DNA of 64,000 nucleotides from positions 3,641,501-3,705,500 of the forward strand of contig NZ_OW485601.1 of assembly GCF_937425535.1 (NCBI RefSeq), written 5' to 3'. Shown piece after piece: positions 1 through 64,000 of this stretch. How positions within the stretch are numbered: position 1 is the first letter of the stretch; each line of letters starts with the position of its first letter. The position numbers and the translations under genes are program-made. The notes beneath the pieces are model-generated. The model searched no databases. It had not been told where the DNA came from and worked only from the letters and a program-made list of their open reading frames with translations. This DNA comes from Rhodovastum atsumiense. GTDB lineage: Bacteria > Pseudomonadota > Alphaproteobacteria > Acetobacterales > Acetobacteraceae.

Positions 1-94
1 GACAGGGCGTGGTCGCCGGGCGGCCGCGCTCCGCCGGGGATGCGCGTGCCGCGCCCCGGCGGTCGTGGATGATCCACTGCCAGGAACCCAGCTC

Positions 95-1165
95 ATGCCC
101 CAGGGAACGGAAACGTTCTACGACGCGATGCGCCGGCAGGGGATCACGCGTCGCAGCTTCATCCGCTTCTGCACGCTGACCGCATCCGCATTGGGACTCG
201 CGCCGGTCGCCGCGCCGCGCATCGCCGCCGCGCTGCAGACCACGCCGCGCATCCCGGTCATCTGGATGCACGGCCTGGAATGCACGTGTTGTTCAGAGAG
301 CTTCATCCGCTCGGCGCACCCGCTGGCAAAGGACGTGGTGCTGTCGATGATCTCGCTCGACTATGACGACACTCTCATGGCCGCCGCCGGCCATCAGGCC
401 GAAGAGATCCTCGAAGGCATCCGTGACACCTACAGGGGGCGCTACCTGCTCGCCGTCGAGGGCAATGCGCCGCTCGCCGAGGACGGCATGTTCTGCATCG
501 ATGGCGGCCGGCCCTTCGTCGAACGGCTGCGATGGATGGCGCAGGAGGCGATGGCGGTGATCGCCTGGGGGTCCTGTGCCTCGTGGGGCTGCGTGCAGGC
601 CGCCCGGCCCAATCCGACGCAGGCGACGCCGGTCGACCGGATCATCCGCGACAGGCCGGTCATCAAGGTGCCGGGCTGCCCGCCGATCGCCGAGGTGATG
701 ACCGGCGTGCTCAGCTACGTGGCCACCTTCGGCCGCCTGCCCGAACTGGACGGCCGGGGACGGCCGAAGATGTTCTACTCGCAGCGCATCCACGACAAAT
801 GCTATCGCCGCCCGCATTTCGACGCCGGCCAGTTCGTGCAGGACTGGGACGATGATTTCGCCCGCAAGGGCTACTGCCTGTACAGGATGGGCTGCCGCGG
901 GCCGACCACGTACAACGCGTGCTCCACGGTGCGCTGGAATGGCGGCGTGTCGTTTCCCATCCAGTCCGGCCACGGCTGCATCGGCTGCGCGGAGGACGCG
1001 TTCTGGGACAACGGCCCCTTCTACGAACGCCTGTCGCCGCTTCGTCAGTTCGGCATCGAGGCAAATGCCGACCGCATCGGCGGCGTCGCCGCCGGCGCGG
1101 TCGCCGCGGCGGTGGCCGCCCATGCCGGCGCCACCACGGTGAAACGGGTGTTCGCGGGGCGCTGA
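95..1165 (+). CDS. hupS: [NiFe]-hydrogenase small subunit, Tat-exported
   Basis: Small, electron-transferring subunit of a periplasm-facing, membrane-bound uptake hydrogenase, close to E. coli HyaA in my recollection of that sequence. The 356-aa product has a Tat motif (RRSFIRF, about residues 19-25). Cys ligands for the proximal cluster ([20 protein letters not shown]) and for the medial and distal clusters (HDKCYRR, MGCRG, NAC, CIGCAE) follow. A C-terminal Ala/Gly-rich anchor helix is also present. The ATG at 95 is chosen over an in-frame ATG at 65 because AGGAA lies about 8 nt upstream and the N-terminus then matches HyaA-type proteins. The gene looks intact, but the catalytic large subunit that normally follows is missing: the next gene, 40 bp downstream, is the cytochrome b. 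The first 94 bases hold no recognisable gene. Confidence 0.95.
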
Positions 1166-1205
1166 CGGTGCCTTCCGACGCGGCGCATCATCCAAGGGGG
1201 GAACC

Positions 1206-1943
1206 ATGGACGAGTTTTCGCGCACCACCCGCTTCCGCGGGGTGGTCGACCTTGACCCGACGGATCGTTCGAACGGACGCTCGACCATCTACGTCTACGA
1301 GGCGGCGGTGCGGGCCTGGCACTGGGTGCATGCCCTGGCGATGATGGTGCTGGTCGCGACCGGCTACCTGATCGCCTCGCCGCCGCCCACGCTGCCGGGC
1401 GAGGCCAGCGCCAACTTCCTGTTCGGCTATATCCGCTTCACCCATTTCGTGTCCGGCTACGTGCTGGCGATTTCATTCCTATTTCGGATCTACTGGGGCT
1501 TCGTCGGCAACCGCCATTCACGGCAGATCTTCCATCTCCCGGTCTGGGAGCGCGCGTGGTGGCGCGGCGTGGTGTGGGAGGCGAAGTGGTATCTGTTTCT
1601 CGTGGACGAGCCGAAGAAATACCTCGGCCACAATCCGCTGGCGCAGATCACGATGTTCTTCGCGATGACGCTCGGCACGATCGGCATGATCGTGACCGGG
1701 TTCGCGCTGTATTCCGAGGGCACCGGGCGCGACAGCTGGGAATACGTCGTCTTCGGGACGCTGCTTGACGTTCTGCCGAGCCAGGACGTGCACACGCTGC
1801 ATCATCTGGGTCTGTGGATGATCGTGATTTTCACGATCATCCATGTCTATGCGTCGGTGCGCGAGGAAATCATGTCCCGCCAGACGATGATCGCCACCAT
1901 GATCTCGGGGGAGCGCCAGTTCCGCGACGACCGCAACGATTGA
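1206..1943 (+). CDS. hupC: Ni/Fe-hydrogenase b-type cytochrome subunit
   Basis: Di-haem integral membrane cytochrome b (HupC/HyaC family) that anchors the hydrogenase dimer and passes electrons to quinone. The 245-aa protein has four hydrophobic segments and candidate haem His residues in AWHWVHAL, THFVSGY, HTLHHLGLW and IIHVYASV. The strong ribosome site AAGGGGGG precedes ATG 1206. It normally follows hupS-hupL; here it follows hupS directly, and no maturation genes (hupD onward) come after it. The next gene is convergent. The sequence shows no damage, but without HupL it has no known substrate-oxidising partner at this locus. Confidence 0.93.
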   Translation: MDEFSRTTRFRGVVDLDPTDRSNGRSTIYVYEAAVRAWHWVHALAMMVLVATGYLIASPPPTLPGEASANFLFGYIRFTHFVSGYVLAISFLFRIYWGFVGNRHSRQIFHLPVWERAWWRGVVWEAKWYLFLVDEPKKYLGHNPLAQITMFFAMTLGTIGMIVTGFALYSEGTGRDSWEYVVFGTLLDVLPSQDVHTLHHLGLWMIVIFTIIHVYASVREEIMSRQTMIATMISGERQFRDDRND

Positions 1944-1945
1944 AC

Positions 1946-2854
1946 CTATGGCCTGCGCCGCCGCAGCGCCGCGCGGACCAGCCACACCGAAGCCCCCGCG
2001 ACCGTGAGCGGAAACACCACGGTCTGCAGAACGAACACCGCCATCCAGGTCAGGCTCGCCTCCACCGCATGTTCGACGCTGGCGGCAAGGCGGCTGAAGG
2101 AGTCGGCCAGGCGGTCCGGCGAGAGCGCGCCCAGCCCGTCGGTGAGGCGGCGCGGGTCGTACCATGGTCGGGCCGCCCCCTCGGCGAGGCGCGGCATCGC
2201 CGCGGTCAGCTCGGCCTGGGTGGCGTTCAGGGTCAGCTCGGCCTGGGCGGCGCGGTCACGCAGGAACCGCTGCGACAGCGCCTCGGTCGCCTGCAGGCTG
2301 ACCGGCAACAGCAGCTTGCCGAGCAACGCGCTGGCGATCAGCACCTGCGCGAGTCGCCGCAGCCCGCTCCCCCGCGTCGCGCCGGTCAGGATGGCGGCCG
2401 CCAGCACGCCGAGCCCGATCGACAGCACCCAGGGCAGGGCGAAGCTGTCCAGCACGTCCACCAGCACCAGCTGGATGGTGACGCAGACCAGGCTGGCCAT
2501 CAGCACGTCGGCGAAGCTGTCGAGCAATTGCTCGAAGGGGCGCAGGATGTTGCCGATCTCGATGCTGGCGCCGCCATTGACCAGTGCCCCGACATTGGCG
2601 TTGACCGTGGTCGAGGACGCCACCCCCACCACCCGCCCGAGCGCGCGCACGGTCACGTAGGCCAGTCCCGCCGCGAGCTGGGTGCGTTGCAGGATCTGCC
2701 GCGCCTGCTCGGGTGCGAGCGGGGTCACGAACCGGTCGACGGTGCGGTCAATCCCGCCCGACGCCGCCGCCAGCAGCAGCGCCAGCAGCGGGATCATCAC
2801 CAGCAGCCGCGGCCGCATCCGGCCGGCAAGACCTGACAGACGTGCACGCAGCAT
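1946..2854 (-). CDS. Uncharacterised multi-pass membrane protein
   Basis: 302-aa protein I do not recognise. Residues 15-35 form an N-terminal hydrophobic helix. Further hydrophobic stretches occur near residues 110-135, 140-160, 170-190 and 265-295, with a polar Ala/Glu-rich segment between about residues 195 and 260. No catalytic motif is visible. ATG 2854 is preferred over an upstream in-frame start because the upstream extension is Arg/Ala-rich and would run into the nrd promoter. It is convergent with hupC (2-bp gap) and divergent from nrdA, so it is probably its own transcription unit. Function unknown. Confidence 0.6.
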   Translation of the reverse strand: MLRARLSGLAGRMRPRLLVMIPLLALLLAAASGGIDRTVDRFVTPLAPEQARQILQRTQLAAGLAYVTVRALGRVVGVASSTTVNANVGALVNGGASIEIGNILRPFEQLLDSFADVLMASLVCVTIQLVLVDVLDSFALPWVLSIGLGVLAAAILTGATRGSGLRRLAQVLIASALLGKLLLPVSLQATEALSQRFLRDRAAQAELTLNATQAELTAAMPRLAEGAARPWYDPRRLTDGLGALSPDRLADSFSRLAASVEHAVEASLTWMAVFVLQTVVFPLTVAGASVWLVRAALRRRRP

Positions 2855-2961
2855 CGGCGTGGCTCCCTGGACATCGGTGACGGAGTCATACGCCCGGGCC
2901 GGCGGGATGGCTCGCCCCGCCGGCGCGCGGCGCCGCCGTGACGCGCGGGCAGCCCTATATA

Positions 2962-2993
2962 TTGACACGAATCGCCGGCATTCCCCTATATAT
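2962..2993 (+). promoter_or_regulatory. Sigma-70-like promoter for nrdAB
   Basis: A perfect TTGACA at 2962-2967 is followed after roughly 18 bp by the AT run CTATATATA (2986-2994), which contains good -10 matches. It lies immediately before the cobalamin riboswitch, so the riboswitch would sit at the start of the transcript. Confidence 0.6.
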
Positions 2994-2995
2994 AG

Positions 2996-3200
2996 GTGTC
3001 ACGGTCCCTCGCATCGCAAGATCGAGGGCTAAGAGGGAAGCCGGTGCGAGGCCGGCGCTGCCCCCGCAACTGTCAGCGGCGAGCTTCCGCCCATCCATGT
3101 CACTGGGGCCGCACGGCCTTGGGAAGACGGGCCGAAGCCGGGACCCGCGAGCCAGGAGACCTGCCGCGACAGCCGTACGTCCTCGGGCGGGGTGCCCCGG
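2996..3200 (+). ncRNA. Cobalamin riboswitch upstream of nrdA
   Basis: Contains the hallmark conserved blocks in order: a GGGAAGCCGGTG-like segment, GCCCCCGCAACTGT in the core, and the B12 box GCGAGCCAGGAGACCTGCC at 3147-3165. It lies about 90 nt before the nrdA start. Family knowledge predicts that adenosylcobalamin binding represses the downstream genes. This fits repression of an oxygen-dependent class I reductase when a B12-dependent class II enzyme (elsewhere in the genome, not seen here) can work. Ends are approximate. Confidence 0.93.
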
Positions 3201-3289
3201 TGGACCGCATCCCCGGCACGCCTGCGCGGCGTCGCCGTCCCATGCGGCCGCCCGGTCCCTGCCCCCAGATCACAAGGGGTTCACGCCGC

Positions 3290-5698
3290 ATGTTCGTCTC
3301 CACCCAGCACGACCGATCGGCGCCACCGCGCCTGCCGCCCGCCGATGCCGCCCGGCTCGTCGCCCTGGTGCGGGATGCCTGCGCCGGGCTTGAGGGTGTC
3401 TCCGCCGAGGCCGTGCTGGCCGGGACATGGCGCGACCTGCATGACGGGATCACGCCGGACGAAGCGGCGCTGGCGCCGATCCTCGCCGCCCGCACGCTCG
3501 TCGAGACCGAGCCGGCCTATGCCCAGGTGGCGGCGCGGCTGCTCGCCGACCGGCTGCGGTGCGAGGCGCTGAGTTTCCTGTCCGGCCGGCCGGACCGGCC
3601 CGGCCAGGACGAGATGGCGGCCCGCTATCCCACGTATTTCCCGGCCTTTGTGCAGGCCGGCATCGCCGCCGGGTTGCTCGATCCCGAACTCGGGCGCTTC
3701 GATCTTGGTCGCCTGGGCGCGGCGCTGCGGCCGGAACGGGACCTGAATTTCGATTACCTGGGCCTGCAGACGCTGTACGACCGCTATGTCCTGCATGTCC
3801 GCGGCACCCGCATCGAATTGCCACAGGCCTTCTTCATGCGCGTCGCCATGGGGCTCGCGCTGCGGGAGGAGGACCGGGACGCACGGGCCATCGCCTTCTA
3901 CGAGCTGCTGTCCTCCTTCGATTTCATGGTCTCGACCCCGACCCTCTTCAATGCCGGCACGCGGCGGCCGCAGCTTTCCTCCTGCTTCCTCACCACGGTG
4001 GCGGACGACCTCGACGGCATCTTCAAGGCGATCCGCGACAACGCGCTGCTCGCGAAGTATTCCGGCGGGCTCGGCAATGACTGGACCCAGGTGCGCGGGC
4101 TGGGCGCGCATATCCGGGGCACCAACGGCCAGAGCCAGGGGGTGGTGCCGTTCCTGAAGGTGGCGAACGACACCGCCATCGCGGTGAACCAGGGCGGCAA
4201 GCGCAAGGGCGCGGTCTGCGCCTACCTGGAGACCTGGCACATCGACATCGAGGAATTCCTCGACCTGCGCAAGAACACCGGCGACGACCGCCGCCGTACC
4301 CACGACATGAACACGGCCAACTGGATCCCCGACCTGTTCATGCAGCGGGTGGAGGCCGGGGCCGACTGGACGCTGTTCTCCCCCGACGAGGTGCCGGACC
4401 TGCACGATCTCTGCGGCCACGACTTCAGGATCGCCTACGAGACGTACGAGGCGAAGGCGGCGCGCGGCGGGATCAGGGTGTTCCGGACCGTGAAGGCGGT
4501 GGATCTGTGGCGGCGCATGCTGACCATGCTGTACGAGACCGGCCATCCCTGGATCACCTTCAAGGATGCCTGCAACCTGCGATCGCCGCAGCAGCATGCG
4601 GGCGTCGTGCATTCCTCCAATCTGTGCACCGAGATCACCCTCAACACGAGTGCCGGCGAGGTGGCGGTGTGCAATCTCGGCTCCGTCAACCTCGCCGCCC
4701 ACGTCACCGCCGACGGGCTCGACCGCGACCGGCTCGCCCGCACGGTGCGGACCGCCATGCGCATGCTGGACAACGTCATCGACATCAACCTTTATTCCAT
4801 CCCCGAGGCACGCCGGTCCAATCTGCGCCATCGCCCGGTCGGCCTCGGCCTGATGGGCTTCCAGGACGCGCTGGAGACGCTGCGCCTGCCCACCGCCTCC
4901 GAGGCGGCGGTGGACTTCGCCGACACCTCCATGGAAGCCATCAGCTATTTCGCCATCGACGCCTCGGTGGAGCTGGCCGCCGAGCGCGGACGCTACGCCT
5001 CGTTCGAAGGCTCGCTGTGGTCGCGCGGCATCCTGCCCATCGACAGCCTGCATCTGCTGGCGGCGGCGCGTGACGGCGACGTGCGGCTCGACCACGGCAC
5101 GACCCTGGACTGGGATGCGCTGCGCGCGCGGGTGCAGGCCGTGGGCATGCGTCATTCCAACGTCCTGGCCATCGCCCCCACCGCCACCATCGCCAATATC
5201 GTCGGCGTCTCGCCCTCGATCGAGCCCGCCTTCAGCCAGCTTCATGTGAAGGCCAACATGTCCGGCGACTTCACCGTGGTGAACGCCCGTCTCGTCCGCG
5301 ACCTCAAGGCGCGCGGGCTGTGGGACGCGGCGATGATCGCCGACCTCAAGCGGCATGACGGCATGGTGGGGGCGATCGACCGCATCCCGGAGGATCTGCG
5401 GGCGCTCTATGCCACCGCCTTCGAGATCGCGCCGGACTGGCTGGTCCGCGCCGCGGCGCGGCGGCAGAAATGGATCGACCAGGCGCAATCGCTGAACCTC
5501 TACATGGCGCGGCCATCCGGCCGGCAGCTCGACGCGCTGTACCGGCTCGCCTGGCGGATGGGGCTCAAGACCACCTACTACCTGCGCGCCCGTGCCGCCA
5601 CGCAGGTGGAGAAATCGACGCTGGCCGGCACCGATGGCCGGCTCAACGCCGTGCCCGCCTGCAGCATCGCCGATGCGGCCTGCGAGGTATGCCAATGA
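3290..5698 (+). CDS. nrdA: Class I ribonucleoside-diphosphate reductase, alpha subunit
   Basis: Catalytic R1 subunit that reduces ribonucleotides to deoxyribonucleotides with NrdB. The 802-aa protein contains the active-site set: Cys232 (QLSSCFL), Cys446 with Glu448 (NLCTEI), Cys461 (VCNLG), the radical-relay pair Tyr763-Tyr764 (TTYYL) and a C-terminal Cys pair in ACEVCQ. The N-terminal ~90 residues look like a reduced ATP-cone region rather than a full one. ATG 3290 is chosen because AAGGGG lies just upstream and the preceding open frame is riboswitch sequence. The stop overlaps nrdB (ATGA), so the two are translationally coupled. Expression should be off when cobalamin is plentiful. Confidence 0.95.
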
Positions 5699-6765
5699 AC
5701 GCGCCCGCCCACGATGCCACCGGGCTTGGCGAGATCGACCGCTCCGGCGGCCGGGTGCGGGTGGACGAGAAGCGCCTGCTCAACGCCCGCGCCGACGTCA
5801 ACCAGCTCCTGCCCATGAAGTATCGATGGGCCTGGGAGAAATACCTCGCCGCCTGCAACAACCACTGGATGCCGACCGAGGTCTCCATGCAGGCCGACAT
5901 CGCCCTGTGGAAGTCGCGTGACGGCCTGACCGCGGAAGAACGGCGCATGGTGCGGCGGAACCTGGGGTTCTTCGCCGCCTCGGAGAGCCTGGTGGCGAAC
6001 AACATCGTGCTCGCCGTCTACCGCCAGCTTGCCAATCCGGAATGCCGGCAATACCTGCTGCGCCAGGCCTTCGAGGAAGCGGTGCACACCCATTGCTTCC
6101 AGTACATCGTCGAGAGCCTCGGCCTCGACGGCGGCGAGCTGTTCAACATGTACCGGGAAGTGCCCTCGATCACCGACAAGGCGGCCTGGGCGCTGCGGCA
6201 CACCCGCGCCCTGTCCGATCCCGCCTTCCGGACCGGGACGCCGGCGGCCGACCAGGATTTCCTGCGCGATCTCGTGGCCTTCTACGTGGTGTTCGAGGGC
6301 ATGTGGTTCTACACCGGCTTCGCGCAGATCCTCTCGCTCGGCCGGCGCAACAGGATGGTGGGCATCGCCGGGCAGTACCAGTACATCCTGCGCGACGAGA
6401 GCATCCATCTCAATTTCGGCATCGACGTCATCAACCAGATCCGGCACGAGAACCCGCATCTCTGGACCAGGGCGTTCCAGGACGAGGTGCGGGGCATGCT
6501 GGCGGAGGCGGCGGCGCTGGAGGCGGCCTATGGGCGGGACACCATGCCCCATGGCCTGCTCGGGCTCAATGCGGAGCTATGCGCCCAGTACATGCATTTC
6601 ATCGCCAATCGCCGCTGCGCCCAGCTCGGCCTTGCCCCGGTCTTCGCCGAGGCCGCCAATCCCTTCCCCTGGATGAGCGAGACCATGGACCTGATGAAGG
6701 AGAAGAACTTCTTCGAGACCCGCGTGACCGAATACCAGAACGGCGGCGCGCTCGCCTGGGATTGA
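5695..6765 (+). CDS. nrdB: Ribonucleotide reductase beta subunit, class Ic type (Phe at radical site)
   Basis: 356-aa R2 subunit that holds the dimetal cofactor. Ligands are visible as Glu97, Glu128/His131 (EEAVH), Glu201 (FEGMWFY) and Glu235/His238 (RDESIH). Aligned to E. coli R2, the radical Tyr122 falls on Phe135 (HTHCFQY), and Asp84 falls on Glu97. Both replacements are the diagnostic features of the class Ic (Chlamydia-type) R2, in which a Mn(IV)/Fe(III) centre replaces the tyrosyl radical. The metal content itself is inference. It is coupled to nrdA by an ATGA overlap and shares its B12-riboswitch control. Confidence 0.95.
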
Positions 6766-6778
6766 TGCGGGCAAGGAC

Positions 6779-6802
6779 GCGCTGGCCGTTTCCGGCCAGC
6801 GC
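6779..6802. terminator. Perfect hairpin between convergent nrdB and metE
   Basis: A perfect 10-bp inverted repeat, GCGCTGGCCG and CGGCCAGCGC, around a TTTC loop. It lies 13 bp after the nrdB stop and 9 bp from the metE stop. There is no long U tract, but the position and symmetry suit a bidirectional terminator serving both operons. Confidence 0.65.
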
Positions 6803-6811
6803 GCCCCGCGC

Positions 6812-9082
6812 CTATGTCGCCGCGCGCAGCGTCCGGGCCGCCGCGACCAGGTTGGCCAGCGCCGCCCGCACTTCCGTCCAGCCGCGCGTCTTCAGCCCGC
6901 AATCGGGATTGACCCACAGCCGGTCAGGCGGAATCGCCGCCGTGGCGTGCTGGAGCAGCGTCGCCATCTCCTCGGGCGACGGCACCCGGGGGCTGTGGAT
7001 GTCCCACACCCCCGGCCCGATCTCGTTCGGGTAGGCGAAATCGGCGAACACGCGCAGCAGCTCCATGTCGCTGCGCGTGGTCTCGATCGAGATCACGTCG
7101 GCATCCATCGCCGCGATGGCGTCGATGATGTCGTTGAACTCGCTGTAGCACATGTGGGTGTGGATCTGCGTCTCGTCGCGCACGCCGCCGGCAGCCAGGC
7201 GGAAGCAGGCGATCGCCCAGCGCAGATACGCCGCCCGCTCTGCGCGGCGCAACGGCAGGCCCTCGCGGAACGCCGGCTCGTCGATCTGGATGACCGGGAT
7301 GCCGGCCGTCTCCAGGTCGAGCACCTCGTCGCGCAGCGCCAGCGCGATCTGCCGGCACACCGTCTCGCGCGGCAGGTCGTCGCGGACGAAGGACCATTGC
7401 AGCATCGTCACCGGCCCGGTGAGCATGCCCTTCATCGGCCGCCGCGTCAGCGACTGCGCGTAGGCCGACCAGCGCAGCGTCATCGGGCGCGGCCGCGACA
7501 CATCCCCCCACAGGATCGGCGGGGCCACGCAGCGGCTGCCATAGGACTGCACCCAGCCATGCTGCGTGAAGGCATAGCCGTCGAGCTGCTCGGCGAAGTA
7601 CTTCACCATGTCGTTGCGCTCGAACTCGCCATGCACCAGCACGTCGAGGCCGGTGTCCTCCTGCCAGCGCACCGCCTCGGCGATCCAGCCTTCCACCCGC
7701 CGCTCATAGGCATCGGCGGTGAGTTCGCCGCGGCCGAGCGCGGCTCGCGCCCGCCGCACCTCCGCCGTCTGCGGGAAGGAGCCGATGGTGGTCGTCGGGA
7801 AGGGCGGCAGGCCGAGCCGGTGGCGTTGCGCCGCCTGGCGCTGCGGGAAGGGGCTGGCGCGCGTCTCCATCTCCGGCACCGCCGCGGCGAGCCGCTCCCG
7901 CACCTCCGCCCGATGGGCGGCCGTGCTGGCGCGGCGGGCACGGACAGCGGCATCGCTGGCCGCGAGCTGCGCCGCGATCGCCGCGTCGCCTTCGTCGAGG
8001 CCACGCGCCAGCGCGGCGACTTCGTCGAGCTTCTGTTCGGCGAAGGCAAGCCAGCCCTTCACCTCGGGATCGAGGCGGGTTTCCTGGCGCAGGTCGAGCG
8101 GCACGTGCAGCAGGCTGCAGGAAGGCGCCACCATCAGCCGCCTCGTGCCGCGCCGGTCCGCGACCCGTCGCAGCAGGCCGAGCGTGGCGCGCAGGTCGTT
8201 GCGCCACACGTTGCGCCCGTCCACCACGCCGAGCGAGAGCCAGCGTTCGGCCGGCAGGGCCGCGAGCGCCGCGTCGAGATCCGTCGCGCCGCGCACGAGG
8301 TCGAGATGCAGCGCCGCGACCGGCAGCGCCGCGGCGGTGGCGAGGGTGTCGCCGAGCGGGCCGAAATAGCTGGCGAGCAGGATTTCCGGCGCCGGCCCCT
8401 GGTGCAGCACGGCGTAGGCATGTCCGAGCGCGGCCTTCGCCCGCTGCGGCAGGTCGAGCGCCAGCACCGGTTCGTCGATCTGCACCCAGGCGACGTTCGC
8501 CTCGGCCAGTTCGCGCAGGATCCGCGCATAGACCGGCAGCACCCCGTCCAGCAGGTCGAGCGGATCGCTGCCGTCGGTGGTCTTGCCGAGCATCAGGAAG
8601 CTCACCGGCCCGAGCAGCACCGGGCGCGTGCGCAACGGCAAGGACGCCGCCTCGCGGAACTGCGCGAGCGGCCGGTTTTCGGTCAGGGCGAAGCGCTGCC
8701 CGCCGTGCAGGCGCGGCACCAGGTAGTGGTAGTTGGTGTCGAACCACTTGGTCATTTCCAGCGCCGGCAGGCCCTGCGCGCCGCGGGCGAGCGCGAAATA
8801 CGTGGCCGGCGACACCGGCCCGTCCGACCAGCCATAGCCGGGCGGGATCGCGCCCAGCATGCAGGCGGTGTCGAGCACATGGTCGTAGAAGGAGAATTCG
8901 CCGGAAGGCACATGGCTGATGCCGTGGCCGCCCTGCAGCTTCCAGTGGCGTGCGCGCAGGTCGCGGCCGATCGCGGCGAGGCCGGGCGCGTCCAGTTCGC
9001 CTGCCCAGTGGCGTTCCAGCGCGGCCTTCAGCTCGCGGCGGTGGCCGATCCGGGGGAAGCCGAGATTGCTCGCGATGGTCAT
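6812..9082 (-). CDS. metE: Cobalamin-independent methionine synthase
   Basis: Transfers the methyl group from 5-methyltetrahydropteroyl-triglutamate to homocysteine in the cytoplasm. The 756-aa length is the usual full length. The N-terminus [15 protein letters not shown] is typical, as are [11 protein letters not shown] at the start of the C-terminal barrel and the zinc ligands in HTHMCYSEF and [11 protein letters not shown]. The in-frame upstream extension is riboswitch sequence, so ATG 9082 is chosen. It lies behind its own cobalamin riboswitch, so it is expected to be made only when B12 is scarce, with a B12-dependent MetH elsewhere (not seen). Confidence 0.97.
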
Positions 9083-9219
9083 GCCTGCCTCCATGCCGGG
9101 AAGCTGGCCGGGGACACGGGGAGATGGCACGCAGGCGCGCGGGTCTGGCGCCACGCGGCGCCGGAGGCGGTGGACAATGGTCTTCTCCTGCCTCCGGTGC
9201 ACCCCGCCCGGCGGCATGG

Positions 9220-9440
9220 TTGGTGCCGCGATGGCAGGTCTCCTGGCTCGCGACGGTCGGGGGCATTCCCCGGTGCCACCGGCCCCGTCTTCCCGAGCCC
9301 TTCCGGGCTCAGTGACCCGCCCCGCTGCCGGGGCGGACGGGCCAGCGCTACGCCGCTGACAGTTGCGGGGGCAGCCGCCGACTTGCCCCCGGACCAACGG
9401 TCCGGCCGGGGCGCACGGCGTTCCCTTTTCACCCGCTCGC
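9220..9440 (-). ncRNA. Cobalamin riboswitch upstream of metE
   Basis: On the minus strand it shows the conserved core GCCCCCGCAACTGTCAGCGG. The B12 box (complement of 9233-9251) is identical over its 19 bases to the one before nrdA. It ends about 140 nt before the metE start. Boundaries are approximate. It is the expected repressor of metE under cobalamin sufficiency. Confidence 0.93.
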
Positions 9441-9552
9441 GCGGGACCATCGCATCTCCCTGATATCCCCGACGGGAAGGATGGGCAAGTCAGGCGCTTG
9501 CCGCCCCGGCCCCGGCGGCCGTAGAAGCGGACCGCAGCCGAGGACGCAGCTT

Positions 9553-10368
9553 ATGCCCCGCGAGCGTGGCACGCATCATGTGCAGCCTCACGGTTCGGCG
9601 TACCCGGGCGTCGAGGCGGTGACGCTGGCGTCCGACCGGGCCTTCCCGCGCCACGCCCATGACCAGTTCGGCCTCGGCGTGCTGAGCACCGGCGCGCAGC
9701 GCTCCTGGAGCGGCATCGGCCCGGTCGAGGCCGGTCCCGGCGACATCATCACCGTCAATCCCGGCGAGATGCACGACGGCGTGCCAATGGACGCACGGGG
9801 GCGGCACTGGCGGATGCTGTACTTCGATCCGCCGGTGCTCGCCCGCGCCCTGCACGACGAAATCCTCCATCCCGTCGAGATCACTCGGCCGGTGCTGCGC
9901 GACACGCGACTGGCCGGGCGGTTCGCGCGCCTGTTCGCGGCGATCACCGCGCCGGCGCCGGATCGCCTCGCCGTCGAGGAAGAAATGCTGCGGACCCTGG
10001 CGCTGCTGCTGCGGCGGCACGGTGCGCGCCGTCCGCCACGCCGCGAGCCGCCGCCCTGCATCCGCCTGGCCCTGCGCCGGCTGGATGCTGCACCGGACCA
10101 GCCGGCATCGCTGGCGGAGCTGGCCGCGCTTGCCGGCGTGAGCCGCTTCCAGTTGCTGCGCGGCTTCGTGCGGGACGTTGGCATCACACCCTACGCCTAT
10201 CTGCTGCAGCGTCGCGTCGGGCTGGCGCGGCAGTTGCTGAAGACCGGGTTGGCCCCCGCGGAGGCCGCTGCCGCTGCCGGCTTTGCCGACCAGAGCCATA
10301 TGACCCGCGCCTTCGTGCGCCAGTTCGGCGTGACTCCGGCACGCTATCGGGCCGCCGTGATGCGGTAA
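9553..10368 (+). CDS. AraC-family transcriptional regulator
   Basis: 271-aa regulator. The N-terminal cupin-like sensing domain runs over residues ~20-110 (HAHDQFGLGV, NPGEMHDG), followed by two C-terminal helix-turn-helix motifs (SLAELAALAGVSRFQLLR and PAEAAAAAGFADQSHMTRAF), ending in FGVTPARYR. ATG 9553 is preferred to the longer open frame because the cupin domain starts shortly after it. It is divergent from the metE riboswitch and has no obvious co-transcribed target; this subfamily often controls an adjacent amino-acid exporter, which is absent here. The regulated genes are unknown. Confidence 0.85.
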   Translation: MPRERGTHHVQPHGSAYPGVEAVTLASDRAFPRHAHDQFGLGVLSTGAQRSWSGIGPVEAGPGDIITVNPGEMHDGVPMDARGRHWRMLYFDPPVLARALHDEILHPVEITRPVLRDTRLAGRFARLFAAITAPAPDRLAVEEEMLRTLALLLRRHGARRPPRREPPPCIRLALRRLDAAPDQPASLAELAALAGVSRFQLLRGFVRDVGITPYAYLLQRRVGLARQLLKTGLAPAEAAAAAGFADQSHMTRAFVRQFGVTPARYRAAVMR

Positions 10369-10374
10369 GCACGC

Positions 10375-10460
10375 GTAGGGCGGATAAGCGCAGCGCAATC
10401 CGCCATCGCAACGCTCCGCGAGGTGGCTGGCTTGCGTTGGCGGACCTGCGTCCGCCCTAC
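10375..10460. repeat. Imperfect palindromic intergenic repeat (GTAGGGCGGA ends)
   Basis: 86 bp bounded by GTAGGGCGGA and its exact complement TCCGCCCTAC, with partly matching internal arms. It fills most of the space between the AraC gene and the methyltransferase gene. Repeats with these ends are widespread in proteobacterial intergenic DNA. Only one copy is in this window. Confidence 0.6.
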
Positions 10461-10538
10461 ACCCCCACCTGCAATCCTGTTCAAGACGCCATTGCCTCGC
10501 GGCGCCAGCCTGGACGCGACAGCGGCAAGGAACCGGCC

Positions 10539-11345
10539 ATGCACGATACCTACGTCCATCGCTACGACGCGTCCGAAAGCACCCGCCTGCGGGATCAGGC
10601 CGGCACGCTGGAAGACCTGCTGCACGGCGATACCTGCTTTCCCGCCGGCAGCGAGGTGCTGGAAGCCGGGTGCGGGGTCGGCGCGCAGACCGTGGCCCTC
10701 GCGCGCCGCAGCCCGGACGCACGCATCACCTGCGTCGACATCGCGGCGTCATCCCTGCGCGAAGCCGAAGCGCGCGCCCTCGCGGCCGGGCTGGACGGGG
10801 TGCGCTTCCACCGGGCCGACCTGTGCGCGCTGCCCTTCGCCGAGGCCAGCTTCGACCACGCCTTCGTCTGCTTCGTCCTCGAGCACCTGCCCCGGCCGGA
10901 CCTGGCGCTCGCGGAGTTGCGGCGCGTGCTGCGGCCGGGCGGCAGCCTCACGGTGATCGAGGGCGATCACGAATCCGCCCTGTTCCATCCTGACGATGAC
11001 GCGGCGCGGGCGGCGATCCGCTGCCTGATGGACCTGCAGCGCGCGACCGGCGGCGATGCCTGCATCGGCCGGCGGCTGTACCCATTGCTGCGCGAAGCCG
11101 ACCTGCGGGATGTCTCGGTTTCCCCGCGTCTGGTCTACGTGGATGCCAGTCGGCCGGCCCTGGTGGAGGGCTTCATCCGGCGGACCTTCATCGCCATGAT
11201 CGCAGGTGTGAAGACGGCAGCGATCATGGCGGGACTCACCGACGCGCCGACCTTCGACGCGGGCATCCGGGCGTTGCACCGCACCACCGCCACCGATGGC
11301 GTGTTCTGCTATACGTTCTTCAAGGCGGTGGGCCGCAGGACGTGA
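10539..11345 (+). CDS. Class I SAM-dependent methyltransferase
   Basis: 268-aa protein with a Rossmann methyltransferase core: motif I VLEAGCGVGAQTV (about residues 38-50), acidic ITCVDIAA, a motif III-like ADLCALPF, and FDHAFVCFVLEHLPRP with LRRVLRPGG. The C-terminal ~100 residues carry the extra helical cap seen in many small-molecule methyltransferases. ATG 10539 follows AAGGAACCGGCC. The substrate cannot be told from sequence. It is convergent with the secreted-protein gene and shares a hairpin with it. Confidence 0.85.
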   Translation: MHDTYVHRYDASESTRLRDQAGTLEDLLHGDTCFPAGSEVLEAGCGVGAQTVALARRSPDARITCVDIAASSLREAEARALAAGLDGVRFHRADLCALPFAEASFDHAFVCFVLEHLPRPDLALAELRRVLRPGGSLTVIEGDHESALFHPDDDAARAAIRCLMDLQRATGGDACIGRRLYPLLREADLRDVSVSPRLVYVDASRPALVEGFIRRTFIAMIAGVKTAAIMAGLTDAPTFDAGIRALHRTTATDGVFCYTFFKAVGRRT

Positions 11346-11348
11346 CGC

Positions 11349-11371
11349 GCGGCAGTTATCGTGACTGCCGC
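11349..11371. terminator. Hairpin between convergent genes
   Basis: Perfect 8-bp stem GCGGCAGT / ACTGCCGC around a 7-nt loop. It starts 3 bp after the methyltransferase stop and overlaps the end of the opposing gene. The position suits a bidirectional terminator; there is no U tract. Confidence 0.45.
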
Positions 11372-12057
11372 CCGTACAACGCGCTTTCCAGGGCGTCGAT
11401 GCGGCGCTGCAACTGCTCGTTGGCGCGGGTGACTTCGCTGAGCCGGGCCTCCAGGCGATAGGTGTCCGCATCCCGCCCGGCGGGGGCAGCATCCGTGGCC
11501 GGGGCGGCCCAGGCATAGGCGGCCGTGCTGCCCGACGCGACGGCGACCTCGCGGTCACGCCCGTAGCCGCTGTTGCGCGTTGCGTAGCCGGTGCTGCCAC
11601 AGCCCGGCAACGCGTAGGGGTTGGCCACGTGCTGCATGTTGACGAAGCGTGCCATCTCCTCAGGGCTGCGCAGCATCAGCGCCTGCTGGAAAAAGCCCGT
11701 CATGCTGCGGCAGAACAGGTTGCCGCGCCGCGCCATGTCCTGCGACTGGACATTGGCCAGTTCGGAGAGATACGCATCGCGCTGCTCTTCGCCGGCCCCG
11801 CCATAGAGGCGCTCGAAATGCGCCGCGATCTGCTGGTAGGCGCCCATCAGCACCGGCTGGGAGCGCTGGACGAAGGCATTGTAGTCGTCCTGCTGCCCGC
11901 AGGTGAGGGCAGCAACCATCAACTGGCTCTGCAACGCCCGCACCTCGAACGCGGTCTTCTCGGCGGCCTGCAGGCATTGCTCGGCGGCCTGTCCGGGCAG
12001 GGCACTGCCCGCCGCCAGGACGAGAACGGCGAAGCCGGGGAGCAGTCTGGCACGCAT
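11356..12057 (-). CDS. Secreted protein with C-terminal coiled coil, unknown function
   Basis: 233-aa protein. A clear Sec signal peptide (hydrophobic residues 5-18, likely cut after GQA near residue 24) is followed by a helical, Cys-containing domain (C28, a CGQQ motif, FCRSM, GCGST). A low-complexity Ala-rich linker comes next. The C-terminal heptad-like segment (RLEARLSEVTRANEQLQRR) predicts a short coiled coil. It is probably periplasmic. I do not recognise the family. It stands alone between convergent and unrelated neighbours. Confidence 0.75.
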   Translation of the reverse strand: MRARLLPGFAVLVLAAGSALPGQAAEQCLQAAEKTAFEVRALQSQLMVAALTCGQQDDYNAFVQRSQPVLMGAYQQIAAHFERLYGGAGEEQRDAYLSELANVQSQDMARRGNLFCRSMTGFFQQALMLRSPEEMARFVNMQHVANPYALPGCGSTGYATRNSGYGRDREVAVASGSTAAYAWAAPATDAAPAGRDADTYRLEARLSEVTRANEQLQRRIDALESALYGRQSR

Positions 12058-12346
12058 GGCTGCCGTCTCCTTCCATGGAACGGAGCGCGCAAGCCTCCGG
12101 GCCGCTACGGGAATCCGGAGCCGCGCTGGCCGTCACTGGGCTGATCCATGGGAAGTACATTACAGGATGCATGGAAATGCTGCCATTGAAAGTTGGTCAC
12201 GAAGTAGTGCGTCCAGGCGGTTGTATTTTCAGCATTTGATAAACTGGTGATTCCGTATCATCATTATATTAGAATTATATGCAAAAAGCTCTTTGGTTGA
12301 AGGATGAATATTGAAATCAATCCTGCCATCATCGATGGTGCATGCA

Positions 12347-13747
12347 TCATGAAAGCCATGCGAAGGTGTTGGCGCCGCTGGCCTGACCGGAAAGCGGGAT
12401 GAGGTCGTTCGCCATATGCGTTCCCGCCTGGGTGCCGTCGGTGATCCATGGCTGCACTCCGGTGGCCGCCTCGTAGCCGGTGAACAACGCCCGCCCGTGC
12501 CCGACCGGCAAGAACGTGCCGAAATCGATGATGACGTCGCCCAGGGCATGCGTGCCCGCGGTCGTGCCATCGGTGACCCAGGGAACGCTGGGATGCTCGC
12601 CATTATTGGCCACGAACAGCGCGCGGCCCGTCCCGAGAGCCGTGATGGCGGAGTTGTAGACGCCGCCGGGGCCGGGTTGCGTATCCTTCAGCAATCTGGT
12701 GCCGGTTGCCGTTCCATCGGTGAGCCAGAATTCGCGGCCATGCACGCCGTCATCGGCGGTGAACAGCACGCGCCCTTGCCCCAGTTGCACGAGGCCCGAG
12801 GGAGTGCTGCCGGCCCCTCCGGGGTTGATGTCCTTCAGCAGGCGGGTTCCTGCCGCAGTGCCGTCGGTGATCCAGAGTTCGGCGCCATGCCGGCCGTCAT
12901 CCGCGCGGAAGACTGCCTTGCCGCAGCCGAGGAAACAGAAGCCCTCGGGACTGGAAGATCCAGGGTTGCTCGGATTGATGTCACGTACCAGATGGGTGCC
13001 GTGCGCGGTGCCGTCCGAACCCCATAGTTCGCGCCCGTGCGTGCCGTCCGTCGCGGCGAACAGCACGTGGTCACGGTCCAGCCGGAAGAATCCGTCCGGA
13101 TCGCTTGCAGCAGCTCCTCCGTTGATGTCCTTGAGAAGTCGCGTGCCGCGGCCGGTGCCGTCGGTGACCCACAGCTCGCGGCCATGCGTGCCGTCCTTGG
13201 CGCCGAACAGCACCTTCCCGTGGCCAATTGCGACGAAGCCGGAGGGCGTGCCGCTTCCGGCCCCCGGGTTGAGGTCCTTCAGCAGGGTGGTGCCTCGCCC
13301 GGTGCCATCGGTCACCCAGAGCTCGCGGCCGTGCGTGCCGTCATCGGCATTGAACAACACGCGCCCGTCCCGGAGAGCGAAAAATGCCCCGGGGCTGCTG
13401 CCGCCCGGTCCATCCCCCATGTAAAGGGGAATGCGCGGGCCGGGCCAGATATCCTTGAGCAGGTGCGTCCCGGCGCTGGTGCCGTCGGTGATCCAGGGCT
13501 CGATGCCATGCAGGCCGTCTTCCGCCAGGAAGAGCGCATGCCCGTCGAACGGGAAAAACCCTCTGGGGGCCTGCAGCCGGGGCGGGTTGGGGATGTTGGC
13601 ATCCTGCAGAAGATGCGTGCCGGCGCTGGTGCCGTCGGAAACCCACGGCTCCTCACCATGAACCGTGTCGTAGGCGTAAAAGAGCAGCTTCCGTCCCTTT
13701 CCCAGTCCCAGCACGTTCGAATCGTGTCGAGGTGCGCGGTCGCTCAT
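12347..13747 (-). CDS. ELWxxDGT-repeat protein (nine repeats)
   Basis: 466-aa repeat protein with nine copies of an E-x-W-x-x-DGT-x-x-GT-x-x-x-x-D motif (for example ELWVTDGTGRGTTLLKD, EFWLTDGTATGTRLLKD), spaced about 45-55 residues apart. This is the bacterial ELWxxDGT repeat family, thought to form a beta-propeller-like fold. The predicted start MSDRAPRHD has no signal peptide or membrane segment, which is unusual because relatives are often large secreted or surface proteins. ATG 13747 is the first start consistent with the repeat region. The 289 bp on its 3' side are AT-rich and hold no gene I can see. Confidence 0.8.
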   Translation of the reverse strand: MSDRAPRHDSNVLGLGKGRKLLFYAYDTVHGEEPWVSDGTSAGTHLLQDANIPNPPRLQAPRGFFPFDGHALFLAEDGLHGIEPWITDGTSAGTHLLKDIWPGPRIPLYMGDGPGGSSPGAFFALRDGRVLFNADDGTHGRELWVTDGTGRGTTLLKDLNPGAGSGTPSGFVAIGHGKVLFGAKDGTHGRELWVTDGTGRGTRLLKDINGGAAASDPDGFFRLDRDHVLFAATDGTHGRELWGSDGTAHGTHLVRDINPSNPGSSSPEGFCFLGCGKAVFRADDGRHGAELWITDGTAAGTRLLKDINPGGAGSTPSGLVQLGQGRVLFTADDGVHGREFWLTDGTATGTRLLKDTQPGPGGVYNSAITALGTGRALFVANNGEHPSVPWVTDGTTAGTHALGDVIIDFGTFLPVGHGRALFTGYEAATGVQPWITDGTQAGTHMANDLIPLSGQASGANTFAWLS

Positions 13748-13874
13748 GGCTTGTCCTCCGCTGGTGCCCCTGCATAGCCGATGCGTCGAGCGAGTGCGTT
13801 GGTATGCCATTCACATGCGCGCGCGCCGGTCGTGTCGCGGGACAGGCGGGCCGGAACGGCATAAGCTGTCCGCC

Positions 13875-14531
13875 ATGATGATCGCCGTGCACAGCTACAC
13901 CATCTATCACTCGCCCAATGCCTATCTCGGCACGGTGCTGCTACGGCGCGCCCTGGCGGGGGTGACGGGCGCCGTGCTCGTGCGTCACCCGATTTTCGTT
14001 CCGCGCAGTCGGGGCGTGCTGGTTGCGGAGATGCTCGGCGGCCGGGAGAACCGCAATGCCGGCTCCTACAACCGCGAGGACTGCCGCCGCTGGGCGGATC
14101 GCCACGCCATCCCGTTCCACTATCCGCCGCCGGAGCTGTTCGCCGAACGTGCGGCGCGCTGGCTGCGATTCCCGTTCCAGCGCGAGGAATTGCCGGCCCG
14201 CGCCTATTACGCCACGCCACCGGACCGGCGCGAGGCGATCGACGCGGCGCTGTTCGCGGCGGCCTGGGTGGAGGGGCTCGACGTGAACGAGCCCGAGACC
14301 ATTCGCCGGGCCGCATGTCAGGCCGGGCTGGACGGCGACGCCCTGCTGGCCGCGGCGGCGGAGGACACCGCGGGGGAGGAAGCCAGCGCGGCGCTGCGCG
14401 ACTTCGACGCCCATGCCTGTCCCGGCGTGCCGACCGTGCTGGTGGCGGGCGAGCGCTTCTTCGGCAAGGACCGCGTCGATTGGGTCATCGAGGCGGTGCA
14501 ACGGCACGCACGTGACGCTGCGGAAAGTTAA
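13875..14531 (+). CDS. DsbA-fold oxidoreductase, 2-hydroxychromene-2-carboxylate isomerase-like
   Basis: 218-aa thioredoxin-fold protein. The N-terminal strand and loop HSYTIYHSPNAYLG match the catalytic SPxxYL signature of HCCA isomerases/kappa-class GSTs; there is no CxxC, so it is not a thiol oxidase. The helical insertion (RREAIDAALFAAAWVEGLDV) and cis-Pro loop CPGVPTVLV are typical. Such enzymes are glutathione-dependent isomerases in aromatic degradation or detoxification. No pathway genes lie nearby, so the substrate is open. The 3' end overlaps the convergent esterase gene by 4 bp. Confidence 0.8.
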   Translation: MMIAVHSYTIYHSPNAYLGTVLLRRALAGVTGAVLVRHPIFVPRSRGVLVAEMLGGRENRNAGSYNREDCRRWADRHAIPFHYPPPELFAERAARWLRFPFQREELPARAYYATPPDRREAIDAALFAAAWVEGLDVNEPETIRRAACQAGLDGDALLAAAAEDTAGEEASAALRDFDAHACPGVPTVLVAGERFFGKDRVDWVIEAVQRHARDAAES

Positions 14532-15400
14532 CGAACCCGGACGGGGTTTGGCCCGGCCCTCTGCCGCAGCAGGAAGTCGAGCAGGATCGATGTCGCATCG
14601 GGTGTGGTGGCCCTGGGGCCGGCCAGGAATGCCGGATAGGCGAAGCTGCTGCCGGGCCAGCCATGCCCGGCGCCGTCGATGATCCAGGCTTCGGTGTCGC
14701 CGTCCCGGCAGGCTCGGCCGATCGTGCGCCGAATGCCCGCGCCTGCCGCGTGGTCGAGGCCCTGGCATTGGTTCCGCGCCGCCCAGAAGCCCAGCGTGTC
14801 CCATGTCGGCAGGATGCGCCTGTCCTGCGTGTCGATGCCGCGCATCGGCACGATCGGGTCGGCGCTGCCCTGGATCAGCAGGAACGGCACCCCCGTACCC
14901 GGGACGCATCCCGTCGCGGCCGGCACGGGAAGCCCGGAAGCCACCACGGCCAGCCCAGCCAGCCGCACCCGCCCGGAACAGGCAAGCGCCTGCGCCATGA
15001 AGCCGCCACTGGAAAAGCCGACGGCATAGATGCGCGATGGCGCGATCGGCACCACGGCGGAGACCTCCGCCACCACCTGCGCCAGGAAGGCAGCGTCGGC
15101 GGCACCGCGGCGGCTGGCCGGCTCCATCGCCCAGGCATGCCATTCGCCCCGCGGATAGGCCACGACGAAGCCGTACCGCGCGGCGGCGGCGGACAGGCCG
15201 GACATCCGCGCCATCTGCTCCGGCGAGCCGAGCCAGCCATGCAGCGCGATCACCAGCGGACGTGGCGCATCATCCGCGGCGGGCGGGGCTACCAGCATGT
15301 AGGACCGCGTCGTGCCACCGGAAACCACGCCGACCCGGCCGCCCCCCGTGGCGCAGCCGGCCAGCGCCAGCAGCGCCAGAAGGACGGCACCGGCGCGCAT
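14528..15400 (-). CDS. PHB-depolymerase-like lipoprotein esterase
   Basis: 290-aa alpha/beta-hydrolase of the LpqC/feruloyl-esterase/PHB depolymerase type. A lipoprotein signal ends at LLALAGC (lipid Cys near residue 15). Family motifs are VIALHGWLGSPEQM, the nucleophile elbow GFSSGG and the catalytic His in DGAGHGWPG. It is anchored in the membrane facing the periplasm. It is the last gene of the LacI-ABC-phosphodiesterase operon and overlaps the phosphodiesterase stop (ATGA). A plausible role is to release the transported compound from an ester-linked precursor; that role is inference. Confidence 0.85.
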   Translation of the reverse strand: MRAGAVLLALLALAGCATGGGRVGVVSGGTTRSYMLVAPPAADDAPRPLVIALHGWLGSPEQMARMSGLSAAAARYGFVVAYPRGEWHAWAMEPASRRGAADAAFLAQVVAEVSAVVPIAPSRIYAVGFSSGGFMAQALACSGRVRLAGLAVVASGLPVPAATGCVPGTGVPFLLIQGSADPIVPMRGIDTQDRRILPTWDTLGFWAARNQCQGLDHAAGAGIRRTIGRACRDGDTEAWIIDGAGHGWPGSSFAYPAFLAGPRATTPDATSILLDFLLRQRAGPNPVRVR

Positions 15401-16224
15401 CAGTCGATCAGCGTGTCGCCGTCGAAGAAGGGGAAGGGACCCGGCCAGCGCCCCACCGTCGCGGTGTGGCTGATCACGCCGGTCGCCGGGGTGAACCAGT
15501 GCAACTGATAGCCCGGCGGCTCCAGGAAGAACGTCGAGGGCGCCTCGGCGCGCAGGTCCAGCGTCACCTGATGCGCCGTCGATGGCGCGGTGGAGGCCAG
15601 CGTGCCGGCCCAGCGCGCCTGGATCGGCCGGTGCAGGTGCCCCGCCACCACGCGCTCCACCTGCGGATGCCGGCCGATCACCTCCGCCAGCGCGGCGGCA
15701 TCGGCAAGCCCGATCTCGTCCATGTGCCCGATGCCGGTGACGAAGGGCGCATGATGCAGCGCCACCAGCGTCGGCCGCTGTGGCTGCTCCGACAGCCTCG
15801 CGTCGAGCCAGGCGAGTTGCTCCGCCCCCAGTGCGCCGCCGCCCTCGCCGGGCACCACGCTGTCCAGCGCGATCAGCCGCAACGGAAAAGTTTCCACCGT
15901 GTAGTGGACCGGCCCGTCCCCCACGCCGAGATACGCATGCTCCGGGAAGGCCGCGCGCAGGTTGGCGCGCAGGTCGTGGTTGCCGGGCATCAGGAACAGC
16001 GGCAGGTCGATCCGCGCCAGCTTCTGCCGCAGCAGCGCGTATTCCTCTTCCAGCCCCGCATCGGTCAGGTCGCCGGTCAGCAGCACCACGTCCGGACGGA
16101 ACGGCAGCGCCTGCAGGTCGTCGATCACCGCGTCGAGGCAGGCGGCGGTATCCACCTCCCGATAGGCGCGGCGCCCCGGCGGCTTGATGTGCAGATCGGT
16201 CAGTTGCACGAGGATCATCGTCAT
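15400..16224 (-). CDS. Calcineurin-like phosphodiesterase
   Basis: 274-aa cytoplasmic metallophosphoesterase with the full dimetal signature: LTDLHIK, LLTGDLTDAG, MPGNHDLR, ALHHAP and VAGHLHRP. It resembles CpdA/GpdQ-type enzymes (cyclic nucleotides or glycerophosphodiesters). It overlaps the ABC ATPase stop by ATGA and the esterase start likewise, so it is part of the import operon. The likely job is to hydrolyse an imported phosphodiester or phosphate ester. Which substrate is used cannot be read from sequence. An alternative in-frame ATG lies at 16218. Confidence 0.88.
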   Translation of the reverse strand: MTMILVQLTDLHIKPPGRRAYREVDTAACLDAVIDDLQALPFRPDVVLLTGDLTDAGLEEEYALLRQKLARIDLPLFLMPGNHDLRANLRAAFPEHAYLGVGDGPVHYTVETFPLRLIALDSVVPGEGGGALGAEQLAWLDARLSEQPQRPTLVALHHAPFVTGIGHMDEIGLADAAALAEVIGRHPQVERVVAGHLHRPIQARWAGTLASTAPSTAHQVTLDLRAEAPSTFFLEPPGYQLHWFTPATGVISHTATVGRWPGPFPFFDGDTLID

Positions 16225-17252
16225 TCGCCTCCGGGCAGGACAATCAGGGCAGCGGGATCGAAGGTCAGCCGCACGCGGCCGCCCGGCGCGGCGGCCTGCG
16301 TGGCGTCCGCGTCGACCGAGAGCAGCGTGGCATCGGACAAGGCCAGTGTCAGCCGGGTGCGGTCGCCCAGGAACTGCGCCGCCCGCACCGTCGCGACCAC
16401 GCCATCCGGGCCGCTGGTCAGCCGCGTCGCATGCGGGCGCAGCATCACCTGCACCGCACCGTCCGGCCCCTCCCAGGGCAGGTCCAACCCCGCGACCGAC
16501 AGCCGTCCCTGCGCCACCTGGCCCGCCAGCGCCGTGGTGGCGCCGATGAACCCGGCGACGAACCGGTCGGCGGGATGGAACCAGATTTCGCGCGGCGTGC
16601 CCACCTGGGCGATGCGGCCCCGGTCCATCACCACCAGCCGGTCGGCCAGCGCCATCGCCTCGGCCTGGTCATGCGTGACATAGACCGTGGTAATGCCGAG
16701 CGAGCGCAGCAGCGTGTCGATCTCCACGCGCAGCGCATCGCGCAGCTTGGCATCGAGCGCGGTCAGCGGCTCGTCCAGCAGCAGCACGTCCGGCGCCACC
16801 GCGATCGCCCGCGCCAGCGCCACGCGCTGCCGCTGCCCGCCCGACAGCGCGCTCACCGGGCGGTTGGCCAGCTCGCCGATGCGCATCAGCGTCAGCATCT
16901 CCCAGACCCGGGCTTCCCGCTCGCGCGCGGGCAGCTTCCGGATCTTCAGGCCATAGCCGACATTGCCGGCCACCGTCATGTTCGGGAACAGGGCGTAGCT
17001 CTGGAACACCATGCCGACGTTGCGGCGTTCCACCGGCAATGCCGTCACGTCGCGCTTGCCGAACACCACGCGCCCGCCCGGATCGGGATGCTCCAGCCCG
17101 GCGATCAGGCGCAGCAACGTGGTCTTGCCGCAGCCGGAGGGGCCGAGCAACACCAGCGTTTCGCCGGCCCGGATCTCCAGGTCGACCGGATCGAGCACGC
17201 GGTGCGCGGCGAAGCTCTTGGCGCAGCCAGAGAGGTGAATGGGAACCGTCAT
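16221..17252 (-). CDS. ABC transporter ATP-binding protein (Fbp/Pot/Afu type)
   Basis: 343-aa importer ATPase with Walker A GPSGCGKTT, Q-loop VFQSYALF, signature LSGGQRQR, Walker B LLLDEP, H-loop THDQ and a C-terminal TOBE domain, as in FbpC, PotA and AfuC. It is separated from the upstream permease gene by only 26 bp. Together with two permeases and a periplasmic binding protein it makes a complete importer. Related operons move ferric iron, polyamines, phosphonates or sugar phosphates; the neighbouring phosphodiesterase favours a phosphorylated substrate (inference). Confidence 0.93.
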   Translation of the reverse strand: MTVPIHLSGCAKSFAAHRVLDPVDLEIRAGETLVLLGPSGCGKTTLLRLIAGLEHPDPGGRVVFGKRDVTALPVERRNVGMVFQSYALFPNMTVAGNVGYGLKIRKLPAREREARVWEMLTLMRIGELANRPVSALSGGQRQRVALARAIAVAPDVLLLDEPLTALDAKLRDALRVEIDTLLRSLGITTVYVTHDQAEAMALADRLVVMDRGRIAQVGTPREIWFHPADRFVAGFIGATTALAGQVAQGRLSVAGLDLPWEGPDGAVQVMLRPHATRLTSGPDGVVATVRAAQFLGDRTRLTLALSDATLLSVDADATQAAAPGGRVRLTFDPAALIVLPGGE

Positions 17253-17278
17253 CCGATTTCACTGAACAAATAAGGGGA

Positions 17279-18070
17279 TCAAGACCGCAGCCCCGGCCGT
17301 TGCAGCGCCACCAGCAGGGGCACGATCAGCACGAAGAACACCAGCGTATAGGCGCTGCCGACCTCCAGACGCAGCGAGGCGTACGCATCCGCCAGACCCA
17401 CCGGCAGCGTCTGTGTGGTCGGCGTGTGCAGCAGCCAGGTCAGGTTGAACTCGCCCATCGACAGCGTTACCACCGCCAGCGACCCGGCGAGGATGCCGGG
17501 GCGGCAATTCGGCAGCACCACGTCGAAGAAGCGGCGGAAGAAGCCGGCGCCCAGGCTGGCCGCGCCTTCCTCCAGCGTGCGCAGATCGGACGCGGCCATC
17601 ACCGCGAGCACCGGGCGCAGCATGAAGGGCAGGGTGAACAGCACATGCCCGGCCAGGATGAACCAGATGCTCTGCCGGAAGCCGCCCCAGCCGTTATAGG
17701 CGATCACCAGCGCCAGCCCGGTGGCGAGCCCCGGCACCGCCACCGGCAGTACCAGCGCTTCCTCGATCAGCCGCGCGGCGCGGCCCTTCAGGCGCGCCAG
17801 CGCATAGGCGGCCGGCACGCCCACCAGCAGCGTTACCGCCAGGCACAGCAGCGCCAGTTGCACCGACAGCAGGATCGCCGGCAGGTAGCTGTCCAGCACC
17901 TGCGCCACCCAGCGCAGCGTCAGCCCGCTGCCGAGCCCCTGGAAGGCGTTGCGCGTCAGCCCGGCCAGCACCGAGACCAGCATCGGCGCGATCAGGAAGG
18001 CCGACACCAGCAGCGTCAGCACGAGTTGCAGCCAGAACCCGGTGCTACGGGGAAAACGGGGCGTGCTCAT
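17279..18070 (-). CDS. ABC transporter permease 2
   Basis: 263-aa inner-membrane permease with about six transmembrane helices and the EAA loop EEGAASLGAGFFRRFFDVVLP that contacts the ATPase. It starts inside the stop of permease 1 (ATGA), indicating coupled translation. It belongs to the binding-protein-dependent transport inner-membrane component family. Confidence 0.92.
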   Translation of the reverse strand: MSTPRFPRSTGFWLQLVLTLLVSAFLIAPMLVSVLAGLTRNAFQGLGSGLTLRWVAQVLDSYLPAILLSVQLALLCLAVTLLVGVPAAYALARLKGRAARLIEEALVLPVAVPGLATGLALVIAYNGWGGFRQSIWFILAGHVLFTLPFMLRPVLAVMAASDLRTLEEGAASLGAGFFRRFFDVVLPNCRPGILAGSLAVVTLSMGEFNLTWLLHTPTTQTLPVGLADAYASLRLEVGSAYTLVFFVLIVPLLVALQRPGLRS

Positions 18071-19002
18071 CCGCCGGCCGCCACGCTTGGGCCGCCGGCA
18101 CTGCGCGCGAGCGCCAGCACCCCCCAGGTCACCAGCCCCAGCAACAGGCTCAGTGCCGCCGCGGCGGCGAGATCGCTGTTCAGCGTGAATTCAGTATAGA
18201 TCACCATGGGCAGCACATCGATGCGGGTGGCCAGCGCGAAGGCGGTGCCGAAGGCCCCCATGGCGGTGGCGAAGGTGATCGCGCCGGCGGAGATCAGCGC
18301 CGGGCGCAATCCCGGCAGCACCACGTCACGGACCACCTGCGCCGGCGCGGCGCCCAGGCTGCGCGCGGCTTCTTCCAGCTGCGCATCCAGCACCTCGGCC
18401 GCCGCCATCACCGTCAGCACCACGCGCGGGATGGAGAAATACACATAGCCGAGGAACAGCCCGGCCATCGAATAGGCGAACACCACCCTCCCGCCGCCGA
18501 GCGCCGTGCTGAGCTGGCCGATCAGGCCTTGCCGCCCGGCCAGCATGATCACCATGAAGCCGACCACCACGCCGGGAAACGCCAGCGGCAGCGTCAGCAG
18601 GGACACCAGCAGCGACCGGAACGGGAAGCGGTTGCGCGCCAGGAAAAATCCGCAGATCCCGCCGATGGCCAGCGTCACCACGGTCACGACGGCGGAGAGC
18701 AGCACCGTCGCGCCGAGACTTGCCAGGTGCCGCGCATCCGTCAGCGCCTGCCAGTAGCCGGCCACGCCTTCTCCGCTGGCAGCGACCAGGCAGAGCATCG
18801 GCCAGATGAAGAACGCTGCGAAGATCAGCAGGGCAGGAAGCAGCAGAAGCAAGAGAAGGCCAGGGCTCTGCCCTGGACCCGGCAGGGGCCACAAGGCCCC
18901 TGCACCCCAGGTGCGCTGCGCGGCGGGTTCCAAGGGCGAAGCCCTTGGTGGAGGTCCAGGAGGCGAAGCCTCCTGGCAGGGTCCGGGGCAGCGCCCCGGC
19001 AT
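18067..19002 (-). CDS. ABC transporter permease 1 with repeat-derived N-terminus
   Basis: 311-aa reading. Residues ~48-311 are a normal permease with about six helices and the EAA loop EEAARSLGAAPAQVVRDVVLP. The first ~47 residues are Pro/Gly-rich and are encoded by a 140-bp block of five perfect hairpins. That block lies between the ATG, which overlaps the binding-protein stop as TGATG, and the first transmembrane helix. The element keeps the frame open. Translation could also begin inside the block at a TTG codon. Whether the extension is tolerated in the protein is unknown. Confidence 0.82.
   Translation of the reverse strand: MPGRCPGPCQEASPPGPPPRASPLEPAAQRTWGAGALWPLPGPGQSPGLLLLLLLPALLIFAAFFIWPMLCLVAASGEGVAGYWQALTDARHLASLGATVLLSAVVTVVTLAIGGICGFFLARNRFPFRSLLVSLLTLPLAFPGVVVGFMVIMLAGRQGLIGQLSTALGGGRVVFAYSMAGLFLGYVYFSIPRVVLTVMAAAEVLDAQLEEAARSLGAAPAQVVRDVVLPGLRPALISAGAITFATAMGAFGTAFALATRIDVLPMVIYTEFTLNSDLAAAAALSLLLGLVTWGVLALARSAGGPSVAAGG
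18860..18999. repeat. Five-hairpin palindromic repeat inside permease coding region
   Basis: Five consecutive perfect inverted repeats: 18860-18876 (CCAGGGC/TCT loop), 18882-18903 (GCAGGGGCC/ACAA loop), 18930-18948 (CCAAGGGC/GAA loop), 18956-18976 (CCAGGAGGC/GAA loop) and 18983-18999 (CCGGGGC/AGC loop). The layout resembles REP-like mosaic elements seen in Acetobacteraceae genomes. Unusually, it lies inside an open reading frame. Confidence 0.85.
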
Positions 19003-20006
19003 CAGCGCACCTCGCGCAGGTAGCGTTCGGAGAACCCCTTCTGCGCCGCCGTCAACGCCGCCAGATCCAGCGGCCTTGCCCGCGCATAGTCGCTGGCCGG
19101 CAGGAACCGGGCCGCCAGTTCCGGCGACAACGCCGATGCCCGCACCGGCCGCAGGTAGGCCGCGGCCCACAGCGCCTGTCCCTTGTCGGACAGCACGAAG
19201 TCCAGCAGCTTCTTGCCGTTGGCCGCGTGCGGCGCGTTCGCCACCAGCGCCATCACGTAGGGAAAGGTGACGCTGCCTTCGCGCGGGATGATGAAGGCCA
19301 CCGGCGCCTTGTCGGTGTATTTGGCGCGGTAGGCGTTGAAGTCGTAGTCGAGCAGGATGGGGATCTCGCCCGACAGCACCCGCGCGTAGGACGTCTGCTT
19401 CGGCACGATCGGATCGTTCTTCGCCAGCTTCCTGAAGTATTCGATGGCCGGCGTGTAGTCGGCATAGCTGCCGCCCAGCGCGAGATTCACCGCGGTGGCG
19501 CCGACGAAGCCGACGGCGGCGGATGAGGGGTCGAGGTATCCGACCATGCCCCGGTAATCCGGCTTCAGCAGGTCGGCCCAGGATTGCGGGGCCGGCTTGC
19601 CGCCCAGCGCCGCCGTGTTGACGAAGAAGCCGAGCGTGCCGCTGTGGATGGCGAACCAGGACCCGTCCGGATCCTTGAGCCCGGCCGGGATGGCGTCGAA
19701 GCCAACCGGCTTGAAGGGCTGGGTGAGCCCGGCTTCCTTGGCCTGGATGCCGACCTGCCCGCCGAGATACAGCACGTCGGCGACCGGCCTGGCGCGCTCG
19801 GCCAGCGCCGCCGCGACCGCCTGGCCGCTGTTCTTGTTGTCGAAGGGCACGGTGATGCCGGTGGCCTGCTTGAAAGCCTTCAGTTGCCCGGCCCAGTCCG
19901 CCCATTCCGGTGGGCAGTTGTAGCAGATCGCGGTTTCCTCGGCGTAGGCCGGGCCGCTGGCCAGCGCGGCCGTGGCGGCGAGCGCCAGCAGGGTTCGTCT
20001 CAGCAT
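19002..20006 (-). CDS. ABC transporter periplasmic substrate-binding protein
   Basis: 334-aa extracellular solute-binding protein of the ferric/AfuA/phosphonate cluster. A Sec signal (MLRRTLLALAATAALASGPA, cut after AYA) is followed by a two-lobe domain that begins TAICYNCPPEWADW. AGGAGTGACCCC precedes ATG 20006. Its start is 5 bp after the stop of the LacI gene and its stop overlaps permease 1. It does not show the Tyr cluster typical of Fe3+-binding FbpA clearly enough to assign iron as the ligand. Confidence 0.9.
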   Translation of the reverse strand: MLRRTLLALAATAALASGPAYAEETAICYNCPPEWADWAGQLKAFKQATGITVPFDNKNSGQAVAAALAERARPVADVLYLGGQVGIQAKEAGLTQPFKPVGFDAIPAGLKDPDGSWFAIHSGTLGFFVNTAALGGKPAPQSWADLLKPDYRGMVGYLDPSSAAVGFVGATAVNLALGGSYADYTPAIEYFRKLAKNDPIVPKQTSYARVLSGEIPILLDYDFNAYRAKYTDKAPVAFIIPREGSVTFPYVMALVANAPHAANGKKLLDFVLSDKGQALWAAAYLRPVRASALSPELAARFLPASDYARARPLDLAALTAAQKGFSERYLREVR

Positions 20007-20011
20007 GGGGG

Positions 20012-21040
20012 TCACTCCTGGGAAGGGGGCGCGGCACCGAGCGAGGACCCGGGCCGCAGGCGATGCGGCAGCAGGATGTGCTCCGCCGGGGCGTCGGCGC
20101 CGACGCAGCGCAGCAGGTGGTGGAAGGCGCGCCGGCCCATCTCGTGGGCGGGCTGGGCGATGCTGGCGAGGCTCGGCGCGGTCAGCGCGCCGACCGCGAT
20201 GCCGTCCAGGCCGATCACCGAGACGTCGCACGGGACCCGCAGCCCGAGATCGCGCAGCACGGCGATGCTGCGCAGCGCCAGCAGGTCGGTGGAACAGAAC
20301 AGGCCGGTGGGCCGGTCGGGGCGGGCGAGCGCGGCACGCAGCGCGTCGGTGGCCGCGCTGTCGTCGAAGCCGATTTCCAGCACCTGCCCCGGGGGCAGTC
20401 CGGCTTCGGCCAGCGCGGCGGCGAAGCCGGCATGGCGCAGCCGGGACCGGTCGGAGGCGTCGAAGCGTCCGGCCACCATGCCAAGGCGGCGATGGCCCTG
20501 TGCGACCAGCGCCCGCGCGGCGTCACGGCCGGCGGCGACGTTGTCGATGCTGACGAAGGCGCGGTCGGGCCGGGTGGGCTGGTTGTAGAGCAGGACGTAG
20601 CGCAGCCCCTCGGCGTCCAGCGCGTCCAGGGTGGGGCTGGCATCGGCCTCGGCCACGGTCAGGATCAGCCCGCCGACGCGGTGGGAGAGCAGGCCCTCCA
20701 CCGCCTCGTGCTCGCGCCCGGCGTCGTAGCGGCTGGAGGCGATCAGCACCGACCAGCCTTCGGCGCGGGCGGCGTCCTGGATGCCGCTGACGCTGTCGGC
20801 GAAGATCGGGTTGGAGAGGCTGGGCAGCAGCACGCCGACGGTGTGGCTCTGGCCGACCCGCAGTTCCCGTCCGGTGCGGTTGGGGCGGAAGCCGAGCCCA
20901 CGGATCGCCGCGCGCACCCGCGCCTCGGTTTCCGGGCGGGTCGGGCTGCTGCCGTTGAGCACGCGCGAGACCGTCGCGATCGAGACGCCGGCGCGGGCGG
21001 CGACGTCGTGCAGGGTGGGACGGGGCGGCGGGCGATCCAT
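20012..21040 (-). CDS. LacI-family regulator of the ABC importer operon
   Basis: 342-aa repressor with N-terminal LacI HTH (HDVAARAGVSIATVSRVLNG), hinge, and periplasmic-binding-like effector domain (VGVLLPSLSNPIF, VSVIGLDGI). It is the first gene of the unit lacI-binding protein-permease-permease-ATPase-phosphodiesterase-esterase, all on one strand with gaps of 5 bp or overlaps except one of 26 bp. It should therefore be autoregulated through the palindrome just upstream of its start. Confidence 0.92.
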   Translation of the reverse strand: MDRPPPRPTLHDVAARAGVSIATVSRVLNGSSPTRPETEARVRAAIRGLGFRPNRTGRELRVGQSHTVGVLLPSLSNPIFADSVSGIQDAARAEGWSVLIASSRYDAGREHEAVEGLLSHRVGGLILTVAEADASPTLDALDAEGLRYVLLYNQPTRPDRAFVSIDNVAAGRDAARALVAQGHRRLGMVAGRFDASDRSRLRHAGFAAALAEAGLPPGQVLEIGFDDSAATDALRAALARPDRPTGLFCSTDLLALRSIAVLRDLGLRVPCDVSVIGLDGIAVGALTAPSLASIAQPAHEMGRRAFHHLLRCVGADAPAEHILLPHRLRPGSSLGAAPPSQE

Positions 21041-21083
21041 GCGCCCCGTCTACAGGCGGAGTGTTACAGTTCCGGGACAGTGC

Positions 21084-21095
21084 GAAAACGTTTAC
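21084..21095. promoter_or_regulatory. Probable LacI-type operator
   Basis: GAAAACGTTTAC, a near-perfect 12-bp palindrome with the central CG typical of LacI-family operators. It lies 44 bp upstream of the LacI regulator start and is the only such site seen before the operon. Confidence 0.6.
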
Positions 21096-21129
21096 ATGAT
21101 CATTGCGGGGGCATTCCCCGCGCCGATCT

Positions 21130-21456
21130 TCAATCGTCCACCAGCATCAGGCCGAGCGTGAGCAGCAGCAGGGCGATGACCGCGACCTGCCGCGGCCACA
21201 GCGCCAGTCCGAGCGCCAGCAGCAGCCCGGCCAGGGTCAACAGGCCGAACCAGCCGGCGCTGCCGGGGCCGGTTCCCCAGCCCAGCAGGCTGAGCCAGCC
21301 CGATGCCAACAGCAGCGCCAGCCCCGTCAGCCGCAACGGCCACCGCGCCGATCCCGGCATGGGCGGAATGAGCGGGATCCGGGCGGCATGACGGTCCATC
21401 GCCAGCGCCAGCCCGATGAAGCCGGCATGGGCCAAGGCCAGGGCCAGCATCACCAT
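21130..21456 (-). CDS. DUF3325-type small membrane protein of iron-uptake operon
   Basis: 108-aa, four-helix hydrophobic protein (HAGFIGLALAMDRH near the start, then three long hydrophobic segments) that fits the DUF3325 family found beside PepSY proteins in siderophore operons. Its ATG overlaps the PepSY stop (TGATG). It is the last gene of the four-gene iron unit. Biochemical role unknown. Confidence 0.7.
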   Translation of the reverse strand: MVMLALALAHAGFIGLALAMDRHAARIPLIPPMPGSARWPLRLTGLALLLASGWLSLLGWGTGPGSAGWFGLLTLAGLLLALGLALWPRQVAVIALLLLTLGLMLVDD

Positions 21457-22976
21457 CAGCCGGCCCTCGCGGCGACGGCGGGAGCCGGCCTGCGGCGTCC
21501 GGCGGCCCAGGCCAGCGCGGCGAAGGCCGGCGCACAGGCGAGCACCGTCAGGTCGATCCCGGCCAGCGCCCAGTCGCCCTGCCGCAGCGTCACGGCGAGA
21601 TGCGCGTCGGTGGTCAGCGCGTTCAGCACCGGCAGCCCGGCGGCGAGCAGCCCGGCGGCGGCGAACAGGCTGCGCCAGCCCAGGCGGCGCGGCAGCAGCG
21701 CGGCGAGCAGCAGGCAGAGCACCCAGGCCCCGAAGAAGCTGCGGAATTCCCAGAGCGCCCGCTGCGGCAGCCCGACCGGCAGCAGCCGGTTGGCCCAGAG
21801 CAGCGCCAGCATGGCCACCGGCAGCCCGGCGATGCTGGCGATGTTCAGGACCTCCGCCACCCGCGCCAGCCGGTCCGGCGCGCGGCCGCGGCGCTTGGCC
21901 GTCCACAGCACCAGCCCGGTCGCCACCATGGCGGTGCCGGCCAGCCCGGAGAGGAAGAACAGCGCCCGCAACGATGGCGAGGCGAAGCGGCCGAGATGCA
22001 GCCCGTACATCGTGCCCCAGACCCGTTCCACCGCGCCCTCGGCATCGCGGGCGGCGAGCAGCGCCCCGGTATGGCCGTCGAACAGCATCGCCTGCCGCGT
22101 GGTGGCGATGCGGTCGGTGTCGCCGCGCGCCACCAGCACGCGGGAGGCCGCGTCGTTGGGATTGAACACGGTGATCCGGCCGGGCAGCCCGCCGCCCCAG
22201 TGCCGGCCCGCCTGTTCCAGCAGCGGCGGCAACGCCGCCAACGTGGCATCCTGCCCGGTCTTCGGGCCGGGAAGCATCTGTCCGAACATCTCGGCCTGGA
22301 ACGCGGCGCGGTTGCCGCCATAGGCGAGATCGGCGCCCCAGGGCATCAGCATCAGCGCGAAGGTGACCAGTCCGGTATAGGTGATCATCAGGTGGTAGGG
22401 CAGCGCCAGCACGCCCGAGAGGTTATGCCCGTCCAGCCAGGCGCGCGGGCCGGCCTTGCTGGCGCGCAGGGTGAAGAAATCGGCGAAGATGCGGCGATGC
22501 ACGATCACGCCGCTGATGATCGCCACCAGCATGAACAGGGCGCACAGGCTGACCAGCCAGCGCCCCAGCCGGAACGGCACCACCAGCAGGTCGAAATGGA
22601 AGTAGTAGAACAGGTCGCCGCCCGGGGTTTCGCGCACCGGCACCGTGTCCCCGGCGGCATCCAGCGTGACCAGGGTGAAGCCGCCGGGGCCGTCGCGCAG
22701 GCTCCAGCCCGCGCGCAGCGCCCGGGTGCGGGCGTCCGGCAGTTCGATCAGCCATGTGCGCGCCTGCGGGGCCACGCGCTGCAGGTACTCGACCGCCCGC
22801 TCCGCCGCCTCCGCGCGCGGCACGCCCTGGTGCAGTTCCGGCCGCATCCAGGCGGAGATCTCCTGCCGGTAATAGCTGACGGTGCCGGTGAGGAAGACGG
22901 CGAACAGGATCCAGCCGGCGAACAGGCCGCCCCAGGAATGCAGCCAGGCCATGCTCTGGCGGAAGCCGTTCCTCAT
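21456..22976 (-). CDS. PepSY-associated TM protein, siderophore-linked ferric reductase candidate
   Basis: 506-aa inner-membrane protein. The N-terminal helix with HSWGGLFAGW, SYYRQEISAW, YFHFDL and the His-rich helical segments (HNLSGVLALPYHL, MYGLHLGRF) are typical of the PepSY-TM/PiuB family. Several members act in reductive release of iron from siderophores or are proposed to. ATG 22976 overlaps the DUF3649 stop. Its place after a TonB receptor supports an iron role. Confidence 0.88.
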   Translation of the reverse strand: MRNGFRQSMAWLHSWGGLFAGWILFAVFLTGTVSYYRQEISAWMRPELHQGVPRAEAAERAVEYLQRVAPQARTWLIELPDARTRALRAGWSLRDGPGGFTLVTLDAAGDTVPVRETPGGDLFYYFHFDLLVVPFRLGRWLVSLCALFMLVAIISGVIVHRRIFADFFTLRASKAGPRAWLDGHNLSGVLALPYHLMITYTGLVTFALMLMPWGADLAYGGNRAAFQAEMFGQMLPGPKTGQDATLAALPPLLEQAGRHWGGGLPGRITVFNPNDAASRVLVARGDTDRIATTRQAMLFDGHTGALLAARDAEGAVERVWGTMYGLHLGRFASPSLRALFFLSGLAGTAMVATGLVLWTAKRRGRAPDRLARVAEVLNIASIAGLPVAMLALLWANRLLPVGLPQRALWEFRSFFGAWVLCLLLAALLPRRLGWRSLFAAAGLLAAGLPVLNALTTDAHLAVTLRQGDWALAGIDLTVLACAPAFAALAWAAGRRRPAPAVAARAG

Positions 22977-23242
22977 CGCAGGACCAGCAGCAACAGCAGC
23001 AGCGGCGCGGTCAGGCCGAGCAGCCCCGCCCAGCCCTGCCAGGAAGACGCGGCGGCGAACACCCAGATCACCGCGCCGGCATGCACGGCGAAGCTCGCCA
23101 GCATGCCCGCCAGCGTCGCCTCGGCCCGTGGCAGCGGCAGGAAGGCGGCGCAGGCGGCGGCGAGGGTGGCGGCCAGCGCATAGCCGCCGAGGATCGCCGC
23201 CACGCAGCGCGACAGGATCTCCGCCCGGCGTGGCAGTGTCAT
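22973..23242 (-). CDS. DUF3649-type iron-uptake-associated membrane protein
   Basis: 89-aa protein with three hydrophobic helices (VAAILGGYALAATLAAAC and two more), matching the DUF3649 family that sits between TonB receptors and PepSY proteins. ATG 23242 overlaps the receptor stop as TGATG; two in-frame GTG codons lie just upstream but would overlap the receptor gene further. Function unknown. Confidence 0.75.
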   Translation of the reverse strand: MTLPRRAEILSRCVAAILGGYALAATLAAACAAFLPLPRAEATLAGMLASFAVHAGAVIWVFAAASSWQGWAGLLGLTAPLLLLLLVLR

Positions 23243-25374
23243 CACCACCGGTAGCCGAGGCTTGCGAACACGGCGCGTCCCACTCCGTAGGAGCAGGAGG
23301 TGATGCCGCTGCAGGCCGCGACATAGGTCTTGTCGGCAAGGTTGGTGCCGTTCACCTGCAGGCGCCAGTTGCCGCGGTCGAGCCGCACCTGCATGTCGAA
23401 CAGCACGAAGCTGGGGACGGTGAAGCTGTTGGTGGCATCGCCCGCGGTGTTGCCGGTGTAGCGCACGCCGCCGCCCAGGCCGAGGCTGATGTCCTCGGTG
23501 ATCGCGAAGCTGCGGTCCAGCCAGAGCGAGGCCATGTGCTCCGGCACCGCCGCCGGGCGCTTGTTGAGCTGGGCGGCGACATTGGTTTTGGTGACTTCGG
23601 GTTCCTGGTAGGTGAAGGAGGCGATGGCGTTCAGCCGCGGCAGCACCTCGCCCACCGCTTCCAGCTCGATGCCGCGCGAGCGGATCTCGCCGGTCTGCAC
23701 CGTGTTCAGCGCGTTGGCCGGATCGACCGTCTGCACGTTGCGCTGGCGCAGGTCGTACAGCGCCGCGGTCAGCAGCAGGCTGGTGCCGGGCGGCTGGTAT
23801 TTCACCCCGACCTCCACCTGATCGCCGGTCTGCGGCTTGTAGGTCTGGCCGTAGAAATTCGTGCCGCTCAGCGGCAGGAACGAGGTGGCGTAGGAAACAT
23901 AGGGCGAGACCCCGAACGGCGCCGCGTAGAGCAGCGCGACGCGGCCGGTGAAGTCCTGGTCGTCGATGATGGTGCGCACGCCGGTCTTGGTGTTCAGCGT
24001 GTCGTTCTGGGCGAAGTCCTGCCGCCCGGTAAGGATCAGCCGCCAGTTGCCCAGGCTGAGCTGGTCCTGGGCGTAGATCCCGACCTGGCTCAGCACCTGG
24101 GTGGAGCCGACGGCGCTGCTCGCCCCGAGCGAGGGCCAGGTCACCGGCAGGTAGACGGGGTTCAGCAGATTAAGCTGCGGCCCGGTGGCGTTGGAGGTGC
24201 GCGTCACCAGGACGTTGCGGCGGTAGTCGATGCCCAGCAGCAGGTCGTGCCCGAGCGGCCCGGTGACGAATTTCGTTTCCGACTGGGTGTCCAGCGTCAC
24301 CGTGTTGATGGTGGGCTGCTGGCGCGCCGCCACGCGGTTCAGCATCACAGAACTGCCGCTGGCCAGGCCGGCGCCGTAGATGCTGCGGTAATTGAGGTCG
24401 ATATGGGTGAAGCGCATCGACTGGCGCAGCGTCCAGGCATCGCTCATGCGGTGCTCGACGAGATAGCCGAGGCCGATCTGCCGCTTGGAATAGACGTCGT
24501 AATTCTTGTCGCCGTTGAGGAAGTCGCGCGGGATCCGCACGGCCGGGTTGTACAGCACGGTGCCGGAGGCGGGCAGGAACTGCGCGGAGGAGCCGCCGTC
24601 GTCCTGCTGGTAGCTGGCCAGCAGCGTCACCGTGGTATCGGCGTCCGGCTGCCAGCTCAGCGAGGGGGCAACGAAGATGCGGTTGTTCTTGATGTTGTCG
24701 TAGCCGGTGCCGGAATCGCGGGCCAGCGCGTTCAGCCGCCACAGCAGCGTGCCGCTTTCGTTGACCTTGCCGCCGACATCGATGGCGCCCTGGATGCGAT
24801 CGAAGGACCCGCCCTGGATCTGCACCTGGTTGACCTGATCCAGCCGCGGCACCTTGCTGACGCCGTTGATGAGGCCACCGAGATTGCCCGAGCCGTACAG
24901 CGCCGAGCTGGCGCCGCGGATCACGTCGATGCGTTCCAGACCCCAGGGTTCGAGCTGGTAGCTCTGCGCCGTCACCGTCAGCGGCAGGCGCATGCCATCG
25001 AGATAGGTGTCGGGGGTGAAGCCACGGATCGAGCCGTAGAAGCCACGCACGTCGGCACCGTAATTGTCGGCGCCGACACCGGCCGAGTAGCGCAGCGCGT
25101 CGGTGACGCTGCGGACATTCTGCGCGTCCATGCGGTCGCGCGTGATCACGCTGATGGCCTGTGGCGTTTCCAGCAGCGGCGTGTCCGTCTTGGTGCCGGT
25201 CGCGGCGACGTTGGCCTGGTAGCCGCTGACCGGGCCGCGGCCGGTCTCGCGCGTGCCCTCGACACTGACGGGGTCGAAGACCAGCGGATCGGCAAAGGCG
25301 GGTGGGGCGACGAGCGCGGCGGCGCAGCCGGCCAGTCCTGAAACCAAACGGCGTCTCTGGGCCGCCAGGCGCAT
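23242..25374 (-). CDS. TonB-dependent siderophore receptor
   Basis: 710-aa outer-membrane receptor. After a signal peptide (cut near AFA, residue 28) comes a plug domain (TPQAISVITRDRMDAQNV, VRGFYGSIRGFTPDTYLDG, ERIDVIRGASSALYGSG) and a 22-strand barrel ending in the aromatic GYRW. The DPVSVEGTR segment may be the TonB box region. The FhuA/FpvA-like plug indicates a ferric siderophore substrate. It is the first gene of a receptor-DUF3649-PepSY-DUF3325 operon and is preceded by a Fur box. Confidence 0.95.
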   Translation of the reverse strand: MRLAAQRRRLVSGLAGCAAALVAPPAFADPLVFDPVSVEGTRETGRGPVSGYQANVAATGTKTDTPLLETPQAISVITRDRMDAQNVRSVTDALRYSAGVGADNYGADVRGFYGSIRGFTPDTYLDGMRLPLTVTAQSYQLEPWGLERIDVIRGASSALYGSGNLGGLINGVSKVPRLDQVNQVQIQGGSFDRIQGAIDVGGKVNESGTLLWRLNALARDSGTGYDNIKNNRIFVAPSLSWQPDADTTVTLLASYQQDDGGSSAQFLPASGTVLYNPAVRIPRDFLNGDKNYDVYSKRQIGLGYLVEHRMSDAWTLRQSMRFTHIDLNYRSIYGAGLASGSSVMLNRVAARQQPTINTVTLDTQSETKFVTGPLGHDLLLGIDYRRNVLVTRTSNATGPQLNLLNPVYLPVTWPSLGASSAVGSTQVLSQVGIYAQDQLSLGNWRLILTGRQDFAQNDTLNTKTGVRTIIDDQDFTGRVALLYAAPFGVSPYVSYATSFLPLSGTNFYGQTYKPQTGDQVEVGVKYQPPGTSLLLTAALYDLRQRNVQTVDPANALNTVQTGEIRSRGIELEAVGEVLPRLNAIASFTYQEPEVTKTNVAAQLNKRPAAVPEHMASLWLDRSFAITEDISLGLGGGVRYTGNTAGDATNSFTVPSFVLFDMQVRLDRGNWRLQVNGTNLADKTYVAACSGITSCSYGVGRAVFASLGYRW

Positions 25375-25407
25375 GTGGGGTCCTCCGTGCGTTCGCCGCA
25401 GCGGCTA

Positions 25408-25431
25408 ATGCAAGTAGGAATCATTTGCAAT
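25408..25431. promoter_or_regulatory. Fur box upstream of siderophore receptor
   Basis: Inverted repeat with outer arms TGCAAGT and ATTTGCA around AGGAATC, close to the TGCAAATGATTCxCATTTGCA form of the bacterial Fur box. It lies 35-57 bp before the receptor start, in the expected promoter position. Iron-dependent repression is inferred. Confidence 0.75.
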
Positions 25432-25659
25432 ACCGGAGTCGCGTCATCGCGATTCGTCGTGCATTCGCACCGGATTGCTGCGCGACCCCATGGGGCCGGC
25501 CGGATGCTTCGGGATATTTGCAACGAAACCAGGGAAACGCCGCTTCGGCGAAGTGGCGCGAAGATCCCCCACACCCACGGCGCGGTTCTCAGCGATTTGG
25601 CAACGATGTAGGATGGCCTCGCGGTGCCTTCGCCGAAGCCGCCCTCGGGGAGAAAGCCC

Positions 25660-26232
25660 ATGAACCGCATCCGACTTCCGCTCGCGGCCGCTGTCCTCGC
25701 GGTTGCCGCGGCCGCCTCCACCCCGGCCTCCGCCGCGGGGCTCTCCGTCGACGCGCAGGTCCGGGCTGGCGCGGTCTCGCGCCCGGCCCGCGTCCTGTTC
25801 AGTTGCACGCAGAACGGCGGTGCGATGTCCACGGGGGTGCTCTCGGTGGAGCTCCAGCTTGCGGACGCCGCTGCGCTCGGCCGGGTTTTCCCGCTCGACG
25901 ACTTCGAAGGACCGTCCGCGCCGACGACGAAATCGGTCACGCTGCGGAGTTTGGCGGGCCGGGAGGCGGCGTTCATGCCTTCCGGATGGTGGGATGAGCG
26001 GATGTTCCACCTCGCCGTGAACGGCGCACTGCGCAACGATGCGCCGAAGCTGAAGGCGCTGGCCGATGTGGTCGCCTCGTTGGGTTTGGTACCCTCGTCG
26101 CTGGTGTGGGACCAGGCCAGCACGAAGCCGAACGGCCCGAGACTGACTGCCGAGGCGCGGATCTCGCCAGAGGACGCGCAGCGCCTGCTGGCCGCCGTCA
26201 AACCCTGCCTGGATACCGCCAGGCGTCGCTGA
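25660..26232 (+). CDS. Secreted protein of unknown function
   Basis: 190-aa protein with a clear Sec signal peptide (residues 1-25, cut after ASA). The mature part has an FSCTQNGG segment and a C-terminal SPEDAQRLLAAVKPCLD; the two Cys could form a disulphide. No motif I recognise. AGAAAG precedes ATG 25660. It is divergent from the siderophore receptor and stands alone. Probably periplasmic. Confidence 0.7.
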   Translation: MNRIRLPLAAAVLAVAAAASTPASAAGLSVDAQVRAGAVSRPARVLFSCTQNGGAMSTGVLSVELQLADAAALGRVFPLDDFEGPSAPTTKSVTLRSLAGREAAFMPSGWWDERMFHLAVNGALRNDAPKLKALADVVASLGLVPSSLVWDQASTKPNGPRLTAEARISPEDAQRLLAAVKPCLDTARRR

Positions 26233-26272
26233 GGGGGCGCCGCCGCCGTTCACGCATGCGGCCGGTATCGGA

Positions 26273-27319
26273 TCAGGTGCTGTCGCGCACCACCAGCTCG
26301 AAGCCGGTATCGATCGTTTCGGGCTGCGGTGGGGAGGGGGAGCGTTCCTGCAGCCGGGCGAGGATGCGTTGCCCGACCATGGTGCCGATGCGGCTGCCGA
26401 ACGGGTCGATCGTCGTCAGCGGCGGCACGCAGGAGCCGGTGAACTCCAGGGCGCCGAAGCCGACGATGCCGATCGCCTGCGGCACGGCGATGCCGCGGCG
26501 CTGGCATTCGAACAGGGCGCCGAGCGCGATCAGGTCGTTGGAGCAGGCGATGCCGTCGATCCGCCGCCGCTCTGCCAGGGCCTGGCCCAGCAGCCGGGCG
26601 CCGAGCGCCACGCTGGCGCCGTCCGGGGCATCGAGCACCAGCGGGGCCGGCGCTCCCTGCTCCGTCACCCGGCGCGCGAAGCCGTCGGCGCGGTACTGGG
26701 CGCGGTAGTCGTCGGCCATCCGGGCACCAAGGAAGGCCAGATGGCGCCGCCCGCGCGCGAGCAGGTGGGTGGCGGCGGCGCGGCCTACCTCGCGGTGCTG
26801 GAAACCGACGGCGGTGTCGATCGGGTGCTGGCCGCATTCCCAGATCTCGAACACCGGCGCGGCGGCGCCCATCAGCAGGCCGCGGGTGCCGCGCCCATGC
26901 TCCAGCCCGACGATGACGATGGCTGCCGGGGCCCAGGACAGGGCGGTGCGAACCAGCGTCTCCTCGCGGTCGAAGCCGTAATCGGTGTGGCCGAGCATGA
27001 CCTGCAGCCCCGAGGGGGCCAGCGTTTCCTGCAACGCCGCCACGGTATCGGCGAAGAAGGCGTTGCGCACCGAGGGAACGATCACGCTGACCACGCGCGA
27101 GCCGGCGGCGGCCAGTCCGCCCGCGACCAGGTTCGGCACGTAGCCGAGCCGTTCGATCGCCCGCCCGATGGTCTCGCCGACGCTGGGCGAGACCAGCGTC
27201 GGCTTGCGCAGATAAAGCGACACGGTGGAGGGAGAGACGCCGGCGCTGGCGGCGACTTCCGTCATCGTCACCCGCTGCATCTTGCGGCGCCGCCGCGTCC
27301 CGTTGCTCCTCTCGTCCAT
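26273..27319 (-). CDS. LacI/GntR-family repressor, probable regulator of the sugar-acid operon
   Basis: 348-aa repressor. The HTH VTMTEVAASAGVSPSTVSLYLR and the effector domain (VVSVIVPSVRNAFFADTV, GIVGFGALEFTGSCVPPLTTI) place it in the gluconate-type GntR branch of LacI regulators. It lies directly downstream of the oxidative sugar operon, separated by a terminator hairpin. The two identical 16-bp palindromes upstream in that cluster are its most likely targets (inference). Confidence 0.9.
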   Translation of the reverse strand: MDERSNGTRRRRKMQRVTMTEVAASAGVSPSTVSLYLRKPTLVSPSVGETIGRAIERLGYVPNLVAGGLAAAGSRVVSVIVPSVRNAFFADTVAALQETLAPSGLQVMLGHTDYGFDREETLVRTALSWAPAAIVIVGLEHGRGTRGLLMGAAAPVFEIWECGQHPIDTAVGFQHREVGRAAATHLLARGRRHLAFLGARMADDYRAQYRADGFARRVTEQGAPAPLVLDAPDGASVALGARLLGQALAERRRIDGIACSNDLIALGALFECQRRGIAVPQAIGIVGFGALEFTGSCVPPLTTIDPFGSRIGTMVGQRILARLQERSPSPPQPETIDTGFELVVRDST

Positions 27320-27368
27320 CTCTCGCCCCGTGGTGGTCGTCCTGGCCGGGAGGCCGGGGTGGCAGGGG

Positions 27369-27390
27369 GGCGGGATCGCGTGATCCCGCC
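27369..27390 (-). terminator. Hairpin terminating the sugar operon
   Basis: Perfect 9-bp stem GGCGGGATC / GATCCCGCC with a GCGT loop, starting 9 bp beyond the stop of the TauE/SafE permease gene. There is no T run on either side, but the position is right for the end of the operon. Confidence 0.55.
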
Positions 27391-27399
27391 TGCCGCCGC

Positions 27400-28173
27400 T
27401 CAGAGCCCCAGCGCGCCCTTCAGCAGCATGATGCCCGAAAGCACCAGCAATGCGTAGACCAGCTTCTGGAACCGTTCCTTGGGGATGCGCTTGTGGATGA
27501 AGTTGCCCACCAGCCAGCCCACCACCATGACCGGCACCGCCAGGATGACGATCTTGAGGACGTTCGTGGTCATGATGCCGCCGGTCACCATGCCGAAGAC
27601 GATGGCGACGTTGTTGGCGGCGAAGAAGGCGTTCAGCGTGCCGCGGAAGGCCGAGGGAGCCAGGTCGCGCAGCACGCCGTAGATCACCACCGGCGGCCCG
27701 TTGGTGGAGAAGGCGGCGCCGAGCCCGCCGGCGAGGAAGCCCATCGGGTAGGGCAGCCAGGCGCGGTCGAATTTCGGCAGCTTCGGCGCCAGCAGGCCGT
27801 ACAGCGCATAGATCACCAGGAAGGCACCGAGCCCGCCCTTCATGTAGTAGTCGGGCGCGTATTTCAGCACGTAGAGGCCGAAGGGCACGCCGACGAAGGA
27901 GGAGATGATCAGCGTGATCGCCGATTTCCAGTCCACCGCCTTGCGGTCCATCACCACCGCATAGAGCGCGGTCGCGGTACCGACGGTGACGCTGATCGGC
28001 GCCGCCATCTTCACCGGGATCAGCATGGTGATGAAGGGCATGGTGGTCAGCGCGCCGCCGAAGCCCGCGACGATGCCGACGAAGGTATACAGGAACATCA
28101 GGCTGACCACCGTCAGCAGCGACGAGGTGGCCAGCAGCGATCCGTCAGGCAGGAATACCTGGAGGAGGTCCAT
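27400..28173 (-). CDS. TauE/SafE-family membrane permease
   Basis: 257-aa inner-membrane protein with about eight helices. It has the paired family motifs GIVAGFGGALTTMPF near the N-terminus and GGLGAAFSTNGPPVVIYG in the second half. Family members export sulfite, sulfoacetate or other small organic anions. As the last gene of a sugar-acid operon it may move an acidic intermediate or end product, but no substrate can be assigned. A hairpin separates it from the dehydrogenase gene, so its expression may be attenuated. Confidence 0.85.
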   Translation of the reverse strand: MDLLQVFLPDGSLLATSSLLTVVSLMFLYTFVGIVAGFGGALTTMPFITMLIPVKMAAPISVTVGTATALYAVVMDRKAVDWKSAITLIISSFVGVPFGLYVLKYAPDYYMKGGLGAFLVIYALYGLLAPKLPKFDRAWLPYPMGFLAGGLGAAFSTNGPPVVIYGVLRDLAPSAFRGTLNAFFAANNVAIVFGMVTGGIMTTNVLKIVILAVPVMVVGWLVGNFIHKRIPKERFQKLVYALLVLSGIMLLKGALGL

Positions 28174-28198
28174 GGTGGGAGTGGTCCTTGGGAAGGGG

Positions 28199-28223
28199 CG
28201 GGGACGGCACCTGCCTGTCCCCG
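28199..28223 (-). terminator. Intra-operon hairpin before TauE/SafE gene
   Basis: Stem CGGGGACGGC / GCC-T-GTCCCCG with an ACCT loop and one bulged base, in the 66-bp gap between the dehydrogenase and permease genes. It could be an attenuator or an RNA-stability element. Confidence 0.35.
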
Positions 28224-28239
28224 TCCGGCAGCCGGGGGG

Positions 28240-29052
<813 letters not shown>

Positions 29053-29919
29053 TCAGCCGCGGCTCATGTCCTCGACCGCCTTGCGGGTGACCGAGAAATC
29101 CTGCCCGCCGAGGCCGGTTGCCATGGCATGGGCATAGACTGCGGCGGCGGCCTCGACGCCGGGCAGCTTCAGCCCGGCCGGGCCGGTCATCTGGCGGAAA
29201 TAGCCGATGTCCTTGTGCATGTTCTCGGCCGAGAAGGCCGGGGTGAAATCCTCGCGGCGCAGGGTGTCCAGCTTGCTGGTCAGGTAGAAATTGGTGGCGC
29301 CGCCATAGCTGACCGCCTCGGCGAAGCTGTCGAGCGGGATGCCGAAATGCTGCGCCACGGTGAGGATCTCGTTCACCCCGTTCTGGATCTCGGCCACCAG
29401 CACGTTGTGGCACAGCTTCATCACCAGCCCGGTGCCGTTGGCGCCGAGATGGATGATCTTGCTACCCATGCATTCCAGCAGCGGGCGCACTTGCGCGAAG
29501 GCACCGGCATCGCCGCCGACGTAGAAGCCGAGCGTGCCCGCTATCGCGGCGGGACGCGACTTCACCACCGGCGCGTCCAGCATCACCGCCCCGGTGGCGG
29601 CGACGCGGGCGGCAAGGGCGGCGGAGACGTCGGGCGCGATGGTGCTGATATCGACCAGCACCTGCCCGGCACGCGCCACCGTCAGCAAGTCCGCATAGAC
29701 CGCCTCGACATGCTCGGATTTCGGCACCATCGAGAACACCACGTCGCAGGCTGCGCCGACCTCCCGCACCGAGCCGGCCGCCTCGGCGCCATGGGCGACG
29801 AGGTGATCGACCTTGGCGCGGTCCACGTCGAACACCTGCACCGTGTGTCCGCTCTTGGCGACGAGGTTCCGGCTCATCGCCTCTCCCATCAGCCCGAGTC
29901 CGATGAATCCGATCTTCAT
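29053..29919 (-). CDS. 3-hydroxyisobutyrate/tartronate-semialdehyde reductase family dehydrogenase
   Basis: 288-aa beta-hydroxyacid dehydrogenase with NAD(P) loop GFIGLGLMGEAMSRNL, substrate-binding DAPVVKSRPAA and catalytic Lys in GLVMKLCHNVL. Family members interconvert 3-hydroxy acids and semialdehydes (GarR, MmsB). In this pathway it may reduce an aldehyde left after the aldolase step. ATG 29919 is chosen by the GxGxxG position and by AGGAGAGACAG upstream. Confidence 0.88.
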   Translation of the reverse strand: MKIGFIGLGLMGEAMSRNLVAKSGHTVQVFDVDRAKVDHLVAHGAEAAGSVREVGAACDVVFSMVPKSEHVEAVYADLLTVARAGQVLVDISTIAPDVSAALAARVAATGAVMLDAPVVKSRPAAIAGTLGFYVGGDAGAFAQVRPLLECMGSKIIHLGANGTGLVMKLCHNVLVAEIQNGVNEILTVAQHFGIPLDSFAEAVSYGGATNFYLTSKLDTLRREDFTPAFSAENMHKDIGYFRQMTGPAGLKLPGVEAAAAVYAHAMATGLGGQDFSVTRKAVEDMSRG

Positions 29920-29959
29920 GCTGTCTCTCCTGGCGTTCTCTGAAAGGGGGTGCGGGCGG

Positions 29960-30841
29960 TCAGCCCGCGAAGCAGGGCTCGACGCGGCCGGCGACATCGA
30001 CCGTGACCGCGAACAGGTTGCCCGATTGCGGGTATTGCGCGAGTTCGGCTTCGCTGCGGTTCTCGCGCGAACTGGTGATGAACAGGGTCTTCAGGTCGGG
30101 GCCGCCGAAGGCAACCATGGTCGGCCAGCGCACCGGCAGCGGGATCTCGGCCAGCAGCTCGCCCGCGGGCGAGAGCCGCACCACGCGCCCGCCATCGAAC
30201 AGCGCCGACCAGTAGCAGCCTTCGCTGTCCACCGCGGCGCCGTCGGGGCGGCCCTGGCCCTGCGGGAAGCGCTTCAGCATCGCCCGGGATCCCGGCTCGC
30301 CGGTCGTGGGGTCGAGCGGATAGGCGTAGAGCACGTGGTTGGGGGTGTCGCTGTGGTACATGCGGTCGCGCCCCGGCGCGAAGGCCAGGCCGTTGGAGAC
30401 CAGCACGTCGCCGGCGACGACGCGGAACGACAGGTCCGGATCCAGCCGGCACAGCACCCCGGCCGGGCGGTCGCGCGGCTGCCAGATGGTGCCGCACCAG
30501 AACCGACCCCAGGGATCGACCCGTCCGTCGTTGAAGCGGCTCTGCGCCGGGTCGGTCGGGTTGTCGCCGACCTTGCGTTCCACCCGCCCGGCGGCATCCA
30601 GCAGGAACACGCCGCTGCGCATGGCGGCGACGAATCCCCCGCCGGCCCGCAGGCCGAAGCAGCCGGTATGCTCGGGCATCGGCAGCACGCTGTGCGCGCC
30701 GCTCGCCGGATCGAAGCGGTGGATCGCCGGGGCGAGGATGTCGGCGAAATAGAGCACGTTCTCGCGGGCCGACCACACCGGGCACTCGCCGAGCGTGGCC
30801 TGCACGTCGAGCACCGAAACGGCCCCTGGATACAGCTTCAT
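29960..30841 (-). CDS. SMP-30/gluconolactonase-family lactonase
   Basis: 293-aa beta-propeller with metal-site motifs LGECPVW, FNDGRVDPWGRFWCGT, VSNGLAF and PDGAAVDSEGCYW. It hydrolyses an aldonolactone to the aldonate in the cytoplasm. Its start overlaps the mutarotase stop (ATGA), tying it to the sugar operon. Relatives beside L-arabinonate dehydratases act on L-arabinonolactone. Confidence 0.92.
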   Translation of the reverse strand: MKLYPGAVSVLDVQATLGECPVWSARENVLYFADILAPAIHRFDPASGAHSVLPMPEHTGCFGLRAGGGFVAAMRSGVFLLDAAGRVERKVGDNPTDPAQSRFNDGRVDPWGRFWCGTIWQPRDRPAGVLCRLDPDLSFRVVAGDVLVSNGLAFAPGRDRMYHSDTPNHVLYAYPLDPTTGEPGSRAMLKRFPQGQGRPDGAAVDSEGCYWSALFDGGRVVRLSPAGELLAEIPLPVRWPTMVAFGGPDLKTLFITSSRENRSEAELAQYPQSGNLFAVTVDVAGRVEPCFAG

Positions 30842-31734
30842 GGGTTGGTTTCCCCCACGGTGAGTGTCATGCGCACGCGCAAGCTTTCGCCGGGCGCCAG
30901 CACGCGCAGCCCGTGCGCGGCCGGATCCGGCCGGTTGATGGCATCGTTGGCATTCATCACCGGCTCCACCGCGAAGAAATCGGCCGGCGGCGGCGGGGTC
31001 ATCACCACCAGATGGCCGAGCGTCGCATCCGCCGTCATGGTGACGGCAAGCCGCCGCGCCGGCCAGGAAAGGGTGGCGGTGCCGGTGAAGCCGGCGAAGC
31101 AATTGTCGAGGCCCGGATTCTCGACGGGCCGCCCGGCGCTGAAATCCCAGGCCGGCGGCACCGTCCCGCGCTCCACCGGCAGCATGCGGGCGTCGTTGCG
31201 CCATACGGCGTCGGCGTGGAAGCGCAGCACGGCGCCGTCATGGCGCGGGAAGAACGGATGCCAGCCGAGCCCGACCGGGGCGGGACGGGTATCGGCGTTG
31301 CGGAAGGCCAGTGTCAGCGTCACCGTCCGGTCCGTCAGCTCCACCGTCTGCTCGGCGTCAAAGGCGAAGGGCCAGTCGGCGGCGGCCTCGCCGTCGGGGC
31401 GGTGGCCCAGCGTCATGCTTGCCGCGTGCGTGCCGCGCGGGACGAACGCCCATTCACGCTGCCAGCCCAGCCCGTGCAGCGGATGCGGATGGTCACCGAA
31501 ATTCCGCCGCAGCACGTGCTCGGTTCCGGCGAAGCGGAACCGCCCCTCGGCGATGCGGTTGGAATAGGGCAGCAGCGGATAGACCGCCATCCGCCGCACG
31601 CTGGGCTCGCCGTTCCACGGCCGCAGCAGCGGGATGCCGCCGTATTCGACGGCGGCCAGCGCCCCGCCGGTCCGCGGGGCGAGCTCGACCCGCATCCGGC
31701 CGCGGGCGAGGGCGTGGCGTTCGACCGGTTGCAT
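30838..31734 (-). CDS. Aldose 1-epimerase (mutarotase)
   Basis: 298-aa galactose-mutarotase-fold protein. HPLHGLGWQREW and GLGWHPFFPR carry the catalytic His pair, and FFAVEPVMNANDA carries the catalytic Glu. It speeds anomer exchange so the sugar dehydrogenase receives the right form. It sits 10 bp after the aldolase gene stop boundary and is translationally coupled to the lactonase. Confidence 0.9.
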   Translation of the reverse strand: MQPVERHALARGRMRVELAPRTGGALAAVEYGGIPLLRPWNGEPSVRRMAVYPLLPYSNRIAEGRFRFAGTEHVLRRNFGDHPHPLHGLGWQREWAFVPRGTHAASMTLGHRPDGEAAADWPFAFDAEQTVELTDRTVTLTLAFRNADTRPAPVGLGWHPFFPRHDGAVLRFHADAVWRNDARMLPVERGTVPPAWDFSAGRPVENPGLDNCFAGFTGTATLSWPARRLAVTMTADATLGHLVVMTPPPPADFFAVEPVMNANDAINRPDPAAHGLRVLAPGESLRVRMTLTVGETNP

Positions 31735-31744
31735 CCCGCCCGCC

Positions 31745-32560
31745 TCAGTAGCCCGCGCCGCCGGCGATGGCGAGCTTGCGGCCGCGCACCGCGGCGATCT
31801 GCTCGCGGGCGCGGGCGAGCAGCATGCTCATGTCGGAGGCGATGGCGACGAAGGCATAGCCCCATTCGAGATAGGTGCCGACCAGATCGGGATTGCCGCC
31901 GACGATGCCGCAGGGCTTGCCGAGCGCGGTGCAGCTTTGCACCGCCTGGCGCAAGGCCGCCTGCACCTCGGGATGGGTGATGCCGCCGAGATGGCCCATG
32001 TTGGCCGAGAGATCGGCCGGGCCGATGAAGATGGCATCGACGCCGTCCACCGCGGCGATCTCCGGCATGCGCGCCACCGCCTCGGGGGTTTCCAGTTGCA
32101 GCACGACGCAGGTCTGGGCATTGGCCTGGCGCAGGTAGTCGCCGATGGCGCCGTAGCGGCTGGCGCGGTGCACCGCCGCCACGCCACGGGTGCCGCCATT
32201 GCCATCCTGCGGATAGCGCGCGGCGGCGACGGCGCGACGGGCTTCCTCGGCGGTCTGGATGAAGGGGAACATCAGCGACTGCGCCCCGGCATCGAGCGCG
32301 CGCTTGACCGCGACGGCATCGTTCCAGGGCAGGCGCAGCAGCACCTCGCGTGTCGGCGTGCCGGCGAGGGCGCGCAGGATATGGCCGACATCGAGCTGGT
32401 CCACCGGCACGTGCTCGGTGTCGAGCACGAGGTAGTCGAAGCCGACATAGCCGAGCGCCTCGGCGACGGCGGCGCTGCCGGTCATCATCCAGGTGCCGAG
32501 CGGCGCCGGCTGCCGGCGCTGGCTCAGCCATTGCTTGAACTGGTTGGTGGGGACGTCCAT
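31745..32560 (-). CDS. HpcH/HpaI-family class II aldolase
   Basis: 271-aa metal-dependent aldolase. The catalytic His is in VLDTEHVPVD, metal ligands in QLETPEAV and FIGPADLSANMG, and Arg in LLRLPWND. It cleaves 2-keto-3-deoxy sugar acids to pyruvate plus an aldehyde. Placed directly after the dehydratase gene, it implies a retro-aldol route (pyruvate plus glycolaldehyde or lactaldehyde) rather than the semialdehyde (Weimberg) route. Confidence 0.9.
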   Translation of the reverse strand: MDVPTNQFKQWLSQRRQPAPLGTWMMTGSAAVAEALGYVGFDYLVLDTEHVPVDQLDVGHILRALAGTPTREVLLRLPWNDAVAVKRALDAGAQSLMFPFIQTAEEARRAVAAARYPQDGNGGTRGVAAVHRASRYGAIGDYLRQANAQTCVVLQLETPEAVARMPEIAAVDGVDAIFIGPADLSANMGHLGGITHPEVQAALRQAVQSCTALGKPCGIVGGNPDLVGTYLEWGYAFVAIASDMSMLLARAREQIAAVRGRKLAIAGGAGY

Positions 32561-32583
32561 GGCGAAAATCCTGTTTGGGGGCT

Positions 32584-34320
32584 TCAGAAAATGCCGGGTT
32601 CGGGCACCGGGGTGGCGTCCTGCAGGAAGTCGTAGTCGCAGCCTTCATGCGCCTGGGTGACGTGGCGCTGGTGCAGCGCCACCAGGGACCGCGTGTAGTT
32701 GCGGTGGGTGGGCACGAAGGCGGCGCGGCGGCGCGCCAGTTCATCTTCCGGCACCTGCATGTCGAGCCGGCCTTCCGGCACGTCGAGGGCGACGCGGTCG
32801 CCGGTGCGCAGCAGCGCCAGCGGGCCGCCCACCGCCGCCTCGGGCGCGACGTGCAGGATGCAGGACCCGTAATGGGTGCCGCTCATGCGCGCATCGGAGA
32901 TGCGGATCATGTCCTTCACCCCCTGCGTCAGCAGCTTCTTCGGGATCGGCAGGTTGCCCCATTCGGGCATCCCCGGGCCGCCCACCGGACCGCCGTTGCG
33001 CAGCACCAGCACGGTGTCGGCGGTGACCTCCAGGGCCGGGTCGTCGATGCGCGCGGCCATGTCCTCCGGCCCTTCGAACACCAGCGCCGGGCCGACATGG
33101 CGGGCGAGGCGTGGATCGGCGGCGCTCGATTTCATCACCGCCCCGTCGGGGCAGAGATTGCCGCGCAGCACCGCGAGCGTGACGCCGCGATCGAGCGGCG
33201 TCACCGGGTTGGCGAGGTTGCGGATCACGTCGTCGTCGTGGCAGGCGGCCTCGGCGATGATCTCGCGCAGCGGCACGCCGGCGATGCCGGCACAGTCCAG
33301 ATCAAGGAAGTCGCGCATCTTCGCGTGCAGCGCCGGCAGGCCGCCGGCGAAGAAGAAGTCCTCCATCAGCGCGTTGCCGGACGGGAACAGGTTGACCAGC
33401 ACCGGGATGCGCCGGGCCATCGCCGCCATGTCGTCAAGCGTGAGGCTGATGCCGGCCCGGCGGGCCATGGCGATCAGGTGGATCGCCGCGTTGGTCGAGC
33501 CGCCGAGCGCCATGTAGGTGGCGATGCCGTTGTCGAAATGCCGCCGGGTCAGCCAGCGTGACGGGCGCAGGTCTTCGCGCACCATCGCGACGATGCGGTC
33601 GCCGCAGGCGGCGGCCATGCGCACATGCCCCGAATCCGCGGCGGGGATGGACGCGGCGCCGGGCAGGGTGAAGCCGATCGCCTCGGCGATCAGCGTCATG
33701 GTCGAGGCGGTGCCCATGGTGTTGCAGGTGCCGATGGACCGCGTCATCGCGCCTTCCAGCTCCACCCAGTCATGCCGGGTGATGGCGCCGACGCGCAGTT
33801 GGTCCCAGTATTTCTTGGTGTGGGTGCCGGCGCCGCTTTTCTGGCCGCGCCACTGGCCGTTCGACATCGGCCCGGCCGGCATGAACAGCATGGGGATGTC
33901 CATGCTGAGCCCGCCCATCAGCAGCGCCGGCGTGGATTTGTCGCAGCCGCCGAGCAGCACCGCGCCGTCGATCGGATGCGAGCGCAGCAGTTCCTCGGTC
34001 TCCATCGCCAGGAAGTTGCGGTAGAGCATGGTGGTCGGCTTGACCATGACCTCGCCGACCGACAGCGCCGGCAGTTCCACCGGGTAGCCGCCGGCCGCCC
34101 ACACCGCCCGCTTCACCGTCTCCGCGCGGTCGCGCAGATGGATGTGGCAGGCGCTCATTTCGCTCCAGGTGTTGATGATGCCGATCACCGGCTTGCCGAG
34201 GAAATCCTCGCGGCGGAGGCCCATCTGCTGGGTGCGCTGGCGGTGGGCGAAGGCGCGGATGGTATCGGGCTCGTACCAGCGCTGGCTGCGCAGAGGCGGG
34301 GTGGGGCGGTGCTCGGTCAT
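32584..34320 (-). CDS. Sugar-acid dehydratase, IlvD/Edd family (L-arabinonate dehydratase-like)
   Basis: 578-aa Fe-S dehydratase. Cys58 (SACHIHL), Cys126 (GGCDKST) and Cys199 (GTCNTMG) correspond within one residue to the cluster ligands of Rhizobium L-arabinonate dehydratase as I recall it, and the length is also nearly the same. It removes water from an aldonate to give the 2-keto-3-deoxy acid. L-arabinonate, D-fuconate or D-galactonate are the likely substrates; sequence alone does not choose. A 16-bp palindromic operator lies 35 bp before ATG 34320. Confidence 0.9.
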   Translation of the reverse strand: MTEHRPTPPLRSQRWYEPDTIRAFAHRQRTQQMGLRREDFLGKPVIGIINTWSEMSACHIHLRDRAETVKRAVWAAGGYPVELPALSVGEVMVKPTTMLYRNFLAMETEELLRSHPIDGAVLLGGCDKSTPALLMGGLSMDIPMLFMPAGPMSNGQWRGQKSGAGTHTKKYWDQLRVGAITRHDWVELEGAMTRSIGTCNTMGTASTMTLIAEAIGFTLPGAASIPAADSGHVRMAAACGDRIVAMVREDLRPSRWLTRRHFDNGIATYMALGGSTNAAIHLIAMARRAGISLTLDDMAAMARRIPVLVNLFPSGNALMEDFFFAGGLPALHAKMRDFLDLDCAGIAGVPLREIIAEAACHDDDVIRNLANPVTPLDRGVTLAVLRGNLCPDGAVMKSSAADPRLARHVGPALVFEGPEDMAARIDDPALEVTADTVLVLRNGGPVGGPGMPEWGNLPIPKKLLTQGVKDMIRISDARMSGTHYGSCILHVAPEAAVGGPLALLRTGDRVALDVPEGRLDMQVPEDELARRRAAFVPTHRNYTRSLVALHQRHVTQAHEGCDYDFLQDATPVPEPGIF

Positions 34321-34354
34321 CTGGGGCTCCGTGACGTCGGCCCGGCGGCGGATC

Positions 34355-34370
34355 ATCGTAGCGCTACGAT
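34355..34370. promoter_or_regulatory. Operator palindrome upstream of dehydratase
   Basis: ATCGTAGCGCTACGAT, a perfect 16-bp palindrome with a central GC, of the kind bound by LacI/GntR-family repressors. It is in the 94-bp gap between the transporter stop and the dehydratase start. An identical copy precedes the transporter gene. Confidence 0.8.
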
Positions 34371-34414
34371 TCTGAGGCGCGAAACCGGGTGGGAAGGAAG
34401 GCAAGGACAGGGGG

Positions 34415-35785
34415 TCAGTGAGAGGGGGCCGGGGAGGGGCTGCGCTGCTCGATCGCCTCCAGGCTGACCCGCGCGGTTTCGGGCAGCACGAAGGCGGCGA
34501 ACAGGAAGGCCAGCAGGCAGCTGCCGACGAACACGCCGAACACCGCCATCGCCCCGCTCGCCAGCAGGATCGGGAAGGAGAAGGAGACGACCAGGTTGGC
34601 CATCCAGTTGGTCAGCGTGGCCACGCCCATGCCGGTGCCGCGGGCGCGGTGAGGCAGCACCTCCGGCATGGTCACCCACACCAGCGGGCCCCAGCTGAAG
34701 GAGAACGCCATCTTGAACAGCGCCACCGCCGCCACCGCCGCGACATGGCCGGCCAGGGTCTGCGCCAGCGGCGTGGACATGACCGTGCCGATCGCGGCGA
34801 GGCTGATCGCCATGGCCACCGCGCCGGCCATCAGCAGCGGCCGCCGCCCGGCCCGGTCGACGATGCGCGCGGCCACGATGGTCGAGAGGATCGCCAGCGC
34901 CTGCAGGAAGCTGGTGGTGAGGATGGCGTCGCTCGGCCGGAAGCCGAGGTTGCGAAAGATCGTGGGCGCGTAATAGACGATCGTGTTGATGCCGATCACC
35001 TGCTGCAGCAGCGCCAGCCCGCAGGCGAGCAGCAGCGCATGGCGCAGCACCGGCTCGCGCAGCATCGTGGTGAAGCTGACCGCCGGGGCGGCGGTGACGG
35101 TGAGGATGCGGCGCAGCTCGGGCTCCACCTCGGCCTCGGGCAGGGTGCCGCGCAGCACCGCCCGTGCCGCGTCGATGCGGCCGTGATGCGCCAGCCAGCG
35201 CGGTGAATCCGGGGCGAAGGCCATGCCCGCCACCAGCAGCAGCGACGGGACGATGGCGACCGCGAACATCATGCGCCAGTCACCGCTTTCGGCCAAACAC
35301 CAGCCGACGAGATAGGACACGAGGATGCCGGTGGTGCACATCAGCGGCGCCAGGGCGGCGAAGGCGCCGCGATGCTCGGTGGGCGCGGTTTCGCTGATGT
35401 AGAGCATCGCCTGCGCCGAGGCGGCGCCGACGGCAAGCCCCAGCACGAGGCGCGCCAGCACCAGCGCCCCCACCGACGGCGCCAGCGCGGCGATGGCCGC
35501 GCCGAGCGTGAACAGAATGCCGGTGCCCATCAGCAGCCGGCGATGGCCGTGGCGTTCCACCAGCCGCCCGGACACCAGGCCGCCGATCGCGGCGCCGCAC
35601 AGCAGCACGCTGACCACCAGCCCTTCCAGCGTCGGCGAGAGCGCGAATTCACCGCGGATGAACAGCAGCGCGCCGGCAATGACCCCGGTGTCGTAGCCGA
35701 ACAACAGGAAGCCGAGGGCGCCGAGGCTGGTGGCGAGCCAGGCTCGCCAGGAGCGCGGGGCGGCGGGCGCGAGGGAGGGTGCCAT
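34415..35785 (-). CDS. MFS sugar porter
   Basis: 456-aa, 12-helix proton-coupled sugar transporter. Family signatures are FGYDTGVIAGALLF, GRLVERHGHRR, LYISETAP, the helix-7 QQVIGINTIVYYAP and VLPETARVS near the end. It resembles AraE/XylE/GalP-type porters. It is the first gene of the oxidative sugar cluster, preceded at 59 bp by an operator palindrome identical to the one before the dehydratase. Confidence 0.93.
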   Translation of the reverse strand: MAPSLAPAAPRSWRAWLATSLGALGFLLFGYDTGVIAGALLFIRGEFALSPTLEGLVVSVLLCGAAIGGLVSGRLVERHGHRRLLMGTGILFTLGAAIAALAPSVGALVLARLVLGLAVGAASAQAMLYISETAPTEHRGAFAALAPLMCTTGILVSYLVGWCLAESGDWRMMFAVAIVPSLLLVAGMAFAPDSPRWLAHHGRIDAARAVLRGTLPEAEVEPELRRILTVTAAPAVSFTTMLREPVLRHALLLACGLALLQQVIGINTIVYYAPTIFRNLGFRPSDAILTTSFLQALAILSTIVAARIVDRAGRRPLLMAGAVAMAISLAAIGTVMSTPLAQTLAGHVAAVAAVALFKMAFSFSWGPLVWVTMPEVLPHRARGTGMGVATLTNWMANLVVSFSFPILLASGAMAVFGVFVGSCLLAFLFAAFVLPETARVSLEAIEQRSPSPAPSH

Positions 35786-35843
35786 GGCGTTTCCTTATGG
35801 GGCCGTTGGCGTGGGTGCCGGCAGGTCGCTGCTGACGGGGCGG

Positions 35844-35859
35844 ATCGTAGCGCTACGAT
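35844..35859. promoter_or_regulatory. Operator palindrome upstream of MFS sugar porter
   Basis: Second exact copy of ATCGTAGCGCTACGAT, 59 bp upstream of the transporter start. Two identical 16-bp perfect palindromes before two genes of one pathway strongly suggest a shared regulator, most simply the LacI/GntR protein encoded at the far end of the cluster. Confidence 0.8.
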
Positions 35860-35969
35860 TGGCGCTGTCAAGCAAGCTTCTGGGAAGGTTTTTCACCTCC
35901 TGGTGGCGTGGGGGTGGCGGCAGCGGTGGCAGCCACGATATGCAAAGTCCCGGTTTCCAGGAGCGTGCC

Positions 35970-36656
35970 ATGGGCTATACGCTGATCACCGCCAATCGGA
36001 ATTATTCATCCTGGTCACTGCGGCCCTGGGTGTTGATGCACACGCTTGGCATCCCGTTCGAGGATCGCGTCGAACCGTTCCTTCCCGCCGATAATTTCAC
36101 GGCGTTCCGGCGCTTTTCCCCGACCGGGCAGGTGCCGGTGCTGCTGGACGGTGAACGCACCATCTGGGATTCGCTCGGCATCACGCTATACCTGGCGGAA
36201 CGCCATGCCGGCGTGTGGCCCGGCGACGCGGATGCACGAGCCTGGGCGCAGGCGGCGGTGGCGGAGATGCATGGCGGCTTCGGCGCGCTGCGGTCCCGGT
36301 GCACGATGAACGTGGGCGTGCGCGTGCGGCCCCATCCGTTCGGCCCCGCGCTGCTGCGCGACGTGGCGCGGCTGGATGAACTCTGGGCCGAAGGGCTGGC
36401 GCGCTTCGGCGGCCCGTTCCTGGCGGGGGCGGACTTCACTGCGGCGGATGCGTTCTATGCGCCGGTGGTGTTCCGGGTGCGCACCTACGGCCTGGAGGTG
36501 GGCGAGGCCGGGCGCGTCTGGGTGGACCGCATGTTGGCGCATCCGGCGATGCGTGAATGGGAGGCGGCGGCGCTGGCGGAAACGGCGCGCGAGCCGGGGC
36601 ACGAGGCCGAACTCGCTGGCTGCGGCACGGTTATCGAGGACCATCGCGCCCGCTAG
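35970..36656 (+). CDS. Glutathione S-transferase family protein
   Basis: 228-aa cytoplasmic GST. The N-terminal thioredoxin-like domain has NRNYSSWSLRPWVLM, where the Ser lies at the usual catalytic position, then GQVPVLLDGERTIWDSLGI. The C-terminal helical domain contains GADFTAADAFYAPVV. ATG 35970 follows CAGGAGCGTGCC. It is divergent from the sugar operon. Substrate unknown. Confidence 0.9.
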   Translation: MGYTLITANRNYSSWSLRPWVLMHTLGIPFEDRVEPFLPADNFTAFRRFSPTGQVPVLLDGERTIWDSLGITLYLAERHAGVWPGDADARAWAQAAVAEMHGGFGALRSRCTMNVGVRVRPHPFGPALLRDVARLDELWAEGLARFGGPFLAGADFTAADAFYAPVVFRVRTYGLEVGEAGRVWVDRMLAHPAMREWEAAALAETAREPGHEAELAGCGTVIEDHRAR

Positions 36657-36723
36657 CCGTCCGGCTGGCGGATGCCCTGGTGTCGTGGAAGAGTGCCCTG
36701 CCTGTCCCGCAAGGAGTCCTCCC

Positions 36724-37389
36724 GTGCCCCGCATCGCCTGCCTCCATACCATCGAGAGCAATGTTCCGGTGTTCGACGCAGCCTTGCGGGCCTCGGGGCT
36801 GGTGGGGGTGGAGCTGCACCACGTGGTGCGGGCCGACCTGCTCGCCGATGCGGAGCGGGCAGGCGGGCTCACGCCCGACATCGCCGCCCGGGCCGCCGAT
36901 GCCTTGCGGGCGCTGTGCGCCGGGGCGGACGCGGTGCTGCTGACCTGCTCGACGCTGGGGCCGGCGGCCGCGATGGCCGCGGAGGGGGCCCTGGTTCCGG
37001 TCCTGCGCGTCGATGCGGCGCTGGCGGCCGAGGCCGTCCGGCAGGGCGGGACGGTGGTGGTGCTCTGCGCCGTCGAGACGACGGTGGAGCCGACGCGGCG
37101 CCTGTTCGAGACGGCCGCCCGGGCCACCGGGGCCAGGGTGGTCGTGCAGGTGGTTCCGGATGCCTGGGACGCGTTCAAGGCCGGGCAGCGGGATCGCTAC
37201 CTGGAGATGATCGCGCGGGCCGCCGGCGAGGCGCTGCGGGCCGGGGCCACCTGCGTTGCCCTGGCGCAGGCGTCCATGGCGGGGGCGAGCGACCTGCTTC
37301 CCGTGGGGCAGCGGCCGCTCAACAGCCCGCTGGTCGGCCTTGTCGCCGCGGCCGCGGCGTCGGATCCGGGCAGCGGCGGGAGGGAATGA
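36724..37389 (+). CDS. Aspartate/glutamate racemase-fold protein
   Basis: 221-aa protein starting at GTG 36724, preceded by the strong AAGGAG site. LLTCSTLGPAA carries the first catalytic-type Cys. The second Cys of true racemases is not at the usual place; the matching region reads CVALAQASMAG. It may therefore not be a standard two-Cys racemase. The family includes hydantoin and maleate enzymes too. It lies just before cbbY, with 95 bp between. Confidence 0.75.
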   Translation: MPRIACLHTIESNVPVFDAALRASGLVGVELHHVVRADLLADAERAGGLTPDIAARAADALRALCAGADAVLLTCSTLGPAAAMAAEGALVPVLRVDAALAAEAVRQGGTVVVLCAVETTVEPTRRLFETAARATGARVVVQVVPDAWDAFKAGQRDRYLEMIARAAGEALRAGATCVALAQASMAGASDLLPVGQRPLNSPLVGLVAAAAASDPGSGGRE

Positions 37390-37484
37390 CGCTGATCGTT
37401 CGGCATGCACACGGGGGATGCATTGGGCCAATTGTCCGGGTGCTGGTACGTCCCACGTAAAGAGCGTTCGATCCGGAGGAAACC

Positions 37485-38246
37485 ATGCCGCCCGCGCTGA
37501 TCTTCGATGTTGACGGCACGCTTGCCGAAACCGAGGAATTGCACCGTCAGGCATTCAACCAGACCTTCGCCGCGGCGGGATTGCCCTGGCACTGGGACCG
37601 CGCGCTCTATCGGCGGTTGCTCGCGGTCGCCGGCGGCAAGGAGCGGCTTGCCGCTTTCGTGGCGGCGCAGGCGCCGGAGCGCGCCGGGGAGGTGGACATC
37701 CCCGCCCTGCATGCGGCGAAGACCGCCCGCTACACGCAGATGATTGCCGCCGGCGCGGTGACGTTGCGCCCCGGCATCGCCCGCCTGCTGGCCGAGGCAC
37801 GGCAGGCCGGCGTTCCGGTCGCCATTGCCACCACCACCAGCCTGCCGAATGTCGAGGCGCTGTTGCGCGCGACGCTGGGCGAGGCGGGGCCCGGGGCCTT
37901 CGCGGTGATCGGGGCGGGCGATGTCGTTCCGGCCAAGAAGCCGGCCCCCGACATCTACGCCCATGTGCTGCGGCGACTGGCGATTCCGGCGTCCGCCTGC
38001 ATCGCCTTCGAGGATTCCACCATCGGGCTTGCGGCCGCGCGCGCGGCCGGCATTCCCACCGTCGTCACCCCCAGCCTATATACCGATGAGGACGACTTCA
38101 CTGGCGCGCTCGCCGTGGTGAGCGATCTTGGCGATCCGCAGGCCCCGTATCGTCACCTGGCCGGGGCGGGCGCCGGGGACGGCATGGTGACGATCGACAC
38201 CCTGGCGCGCTGGAGCGCCGCCGTGGAGGGTCGCCGCTCCCCTTGA
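37485..38246 (+). CDS. cbbY: HAD-family CbbY-like sugar phosphatase
   Basis: 253-aa HAD hydrolase. Motif I FDVDGTLAETEELHR (nucleophile Asp), motif II ATTTS, motif III Lys in PAKKPAPDIY and motif IV FEDSTIGLAAARAAG match CbbY. CbbY dephosphorylates xylulose-1,5-bisphosphate, a RuBisCO inhibitor. Its place next to cbbR and cbb genes supports the name. GGAGGAAACC precedes the ATG. The gene is intact although RuBisCO beside it is not. Confidence 0.88.
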   Translation: MPPALIFDVDGTLAETEELHRQAFNQTFAAAGLPWHWDRALYRRLLAVAGGKERLAAFVAAQAPERAGEVDIPALHAAKTARYTQMIAAGAVTLRPGIARLLAEARQAGVPVAIATTTSLPNVEALLRATLGEAGPGAFAVIGAGDVVPAKKPAPDIYAHVLRRLAIPASACIAFEDSTIGLAAARAAGIPTVVTPSLYTDEDDFTGALAVVSDLGDPQAPYRHLAGAGAGDGMVTIDTLARWSAAVEGRRSP

Positions 38247-38261
38247 CGCGGCGCCCCGGGG

Positions 38262-39182
38262 TCAGTCGCGGCGCGCGGTCGGCCCGGCGGACCGGCCCGC
38301 GGCAACGCCCTGGAGGAAACCGAGGAACGCCCGCGCCACCCGCGGCAAGGTCTTGCCCTTCAGCCACACGGCGTTCCACCGCCGGCACAAGGAGAAGCCA
38401 TCGACATCCAGCACCACGAGGCAGCCGCAGGACAGCTCCAGTTCCATGCTGGCGAGCGGCAGCACCGACAGGCCGAGCCCCGCGATCACCGCCTGCTTGA
38501 TCGCCTCCGTGCTGCCGAGTTCCATGTAGGGGGCGATGGCCACGCCTTGCCCGGCCATGTGCTGGTCGAAGGCCGTGCGGGTTCCCGAACCGGCCTCGCG
38601 CACCAGCCAGCGTTCGCCGGCGATCAGTGCCGGCGGGATCGCCGGCATGCCGGCCAGCGGATGATCCGGATGGGCGGCAACGACAAGCCGGTTTTCCAGG
38701 AACGGGCATGTCTCGATCGCAAGATGGGTCGGCACCTGCCCCATGATGACGAAGTCGTCCTGGTTGTCGGCGAGCCGTTCGACCACGCGGGCGCGGTTGG
38801 TCACGATCAGCCGCGGCACCACCGCCTGATGCCCGGCGATGAACGCGCCCAGCAGGTGCGGAATGAAATACTTGGCGGTGGTCACCACGGACAGGCGCAG
38901 CGGCCCCTTCATGGTGTCGCCCAGCGCGTCGAGCGATTCCTCCAGCGCCTGCAGCCGGGCGAGGATATCGGCGCAGGCGGCATGCATCTCGTGCCCCGCC
39001 GGCGTGAGGAAGAAACGCCGCCCGATATGCTCGAACAGCTTGGCGCCGGCGTTCTCCTCCAGCCGCCGGAGCTGGATCGAAACCGCCTGCTGCGTGAGGT
39101 GAAGCTCCTCGGCGGCGCGGGTGAAATGGCGATGGCGTGCCACCGCCTCGAACAGTCGGAGTTGTTGCAGCGTCAGGTGCAC
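38262..39182 (-). CDS. cbbR: LysR-type CO2-fixation regulator CbbR
   Basis: 306-aa LTTR with HTH residues LRLFEAVARHRHFTRAAEEL and LTQQAVSIQLRRLE, and a LysR substrate domain. It is divergent from cbbL with a 130-bp shared intergenic region, the classical cbbR arrangement. It would normally activate the cbb operon in response to Calvin-cycle metabolites. The coding sequence shows no damage. Confidence 0.92.
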   Translation of the reverse strand: MHLTLQQLRLFEAVARHRHFTRAAEELHLTQQAVSIQLRRLEENAGAKLFEHIGRRFFLTPAGHEMHAACADILARLQALEESLDALGDTMKGPLRLSVVTTAKYFIPHLLGAFIAGHQAVVPRLIVTNRARVVERLADNQDDFVIMGQVPTHLAIETCPFLENRLVVAAHPDHPLAGMPAIPPALIAGERWLVREAGSGTRTAFDQHMAGQGVAIAPYMELGSTEAIKQAVIAGLGLSVLPLASMELELSCGCLVVLDVDGFSLCRRWNAVWLKGKTLPRVARAFLGFLQGVAAGRSAGPTARRD

Positions 39183-39216
39183 GGCAGGTCCATAAGCTTT
39201 TGTCTATCGTTACAAT

Positions 39217-39233
39217 TGAAACTATTAATTTCA
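39217..39233. promoter_or_regulatory. Candidate CbbR binding site
   Basis: Inverted repeat TGAAA-N7-TTTCA in the AT-rich cbbR-cbbL intergenic region, about 80 bp before the cbbL start and 35 bp before the cbbR start. The spacing fits an LTTR site. No other good inverted repeat is seen there. Confidence 0.45.
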
Positions 39234-39312
39234 GCTAATGCACGGGCCTTCCTGCCCTGCGCCTGCCTCGCCGGCATCGGGCCGGTGGGGTGGGGCTCGG
39301 GAGGGCAATGCC

Positions 39313-39819
39313 ATGCGCAAGATCTATCAGGCGGGTGTGCGGGAATACCGCGAGACCTATTGGGATCCGCACTACACGCCGAAGGACAGTGACGTCCTTG
39401 CCTGCTTCAAGGTGGTGCCGCAGCCAGGCGTTCCCCGCGAGGAAGCCGCCGCCGCGGGCTGTTCTTCGACCAGCCCTGGGGCCACATGGCCCCGGTTGAT
39501 GCCAGTCGCTTTGGGCGGCATCCATGTCTGGCACATGCCGGCCCTGCTTGCGATCTTCGGCGACGACGCGGTGCTGCAGTTCGGCGGCGGCACGCTCGGC
39601 CATCCATGGGGCAATGCCGCCGGCGCCGCGGCGAACCGCAGCGCGCTGGAAGCCTGCGTGCGAGCCCGCAACGAAGGGCGCGACGTCGAACGCGAGGGCA
39701 AGGACATCCTCACCGCCGCCGCGCAGGCAAGCCCCGAGCTGAAGATGGCGATGGAGACGTGGCGGGAAATCCGCTTCGAGTTCGACGTCGTCGACAAGCT
39801 GGATGCGCCGCATCGCTGA
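39313..39819 (+). pseudogene. cbbL: RuBisCO large subunit remnant with ~310-codon internal deletion
   Basis: Residues 1-48 match the form IA CbbL N-terminus ([20 protein letters not shown] to PREEAAAA). Residues 62-168 match the C-terminal ~110 residues ([20 protein letters not shown] to [11 protein letters not shown]). Everything between is gone, including the catalytic lysines, the carbamylated Lys and the metal ligands. The join falls in a GC repeat near 39448-39457. Just after it, bases in the next frame still encode [14 protein letters not shown], and an extra T near 39495 restores the frame. The result is an uninterrupted 168-codon ORF with a 13-residue frameshifted stretch. It cannot be active RuBisCO. 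Confidence 0.93.
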
Positions 39820-39863
39820 GCGGCCAGCCGGACCGACCATCGCAAGAAACACGAGGACGAATC

Positions 39864-40223
39864 ATGATCCCGATGAAGGACTATCCGTCGCGCCTGTCCG
39901 ACCCGAACAGCCGCAGGCTGGGCACCTTCTCCTACCTGCCGCCGCTCGATGCCGCGCAGCTGCGCCGGCAGGTCGCCTACATCGTCGGCCGCGGCTGGAC
40001 GCCCGCGATCGAGCACACCGACCCGGCACATGCCACCGGCCATTACCGGTACATGTGGAAACTGCCGATGTTCGGCGAGACCGATGTCGATCGGATCCTC
40101 GGCGAAATCGAGGCGTGCCGCGCGGCCAATCCGGGCCATCACCTCCGGCTGATCGGCTACGACAACATCGCCCAGTCCCAGGGCACCAGCATGGTGGTGC
40201 ATCGCGCCCCCATCCGCGCCTAG
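39864..40223 (+). CDS. cbbS: RuBisCO small subunit
   Basis: 119-aa small subunit of form IA RuBisCO, apparently full length: [43 protein letters not shown] and the conserved end [27 protein letters not shown] lies before ATG 39864. It is 44 bp after the broken cbbL. It has no large-subunit partner at this locus. Confidence 0.95.
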
Positions 40224-40307
40224 GTCAGCTCGGTACGCGGGCAGGCAGGATCGTCCCCCGGGCCGGATGGCCGCCGGCTGCCTGTCCATTTCCGGAGAGT
40301 CCGCATC

Positions 40308-40523
40308 ATGAACGACGTCGACAACACCGGGTACACTGTCTCCGCGCAGCCCTACTACCGCCCGGTCGGCAGCGAGATCGAGCTTTACACCGCCGCCTAC
40401 GCGGTGCGCATGCCGATGATGCTCAAGGGCCCGACCGGCTGCGGCAAGTCGCGCTTCGTCGAGTACATGGCCTGGAAGCTCGGCCGCCCGGTCAGGCGCA
40501 GCTGCGCCGCCGGGTCGGCCTGA
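40308..40523 (+). pseudogene. cbbQ: CbbQ RuBisCO-activase remnant (N-terminal 62 codons)
   Basis: The first 62 residues match CbbQ up to and beyond the Walker A motif GPTGCGKS (SAQPYYRPVGSEIELYTAAY to KLGRPV). After codon 62 (base 40493) the frame reads through unrelated codons to a stop at 40521-40523, because the DNA switches to an internal part of cbbO in another frame. Walker B and the sensor motifs of this MoxR-type AAA+ ATPase are lost, so the 71-aa product is not functional. Confidence 0.92.
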
Positions 40524-41554
40524 TAGAGTTCATCAACGAGACCGATGTCGAGAACGCCGGCGAGGACGCGCAGGAAATCTGGGTGCTCGGCACCGAGCTG
40601 TTTCCCTACGAGGACGATGGCATCTCGTTCAACCAGCGCGCGGGCGTGCGCGCCGTGTCGGCCCCGGTGCATTACCGGGAATGGGGCCACAAGGTGCAGT
40701 CCTATCGTCCGAACTGGGCGATGCTGCGTGAGCACGCACCGGCCCGCGGCGATGCCGGCAGCATCGATGCGCTGCTTGCCGCCCACGCGGCGGTTGGCCA
40801 GCGCATCCGGCGGATCATTGACCGGCTGCGGCCGCAGGGCATCACCCGGATGCGGCGGCTGGAGGATGGCGAGGATCTCAATCTGACCGCCGCGGTGGAT
40901 GCCATGGTGATGCTGCGGCTCGGACGCCAGCCGGATGCGCGCATCACCATGCGCACCGTCATCCACCGGCGCGATCTCGCTGACCTGATCCTGCTCGATC
41001 TCTCGGAATCGACCAACGAGGCGGTGCGCGGCACGTCCGGGTCCGTGCTGGATCTCACCCGCGCGGCCACCGCCCTGCTTGCCACCGCGCTCAGCGGCAT
41101 CGGCGATCCCTTCGCCGTGCACGGCTTCGCCTCCGACGGCCGGCACGACGTCCGCTACGTCCGCTTCAAGGATTTCGCCGAACGCTTCGACGCCCCCGTG
41201 AAGGCCCGGCTCGCCGGGATGAGCGGGGGGCTGTCCACGCGCATGGGCACGGCGATCCGGCACGCCGGCCGGCAGCTCGCCCGCCGCCCCGAGGGGCACC
41301 GCCTGCTGCTGGTGGTGACCGATGGCGCCCCCGCCGACGTGGACGAGCGCGACCCGCAGCATCTGCGCATGGACGCCCGCACGGCGGTCGAGGAACTCCG
41401 CGCCGCCGGCATCCGCAGCTATTGCCTCAGCCTCGATCCGCTGGCCGACCGGTATGTCGAGCGCATCTTCGGCGCCGGCGGCTATGCCGTGATCGACCAT
41501 GTCCGCCGCCTGCCGGAGCGGCTGCCGACCTTGTTCGCGAAGCTGACACGCTGA
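40494..41554 (+). pseudogene. cbbO: CbbO remnant (C-terminal half with VWA domain)
   Basis: 353 codons equal to roughly the C-terminal 45 percent of CbbO, starting at GLIEFINETDVENAGEDAQE. The von Willebrand A domain is preserved, with MIDAS motif DLSESTN and the later TDGAPADVDE. There is no start codon or ribosome site of its own; upstream sequence is cbbQ in a different frame. CbbO normally works with CbbQ as a RuBisCO activase, so both partners are inactivated by one deletion of roughly 1.8 kb. Confidence 0.92.
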
Positions 41555-41581
41555 TCCGGCAAGGTCTGCACGCCGGCCTCA

Positions 41582-42460
41582 TCAGGCGGGGCGCCGTCCC
41601 GCCGCTTCGTCCAGCGCGCGAATCGCCGCTTCCGGCAGGCTGCAGTCAGCGGCGGCGAGATTCTCCCGCAGATGCGCGAGCGACGCCGTGCCGGGGATCA
41701 GCAGGATATTGGGCGCGCGCCGCAGCAACCATGCGAGCGCGACCTGCATCGGCGTGGCCCCGAGCCGTTCGGCGACGGCGGCGAGAGTGGCGGATTGCAG
41801 CGGGCTGAAGCCGCCGAGCGGAAAGAACGGCACATAGGCGATGCCGTCGCGGGCCAGCGCGTCGATCAGGGCGTCGTCGGCGCGGTGCACGAGGTTGTAG
41901 TGGTTCTGCACGCAGACGATTTCCGTGATCCGCCGCCCTTCCGCGACCTGCGTGGCGGTGACGTTGCTCAGCCCGACATGGCGCACCAGCCCCTGCCGTT
42001 GCAGCTCCGCCAGCACGGTGAGCGGCGCCTCGATCGACCCTTCGGCGGGGTCGTGCGTGTCGAACATGATCCGCAGGTTGACCACGTCCAGCACGTCGCG
42101 GCCGAGATGGCGCAGGTTGTCGTGCACCGCCCCGGTCAGCTCCGCGGCGGAGAAGGCCGGCAGCCATGACCCGTCCGCGCCGCGTCGCGCGCCGATCTTG
42201 GTGACGATGACCAGATCGTCGGGATAGGGCGCGAGCGCCTCGCGGATCAGCTTGTTGGTGACGTGCGGGCCATAGAAATCGCTGGTGTCGATGTGGTTCA
42301 CCCCGGACGCGACCGCCTCGCGCAGCACCGCGAGGCAGGTTGCCGGGTCCCGCGGCGGGCCGAACACCCCCGGGCCCGCGAGCTGCATGGCCCCGTAGCC
42401 GAGCCGCTTCACGTTCTGCCTGCCCAGGCGGAAGCTGCCGGACTGGTTGATGCTGGACAT
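41582..42460 (-). CDS. Aldo/keto reductase
   Basis: 292-aa TIM-barrel NADPH oxidoreductase. The catalytic tetrad region includes HIDTSDFYGP (Asp, Tyr), VIVTKIG (Lys) and the active-site-side loop MFDTHDP. The C-terminal NADP-binding part ILLIPGTASLAHLRENLAA is typical of bacterial oxidoreductases such as YdhF or Tas relatives. It is divergent from a LysR gene that is its likely regulator. Substrate unknown. Confidence 0.92.
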   Translation of the reverse strand: MSSINQSGSFRLGRQNVKRLGYGAMQLAGPGVFGPPRDPATCLAVLREAVASGVNHIDTSDFYGPHVTNKLIREALAPYPDDLVIVTKIGARRGADGSWLPAFSAAELTGAVHDNLRHLGRDVLDVVNLRIMFDTHDPAEGSIEAPLTVLAELQRQGLVRHVGLSNVTATQVAEGRRITEIVCVQNHYNLVHRADDALIDALARDGIAYVPFFPLGGFSPLQSATLAAVAERLGATPMQVALAWLLRRAPNILLIPGTASLAHLRENLAAADCSLPEAAIRALDEAAGRRPA

Positions 42461-42555
42461 GACCGATCTCCCTTTGATGTCGGCACGGAGCTGGGTGTTT
42501 CCGCGGCGCGCGATAACCGGGCATAATCCGCACGGGCTGTGCGGAAGGACGAACA

Positions 42556-43494
42556 GTGAAGGGGGAACTCGGCGACCTGGCCGCCTTCGTCGCGGTGGCG
42601 CGCGCCCGGGGCTTCCGCGACGGCGCGCGCGTGACCGGCGTCAGCGCGTCGGGGCTCAGCGAGGCGGTGCGCCGGCTGGAGGCGCGGCTCGGCGTGCGCC
42701 TGCTGCACCGCACGACGCGCAGCGTGGTCCTCACGGAAGCGGGCAAGCGCCTGCTGGAACGGCTCGGTCCGGCTTTGGCCGAGATGGAGGCGGCGCTCGA
42801 CGTGGCCAACGGGTTCCGCGACCGGCCGGCGGGGGTGTTGCGGCTCAACGTGCCGGTCAGTGCGGCCCGGCTGGTGCTGCCGGCGATCGTGCCGGGGTTT
42901 CTCGCCGCCTATCCCGACATCCGGCTGGAGGTGATCGCCGAGGAAAGCTTCGTCGACGTGCTCGCCGCCGGCTGCGATGCCGGCATCCGCTACGACGAGC
43001 GGCTGGAGCAGGACATGATCGCCGTGCCGATCGGCCCCCGCATCCAGCGCTTCGCCACCGCCGCGGCACCCGCCTATCTCGATCGCCGCGGCCGTCCGGC
43101 GCATCCGCGTGACCTGCTCGGCCATGCCTGCCTGCGCGGCCGCTTCCCCAGCGGGGCAATGATGTCCTGGGAATTCGAACGCGAGGGCGAAGTGGTGCGG
43201 GTCGATCCGACCGGGCCGCTGCTGGTGCAGATCGGCGGGGCCACCGACCTGCTGGTCGATGCTGCGGTCGCCGGCAGCGGCATCGTCACCCTGTTCGAGG
43301 AATGGCTGCGCCCGCACCTCGACAGCGGCGCCCTGGAACCCGTCCTGGAGCCCTGGTGGCTGCGCTTCCCGGGGCCGTTCCTCTATTACCCGGGACGGCG
43401 CCTGGTGCCCGCGCCGCTGCGGGCCTTCATCGACTTCATCAAGGCATCGGCCGCGCCGCCAATGTCCGGTCGCGGCCTGGAGGATGACCGATGA
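42556..43494 (+). CDS. LysR-family transcriptional regulator
   Basis: 312-aa LTTR. The start is GTG 42556 after GGAAGGACG. The HTH is FRDGARVTGVSASGLSEAVRR, followed by LGVRLLHRTTRSVVLTEAG and a substrate-binding domain with IRYDERLEQDMIAVPIGP. It faces away from the aldo/keto reductase gene, a common LTTR-target pair. The stop overlaps the DUF998 gene (ATGA). Confidence 0.9.
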   Translation: MKGELGDLAAFVAVARARGFRDGARVTGVSASGLSEAVRRLEARLGVRLLHRTTRSVVLTEAGKRLLERLGPALAEMEAALDVANGFRDRPAGVLRLNVPVSAARLVLPAIVPGFLAAYPDIRLEVIAEESFVDVLAAGCDAGIRYDERLEQDMIAVPIGPRIQRFATAAAPAYLDRRGRPAHPRDLLGHACLRGRFPSGAMMSWEFEREGEVVRVDPTGPLLVQIGGATDLLVDAAVAGSGIVTLFEEWLRPHLDSGALEPVLEPWWLRFPGPFLYYPGRRLVPAPLRAFIDFIKASAAPPMSGRGLEDDR

Positions 43495-44069
43495 GGCGAA
43501 CGTGCCGCCTGCTTGCCTGTGGCGTCGCCATGCCCGTGCTGTATGCGCTGACGCTCTTCATCGCCCGCATCCTCAACCCGGGTTTCGACCTGCTGCACCG
43601 GGCGCCGAGCGAACTCGGAAGCGCGGGCGTGGCGTATCCGCTCGTCTACAATGCCGGCATGCTTGCCACGGCGATGGCCGGGCTGCTCGCCGGCCTGGGC
43701 CTGATGTCGCCCGGGATCCCCGGCCGCGGCGCGCCGTGGCGCATCGGGGCCGGGGCCAGCGTGTTGCTCGCTTCCATCGCCCTTGCCATGGCGGGGCTGT
43801 TTCCGCTTCCCAGCCCGCTGCATCATGGATTTGGCCTGACCACGGCGGCGGTCCTGACGCCGCTTTTCGGTGCGGCGGCGCTGTGGCGGTCCGTCGACCG
43901 TGCGGCCGCCCTGGCGCTGGTCGCCGGCTTCTTCCTCATCATCGGGTTGGTGGCAGGGGCGGCGCCGCCCTTGCTGCCCGGCGCGGTGATGTTTGCCGCG
44001 ATCGCCTGGCTGTGCGGTGCTCAGCGCCGCGCGATCACCGCGTGCCAGCGCGTCGGCAGGCGGTCATAG
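43491..44069 (+). CDS. DUF998-type membrane protein
   Basis: 192-aa protein with about six hydrophobic helices. RAPSELGSAGVAYPLVYNAG near residue 40 is typical of the DUF998 group. It is translationally coupled to the LysR gene. Its last 49 bp overlap the convergent methyltransferase gene, so the extreme C-terminus (from RRAITACQ) is of low information. Function unknown. Confidence 0.72.
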   Translation: MRRTCRLLACGVAMPVLYALTLFIARILNPGFDLLHRAPSELGSAGVAYPLVYNAGMLATAMAGLLAGLGLMSPGIPGRGAPWRIGAGASVLLASIALAMAGLFPLPSPLHHGFGLTTAAVLTPLFGAAALWRSVDRAAALALVAGFFLIIGLVAGAAPPLLPGAVMFAAIAWLCGAQRRAITACQRVGRRS

Positions 44070-44602
44070 CCCAAGCCGTCCCAGCTCTCGAACGCCAGGC
44101 TCGACCATGGCGCGCCGCCCGACCACATCGCTGCCAGCGCCGCGCGATCGAGGTAGTTGTAGTAGCGGCCGAACCCGTCATGGCCTTCCTGCGTGCCGTC
44201 CTTGAAGCTGGCCCAGGCGTACCCGCCCGGCTTCAGCGCCCGGTGCAGGCGGCTGATGATGCCGGGCAGCGCCGCCCGCCGCGCGTGCAGCAGGGAAGCG
44301 GAGGCATAGATCCCGTCGAAGTCCTGCTCGGCCTCCAACTGGTCGAAGGCCATCAGTCGCACCGTCCGCCCGAGCCGGGCCTCTGCCTGCCGCGCCAGGG
44401 CGGCCGAGCCGTCGGTCGGCTCCACCGCGAACCCGGCCTGCAGCATTGCCAGCGCGTCCCGGCCGCTGCCCGATCCCAGTTCCAGGATGCGCCCGCCGGC
44501 GGGCAGCAGCGCCAGGAACGCCGCCAGCCGCGGATTGACGTCGCCCTGCTCCACGTAGGTGGTGGCATGGCGGTCGTAGAAATCCAGCGAGGGATCGCTC
44601 AT
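44021..44602 (-). CDS. Class I SAM-dependent methyltransferase (tellurite-resistance TehB-like size)
   Basis: 193-aa minimal methyltransferase. Motif I is ILELGSGSGRDALAML, followed by acidic VEPTDGSAAL, FDGIYASASLLH and LKPGGYAWASFK. It starts within the stop of the TetR gene (ATGA), so it is co-transcribed with its regulator. A detoxification role beside an efflux pump is plausible but inferred. Confidence 0.87.
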   Translation of the reverse strand: MSDPSLDFYDRHATTYVEQGDVNPRLAAFLALLPAGGRILELGSGSGRDALAMLQAGFAVEPTDGSAALARQAEARLGRTVRLMAFDQLEAEQDFDGIYASASLLHARRAALPGIISRLHRALKPGGYAWASFKDGTQEGHDGFGRYYNYLDRAALAAMWSGGAPWSSLAFESWDGLGYDRLPTRWHAVIARR

Positions 44603-45165
44603 CGCTTCGTCTCCGCCAGCACCCGGTCGAGCAGGCCGCGCCAGAAGGCCGGCGCGACCGTCTCGTGGCCGAAGACGATCCGGTAGACCACCGGCGCGAC
44701 CACGTGGTCCATCAGCGCGTCGAGCCCGGGGACCGGCTCGCCCCGTTCGGCGGCCCGCCCCACGATCGCTTCCAGTTGCTGGCGGATATAGGCGGCGCAA
44801 CTGCCGGCATTGCGGTCGCGCGGGTCGCAGGCCAACGCGTCGGCGGTCATCGCCCGTCCCGGCGCCGAGCAGATCTCGTCGACATACTGCTCCAGCCAGG
44901 CATCCAGGTCGCCGCGCAATGTGCCGGTGCGGGCCGGCTCGGCATCGGGGCGCAGCCGCGCCACCGCGACATCGGCCAGCAGCGACGGCAGGTCGTGCCA
45001 GCGCCGGTAAATCGTCGAGGGCGTCACCCCGGCCGCCGCCGCGATCATCGGGATGGTCAGCTCGGCCCGGTCCATCCGTGCCAGCAGCTCGCGGGTCGCC
45101 GCATGCACCGCCGCCTGCACGCGCGCGCTGCGCCCGCCGGGCCGGATGCCATCCTTCACCACCAT
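44599..45165 (-). CDS. TetR-family regulator
   Basis: 188-aa repressor. The HTH LTIPMIAAAAGVTPSTIYRRW and the TetR C-terminal domain ending LLDRVLAETKR are clear. ATG 45165 is preferred because the domain starts soon after it. It is divergent from the MFS exporter gene with a 136-bp gap and followed by a methyltransferase. The gap holds GCAAA-N3-TTTGC (45223-45235), a weak candidate operator. Confidence 0.88.
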   Translation of the reverse strand: MVVKDGIRPGGRSARVQAAVHAATRELLARMDRAELTIPMIAAAAGVTPSTIYRRWHDLPSLLADVAVARLRPDAEPARTGTLRGDLDAWLEQYVDEICSAPGRAMTADALACDPRDRNAGSCAAYIRQQLEAIVGRAAERGEPVPGLDALMDHVVAPVVYRIVFGHETVAPAFWRGLLDRVLAETKR

Positions 45166-45301
45166 CGTGCCGCGCGTTCCTTTCCGCTCAGGCGCCGTCG
45201 CGGCCAGGGAATGACCGCTAACGCAAAAAATTTGCTTTTGCTCCGACAATCGGCTAGGTCGGGCAAAAGCCAATTATTCGCTTTAAGCCCTGGAGCCCCC
45301 C

Positions 45302-46516
45302 ATGTCCATCGCCTCATCTGCGACGGCAGGCGCCGTCGCGCCGCCGGGCCGTGCCGCCGCGCCGTTCCTCGCCGCCACGCTGGTGACGCTGATGGCGGCG
45401 GCGGCCGCGCCGACCCCGCTTTATCGCCTTTACCAGCAGAGCTGGGGGTTCTCGCCGGCGATGCTGACCGTGGTGTTCGCGGTCTATGCGCTCAGCCTGC
45501 TGGCGGTGCTGCTCACGGCCGGGTCGCTCTCCGACCATGTCGGCCGGCGGCCGGTGATCTTCGCCGCCCTGCTGCTGGAAATCCTCGGCATGGGGTTGTT
45601 CGTGGCGGCGGAGTCGCCGTCCATGCTGATCGCCGCGCGGATCGTGCAGGGGCTCGCCACCGGCGCCGCCACCAGCGCCCTGGCCGCGGCGCTGCTCGAC
45701 AGCGCCCGCCGGCACGGGCCGCTGATCAACAGCCTGGTCACGCCGGTTGGCATGGCGCTCGGCGCCCTGGGCACCAGCGCCCTGGCCGAGCTGGCGCCCT
45801 GGCCGCTGCACCTGGTCTACATCCTGCTGGCCGGGCTGTTCGTCGTGCAGGCGGCGGCGCTCTGGCTGCTGCCGGAGATGACGGCCCCGCGCCCGGGTGC
45901 CTGGGCGTCGCTGCGCCCGTGCGTCGCCGTGCCGCCGCAGGCCCGCGCCGCGTTCCTGCGCCTTTCGCCGTTGAACGTCGCCATCTGGGCGCTGGGCGGC
46001 TTCTTCATGTCACTGGCGCCCTCGCTGGTGCGCGAGGCCACCGGAGCGGCGGCGTCGCTGGCCGGCGGGGCGGTGGTGGCGACCTTCACCGGCGCCGGCG
46101 CGCTGTCGATCCTGGCGCTGCGCCATCGTCCGGCCCGGACGGCGCTGCTGTCGGGCGCGATCCTGCTGCTGGCGGGGGTGGCGGTTCTGGCCGGCGGCGT
46201 GCACCTGGCGGCGCTGCCGCTTTTCCTGGCCGGGGCGCTGCTCGCCGGGCTGGGTTGGGGCGCCAGCTTCCTCGGCATCCTGCGGGCCTTGCTGCCGCTC
46301 GCCGGCGCGGAGGAACGGGCCGGGCTGGTGTCAGCCTACTACATCCAGGGCTATGTCGCCTTGGGGGCTCCGGCGATTGCTGCCGGGATGCTGGGGCGGT
46401 GGCTCGGGCTGGTGGTGGCCACCGATATCTACACGGCTGTGCTGCTGAGCCTGGCAGGGATGGGGCTGGCGCTGGTGGTGCTCGATGGACGAGGAGGGCA
46501 AGAGCTCCATCCTTGA
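45302..46516 (+). CDS. MFS exporter
   Basis: 404-aa, 12-helix major facilitator. The helix 2-3 loop motif is GSLSDHVGRRPVI, and LAAALLDSARRHGPLIN lies in the middle. It looks like a drug/metabolite efflux protein of the DHA1 type. It is divergent from the TetR-methyltransferase pair and likely repressed by that TetR. The C-terminal GRGGQELHP may be altered by adjoining repeat DNA. Confidence 0.88.
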   Translation: MSIASSATAGAVAPPGRAAAPFLAATLVTLMAAAAAPTPLYRLYQQSWGFSPAMLTVVFAVYALSLLAVLLTAGSLSDHVGRRPVIFAALLLEILGMGLFVAAESPSMLIAARIVQGLATGAATSALAAALLDSARRHGPLINSLVTPVGMALGALGTSALAELAPWPLHLVYILLAGLFVVQAAALWLLPEMTAPRPGAWASLRPCVAVPPQARAAFLRLSPLNVAIWALGGFFMSLAPSLVREATGAAASLAGGAVVATFTGAGALSILALRHRPARTALLSGAILLLAGVAVLAGGVHLAALPLFLAGALLAGLGWGASFLGILRALLPLAGAEERAGLVSAYYIQGYVALGAPAIAAGMLGRWLGLVVATDIYTAVLLSLAGMGLALVVLDGRGGQELHP

Positions 46517-46660
46517 CCTGGCAGGGGGCAGGGGCCCCTCTTGGTCCACGTCGCGGTCCAGGCCCATTCGCGCTGCGCGGCACAGAATGGATTCCATGGG
46601 GCGAAGTCCTGGTGGGCTTGGGTCGCGAAGCGAGCCGATGGGCAACGCCCCGCCACTGCG
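46515..46660. repeat. Degenerate copy of the multi-hairpin repeat
   Basis: The gap between the MFS and acyltransferase genes shows the same order of blocks as the element at 18860-18999: GGCAGGGGGCAGGGGCCCC, GCGCTGCGCGG, a CCATGGGGCGAAGTCCTGG block, TCGCGAAGCGA and GGGCAACGCCCC. Stems are imperfect. This identification rests on layout rather than on strong identity. Confidence 0.4.
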
Positions 46661-46662
46661 GC

Positions 46663-47754
46663 TTATCCACCGGCAGGGGTCAGGAATCCCCCCTGCGCCG
46701 CGTCGGCCGGCCGCGATTTCCGCAAACGCCCCAGCAGATAGCGGCGGACCGGAACATCGTAGATTCTTTCCAGGCCCACCGAAAGCATCACCAGAAGAAC
46801 GATGAACAGGATGCCGCCGTAAGGCGCGAAGGCATCAACGCTTTCCCACACCGGGGACATCATCTTTGCTATGGGCACGTGCAGCACGTAGATCGGGTAA
46901 CTCGCGGACCCGAGGGCAAGGAGGATTGTCTCCCCGGTGCTGGTGGGGCGCCGTGCCCCGATCAGGACGCAGGCCGGGAAGATCAGGCAGACGCAGATGA
47001 CGTCGATCAGCCAGTTCAGGTGGGGACTGGCCGGGGATGCCAGGATGATCCCGACGATGGGGAAAATCAGCCACGGTGACACCCGTCCGAAGCAACGCGA
47101 GAGGGATGGGGCCTGTCGGTAGAGCAGCAGGCCCATGGAGATGCCGAAGATGGACCGCAGCATGCCTGCGCCGGCATCCTGCCATGTCCACAGGAATCCC
47201 GCGTCGAGGTTGCCATGGCAACAGGCCAGGACAACGATCCCGGTTGCGGCAAGGAAGGCCACCCCCGCCAGGACGGCGCCCGTGAGCAGGAACCTGCAGC
47301 GGGCGTAAAGGAAATTTGCCAATACTTCAAAGAACAATGACCAGTACACACCGTTGATCGGAAACAGGCTCGGGTTGCCCGATGCTGGCCATGGAAGCAA
47401 CATGATGGTGGCAAGTGCGGCGAATGAGAGGTCCGCCAGATGGCTGAAACTGTCCAGGTGCTTCGAAAACGCGCCGGCAAATGCTGCAACGATGCTCAAT
47501 AAGGCGGAAAGCAGGAAAACCGGATAGAGCCTGATGGCGCGTATCAGCATGAAACGCCTGGCTGACATCATGCCTTCCCGAAGTTTCCGGTCATAGGCAT
47601 GCGCAAGCACGAAGCCGCTGAGAATGAAAAACAGATCAACCGCAAGATAGCTTCGATAAAAGTTAAAATTCAAAAAGGGAATATGGCGTGTCAGAACGAA
47701 TATGGCCGCAAGCCCGCGAATACCGTCCAGGTAGGCGTATCGATGCTGTGTCAT
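46663..47754 (-). CDS. Acyltransferase 3 (OafA/YrhL) family membrane protein
   Basis: 363-aa inner-membrane acyltransferase with about ten helices. YLDGIRGLAAIFVLTRH carries the catalytic His, with DLFFILSGFVLAHAYDRK and RRFMLIRAIRLYPVF following. Such enzymes O-acetylate or acylate surface glycans. ATG 47754 is chosen by homologous starts; the C-terminal residues run to the edge of repeat-like DNA. It stands alone, with lower GC than its neighbours, which may indicate acquisition. Confidence 0.9.
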   Translation of the reverse strand: MTQHRYAYLDGIRGLAAIFVLTRHIPFLNFNFYRSYLAVDLFFILSGFVLAHAYDRKLREGMMSARRFMLIRAIRLYPVFLLSALLSIVAAFAGAFSKHLDSFSHLADLSFAALATIMLLPWPASGNPSLFPINGVYWSLFFEVLANFLYARCRFLLTGAVLAGVAFLAATGIVVLACCHGNLDAGFLWTWQDAGAGMLRSIFGISMGLLLYRQAPSLSRCFGRVSPWLIFPIVGIILASPASPHLNWLIDVICVCLIFPACVLIGARRPTSTGETILLALGSASYPIYVLHVPIAKMMSPVWESVDAFAPYGGILFIVLLVMLSVGLERIYDVPVRRYLLGRLRKSRPADAAQGGFLTPAGG

Positions 47755-47964
47755 GCATGCAACCTGCTGGGGCGGTGTGAATGTGCTGTTGGATCTGCTG
47801 AAGTAAATGTCAAAAATGCAGCTTTGGCGGGTCATGTTGCGAGGTCAATGTGCTTTATTGCGGCTTTCTGCACGATTCCATTCCCGCTATCCAATGGCCA
47901 TGCCGCACGGATTGCGCGGGAGGATCGGATCGCCGGACGGTGGAAAGGGCGTTCGGCAAAGACA

Positions 47965-49110
47965 TCAGGCCAGCGGCCCCGTCCGGAACAGGGTCACGCG
48001 CAGCCCCCCATGGGGAACCGGCGCGGTGGTCGGCAGGAACGGCAATCGGGTGGCGTGCGCCAGTGTCGGCTCGCTGGTGATGATCCCGACGCGCCAGCCG
48101 CTGAAGCGGCTCGCCAGCGTTTGCCCGAGGGCGCGATACAACGAGGACAATTGCTGCCTGTCGCCGACGCGCGTGCCGTAGGGAGGGTTGAGGATGACCA
48201 GACCCGGCGGCCCGGCGGGGGCAGTCAGTTCGCTGATCGTGCTCTGGTGGAATTCCGTGAACCCGGTGACGCCGGCGCGCTCTGCATTCGCGCGGCTCAT
48301 GGCGATCGCCCCCGCATCCCGGTCGCTGCCGTAGAACCGGGCGGCCGGCACGCGCATGCTCTTTGCCTCGCGCATGCGCTGCCAGGACGCCGCGTCGAAG
48401 GTCATGAATTTCTCGAAGGCGAAATGACGCGACCGGCCGGGATTGAGCCGGGCCGCGATCTCCGCGGCCTCTATGACGAAGGTCCCTGATCCGCACATCG
48501 GATCGACCACGGGTTCGCTGCCGTCATAACCGCATTGCCGCAGGAACAGCGATGCCATGGTCTCGCGCATCGGCGCGAGGTTGACGGCTTCCTTGTAGCC
48601 GCGCTTGTGCAGCGGCTCGCCCGAGGTATCGACGCTGATGGTGCACATGTCGCGCTCGATCCGCGCCCTGACCAGGATTTCGGCGTCCGGCGAGGACGGC
48701 GCGCCAAGCGTGTCCCGGATGGCGGTTTCGATCCGCTCGGCCGCGGCGCCGGAGTGGTAGATGCGCGACCCCGCGCAGGTCGCCTCGACCCGGAACGCCA
48801 CATCGGGGCGCAGCACGCGGCCCCACGGGACACGCCGCGCGCGCGCGTCGAGCTGCGCGAGATGGACGACGCGGAACGAGTCCAGTCGCGCCAGCACGCG
48901 TCCGGCCCCGCGGATCCACAGATTCGCGCGCCAGACTTCCGGCCAGCCCCCCTTGAAGATCACGCCGCCCGGAACGGCCCTGGGGCGCGGGAATCCCTTG
49001 CCGCGCACTTCCGCGCACAGCACGTCTTCCAAACCTGGCGTGGTGGCGAGGAAGATTTCGAAATCCTCGTCCTTCGTCGTCTCGTTTGCGTGGCCGGAAG
49101 AGAGGCTCAT
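47965..49110 (-). CDS. THUMP-domain class I RNA methyltransferase
   Basis: 381-aa RNA N2-guanine methyltransferase of the COG0116 (RlmL/YpsC) type. The N-terminal ferredoxin-like/THUMP region spans residues ~10-160 (ATTPGLEDVLCAEVRGKGF, HKRGYKEAVNLAPMRETMA). The methyltransferase domain has VDPMCGSGTFVIEAA and catalytic LNPPYGTR. It likely modifies 23S rRNA or tRNA. An in-frame upstream ATG at 49176 is possible but the extension is not conserved-looking. Confidence 0.92.
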   Translation of the reverse strand: MSLSSGHANETTKDEDFEIFLATTPGLEDVLCAEVRGKGFPRPRAVPGGVIFKGGWPEVWRANLWIRGAGRVLARLDSFRVVHLAQLDARARRVPWGRVLRPDVAFRVEATCAGSRIYHSGAAAERIETAIRDTLGAPSSPDAEILVRARIERDMCTISVDTSGEPLHKRGYKEAVNLAPMRETMASLFLRQCGYDGSEPVVDPMCGSGTFVIEAAEIAARLNPGRSRHFAFEKFMTFDAASWQRMREAKSMRVPAARFYGSDRDAGAIAMSRANAERAGVTGFTEFHQSTISELTAPAGPPGLVILNPPYGTRVGDRQQLSSLYRALGQTLASRFSGWRVGIITSEPTLAHATRLPFLPTTAPVPHGGLRVTLFRTGPLA

Positions 49111-49759
49111 GGCGGCAGCTTTGTTGATCCGCGTCGACAAACATTCAGGAGTAATCGTGCTGTGCTCCCATATCAACCCACGAAAACGCTGCCCGTGGCG
49201 ACGGCACGTAACGACAGATCCTTTTTCTTGTGGACATGACCCGGCGGGACGAAACGGGCAGGTCCATCCCGCCGATCGCCAGGATGAAGCGGCAGGAAGC
49301 TGTCTGCGGAGCGGACTGCGGGGCAGTAGGGATGGAGTTGATGACTCGAAGCCGGGCCGAAGCGTTGGTTAAGGCATGGGATAAATGTGCATGATTGACA
49401 CTGGAGGCATAACTGATCTATTTATCAATAGTTATCTGTAACAAGCCTGCGATATATCGTTAGCTTGGCCGTTATATACTTGCGATATATATCGCATTCT
49501 TCGGTCATATCGAAATGGCGTCTTGAGCGTTTCTGAATTTCGTGCGAAGACCTGTTTCGATGAATGCGAGTGGTTTTCAACGAAACCGTTTTCGGGGGGC
49601 GATGACAGATCGCTTTCCCATCGGCGCGGCAGTCTGAAACAGCGCGGATGCTGCACCGGCCGGACCGTCCGGGCATGAGCCCTTGGCGGGATCAGTCGGG
49701 CACGAGCGGTTTGCCGGGAACTGCGGACAGGCATTGAAACAGCAAAAGGGACGGCCCTG
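49111..49759. other. 649-bp gene-free region upstream of mosB
   Basis: No convincing gene. 49380-49560 is markedly AT-rich for this genome and contains the Mo-box at 49470-49494 and a nearby GATATATCG at 49451-49459. About 265 bp separate the Mo-box from mosB. A 25-codon ORF (49561-49638) lies there, too small and featureless to call. Confidence 0.5.
49470..49494. promoter_or_regulatory. ModE-type Mo-box
   Basis: CGTTATATA-N7-TATATATCG, a near-perfect inverted repeat of the CGnTATATA/TATATAnCG form bound by molybdate-sensing ModE/MopAB regulators. Its position ahead of the molybdenum storage genes, with no other gene between, makes molybdenum-dependent control likely. Confidence 0.75.
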
Positions 49760-50572
49760 ATGGCCAATACCACGGCGGAGCTCGAGGCTCTCCTCATGCA
49801 GCGATCGCTGACCGATGCCGGGCTGCTGGCGGCGGCGGATGCGGCCGCGGATTTCCGCATCCTGCCGGATGCGACGGTGATCAAGATCGGCGGGCAGAGC
49901 GTCATCGATCGCGGCCGCGCCGCCGTCTATCCGCTGGTGGACGAGATCGTCGCCGCCCGCAAGGATCACAAGCTGCTGATCGGCACCGGCGCCGGCACGC
50001 GGGCGCGGCATCTCTACTCGATCGCGGCGGGGCTGGGCCTGCCGGCGGGCGTGCTCTCGCAGCTCGGTGCCTCGGTGGCCGACCAGAACGCCGCCATGCT
50101 GGGGCAGCTTCTGGCCAAGCACGGCATCTCCGCCGTCGATGGCGCCGGGCTCTCGGCGGTGCCGCTGTTCCTGGCCGAAGTGCACGCCGTGATCTTCAGC
50201 GGCATGCCGCCCTACAAGCTGTGGATGCGCCCCCCCGCCGAGGGCGTGATCCCGCCCTACCGCACCGACGCCGGATGCTTCCTGCTGGCCGAGCAGTTCG
50301 GCTGCAAGGCGATGATCTACGTCAAGGACGAGAACGGCCTCTACACCGCCAACCCGAAGACCGCGAAGGACGCCACCTTCATCCCGAAGATCTCGGTCGA
50401 CGAGATGAAAGCGAAGGGGCTGCACGATTCCATCCTCGAGTTCCCGGTGCTCGATCTGCTCAAGGCGGCGCGCCATGTCCGTGAGGTGCAGGTCGTGAAC
50501 GGCCTCGTTCCCGGCAACCTGACCCGCGCGCTCGCCGGTGAGCACGTCGGCACCATCATCACCGCGAGCTGA
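49760..50572 (+). CDS. mosB: Molybdenum storage protein subunit beta
   Basis: 270-aa amino-acid-kinase-fold protein that closely follows my recollection of Azotobacter vinelandii MosB along its whole length (ATVIKIGGQSVIDRGRAAVY, LIGTGAGTRARHLYSIAAG, GMPPYKLWMRPPAEGVIPPY, the end [12 protein letters not shown]). With MosA it forms an (alpha-beta)3 cage that uses ATP to deposit polyoxomolybdate clusters in the cytoplasm. AAAAGGGA precedes the ATG. mosA follows after 18 bp. Confidence 0.95.
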   Translation: MANTTAELEALLMQRSLTDAGLLAAADAAADFRILPDATVIKIGGQSVIDRGRAAVYPLVDEIVAARKDHKLLIGTGAGTRARHLYSIAAGLGLPAGVLSQLGASVADQNAAMLGQLLAKHGISAVDGAGLSAVPLFLAEVHAVIFSGMPPYKLWMRPPAEGVIPPYRTDAGCFLLAEQFGCKAMIYVKDENGLYTANPKTAKDATFIPKISVDEMKAKGLHDSILEFPVLDLLKAARHVREVQVVNGLVPGNLTRALAGEHVGTIITAS

Positions 50573-50590
50573 AGCGAGAGGAATCCTGCC

Positions 50591-51415
50591 ATGTCTGCGA
50601 CCACCCACGGCATCAAGCACGTCACCTCGCCGCTCGCGCGCCAGACCCTGCTCGACAGCGACCTCACCCGGCCCGTCGCCGGCGGCCGGCCGATCAAGCT
50701 GCTTCCCTGGCTGCAGGTCGTGAAGATCGGCGGCCGGTCCATCCTGGATCGTGGCGCGGAGGCGATCTTGCCGATCGTGGACGAGCTGCGCCGGCTGCTG
50801 CCCGAGCATCGCCTGCTGATCCTGACCGGTGCCGGCATCCGCGCCCGCCATCTCTACAGCGTCGGCCTTGACCTTGGCCTGCCGGTGGGCTCGCTTGCCC
50901 CGCTCGCCGCGAGCGAGGCCGGCCAGAACGGACACATCCTCGCCTCGCTGCTCGCGCCGGAGGGCGTCTCCTATGTCGAGCACCCCACCATCGCCAACCA
51001 GCTCGCGATCCACCTCTCCGCGGCGCGCGCGGTCGTGGGCAGCGCCTTCCCGCCCTATCACCACCACGAGTTCCCGGGCTCGCGCATCCCGCCGCACCGG
51101 GCCGACACCGGCGCCTTCCTGCTTGCCGACGCGCTCGGGGCGGCCGGGCTGACCATCGTCGAGGACGTGGACGGGGTGTACACCGCCGATCCGACCGGCC
51201 CCGACGGGGCGAAGGCGCAGTTGCTGCGCGAGACCAGCTTTGCCGATCTGGCCAAGCACCAGGGCACGCTCCCGTTCGACCGGGCGCTGCTCGAGGTCAT
51301 GGCGACGGCACGCCACATCGCGCGCGTGCAGGTGGTGAACGGGCTCGTGCCGGGGCGGCTGACCGCCGCGCTGCGCGGCGAGCATGTCGGGACGATCATT
51401 CGCACCGGCGCCTGA
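50591..51415 (+). CDS. mosA: Molybdenum storage protein subunit alpha
   Basis: 274-aa partner of MosB, with the alpha-subunit hallmarks [39 protein letters not shown], the His-rich [20 protein letters not shown] loop and the end [13 protein letters not shown]. The His cluster helps nucleate molybdate oxide clusters in the cage. GAGAGGAATCC is the ribosome site. Stored Mo usually serves nitrogenase or molybdoenzymes; none is encoded in the window. Confidence 0.95.
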
Positions 51416-51421
51416 GCGTCC

Positions 51422-51474
51422 GCTCCGTCCCGCCTCCGGCCGTGCCGATCAGGCCGCCGGGGGCGGGGCGGAGC
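51422..51474. terminator. Long GC hairpin after mosA
   Basis: Outer arms GCTCCG-T-CCCGCC and GGCGGG-G-CGGAGC pair around an inner GGCC/GGCC stem. It starts 7 bp after the mosA stop and extends into the 3' end of the convergent transporter gene. A possible bidirectional terminator. Confidence 0.45.
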
Positions 51475-52396
51475 CCGCGCTTCCGCCGGCGGCACCGGCA
51501 CACCGGGCGCGCTGACGCCGCCGCGCCGGCAGGCCGGTCGCCAGCAGCGCCCCGCCGATCACCAGCACCGCGGCCGGCAGCAGCGGTCCGCTGGCCGAGG
51601 CTTTCCCGGCGGCGATCAGCAGCAGCGTCGACAGCAGCGGGCTCAGATAGGACAGCGCGCCGAGCAGCGGCAGCCGTCCGTGCTTGGTGGCATGGTCCCA
51701 GGCGAGGAAGGCAAGGCCGGTCGGCCCGACCCCGAGCCCGATGATCGCCGCCCATTGCTCCGCCCGCGGCCATGCCGTTGCCTCGAACGCCAGGTGGCAC
51801 GCGGCCCCCGCCACGGCCACCGCGCCGCACACGCCGACCAGCATGCTGGCCGGCGTCGCCGCGAAGCGCCGGTTCAGCACCGAATAGCCCGACCAGACGA
51901 AGGCGCAGCCGAAGGACGCGGCATAGCCCGCGACCGATCCCGCCGTCGTGCCGTCGCCGCCGCGTGCCGCCAGGATCAGCGCGGTGCCGGCCAGGCCGAG
52001 CAGCGCCCCGCCCAGGTGCCGCGCGCGCAGCCGCTCGCCGCCGGGCAGCAGGGCGGCCATCAGCACGATCAGCAGCGGCCAGAGATAGGCGATCAGGCTG
52101 GCCTGCGCCGCCGGCACGGCGGAGAGGGCGAAGAAATACAGCGCGTGATAGAAGAAGATTCCGCAGAAGGCGAGCAGCCACGGCGCCAAAGGCTGGCGCA
52201 GCTCCGCCAGCGCCGCCCGCCCGCGCAGCCCCAGCATCGCCAGCCCCGCCAGGAAGGCGATGCCGAAACTCAGCGCCAGCAGCTCGAAGGGGGGCAGGCC
52301 GCCGCCCGCCTGCACGGTCAGCAGCGCCAGCGCCGACCACAGCAGCACCGCCACGCCGCCGATCGCGGTCGCCCCCAGCTCGCCGTTCTTGCGCAT
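51449..52396 (-). CDS. EamA/DMT-family transporter
   Basis: 315-aa drug/metabolite transporter with ten predicted helices in two EamA halves (VLLWSALALLTVQAGG; SYLSPLLSTLLLIAAG near the end of the second half). This group (YdcZ/RhaT-like) often exports amino acids or aromatic compounds. It is 15 bp downstream of an AraC regulator on the same strand, its probable controller. The C-terminal tail is polar and low-complexity. Confidence 0.88.
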   Translation of the reverse strand: MRKNGELGATAIGGVAVLLWSALALLTVQAGGGLPPFELLALSFGIAFLAGLAMLGLRGRAALAELRQPLAPWLLAFCGIFFYHALYFFALSAVPAAQASLIAYLWPLLIVLMAALLPGGERLRARHLGGALLGLAGTALILAARGGDGTTAGSVAGYAASFGCAFVWSGYSVLNRRFAATPASMLVGVCGAVAVAGAACHLAFEATAWPRAEQWAAIIGLGVGPTGLAFLAWDHATKHGRLPLLGALSYLSPLLSTLLLIAAGKASASGPLLPAAVLVIGGALLATGLPARRRQRARCAGAAGGSAGSAPPPAA

Positions 52397-52411
52397 CCGT
52401 GCTCTCCCGCC

Positions 52412-53227
52412 TCAGTCCGTTGCCGTCAGGGGGCGCAGTCTCGCATCCGCCCGCGCCGGGGTCTTGGCAGATCCTGCCGGATCCTGGGCCTTGCCTGCCG
52501 GTACCGCGCCGGCGGCGAGGCGGCGGAACAGCGCCGGCGTGATGCCGCGCGCCCGCCGCAGCCGCCGCGTCAGCGCGCTCTGGTCGGCATGGCCGGTGCG
52601 CAGCGCGATCTCGGCGATCGGCAGGGTGCTACTGGCGAGCAGCCGTTGCGCCGCGTCCAGCCGCAGCCGCGCGAGCGTCGCATGCGGGCTGCTGCCCAGC
52701 CGGTCGCGGAAGGCGGCATGCAGGCGGGTGGGGCTGAGCCCGGCGGCGGCGGCGATGTCGGCGACGCCGATCGGTTCGGCGAGATGGGCGCGCATGAAGC
52801 CCATCGCCCGGCGCAGCGCCGCTTCTCCCCGCGCGGGCGGGGCGGCGGGGGTGAGGCTGTCCTGCAGCAGCACCGCCCAGGCTTCCTGCAGGGACGCGGC
52901 CGGGGCGCCGGCTTCCAGCCGCGCCGTGGCGTAGTCGAGCAACCCCTGGATCGCCGGCGTCACCGGGAAGAATGCGCTGCGCTCCGGCGCCGGCCAGGCC
53001 GCGTCCGGCGCGTCGAGCACGAGGAAGGCGTTGTCGTCGCGCGAGAGGAAGCCATGCCAGGCCCCGGCGGCGATGAAGGCGCCGACCCCGGCGGCGACGC
53101 AGCCGCCCCGGCCGTCTATCTCCAGCTCCAGCCGGCCGCGATGCGGCAGCACGATCTGGTGGTGGTCGTGGCGATGCCGGAGGGTTTCGCCGGAATAGGT
53201 CCTGAGACCGAGCAAGCCGTTGGTCAT
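52412..53227 (-). CDS. AraC-family regulator of the adjacent DMT transporter
   Basis: 271-aa regulator. The N-terminal cupin (RHRHDHHQIVLPHRGRLELEIDG, residues 17-39) and C-terminal double HTH (IGVADIAAAAGLSPTRLHAAF and IAEIALRTGHADQSALTRRLRR) are intact. The C-terminal tail after ALFRRLAAG is longer than usual. Its arrangement with an EamA exporter is a common regulator-efflux pair. Confidence 0.88.
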   Translation of the reverse strand: MTNGLLGLRTYSGETLRHRHDHHQIVLPHRGRLELEIDGRGGCVAAGVGAFIAAGAWHGFLSRDDNAFLVLDAPDAAWPAPERSAFFPVTPAIQGLLDYATARLEAGAPAASLQEAWAVLLQDSLTPAAPPARGEAALRRAMGFMRAHLAEPIGVADIAAAAGLSPTRLHAAFRDRLGSSPHATLARLRLDAAQRLLASSTLPIAEIALRTGHADQSALTRRLRRARGITPALFRRLAAGAVPAGKAQDPAGSAKTPARADARLRPLTATD

Positions 53228-53313
53228 GCACGCCTCCGCGCCGGAACGGAGCGGCGAGACCTACGGCAGGTCCGGCGGGCGGGGCAAGCCACGCCCGCCG
53301 CCGGCCCCGGCGC

Positions 53314-53378
53314 GGCTGGCATTTCCCGCGAAGGCTCCGCAGAATGGGTCGGGTGTCCTCCGTCATCGCCGGGAGCCG
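53314..53378. repeat. 65-bp duplicated segment, copy A
   Basis: Ungapped match to 60606-60670 with 6 differences in 65 bases. It covers the 5' edge and first codons of the DMT transporter gene. With the LOG remnant at 54379-54474 it marks an old duplication of a block that also lies near 60.6 kb. Confidence 0.8.
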
Positions 53379-54378
53379 CCGCCTCGTGACCCCCGCCATC
53401 GCCTCCGCCGTGCCGACGGCCGTCCCCGCCGGGCCCGGCATGCCGCGCCTGCTGGGCCTCGGCCTGCTCGCCGCCGCCCTGTTCTCCGTCACCTTCGTGC
53501 TGAACCGGTCGATGAGCCTGGCCGGCGGCCACTGGGCCTGGAGCGCCGCCCTGCGCTACGTCGACATGGCCGTGCTGCTCATGCTGTGGATCGCGCTCCG
53601 GCACGGGCCGGTCCGCCTGCTTGCCGTGCTGCGCCTGTTCCGGCTGCAGAGCCGGCTGTGGCTGCTCGCCGGCGGCATCGGCTTCGGCGTGTTCTACACC
53701 GGGATCTGCTACGCCGCGTCGCACGCGCCCGGCTGGATCGTCGCGGCGAGCTGGCAGATGACCATCCTGGCGACCCCGCTGGTCATGGCCGGCTTCGGCG
53801 CGCGGGTGCCGCTGCGGGGCATGGCCTTCTGCGGCATCATCGTCCTGGGCATCCTGGTGCTGAACGCGCAGCGCATCGCCGAGGGCGTGGCCATGGCGGA
53901 GGTGCTGACCGGCGTCCTGCCGGTGCTGGTCGCCGCCTTCGCCTATCCGTTCGGCAACCAGATCGTCAACCGGCTGCGCCACGCCGGCGGCGATGCGGCC
54001 GACCTGCTGGCCGACCCGGCCGCCGCGGTGCTGCTGCTCACGCTCGGCGCGCTGCCGCTGTTCGCGGGACTGATCCTGCTGACCGCGCCGCCGCCGCCGG
54101 GCACGGGGCAACTCATCAGCACCGGCATCGTCGCCCTGGTCGCCGGCGGGCTGGCCACGCCGCTGTTCCTGTACGCGCGCAATCTCTCCAGCGATCCGCT
54201 GCGCATCGCCGCCGTCGATGCGACCCAGGCCGGCGAGGTGGGCTTCGCCCTGCTCGGCGAGATGGCGCTGCTCGGCGCCACCGCCCCCGATCCGGTCGGC
54301 TGGCTGGGGTTGCTCGCGGTCATGGGCGGGCTGGCCGGGTTCATGCTGCGGGGCGCGGCGCCGGAGGGGAAAGCGTAG
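53344..54378 (+). CDS. EmrE-like multidrug/DMT-family transporter
   Basis: 344-aa membrane protein with about ten helices (LGLLAAALFSVTFVLNRSMS first), fitting the multidrug-resistance efflux EmrE group (DMT superfamily). The start is uncertain. ATG 53344 lies inside a duplicated 65-bp segment and gives a polar 32-residue lead; the Met at 53440 (MPRLLGLG) would begin directly before the first helix. Substrate unknown. Confidence 0.82.
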   Translation: MGRVSSVIAGSRRLVTPAIASAVPTAVPAGPGMPRLLGLGLLAAALFSVTFVLNRSMSLAGGHWAWSAALRYVDMAVLLMLWIALRHGPVRLLAVLRLFRLQSRLWLLAGGIGFGVFYTGICYAASHAPGWIVAASWQMTILATPLVMAGFGARVPLRGMAFCGIIVLGILVLNAQRIAEGVAMAEVLTGVLPVLVAAFAYPFGNQIVNRLRHAGGDAADLLADPAAAVLLLTLGALPLFAGLILLTAPPPPGTGQLISTGIVALVAGGLATPLFLYARNLSSDPLRIAAVDATQAGEVGFALLGEMALLGATAPDPVGWLGLLAVMGGLAGFMLRGAAPEGKA

Positions 54379-54474
54379 GGCCTGGTTCCTCTGCGACCTC
54401 CCGCACGGCCGCCGGCACCGGGGGCACTTCCTGTTCGGCGATCACCATGTTCCGGTGACCCGGCTTCAGGGAAT
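54379..54474 (-). pseudogene. LOG-family 3'-end remnant
   Basis: On the minus strand this encodes LKPGHRNMVIAEQEV, matching LKPVHRNMLIVEQEV near the C-terminus of the intact LOG protein at 60726-61310. DNA identity is obvious over 54402-54472. No upstream coding part remains. It directly follows the DMT transporter stop. Confidence 0.75.
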
Positions 54475-54656
54475 GCAGCCGGCGTGCCCTGATCCCGCAT
54501 GCAACGAAAACGAGGACTTCGCGGGAGCATCGATACGATTTCGGCCAGTCATATTTATCGAATCATTGGTGATTTTTATAGTCGCATTACCTGGAACAGT
54601 TCTTGCTCTCATGTGCTGAGTCGGTTTATTTCATCACGTCCCTGAGAGATGCCCGC

Positions 54657-55943
54657 ATGATCTGGAATGGCCGTTTGAGCAAGGAAGCCGCCGCAAAGCT
54701 GGAGTTGCTGGAGACCTTGTCCCATTACTGCGGCGTCGGCCTCTGGGACGCCGTGTTCTACAACGGGGATGCTTTGCACCCGCAGGCCCGCTGGACCTGG
54801 TCCGCCGAGTTCCGGCGCCTGTGCGGCTATGAGAGCGAGGCCGAATTCCCGAATGTCGTGCAGTCCTGGTCGGATCGGCTGCACCCGGACGACGCGCCCG
54901 GGACCTTCGCCGCATTCAAGGCGAGCTGCAGCACCGGCAAGCCGTACGACGTCACCTATCGACTGAAGGTCAAGGACGGCTCCTACCGCTGGTTCCGCGC
55001 GACGGGTGGTGTCGTGCTGGACGAGAATCGCCGGCCCCGCCGCGCCTGTGGCTCCCTTGTGTTGATCGATGAAAGGGTTCGGGCGGAGGAAAGCAAGAAA
55101 GCCGCCCTGGCCCAGCTTGCCAACGGCTTCGAGCAGCGGATCGGTGCGCTGGCGAAGAACCTGTCCGGTGCTTCGCAGGCCCTGGAAGGGACTGCCCGCT
55201 CCATGGTGGCGACAGCCGGGACCACCAGCCGGCAAGCCGGCTCCGTTGCCGGCGCGGCCAACACAGTGAGTTCCGGCGTCCAGACGGTTGCGTCTGCCTC
55301 CGAGGAACTCTCCTCATCGATCAACGAGATCGCGCGCCAGGTCGCCGAATCAACGAAGATCACTGAAAAAGCGGTGAATGATGCCGAGCACACGGACAAG
55401 ATTGTCCGTGAACTGGCCAACGGTGCCGGCCGCATCGGTCATGTTGTCGGGCTTATCACCACGATCGCGAGCCAGACCAGCCTTCTTGCGCTGAACGCGA
55501 CCATTGAAGCCGCCCGCGCGGGTGAGGCCGGGAAGGGCTTCGCGGTTGTGGCCTCCGAAGTGAAGACACTTGCCAATCAGACCGCGAAGGCGACGGAGGA
55601 GATCGGGCAGCAGATCGGCGAAATTCAGTCTGCGACGAAAGAAGCTGTTTCAGCGATCCGCAATATCGGGGAAACGATCGAGCGGATCAGCGTCATTTCG
55701 TCGGCGATCGCCGCTGCCGTGCAGGAGCAAAGCGGGGCGACCAGGGAAATCGCGAAGCAGGTCGCGAGCACAGCGCAGGCCGCCCAGCAGGTGATGTCGC
55801 ATGTCAACGACGTCGGCGAAGCCGGGAAAGCCGCTGGCACTGCCGCTGATCACGTGCTCTCGGCCGTGACCGATCTGTCGACACGATCGGGCCAGCTTCA
55901 GCAGGAAGTTGGCCAGTTCCTCAACGACATGCGGGCCGCTTAG
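54657..55943 (+). CDS. Soluble PAS-domain methyl-accepting chemotaxis protein
   Basis: 428-aa cytoplasmic chemoreceptor. A PAS_3-like sensor spans residues ~25-140 ([43 protein letters not shown]). A coiled-coil signalling domain follows, with hairpin tip [20 protein letters not shown]. There is no transmembrane segment, so it senses an internal cue, possibly redox or a small ligand. ATG 54657 is chosen; an upstream TTG in frame is less likely. No che genes are nearby. Confidence 0.9.
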
Positions 55944-56233
55944 CCCGAGCTGGGCACTTTTTGACGAGGTTCTCCGCCCCCATCTGCTGAGCGGGTGATT
56001 GGGGGGAGAGATAGTGGCCGATATCCGCGGTGGTGGGCGCGGTCTGGATGCCTGCTTGCGCCTTTTCTGAATGTGCTCGGGCGCAAGACGCGCCGGATCT
56101 GGGCGCCCCTCTGCCTGCGCGGACTGCTCGGTCCGGGGGAGCGTAATACCAATGCCCGTGGATGACGACTTATGCGGGGGGGCCCGACGCGGGTGAGATC
56201 AGGATTGAAGATGGCGAACGAAGGGGGTTCGCC

Positions 56234-56780
56234 ATGGCTCGCCCCTTGCTCTTGCGCAGTGATTCTGACGCGGTGTCGGTACGTGCGGCGGCACGGGCCG
56301 CGAAAGACGGGGGACAAGCCCGGCGCTTCCTGGCGTTGGTGGCGATCTGCGAAGGGTCAGCGGAGGCGGCGAAGATCGGCGAAGTGACGCCGCAGATTGT
56401 CCGGGACTGGGTGATGACGTTCAACGCGGCCGGTCCGGCGGGGCTGATCGATCCCGGTGGTGCACGGTGTGGTGCGCTGGCGGCAAATCGACCTGTGTCA
56501 GTGGGTCTGGGAAGAATCCAGATATCGGTGTCGCGGCAAACGATGAGCCGGCAGTTGCGGGCGATGGGCCTTCGCAAGCTGTCGGTCCGGCCGCGCCATC
56601 ATGCCCAGGCTGAAGAGGCAATCGAACATTTTCAAAAAGTTTCCCGGCTCGTCTGGAGGAAATCGCCACCGAGAAGGGTGTCGCCCCTGAACGAATAGAG
56701 ATCTGGTTTGCTGATGGTTGAGCGCCGGAGGCGAGCAATCGCATTGGTCGGAAAAACAAGCTCATCCGCTGCTCCATAAC
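56234..56780 (+). pseudogene. IS630-family transposase remnant
   Basis: The N-terminal HTH part is in frame (ARAAKDGGQARRFLALVAIC, QIVRDWVMTFNAAGPAGLID). Then the frame breaks: VVRWRQIDLCQWVWEESRYR lies in another frame, followed by SRQTMSRQLRAMGLRKLSVR in the first. Further shifts give FPARLEEIATEKGVAPERIE and finally GKNKLIR. The DDE catalytic region after this point is missing. Dead element; ends not identified. Confidence 0.85.
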
Positions 56781-57466
56781 TGCTCTGGTTCGGCCAACCA
56801 GCCACGGCAGGGAGGCGCTATGACAGGTCCTCGGACGCCGTGCTCATCAGACTGTCCGCAACGGCCAGGGGACATGACAGCCGGGACACGAGAGGACCGG
56901 GCGGGGCCGTCGCGTCACGTTGCGGCCTGTCAATCGGACGCGCATTCCAGACCGGCGGTCGCCCGGGTGGGGCGACGCGGGCCGGCGGCGCGCAGCAGCG
57001 CCTGCACCGGGCGCTCGAACAAAGAGTGGATCACGCTGGCGGCTGCCACGGCCGCGCCGACGCAAAGGATCATCACCGCCCAGTCGGACAGGCCGAGATC
57101 CGGCCGGCACAGCAGCGGCATTGCCACGGCGCCGACCGCGCCATGCACCAGATACAAGGGATAGGAGAGATCACCCATCACCGTGGCGGTACGACCGAAA
57201 TCGAGGCGGGAGCGCGCCTCTGCGCTGACCAGGCCGAGCAGCGCCAGTGCCGAACACAGGCCGAACAGGAGCGTGCTGGGGGTGCCGTTGCGTACCCAGC
57301 CGGCATTTTCCGCATAACCAGAAAAACAGAAGCCGGCGATGCCCAGGGCGGCGATCCCGATCGCGCCCGGCACGCGCCATCGCGTCGTGATCCAGCCAAC
57401 GCCGATGCCGAGAAAGAAAAGCAGATTATAGGGCGAAGCGATGAACCACGCGGCCGTCGTCCCCGG

Positions 57467-58916
57467 GTGATTGCTCACGGGGGTGGCGGGAGGGGGTTGC
57501 GCTGGGCGCTGAGATGTGAATCAAAATCGGGATGCCGACCCCTCCTCGCATCCGGCTGACCGAGGCTGAAAAGGACGCGCTGCTGTTGGAGCAGGCGGCG
57601 CTGATTGAGCGCATGGCGGCGCGGATCGCCGAGTTGGAAACGCTGGTTGGCAAACCGCGGAAGACGTCGTCGAATTCCAGCCTTCCGCCGTCCCAGGATG
57701 GCCCGGGGCGCAAGAACCGGGAGCGGAAGCGGTCGCGCAAACCCCGCCCCTCGCGACCGGGGGCGACGCGGCCCCTGGCGGACACCCCCGATAAGACGGA
57801 ACGCTGCCTGGTCGAGGCCTGCCCGCATTGCGGAGCGGCCGTGGCCGAGACGGCGCAGCAGTGCCGCGAGCGCTACGACCACGTCGACCTTCCCGCCGTC
57901 CGCCCGGAGGTGACGCGGGTCGAGGTGTTTGGCGGGCGGTGTCACGGCTGCGGCCGGCGCTATCGCGCCCCGACGCCCGCGGCCATGCCACCGGGGACGC
58001 CGTTCGGGCCAGGGATCCACGCCCTGCTGGCCTACCTGCATCACAGCCACCACGTTGGCTTCGAGCGCCTGTCGCGGATGTGCAAGGAACTGTTCGGGCT
58101 TTCCATCTCGGAAGGGGCGATCGCCAATGCCTTCCGCCGGATGGCAGGCAAGTTCGATGCCGCTTGCGCGGCCATCAAGGCGAAGCTGCTGCAGGCCCGC
58201 GTCATCGCCTCGGATGAAACCACCACCCGCATCGACGGCGTCACCCATTGGCAGTGGGTGTTCGTCTCCGAGCAGGCAATTCTGCACGAGATCGCGCCAG
58301 GGCGGGGACGCGCCGTGGCCGAGGCGGTGCTCGATGGCCACCGGCCCGAGGTGTGGGTTTCGGATCGCTACGCCGGGCAGCAGGAGTTGGGCCAGACCCA
58401 TCAGGTCTGCCTCGCTCACGTGCTGCGCGACGTGCAATACGCCATCGACTGCGGCGATACGGTGTGTGCCCCGAAGATCCGCGACCATCTGCGCTGGGCG
58501 ATCCGGATCGGCAAGCGACGACCATCGCTCAAAGACAGCACGCTCGCCGTCTATGCCGGCCAGGCCGAGCGACGTCTGGATCGCCTGCTCGGCACGCCGG
58601 CCGCTCATCCGGCCGGGCGGGAGTTGCAGCGGCAGATCAAGGCCTGGCGAAACAAGTTCTTCGTCTTCCTGCATGACCGGCGCGTTCCGCCGACCAACAA
58701 CATCAGCGAGCAGGAAATCCGGCCCTCCGTGGTGTTCCGCAAGGTCACCAACGGGTTCCGCTCCGCCTGGGGCGCCAAGGTCCACGCCGGCTATCGCTCG
58801 GTCACCGGGACGGCCCGCCTGAAAGGAACGACCGCCCTCAACGCCGTCCGAGCTCTCATCGACGGTTCGTTCGCCATCGCCTGAACCCCGCGTCAGCCAA
58901 CCCGGTGAGCAATTAC
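57467..58916. mobile_element. IS66-family element (tnpC-only, ISBst12-like), complete
   Basis: 1450 bp with terminal inverted repeats GTGATTGCTCAC at the left and the complement of GTAATTGCTCAC at the right, extended by GGGxTGGC. It is flanked by an exact 8-bp target duplication GTCCCCGG (57459-57466 and 58917-58924). The 8-bp duplication and GTAA-like tips are typical of IS66. It carries only the tnpC-type transposase, no tnpA or tnpB. Confidence 0.95.
57532..58884 (+). CDS. IS66-family transposase (TnpC)
   Basis: 450-aa DDE transposase. It has an N-terminal leucine-zipper-like helix (LLLEQAALIERMAARIAELE), a basic linker, and a CxxC zinc motif pair (ACPHCGAAV, CHGCGRRY). The catalytic domain has Asp in ASDETTTRIDG, Asp in WVSDRYAG and Glu in PPTNNISEQEIRP. 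Full length, no frameshift, so probably active. Confidence 0.95.
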   Translation: MPTPPRIRLTEAEKDALLLEQAALIERMAARIAELETLVGKPRKTSSNSSLPPSQDGPGRKNRERKRSRKPRPSRPGATRPLADTPDKTERCLVEACPHCGAAVAETAQQCRERYDHVDLPAVRPEVTRVEVFGGRCHGCGRRYRAPTPAAMPPGTPFGPGIHALLAYLHHSHHVGFERLSRMCKELFGLSISEGAIANAFRRMAGKFDAACAAIKAKLLQARVIASDETTTRIDGVTHWQWVFVSEQAILHEIAPGRGRAVAEAVLDGHRPEVWVSDRYAGQQELGQTHQVCLAHVLRDVQYAIDCGDTVCAPKIRDHLRWAIRIGKRRPSLKDSTLAVYAGQAERRLDRLLGTPAAHPAGRELQRQIKAWRNKFFVFLHDRRVPPTNNISEQEIRPSVVFRKVTNGFRSAWGAKVHAGYRSVTGTARLKGTTALNAVRALIDGSFAIA

Positions 58917-59443
58917 GTCCCCGGCGCCAGCCAGTTGACCACCAGGATGGCCGTCCCCCACAGTAGAAACAGCGCCTGCCCGGCCCGGCGATGGGCGATT
59001 GCCACGGCGAACACAAGGTAGAACAGGATTTCGTGCGACAAGGTCCAGGAAACCGCCAGCAAGGGCGACGGCTGGTGCGGGAACAGGACGATGGAGCGCA
59101 GCACTGTTGCCCCATCCAGGGTGCCGGTCGCCTGGGTTTTTGCGAAATAAAATATTAGAATAAACCAGTACACAGGCATGATACGCGTCAGGCGCTTCCA
59201 GCCATAGCTGGCGAGAGCGCCAGGTAAACCAACATCCATCCGGTGTACGAAATAGATAATGAAGCCACTTAGCACAAAAAAGAATTCGACACCAGCATGG
59301 CCGAATGAAAAAAACCCACCAAACGGCGTATGCCCAATGAAGGTTGGACCTGCAAGCATGCCCTGATAATGGAATAGCATAACCATGCTGGCCGCAATTC
59401 CACGCGACATTTGCAAAGTGGCAAGTTTATTTTTCGTTATCAT

Positions 59444-59781
59444 TGATGCCCTATCGAAATGACGCCAGGCAGAGCTTGGATTTCGGCCGTCTCGGCAGCC
59501 CGGTTGCCGCGACATGCCATCCTCTGTCGAGGATCGCCGCTATTATAACCTTATGGGAACGTAACCGTCAGCCGCAGGTGTGGCTCAATCCCACCGATAT
59601 GACCTCAGCGAAACAGTTCGAAACATAGTAGGGCTGCAGCGCGACGCCAATTTTGCATTTCGCCTCAAACCGCCACACAAATGAGTGCCGGCACCTGAAT
59701 ACTTTGCGGCGGCGACCTCAACCGCAGCGGATTCAGGGGCGGAAACGAATTATTGATTCGGCCTGTGCGGTCTTGGACTGA
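59444..59781. other. 338-bp region without a recognised gene
   Basis: Lies between the disrupted acyltransferase start and the left end of the IS5 remnant. It includes the acyltransferase promoter region. No convincing ORF or hairpin is seen. Confidence 0.4.
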
Positions 59782-60514
59782 GAGGCTGTCTCTGAACGGA
59801 TGCGGAATGGGGCTTGGATGGCCTGGTCAGGCGTGATTCCAACGGATTGTCGAGACCGAGTTGGATGGACACCTGATGTGGATCCCGCCCCCCCCGCGCC
59901 CGGCACGGGCGCGAGGGCCTGCGCTTCGCCCGCGACACCACCGATGCCGAGTGGGCCGTGTTGAAGCCGCTGCTGCCGCCATGTTCCCCGCGGGGCCGCA
60001 CACCGGAATGGCCGCTGCGCGATATCGTGGGTGCGATCTTCTACGTGCTCCGCGACAGTGATCGATAGCCAGAGCGTCAAGACCACCGAAGCAGGTGGCC
60101 CGCGCGGCTACGACGCAGGCAAAAAGCTCAACGGGCGCAAGCGCCACCTCCTGGTGAACCCCGATGGGCGGCCGCTGGTCGGCCAAGTGACCCCGGCCAG
60201 CGTGCAGGACCGCGATGGTACACTGCCCGTGCTCAAGGCATCGCGCGCCAGCTTCCCGTTCATCGAGCGTGTCTTCGCAGATGCCGCCTGCGCCGCTGAG
60301 CGTGTGGCTGCCGCGACGTGCATCGCCATCGGGATCGTCTGCAAGCCTGCCGGTCAGGTCGGCTTCGCCGTTCACCCCAGGCGATGAGTCGTCGGGCGCT
60401 GCTTCGCCTGGCTCGGCCACGACTTCGAGGCCACCATCGCCTTCCTCTGCGCCGCCTCTGTCATGCTGCTCACCTGGCGGTTCGCTCGTTCCGCATGAGT
60501 TCAGAGTTAGACTC
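59782..60514 (+). pseudogene. IS5-family (IS427/IS1031-like) element remnant
   Basis: Terminal inverted repeats are still visible: GAGGCTGTCTCTGAAC at 59782 and, inverted at 60514, GAGTCTAACTCTGAAC, both followed by ATGCGGAA after 2 bases. Between them lies a broken transposase: DTTDAEWAVLKPLLPP to GAIFYVLR, then an internal deletion, then IDSQSVKTTEAGGPRGYDAG to the stop near 60387, then more in another frame (CFAWLGHDFEATIAFL). About 55 central codons, with a catalytic Asp region, are gone. Non-functional. Confidence 0.88.
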
Positions 60515-60605
60515 TTGGGCCGCGTGGACGGAATCATCCGCCTTGATACCGGTCGGCCAAACGGCCGACCGGTCTGCGCGCGGGGATAGCGGGGCGGCAT
60601 GAGGT

Positions 60606-60670
60606 GGCTGGCATTTCCCACGGAAGCCCCGCAGGATGGGGCGGGTGTCCTCCGTCATCGCCGGGAGCCG
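60606..60670. repeat. 65-bp duplicated segment, copy B
   Basis: Partner of 53314-53378 (59 of 65 identical). Here no transporter gene follows; the sequence runs into the 3' flank of the LOG gene after about 55 bp, which suggests the transporter copy was deleted. Confidence 0.8.
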
Positions 60671-60725
60671 GACCTCCTGCATGGCAGTGTGTCCGACCGG
60701 CCCCAGCCCATTCCAGCCAATGCCA

Positions 60726-61310
60726 TCACCGGTGTGTCGCCGTGATCCATTTCGTCGCCCGTGGCGCCTCGTAGGTCCGCAAGGCGGCCAGCAATGGGCT
60801 TACCTCCTGTTCGACGATCAGCATGTTCCGGTGAACCGGCTTCAGGAAAGCCTCGTCGACGATGTGGTCGAGAAACGACGCCAGGCCCGTGTAGAAGCCA
60901 TTGACGTTCAGCAGCGCGCACGGCTTGCCGTGGTGTCCGAGCTGCGCCCAGGTCCATACCTCGAACAGTTCCTCAAGCGTTCCGATGCCGCCGGGCAACG
61001 CGATGAAGCCGTCCGACAGCTCGGCCATCAGGGCTTTGCGCTGGTGCATCGTGTCGACGATCCGCAGATCGGAGAGGCGGGTATGGGCGACTTCCTTTTC
61101 GACAAGCGAGCGCGGGATGACGCCGATGACCTCACCCCCGCGGGACTCGACGGTGTCAGCGATCACCCCCATCAAGCCGACGGAAGCGCCCCCGTAGACG
61201 AGGCCAATCCCGGAATCGACAAGCGCATGGCCAAGCTGCTTCGCCGCCTCGGTGTACAGCGGAAGCCTTCCGGCGCTGGAACCGGAGAAGATGCAGTATC
61301 GCAAGGTCAT
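60726..61310 (-). CDS. LOG-family (TIGR00730) nucleotide phosphoribohydrolase-like protein
   Basis: 194-aa Rossmann-fold protein with the signature PGGIGTLEELFEVWTWAQLG and N-terminal YCIFSGSSAG, LVYGGASVGLMG. Family members hydrolyse nucleoside monophosphates at the N-glycosidic bond; some release cytokinins. It is likely cytoplasmic and single-gene. A 3' fragment of a second copy lies at 54379-54474. Confidence 0.93.
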   Translation of the reverse strand: MTLRYCIFSGSSAGRLPLYTEAAKQLGHALVDSGIGLVYGGASVGLMGVIADTVESRGGEVIGVIPRSLVEKEVAHTRLSDLRIVDTMHQRKALMAELSDGFIALPGGIGTLEELFEVWTWAQLGHHGKPCALLNVNGFYTGLASFLDHIVDEAFLKPVHRNMLIVEQEVSPLLAALRTYEAPRATKWITATHR

Positions 61311-61371
61311 TCCTCACTTTTCACCCGCAATGGGCGCATTGCGTTCGTCCTCATGTGTCGGCTGCCGTGAC

Positions 61372-62064
61372 TCATGACCGGACCCGGCCGGCTTTTGTCA
61401 GCGTCAGATCGACCAGCATCGGAACATCCGGTCCTCGTTTGAATATCTTTTGTGGTGGCGTGCCGTGAAAATCACGGGGACGCCACTCGCGGCAGTCATT
61501 GATCGCCAGCCCGACATCTGCTGCTGCATTGATGTAATCGGAGAAGCGGTGCGGAAAGGTCGGCATCCGCACGATATCGGCGCCATCACGGAAATGGGCG
61601 CTCACCTGGCCAAGCGACAGAAACGGATGGATTTCGATCACCTTGATCGTCCCATTCGTCCGCAGAAGGCGGCGGGCCTCCCGCAGGGGCGGGATCAGAT
61701 CGCTGACGTGTTCCAGGGCCAGGGAAAACAGCACCAGATCGGCGATGCCATCGGCCAGCGGCAATGGCTGCGTCATATCCTGCTGAACCAGGATGAATGC
61801 GGGATCGAGCGCACGGGCTTTCTCCAGCATGCCCGCCGAAACATCGCATCCGATGAGCTTTTCAGCACCACCTTGCTTGAGCCTGGCGAGATTCCGGCCG
61901 GTGCCGCATCCGAACTCCACGATGACCTTGCCATCGGCAGCGCCGGCCAGACCTTCGAGGGCCTGGCTGGCAGCGAAGGTCATCGGATTATCGTAGGAGT
62001 CATAGAAGGATGCCCACCGGTCATAGGCTTCCACGACAGGGAGAAAGGTATCTTTGTCATTCAT
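61372..62064 (-). CDS. Class I SAM-dependent methyltransferase
   Basis: 230-aa methyltransferase. EAYDRWASFYDSYDNPM precedes motif I VIVEFGCGTGRNLARL, then IGCDVSAGML, ADLVLFSLALEHVSD and LLRTNGTIKVIEIHP. The C-terminal FGWRPRDF-like segment (ECRE... region CREWRPRDFHG) is common in BioC/UbiE-like enzymes. ATG 62064 is chosen because motif spacing is normal from there. Substrate unknown. Confidence 0.87.
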   Translation of the reverse strand: MNDKDTFLPVVEAYDRWASFYDSYDNPMTFAASQALEGLAGAADGKVIVEFGCGTGRNLARLKQGGAEKLIGCDVSAGMLEKARALDPAFILVQQDMTQPLPLADGIADLVLFSLALEHVSDLIPPLREARRLLRTNGTIKVIEIHPFLSLGQVSAHFRDGADIVRMPTFPHRFSDYINAAADVGLAINDCREWRPRDFHGTPPQKIFKRGPDVPMLVDLTLTKAGRVRS

Positions 62065-62493
62065 TGTTGATTTGTCTGCGTTGCTTCGTTGGCGTTTCCG
62101 CAAGCCTTGATGCGAACTGATGAATATGAAGGCCATCGACCGGATGAATCGCGGCAACGGCGCGCCGGCGTGACACTGCCCGCGGGCAGATCGTCAGCGG
62201 CAAGGCAATCGAGATGTGATGGGCGGTTGGACATGCTGCGGCCCCTGCGAGAAACCGCCTCGCTGTCGGGGCAAGTCGTTTTCCGGCTATGCCGTTCAGC
62301 TCCGCCAGAGCACCTTTCTGCTAGCATTTGAGCGATGGCTCCGTCAACAGAATGGAAACCAGGGCACGCTCCGGCGCCATTCGTGGAATCACGGAAGTTC
62401 CAGTGTCCAACGGCGACGAAGATTCGACAACCCATCGGGGAAGCCGGGTTTCAGCCGACCGTGGCAGGACGCGCCTGGGCCGGATGATCCGGA
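62065..62493. other. 429-bp region without a recognised gene
   Basis: Between the methyltransferase start and the LysR stop. Short overlapping ORFs on both strands have no recognisable motifs. I see no hairpin or repeat. Confidence 0.4.
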
Positions 62494-63417
62494 TCACCCC
62501 TGTGGCAGGGTCATCCAGCCATCCCAGTCCGGTCTTTCGCCGAAGCGGGGTGCCAGGAAATCCACGAAGCTGCGCACCTTGGCTGAAAGATGCCGGCTGT
62601 GCGGGTAGACGGCATGGATTCCCAGCTCCGGCACCCGGTAGCCGCACAGCAACGGAACCAGCCGTCCGGCCGCGAGATCCGGCCCGACGATGAAGCTCGG
62701 CAACCGGGCGATGCCCGCCCCCCGCAGCGCCGCGCTGCGCAGCACGTCGCCGTTGTTGGTGCGCAGGCGCCCCCGCACCGTCACCGCGACAGCCCCCTGC
62801 GGGCCGTCGAAGCGCCAGTCGTCGCGGCCCGGATCATAGCTGTAGCTCAGGCAGTCATGGCCGGTGAGGTCGTGCGGATGCAGCGGCCGGCCATGCCGCG
62901 CCAGATAGGCGGGCGCGGCGCACACGACCAGCCGGCAGGGCGCGAGCCGGCGCGCGATCAGGCTGCTGTCGGTCAGCCGGGCAATGCGCACCGCCACGTC
63001 ATAGCCTTCCTCGACCAGATCCACGACGCGGTCATTCAGCGTCAGCTCGACCGTGACCTCTGGCTCGGCCGCCATGTAGTCGGCGACCGCGTCGCCCAGA
63101 TGCAGCAGCCCGAAGGACAGCGGCGCGTTGATGCGCAGCCTCCCGCGCGGGCGCGCCTGTAATTCGCCCACCGCCGCCTCGGTCTCGGCGAGATCGGCCA
63201 GCACCTGGGTGCCACGCTCGAAATAGACCCGCCCGGCCTCGGTCAGACTGACCTTGCGGGTGGTCCGGTTCAGCAACCGCGCCCCCAGGTGCTGTTCCAG
63301 GTCCTGGATGTGCTTGCTGACCATGGCCCGCGACAGGCGCAAATCCTCGGCGGCGGCGGTGAAGCTGCCCCGCTCCACCACCCGTAGGAAGGCCGCCATC
63401 GCCGCCAGCCGGTCCAT
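62494..63417 (-). CDS. LysR-family regulator, divergent from azoR
   Basis: 307-aa LTTR with HTH GSFTAAAEDLRLSRAMVSKHIQDL and LLNRTTRKVSLTEAG, and a substrate domain with GYDVAVRIARLTDSSLIARRL. It belongs to the large group of LTTRs paired with oxidoreductases. The 160-bp intergenic region to azoR holds a T-rich TTGACA-like segment; control of azoR is the likely role. Confidence 0.9.
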   Translation of the reverse strand: MDRLAAMAAFLRVVERGSFTAAAEDLRLSRAMVSKHIQDLEQHLGARLLNRTTRKVSLTEAGRVYFERGTQVLADLAETEAAVGELQARPRGRLRINAPLSFGLLHLGDAVADYMAAEPEVTVELTLNDRVVDLVEEGYDVAVRIARLTDSSLIARRLAPCRLVVCAAPAYLARHGRPLHPHDLTGHDCLSYSYDPGRDDWRFDGPQGAVAVTVRGRLRTNNGDVLRSAALRGAGIARLPSFIVGPDLAAGRLVPLLCGYRVPELGIHAVYPHSRHLSAKVRSFVDFLAPRFGERPDWDGWMTLPQG

Positions 63418-63577
63418 GCCCCCACCTCTGCCGCCTTGCCAGGGTGAATTGGTCAATCCTGTAAGACAATCTGTCAAGCAAGACCCGGTTTATCCACGAA
63501 TGCAATCAGCCTAGCTTTCGGCTCAGGCAAGGCGGCACAGGGGGTGCCCCCGTATGCAAGGCAAAGAGGCGAGGACC

Positions 63578-64000
63578 ATGAACATCCTGCACATCGATTC
63601 CAGCGCGCTCGGCGATGCCTCCGCGTCCCGCCGCCTGACCGCCGCCATCGTCGCCACGCTGCGGCAGTCACACCTCGACGCCACGATCGCCTATCGCGAC
63701 CTCGCCGCGGCGCCGCCGGCGCATCTGTCGGGCCAGGTGCTGCAGGCGATGACCAGCAGCGATCCGGCCGCCCTGACCGAGGCCCAGCAGCAGGAGCGCA
63801 GCCTCACCGACGCGCTGCTCGCGGAGTTCCTCGGCGCCGACGTCGTGGTCATCGGCGCGCCGATGTACAATTTTTCCATCCCGACCCAGCTCAAGGCCTG
63901 GATCGACCGCATCGCCCAGGCCGGGAAGACCTTCCGCTACACCGCCAACGGCCCGGTCGGACTGGCCGGCGGCAAGCGGGTGGTGATCGCTTCCTCGCGT
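63578..64000 (+). CDS. azoR: FMN-dependent NADH-azoreductase, 5' part (cut by window end)
   Basis: 141 codons visible, with no stop before the window end. MNILHIDSSALGDASASRRL is the flavodoxin-like phosphate-binding start of AzoR/AcpD proteins, and GAPMYNFSIPTQLKAWIDRI with AGKTFRYTANGPVGL is the diagnostic central part. The enzyme reduces quinones and azo compounds with NADH in the cytoplasm. AGAGGCGAGGACC precedes the ATG. It is divergent from its probable LysR regulator. Confidence 0.95.
   Translation, partial: MNILHIDSSALGDASASRRLTAAIVATLRQSHLDATIAYRDLAAAPPAHLSGQVLQAMTSSDPAALTEAQQQERSLTDALLAEFLGADVVVIGAPMYNFSIPTQLKAWIDRIAQAGKTFRYTANGPVGLAGGKRVVIASSR

Follow-up and report, generated by a model that had tools for sequence, protein, structure and literature searches.

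Bacterial pseudogenes can arise by internal deletion. Previous work on Rhodospirillum centenum described a form IAq RuBisCO cluster that contains cbbR, cbbL, cbbS, cbbQ and cbbO (available text of PMC2890560), and an HK/R motif at the C terminus of the large subunit was reported for QO-linked RuBisCO in the accessible part of PMC4660213. In the present study, we analyzed a window of 64,000 nucleotides (the whole stretch of DNA under analysis) from Rhodovastum atsumiense, a purple bacterium of soil, and found the same gene set. As in R. centenum, which according to the same partial text of PMC2890560 carries a form IC operon in addition to its form IAq one, the genome also contains what appears to be a form IC operon. 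The cbbL gene of the window corresponds to a forward-strand ORF of 168 codons (39313-39819), with an ATG at 39313 and a stop codon at 39817-39819. Judging from its sequence, this ORF is very probably a pseudogene of cbbL, belonging to a second, form IAq cluster (cbbR-cbbL-cbbS-cbbQ-cbbO) that decayed in a genome with a redundant operon. Among the titles listed in a literature search, none dealt with the cbbL remnant, and it is not mentioned in the available text of PMC7005127, PMC9938234, PMC12542754, PMC10715153, PMC10892978, PMC2890560, PMC9164163, PMC12999727 and PMC4660213.

To describe the ORF, relatives were gathered with the C-terminal part of cbbL, and the best 80 of 545 confirmed loci were used; these included 71 full-length CbbL sequences, 8 that were cut by a contig end and 1 that was internally gapped. 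Pfam and the alignment indicated that the ORF is an out-of-frame fusion of CbbL residues 1-48 (RuBisCO_large_N, 1-48 of 120) and the C-terminal part of CbbL (RuBisCO_large, 204-299 of 299). According to the alignment with the 71 full-length form IA CbbL from these best 80 of 545 loci, the C-terminal part begins at the RG(I/L)FFDQ motif. The two sides were separated by 303 codons in all 12 relatives measured (from the best 80 of 545 loci), and four bases fit both sides of the junction (Table 1). By arithmetic, the deletion amounts to ~913 nt and is out of frame, with a net loss of ~304 codons. The 12 codons 3' of the junction are homologous to CbbL, but the ORF reads them in another frame; a +1 then restores the cbbL frame, and its placement is ambiguous, as the flanking codons likewise diverge from those of relatives. 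These results agreed with the initial annotation in the composition of the ORF, the out-of-frame junction and the loss of the form IA active site by internal deletion. Its figure of ~310 lost codons was revised, and the extra T to which it ascribed the restored frame proved to be a real +1, ~30-45 bp after the junction, which can be placed in several ways, the T being one of them.

The catalytic residues of the form IA large subunit include the barrel lysines, loop 6 and the Ser of VASGGIH, the last of which binds a substrate phosphate. Nearly all of them lay in the lost region: the stretch with the barrel lysines and loop 6 is absent. In the surviving VASGGIH motif, Leu replaces the Ser that is found in 29/29 QO-linked relatives (from the best 80 of 545 loci). 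The ORF is also far shorter than a functional form IA large subunit, which has ~470 aa with the N domain and the whole barrel. Both pieces were 77-80% identical to the 15 best form IA relatives (from the best 80 of 545 loci), showing descent from form IA CbbL, and 53% identical to the other CbbL of the genome. The C terminus of the remnant is HR, and an HK/R ending was observed in 27/29 QO-linked relatives vs 9/42 others (from the best 80 of 545 loci).

Around the remnant, the gene order is that of a form IAq cbbLSQO operon, namely cbbL, cbbS, cbbQ and cbbO with a divergent cbbR, which was 57% identical to a divergent LysR gene adjoining cbbL in another locus (L046). The cbbS gene starts 44 nt 3' of the ORF, consistent with the initial annotation, which had the ORF ending just before an intact cbbS. 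Neither cbbQ nor cbbO is complete: near 40490, codon 61 of cbbQ runs directly, and out of frame, into the final 353 codons of cbbO. The points flanking this second junction were 1900-2025 nt apart in six relatives compared and 1835 nt apart in L017. Relative to L068, 208 cbbQ codons and up to ~466 cbbO codons are missing, the latter being an upper bound since the relative's frame was taken from the upstream stop. The AAA_5 match of the cbbQ remnant scored 20.3 bits, just below the cut-off of 22, and this remnant was 69-81% identical to its ten best relatives (from the best 80 of 545 loci); the cbbO remnant was 67% identical to L068. The locus is marked as a form IAq cluster by its HR C terminus together with the MIDAS motif and the cbbQ/cbbO pair. 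NCBIfam gave no match for cbbS or the cbbO piece, no carboxysome protein was detected among 15 proteins scanned with Pfam, a tRNA scan of the window found none, and a promoter and terminator scan of 39100-40400, which was uninformative, found nothing. A 14-base perfect palindrome, GGCGCAGCTGCGCC, was seen by eye at 40495-40508, a few bases from the cbbQ/cbbO junction; L068 cbbO carries a similar GGCAGCTGC at the matching place, and the palindrome may be plain coding sequence. Near cbbR, a HAD-IA hydrolase is encoded at 37485-38246, for which family searches back the HAD superfamily only and which, by its position, we take to be CbbY-like.

Table 1. Features of the decayed RuBisCO cluster (positions in the window).
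Feature	Position	Strand	Basis and remarks
cbbR, LysR-type regulator, open frame intact, 306 aa, divergent	38262..39182	-	Pfam HTH_1 + LysR_substrate
cbbL remnant, codons 1-48	39313..39456	+	Pfam, alignment
Junction of cbbL deletion	39453..39456	+	CGCG fits both sides; length by arithmetic
cbbL-homologous codons (12) read in another frame by the ORF	39453..39488	+	Alignment with relatives
Zone of frame-restoring +1	39488..39497	+	By eye; anywhere from ~39488 to ~39497, not unique
cbbL remnant, C-terminal part in frame	39499..39819	+	Pfam, alignment; Ser-to-Leu in VASGGIH, HR end
cbbS, open frame intact, 119 aa	39864..40223	+	Pfam RuBisCO_small, 121.9 bits
cbbQ remnant, first 61 codons	40308..40490	+	AAA_5 2-28 of 139; frame continues to stop 40521-40523
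Junction of second deletion, cbbQ/cbbO	40490..40493	+	1.8-2.0 kb lost, out of frame
cbbO remnant, last 353 codons	40493..41554	+	VWA in same frame; DLSES (MIDAS) motif

The constraint on the surviving pieces was evaluated on columns invariant in 29 QO-linked relatives (from the best 80 of 545 loci). The CbbL pieces broke 8/102 of these columns, including the Ser of VASGGIH, against a mean of 0.38 and a worst value of 5 among the relatives; the ambiguous +1 zone accounts for two of the eight, and without them the count is 6/100. CbbS broke 2/30 (worst relative 3), the CbbQ piece 0/19 (worst relative 1) and the CbbO piece 3/83 (worst relative 5). Thus, only CbbL fell outside the range of intact relatives, and the other three were within it. 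The pN/pS values against L068 were 0.22/0.49 (cbbS) and 0.22/0.48 (cbbO piece), and their shares of tree length were 0.073 vs 0.070, so that the conservation of cbbS does not exceed that of the dead cbbO piece. The GC3 of the pieces was 0.79-0.97, still coding-like (0.858 for the cbbL C-terminal part). Together with the few broken columns outside CbbL, this coding-like GC3 indicated that the decay is recent or slow.

The genome comprises 7,423,543 bases in 9 contigs, the largest share being C1 with 6,482,810 bases; the available text of PMC9938234 describes strain G2-11 as having one 6.48 Mb chromosome and eight plasmids in a hybrid Nanopore/Illumina assembly, and names RNA-seq data for the species (PRJNA818516). 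An earlier Illumina draft was reported in PMC7005127, in the available text of which RuBisCO is unmentioned. A PF00016 search of the genome (E 0.001) returned three places, namely an intact form I gene, the cbbL remnant and a RuBisCO-like protein. The intact gene, a second large-subunit gene of the kind that the initial annotation had suggested looking for, belongs to an operon at 3.40-3.41 Mb of C1 (L004:7945-17630), 275 kb from the remnant. Its CbbL has 505 aa and scored 793 bits (cut-off 438), CbbX 526 bits (cut-off 459), transketolase 834 bits (cut-off 682) and CbbS 132.6 bits; FBPase was slightly under the family cut-off (347 vs 358), and the names of the aldolase, epimerase, PRK-like and LysR frames come from reading only. 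The presence of cbbX and the distance from form IA, taken without a tree, suggest that this operon is of form IC (red type). With this intact form I cbbLSX operon, the genome has not lost RuBisCO. Lost autotrophy had been considered as a reading of the locus and was ruled out by this second, intact form I operon; Rhodovastum is listed among Acetobacteraceae with phototrophic autotrophy in the available text of PMC10715153. The RuBisCO-like protein (L005:8135-9235) best matched the 2,3-diketo-5-methylthiopentyl-1-phosphate enolase model, below its cut-off, and adjoins a putative sulfhydrylase-type pyridoxal enzyme (named by reading only). The missing parts of cbbL, cbbQ and cbbO were sought elsewhere in the genome and were not found; a CbbQ_C search of the genome gave one place, with a VWA gene ~1 kb away that is just 39% like the cbbO of the remnant.

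Among 299 genomes drawn from the family, 44 had a match to the CbbL C-terminal part. Matches of the form IA type (at least 77% identity) were found in 9/299, including R. atsumiense, and the other matches did not exceed 63%. The eight other form IA CbbL genes are all open frames of 481-515 aa, and two of these eight genomes (G173 and G045) have a CbbO at 51-52% identity, ~11 kb from cbbL. The initial annotation had suggested comparing sister strains for the ancestral gene and the extra T. In the six same-genus genomes, two of which are just 80 and 88% complete, no form IA CbbL match (0/6), no CbbO match at 1e-40 and no CbbS above 40% identity was found. A cbbS search gave matches in 6/40 relatives, the best outside R. 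atsumiense being 57% and from another family. The cbbO piece at 1e-60 matched 2/385 genomes in a class-wide search, R. atsumiense itself and one at 45% identity, so that no close source of this piece was found among the 385. In a tree of the joined pieces and 29 relatives (from the best 80 of 545 loci), the remnant grouped with L068, a bin labelled Rhodobacteraceae, with a support of 78, and its terminal branch was the longest for CbbL, CbbS and CbbO. The patchy distribution in the family suggests, and does not prove, arrival by horizontal transfer followed by decay. The internally gapped relative (L083:6520-7315) is a metagenome bin labelled Thiomargarita, in which residues 1-38 of a form IA CbbL are joined to residue 245 onwards; cbbQ and cbbO matches lie 3' of the gapped gene and the locus contains 100 N, and the gap is possibly an assembly error.

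For the restored frame, the initial annotation had offered two options, chance and selection for the +1 after the out-of-frame deletion, which would keep cbbS translated by relieving polarity. The latter draws on an open cbbS that Pfam recognizes and on a +1 that does lengthen the ORF, because a TGA at 39497 closes the neighbouring frame; the idea that the +1 is irrelevant to polarity, since the other frames are open anyway, was dropped owing to the same TGA. Against selection, cbbS has its own Shine-Dalgarno-like site (GAGGA at 39853-39857, by eye), the out-of-frame cbbQ/cbbO deletion was left uncorrected, cbbS shows no constraint above that of the cbbO piece, and CbbS no longer has a form IA large subunit to bind. 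Furthermore, the other two frames of the cbbL C-terminal part have open stretches exceeding 240 of ~363 nt in 45/71 and 20/71 intact genes (from the best 80 of 545 loci); long chance frames are therefore common in intact relatives. Two single indels of independent size would restore the frame in ~1 in 3 cases. These results fit chance, and polarity relief is unlikely.

An assembly that skipped two stretches of genes that are whole in the cell is highly improbable. One of the best 80 of 545 relatives, the bin L083, does have a similar internal cbbL gap, but the genome agrees with the hybrid Nanopore/Illumina assembly of PMC9938234 (available text). The direct repeats in 39200-40000, a scan that covers the first junction only, are at most 22 nt and too short to collapse long reads, and the two gaps, the +1 and the Ser-to-Leu change would all need to be errors or be explained apart. 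The ATG, the open frame and the intact cbbS and cbbR would also accord with a new role for the short CbbL together with cbbS and cbbR, such as regulating or modulating the other RuBisCO. However, the protein lacks most of the barrel, and its residues from about 49 to 60 are read out of frame. No short form IA gene occurs among the 8 others of the family, the sole other gapped gene among the best 80 of 545 loci (L083) is gapped elsewhere, and the number of broken CbbL columns exceeds that of every one of the 29 relatives (from the best 80 of 545 loci). The second large deletion makes a functional reading unlikely, and a new role has hardly any likelihood. The same low probability applies to its more specific form, in which the 168-residue fusion of the two ends of CbbL, maintained in frame and made with intact CbbS under its own cbbR, would be a small modulator that binds, for example, to small subunits or to subunits of the other RuBisCO.

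The open cbbS and cbbR and the restored cbbL frame count against decay. With its anatomy, its two gaps, the other operon and the patchy distribution observed directly, the cluster looks like ordinary gene decay. The cluster would have been acquired by horizontal transfer. Deletions, possibly at short GC-rich matches, took almost the whole cbbL active site (~0.9 kb) and joined cbbQ to cbbO out of frame (~1.9 kb); the +1 and the Ser-to-Leu change damaged cbbL further. Redundancy may have relaxed selection and allowed this decay: a further form I operon, which has an activase gene (cbbX) of its own, is still present in the genome. That the 168-codon frame stayed open is probably incidental, and the short protein would have no function. 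The cbbQ/cbbO deletion, the Ser-to-Leu change in VASGGIH and the intact RuBisCO operon were absent from the initial annotation.

Collectively, the locus clearly captures how one of two form I RuBisCO types is lost from a bacterium, and its decay does not imply lost CO2 fixation in R. atsumiense. It also calls for caution in surveys that score RuBisCO by cbbS or short CbbL matches, in which a non-working locus could be counted as form IA. Like pseudogenes formed by internal deletion, it has out-of-frame deletions, a change at an invariant residue and a genome that encodes the same activity in a further gene; unlike them, its cbbL remnant is brought back into frame by a +1. Atypical carboxysome loci likewise have incomplete sets of RuBisCO-linked genes and are argued by the authors to be selected variants (available text of PMC9164163), whereas the R. 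atsumiense genes are internally deleted, with no carboxysome protein among the 15 scanned. Compared with the R. centenum cluster, for which the available text of PMC2890560 describes no decay, cbbL and cbbQ/cbbO of R. atsumiense carry large deletions.
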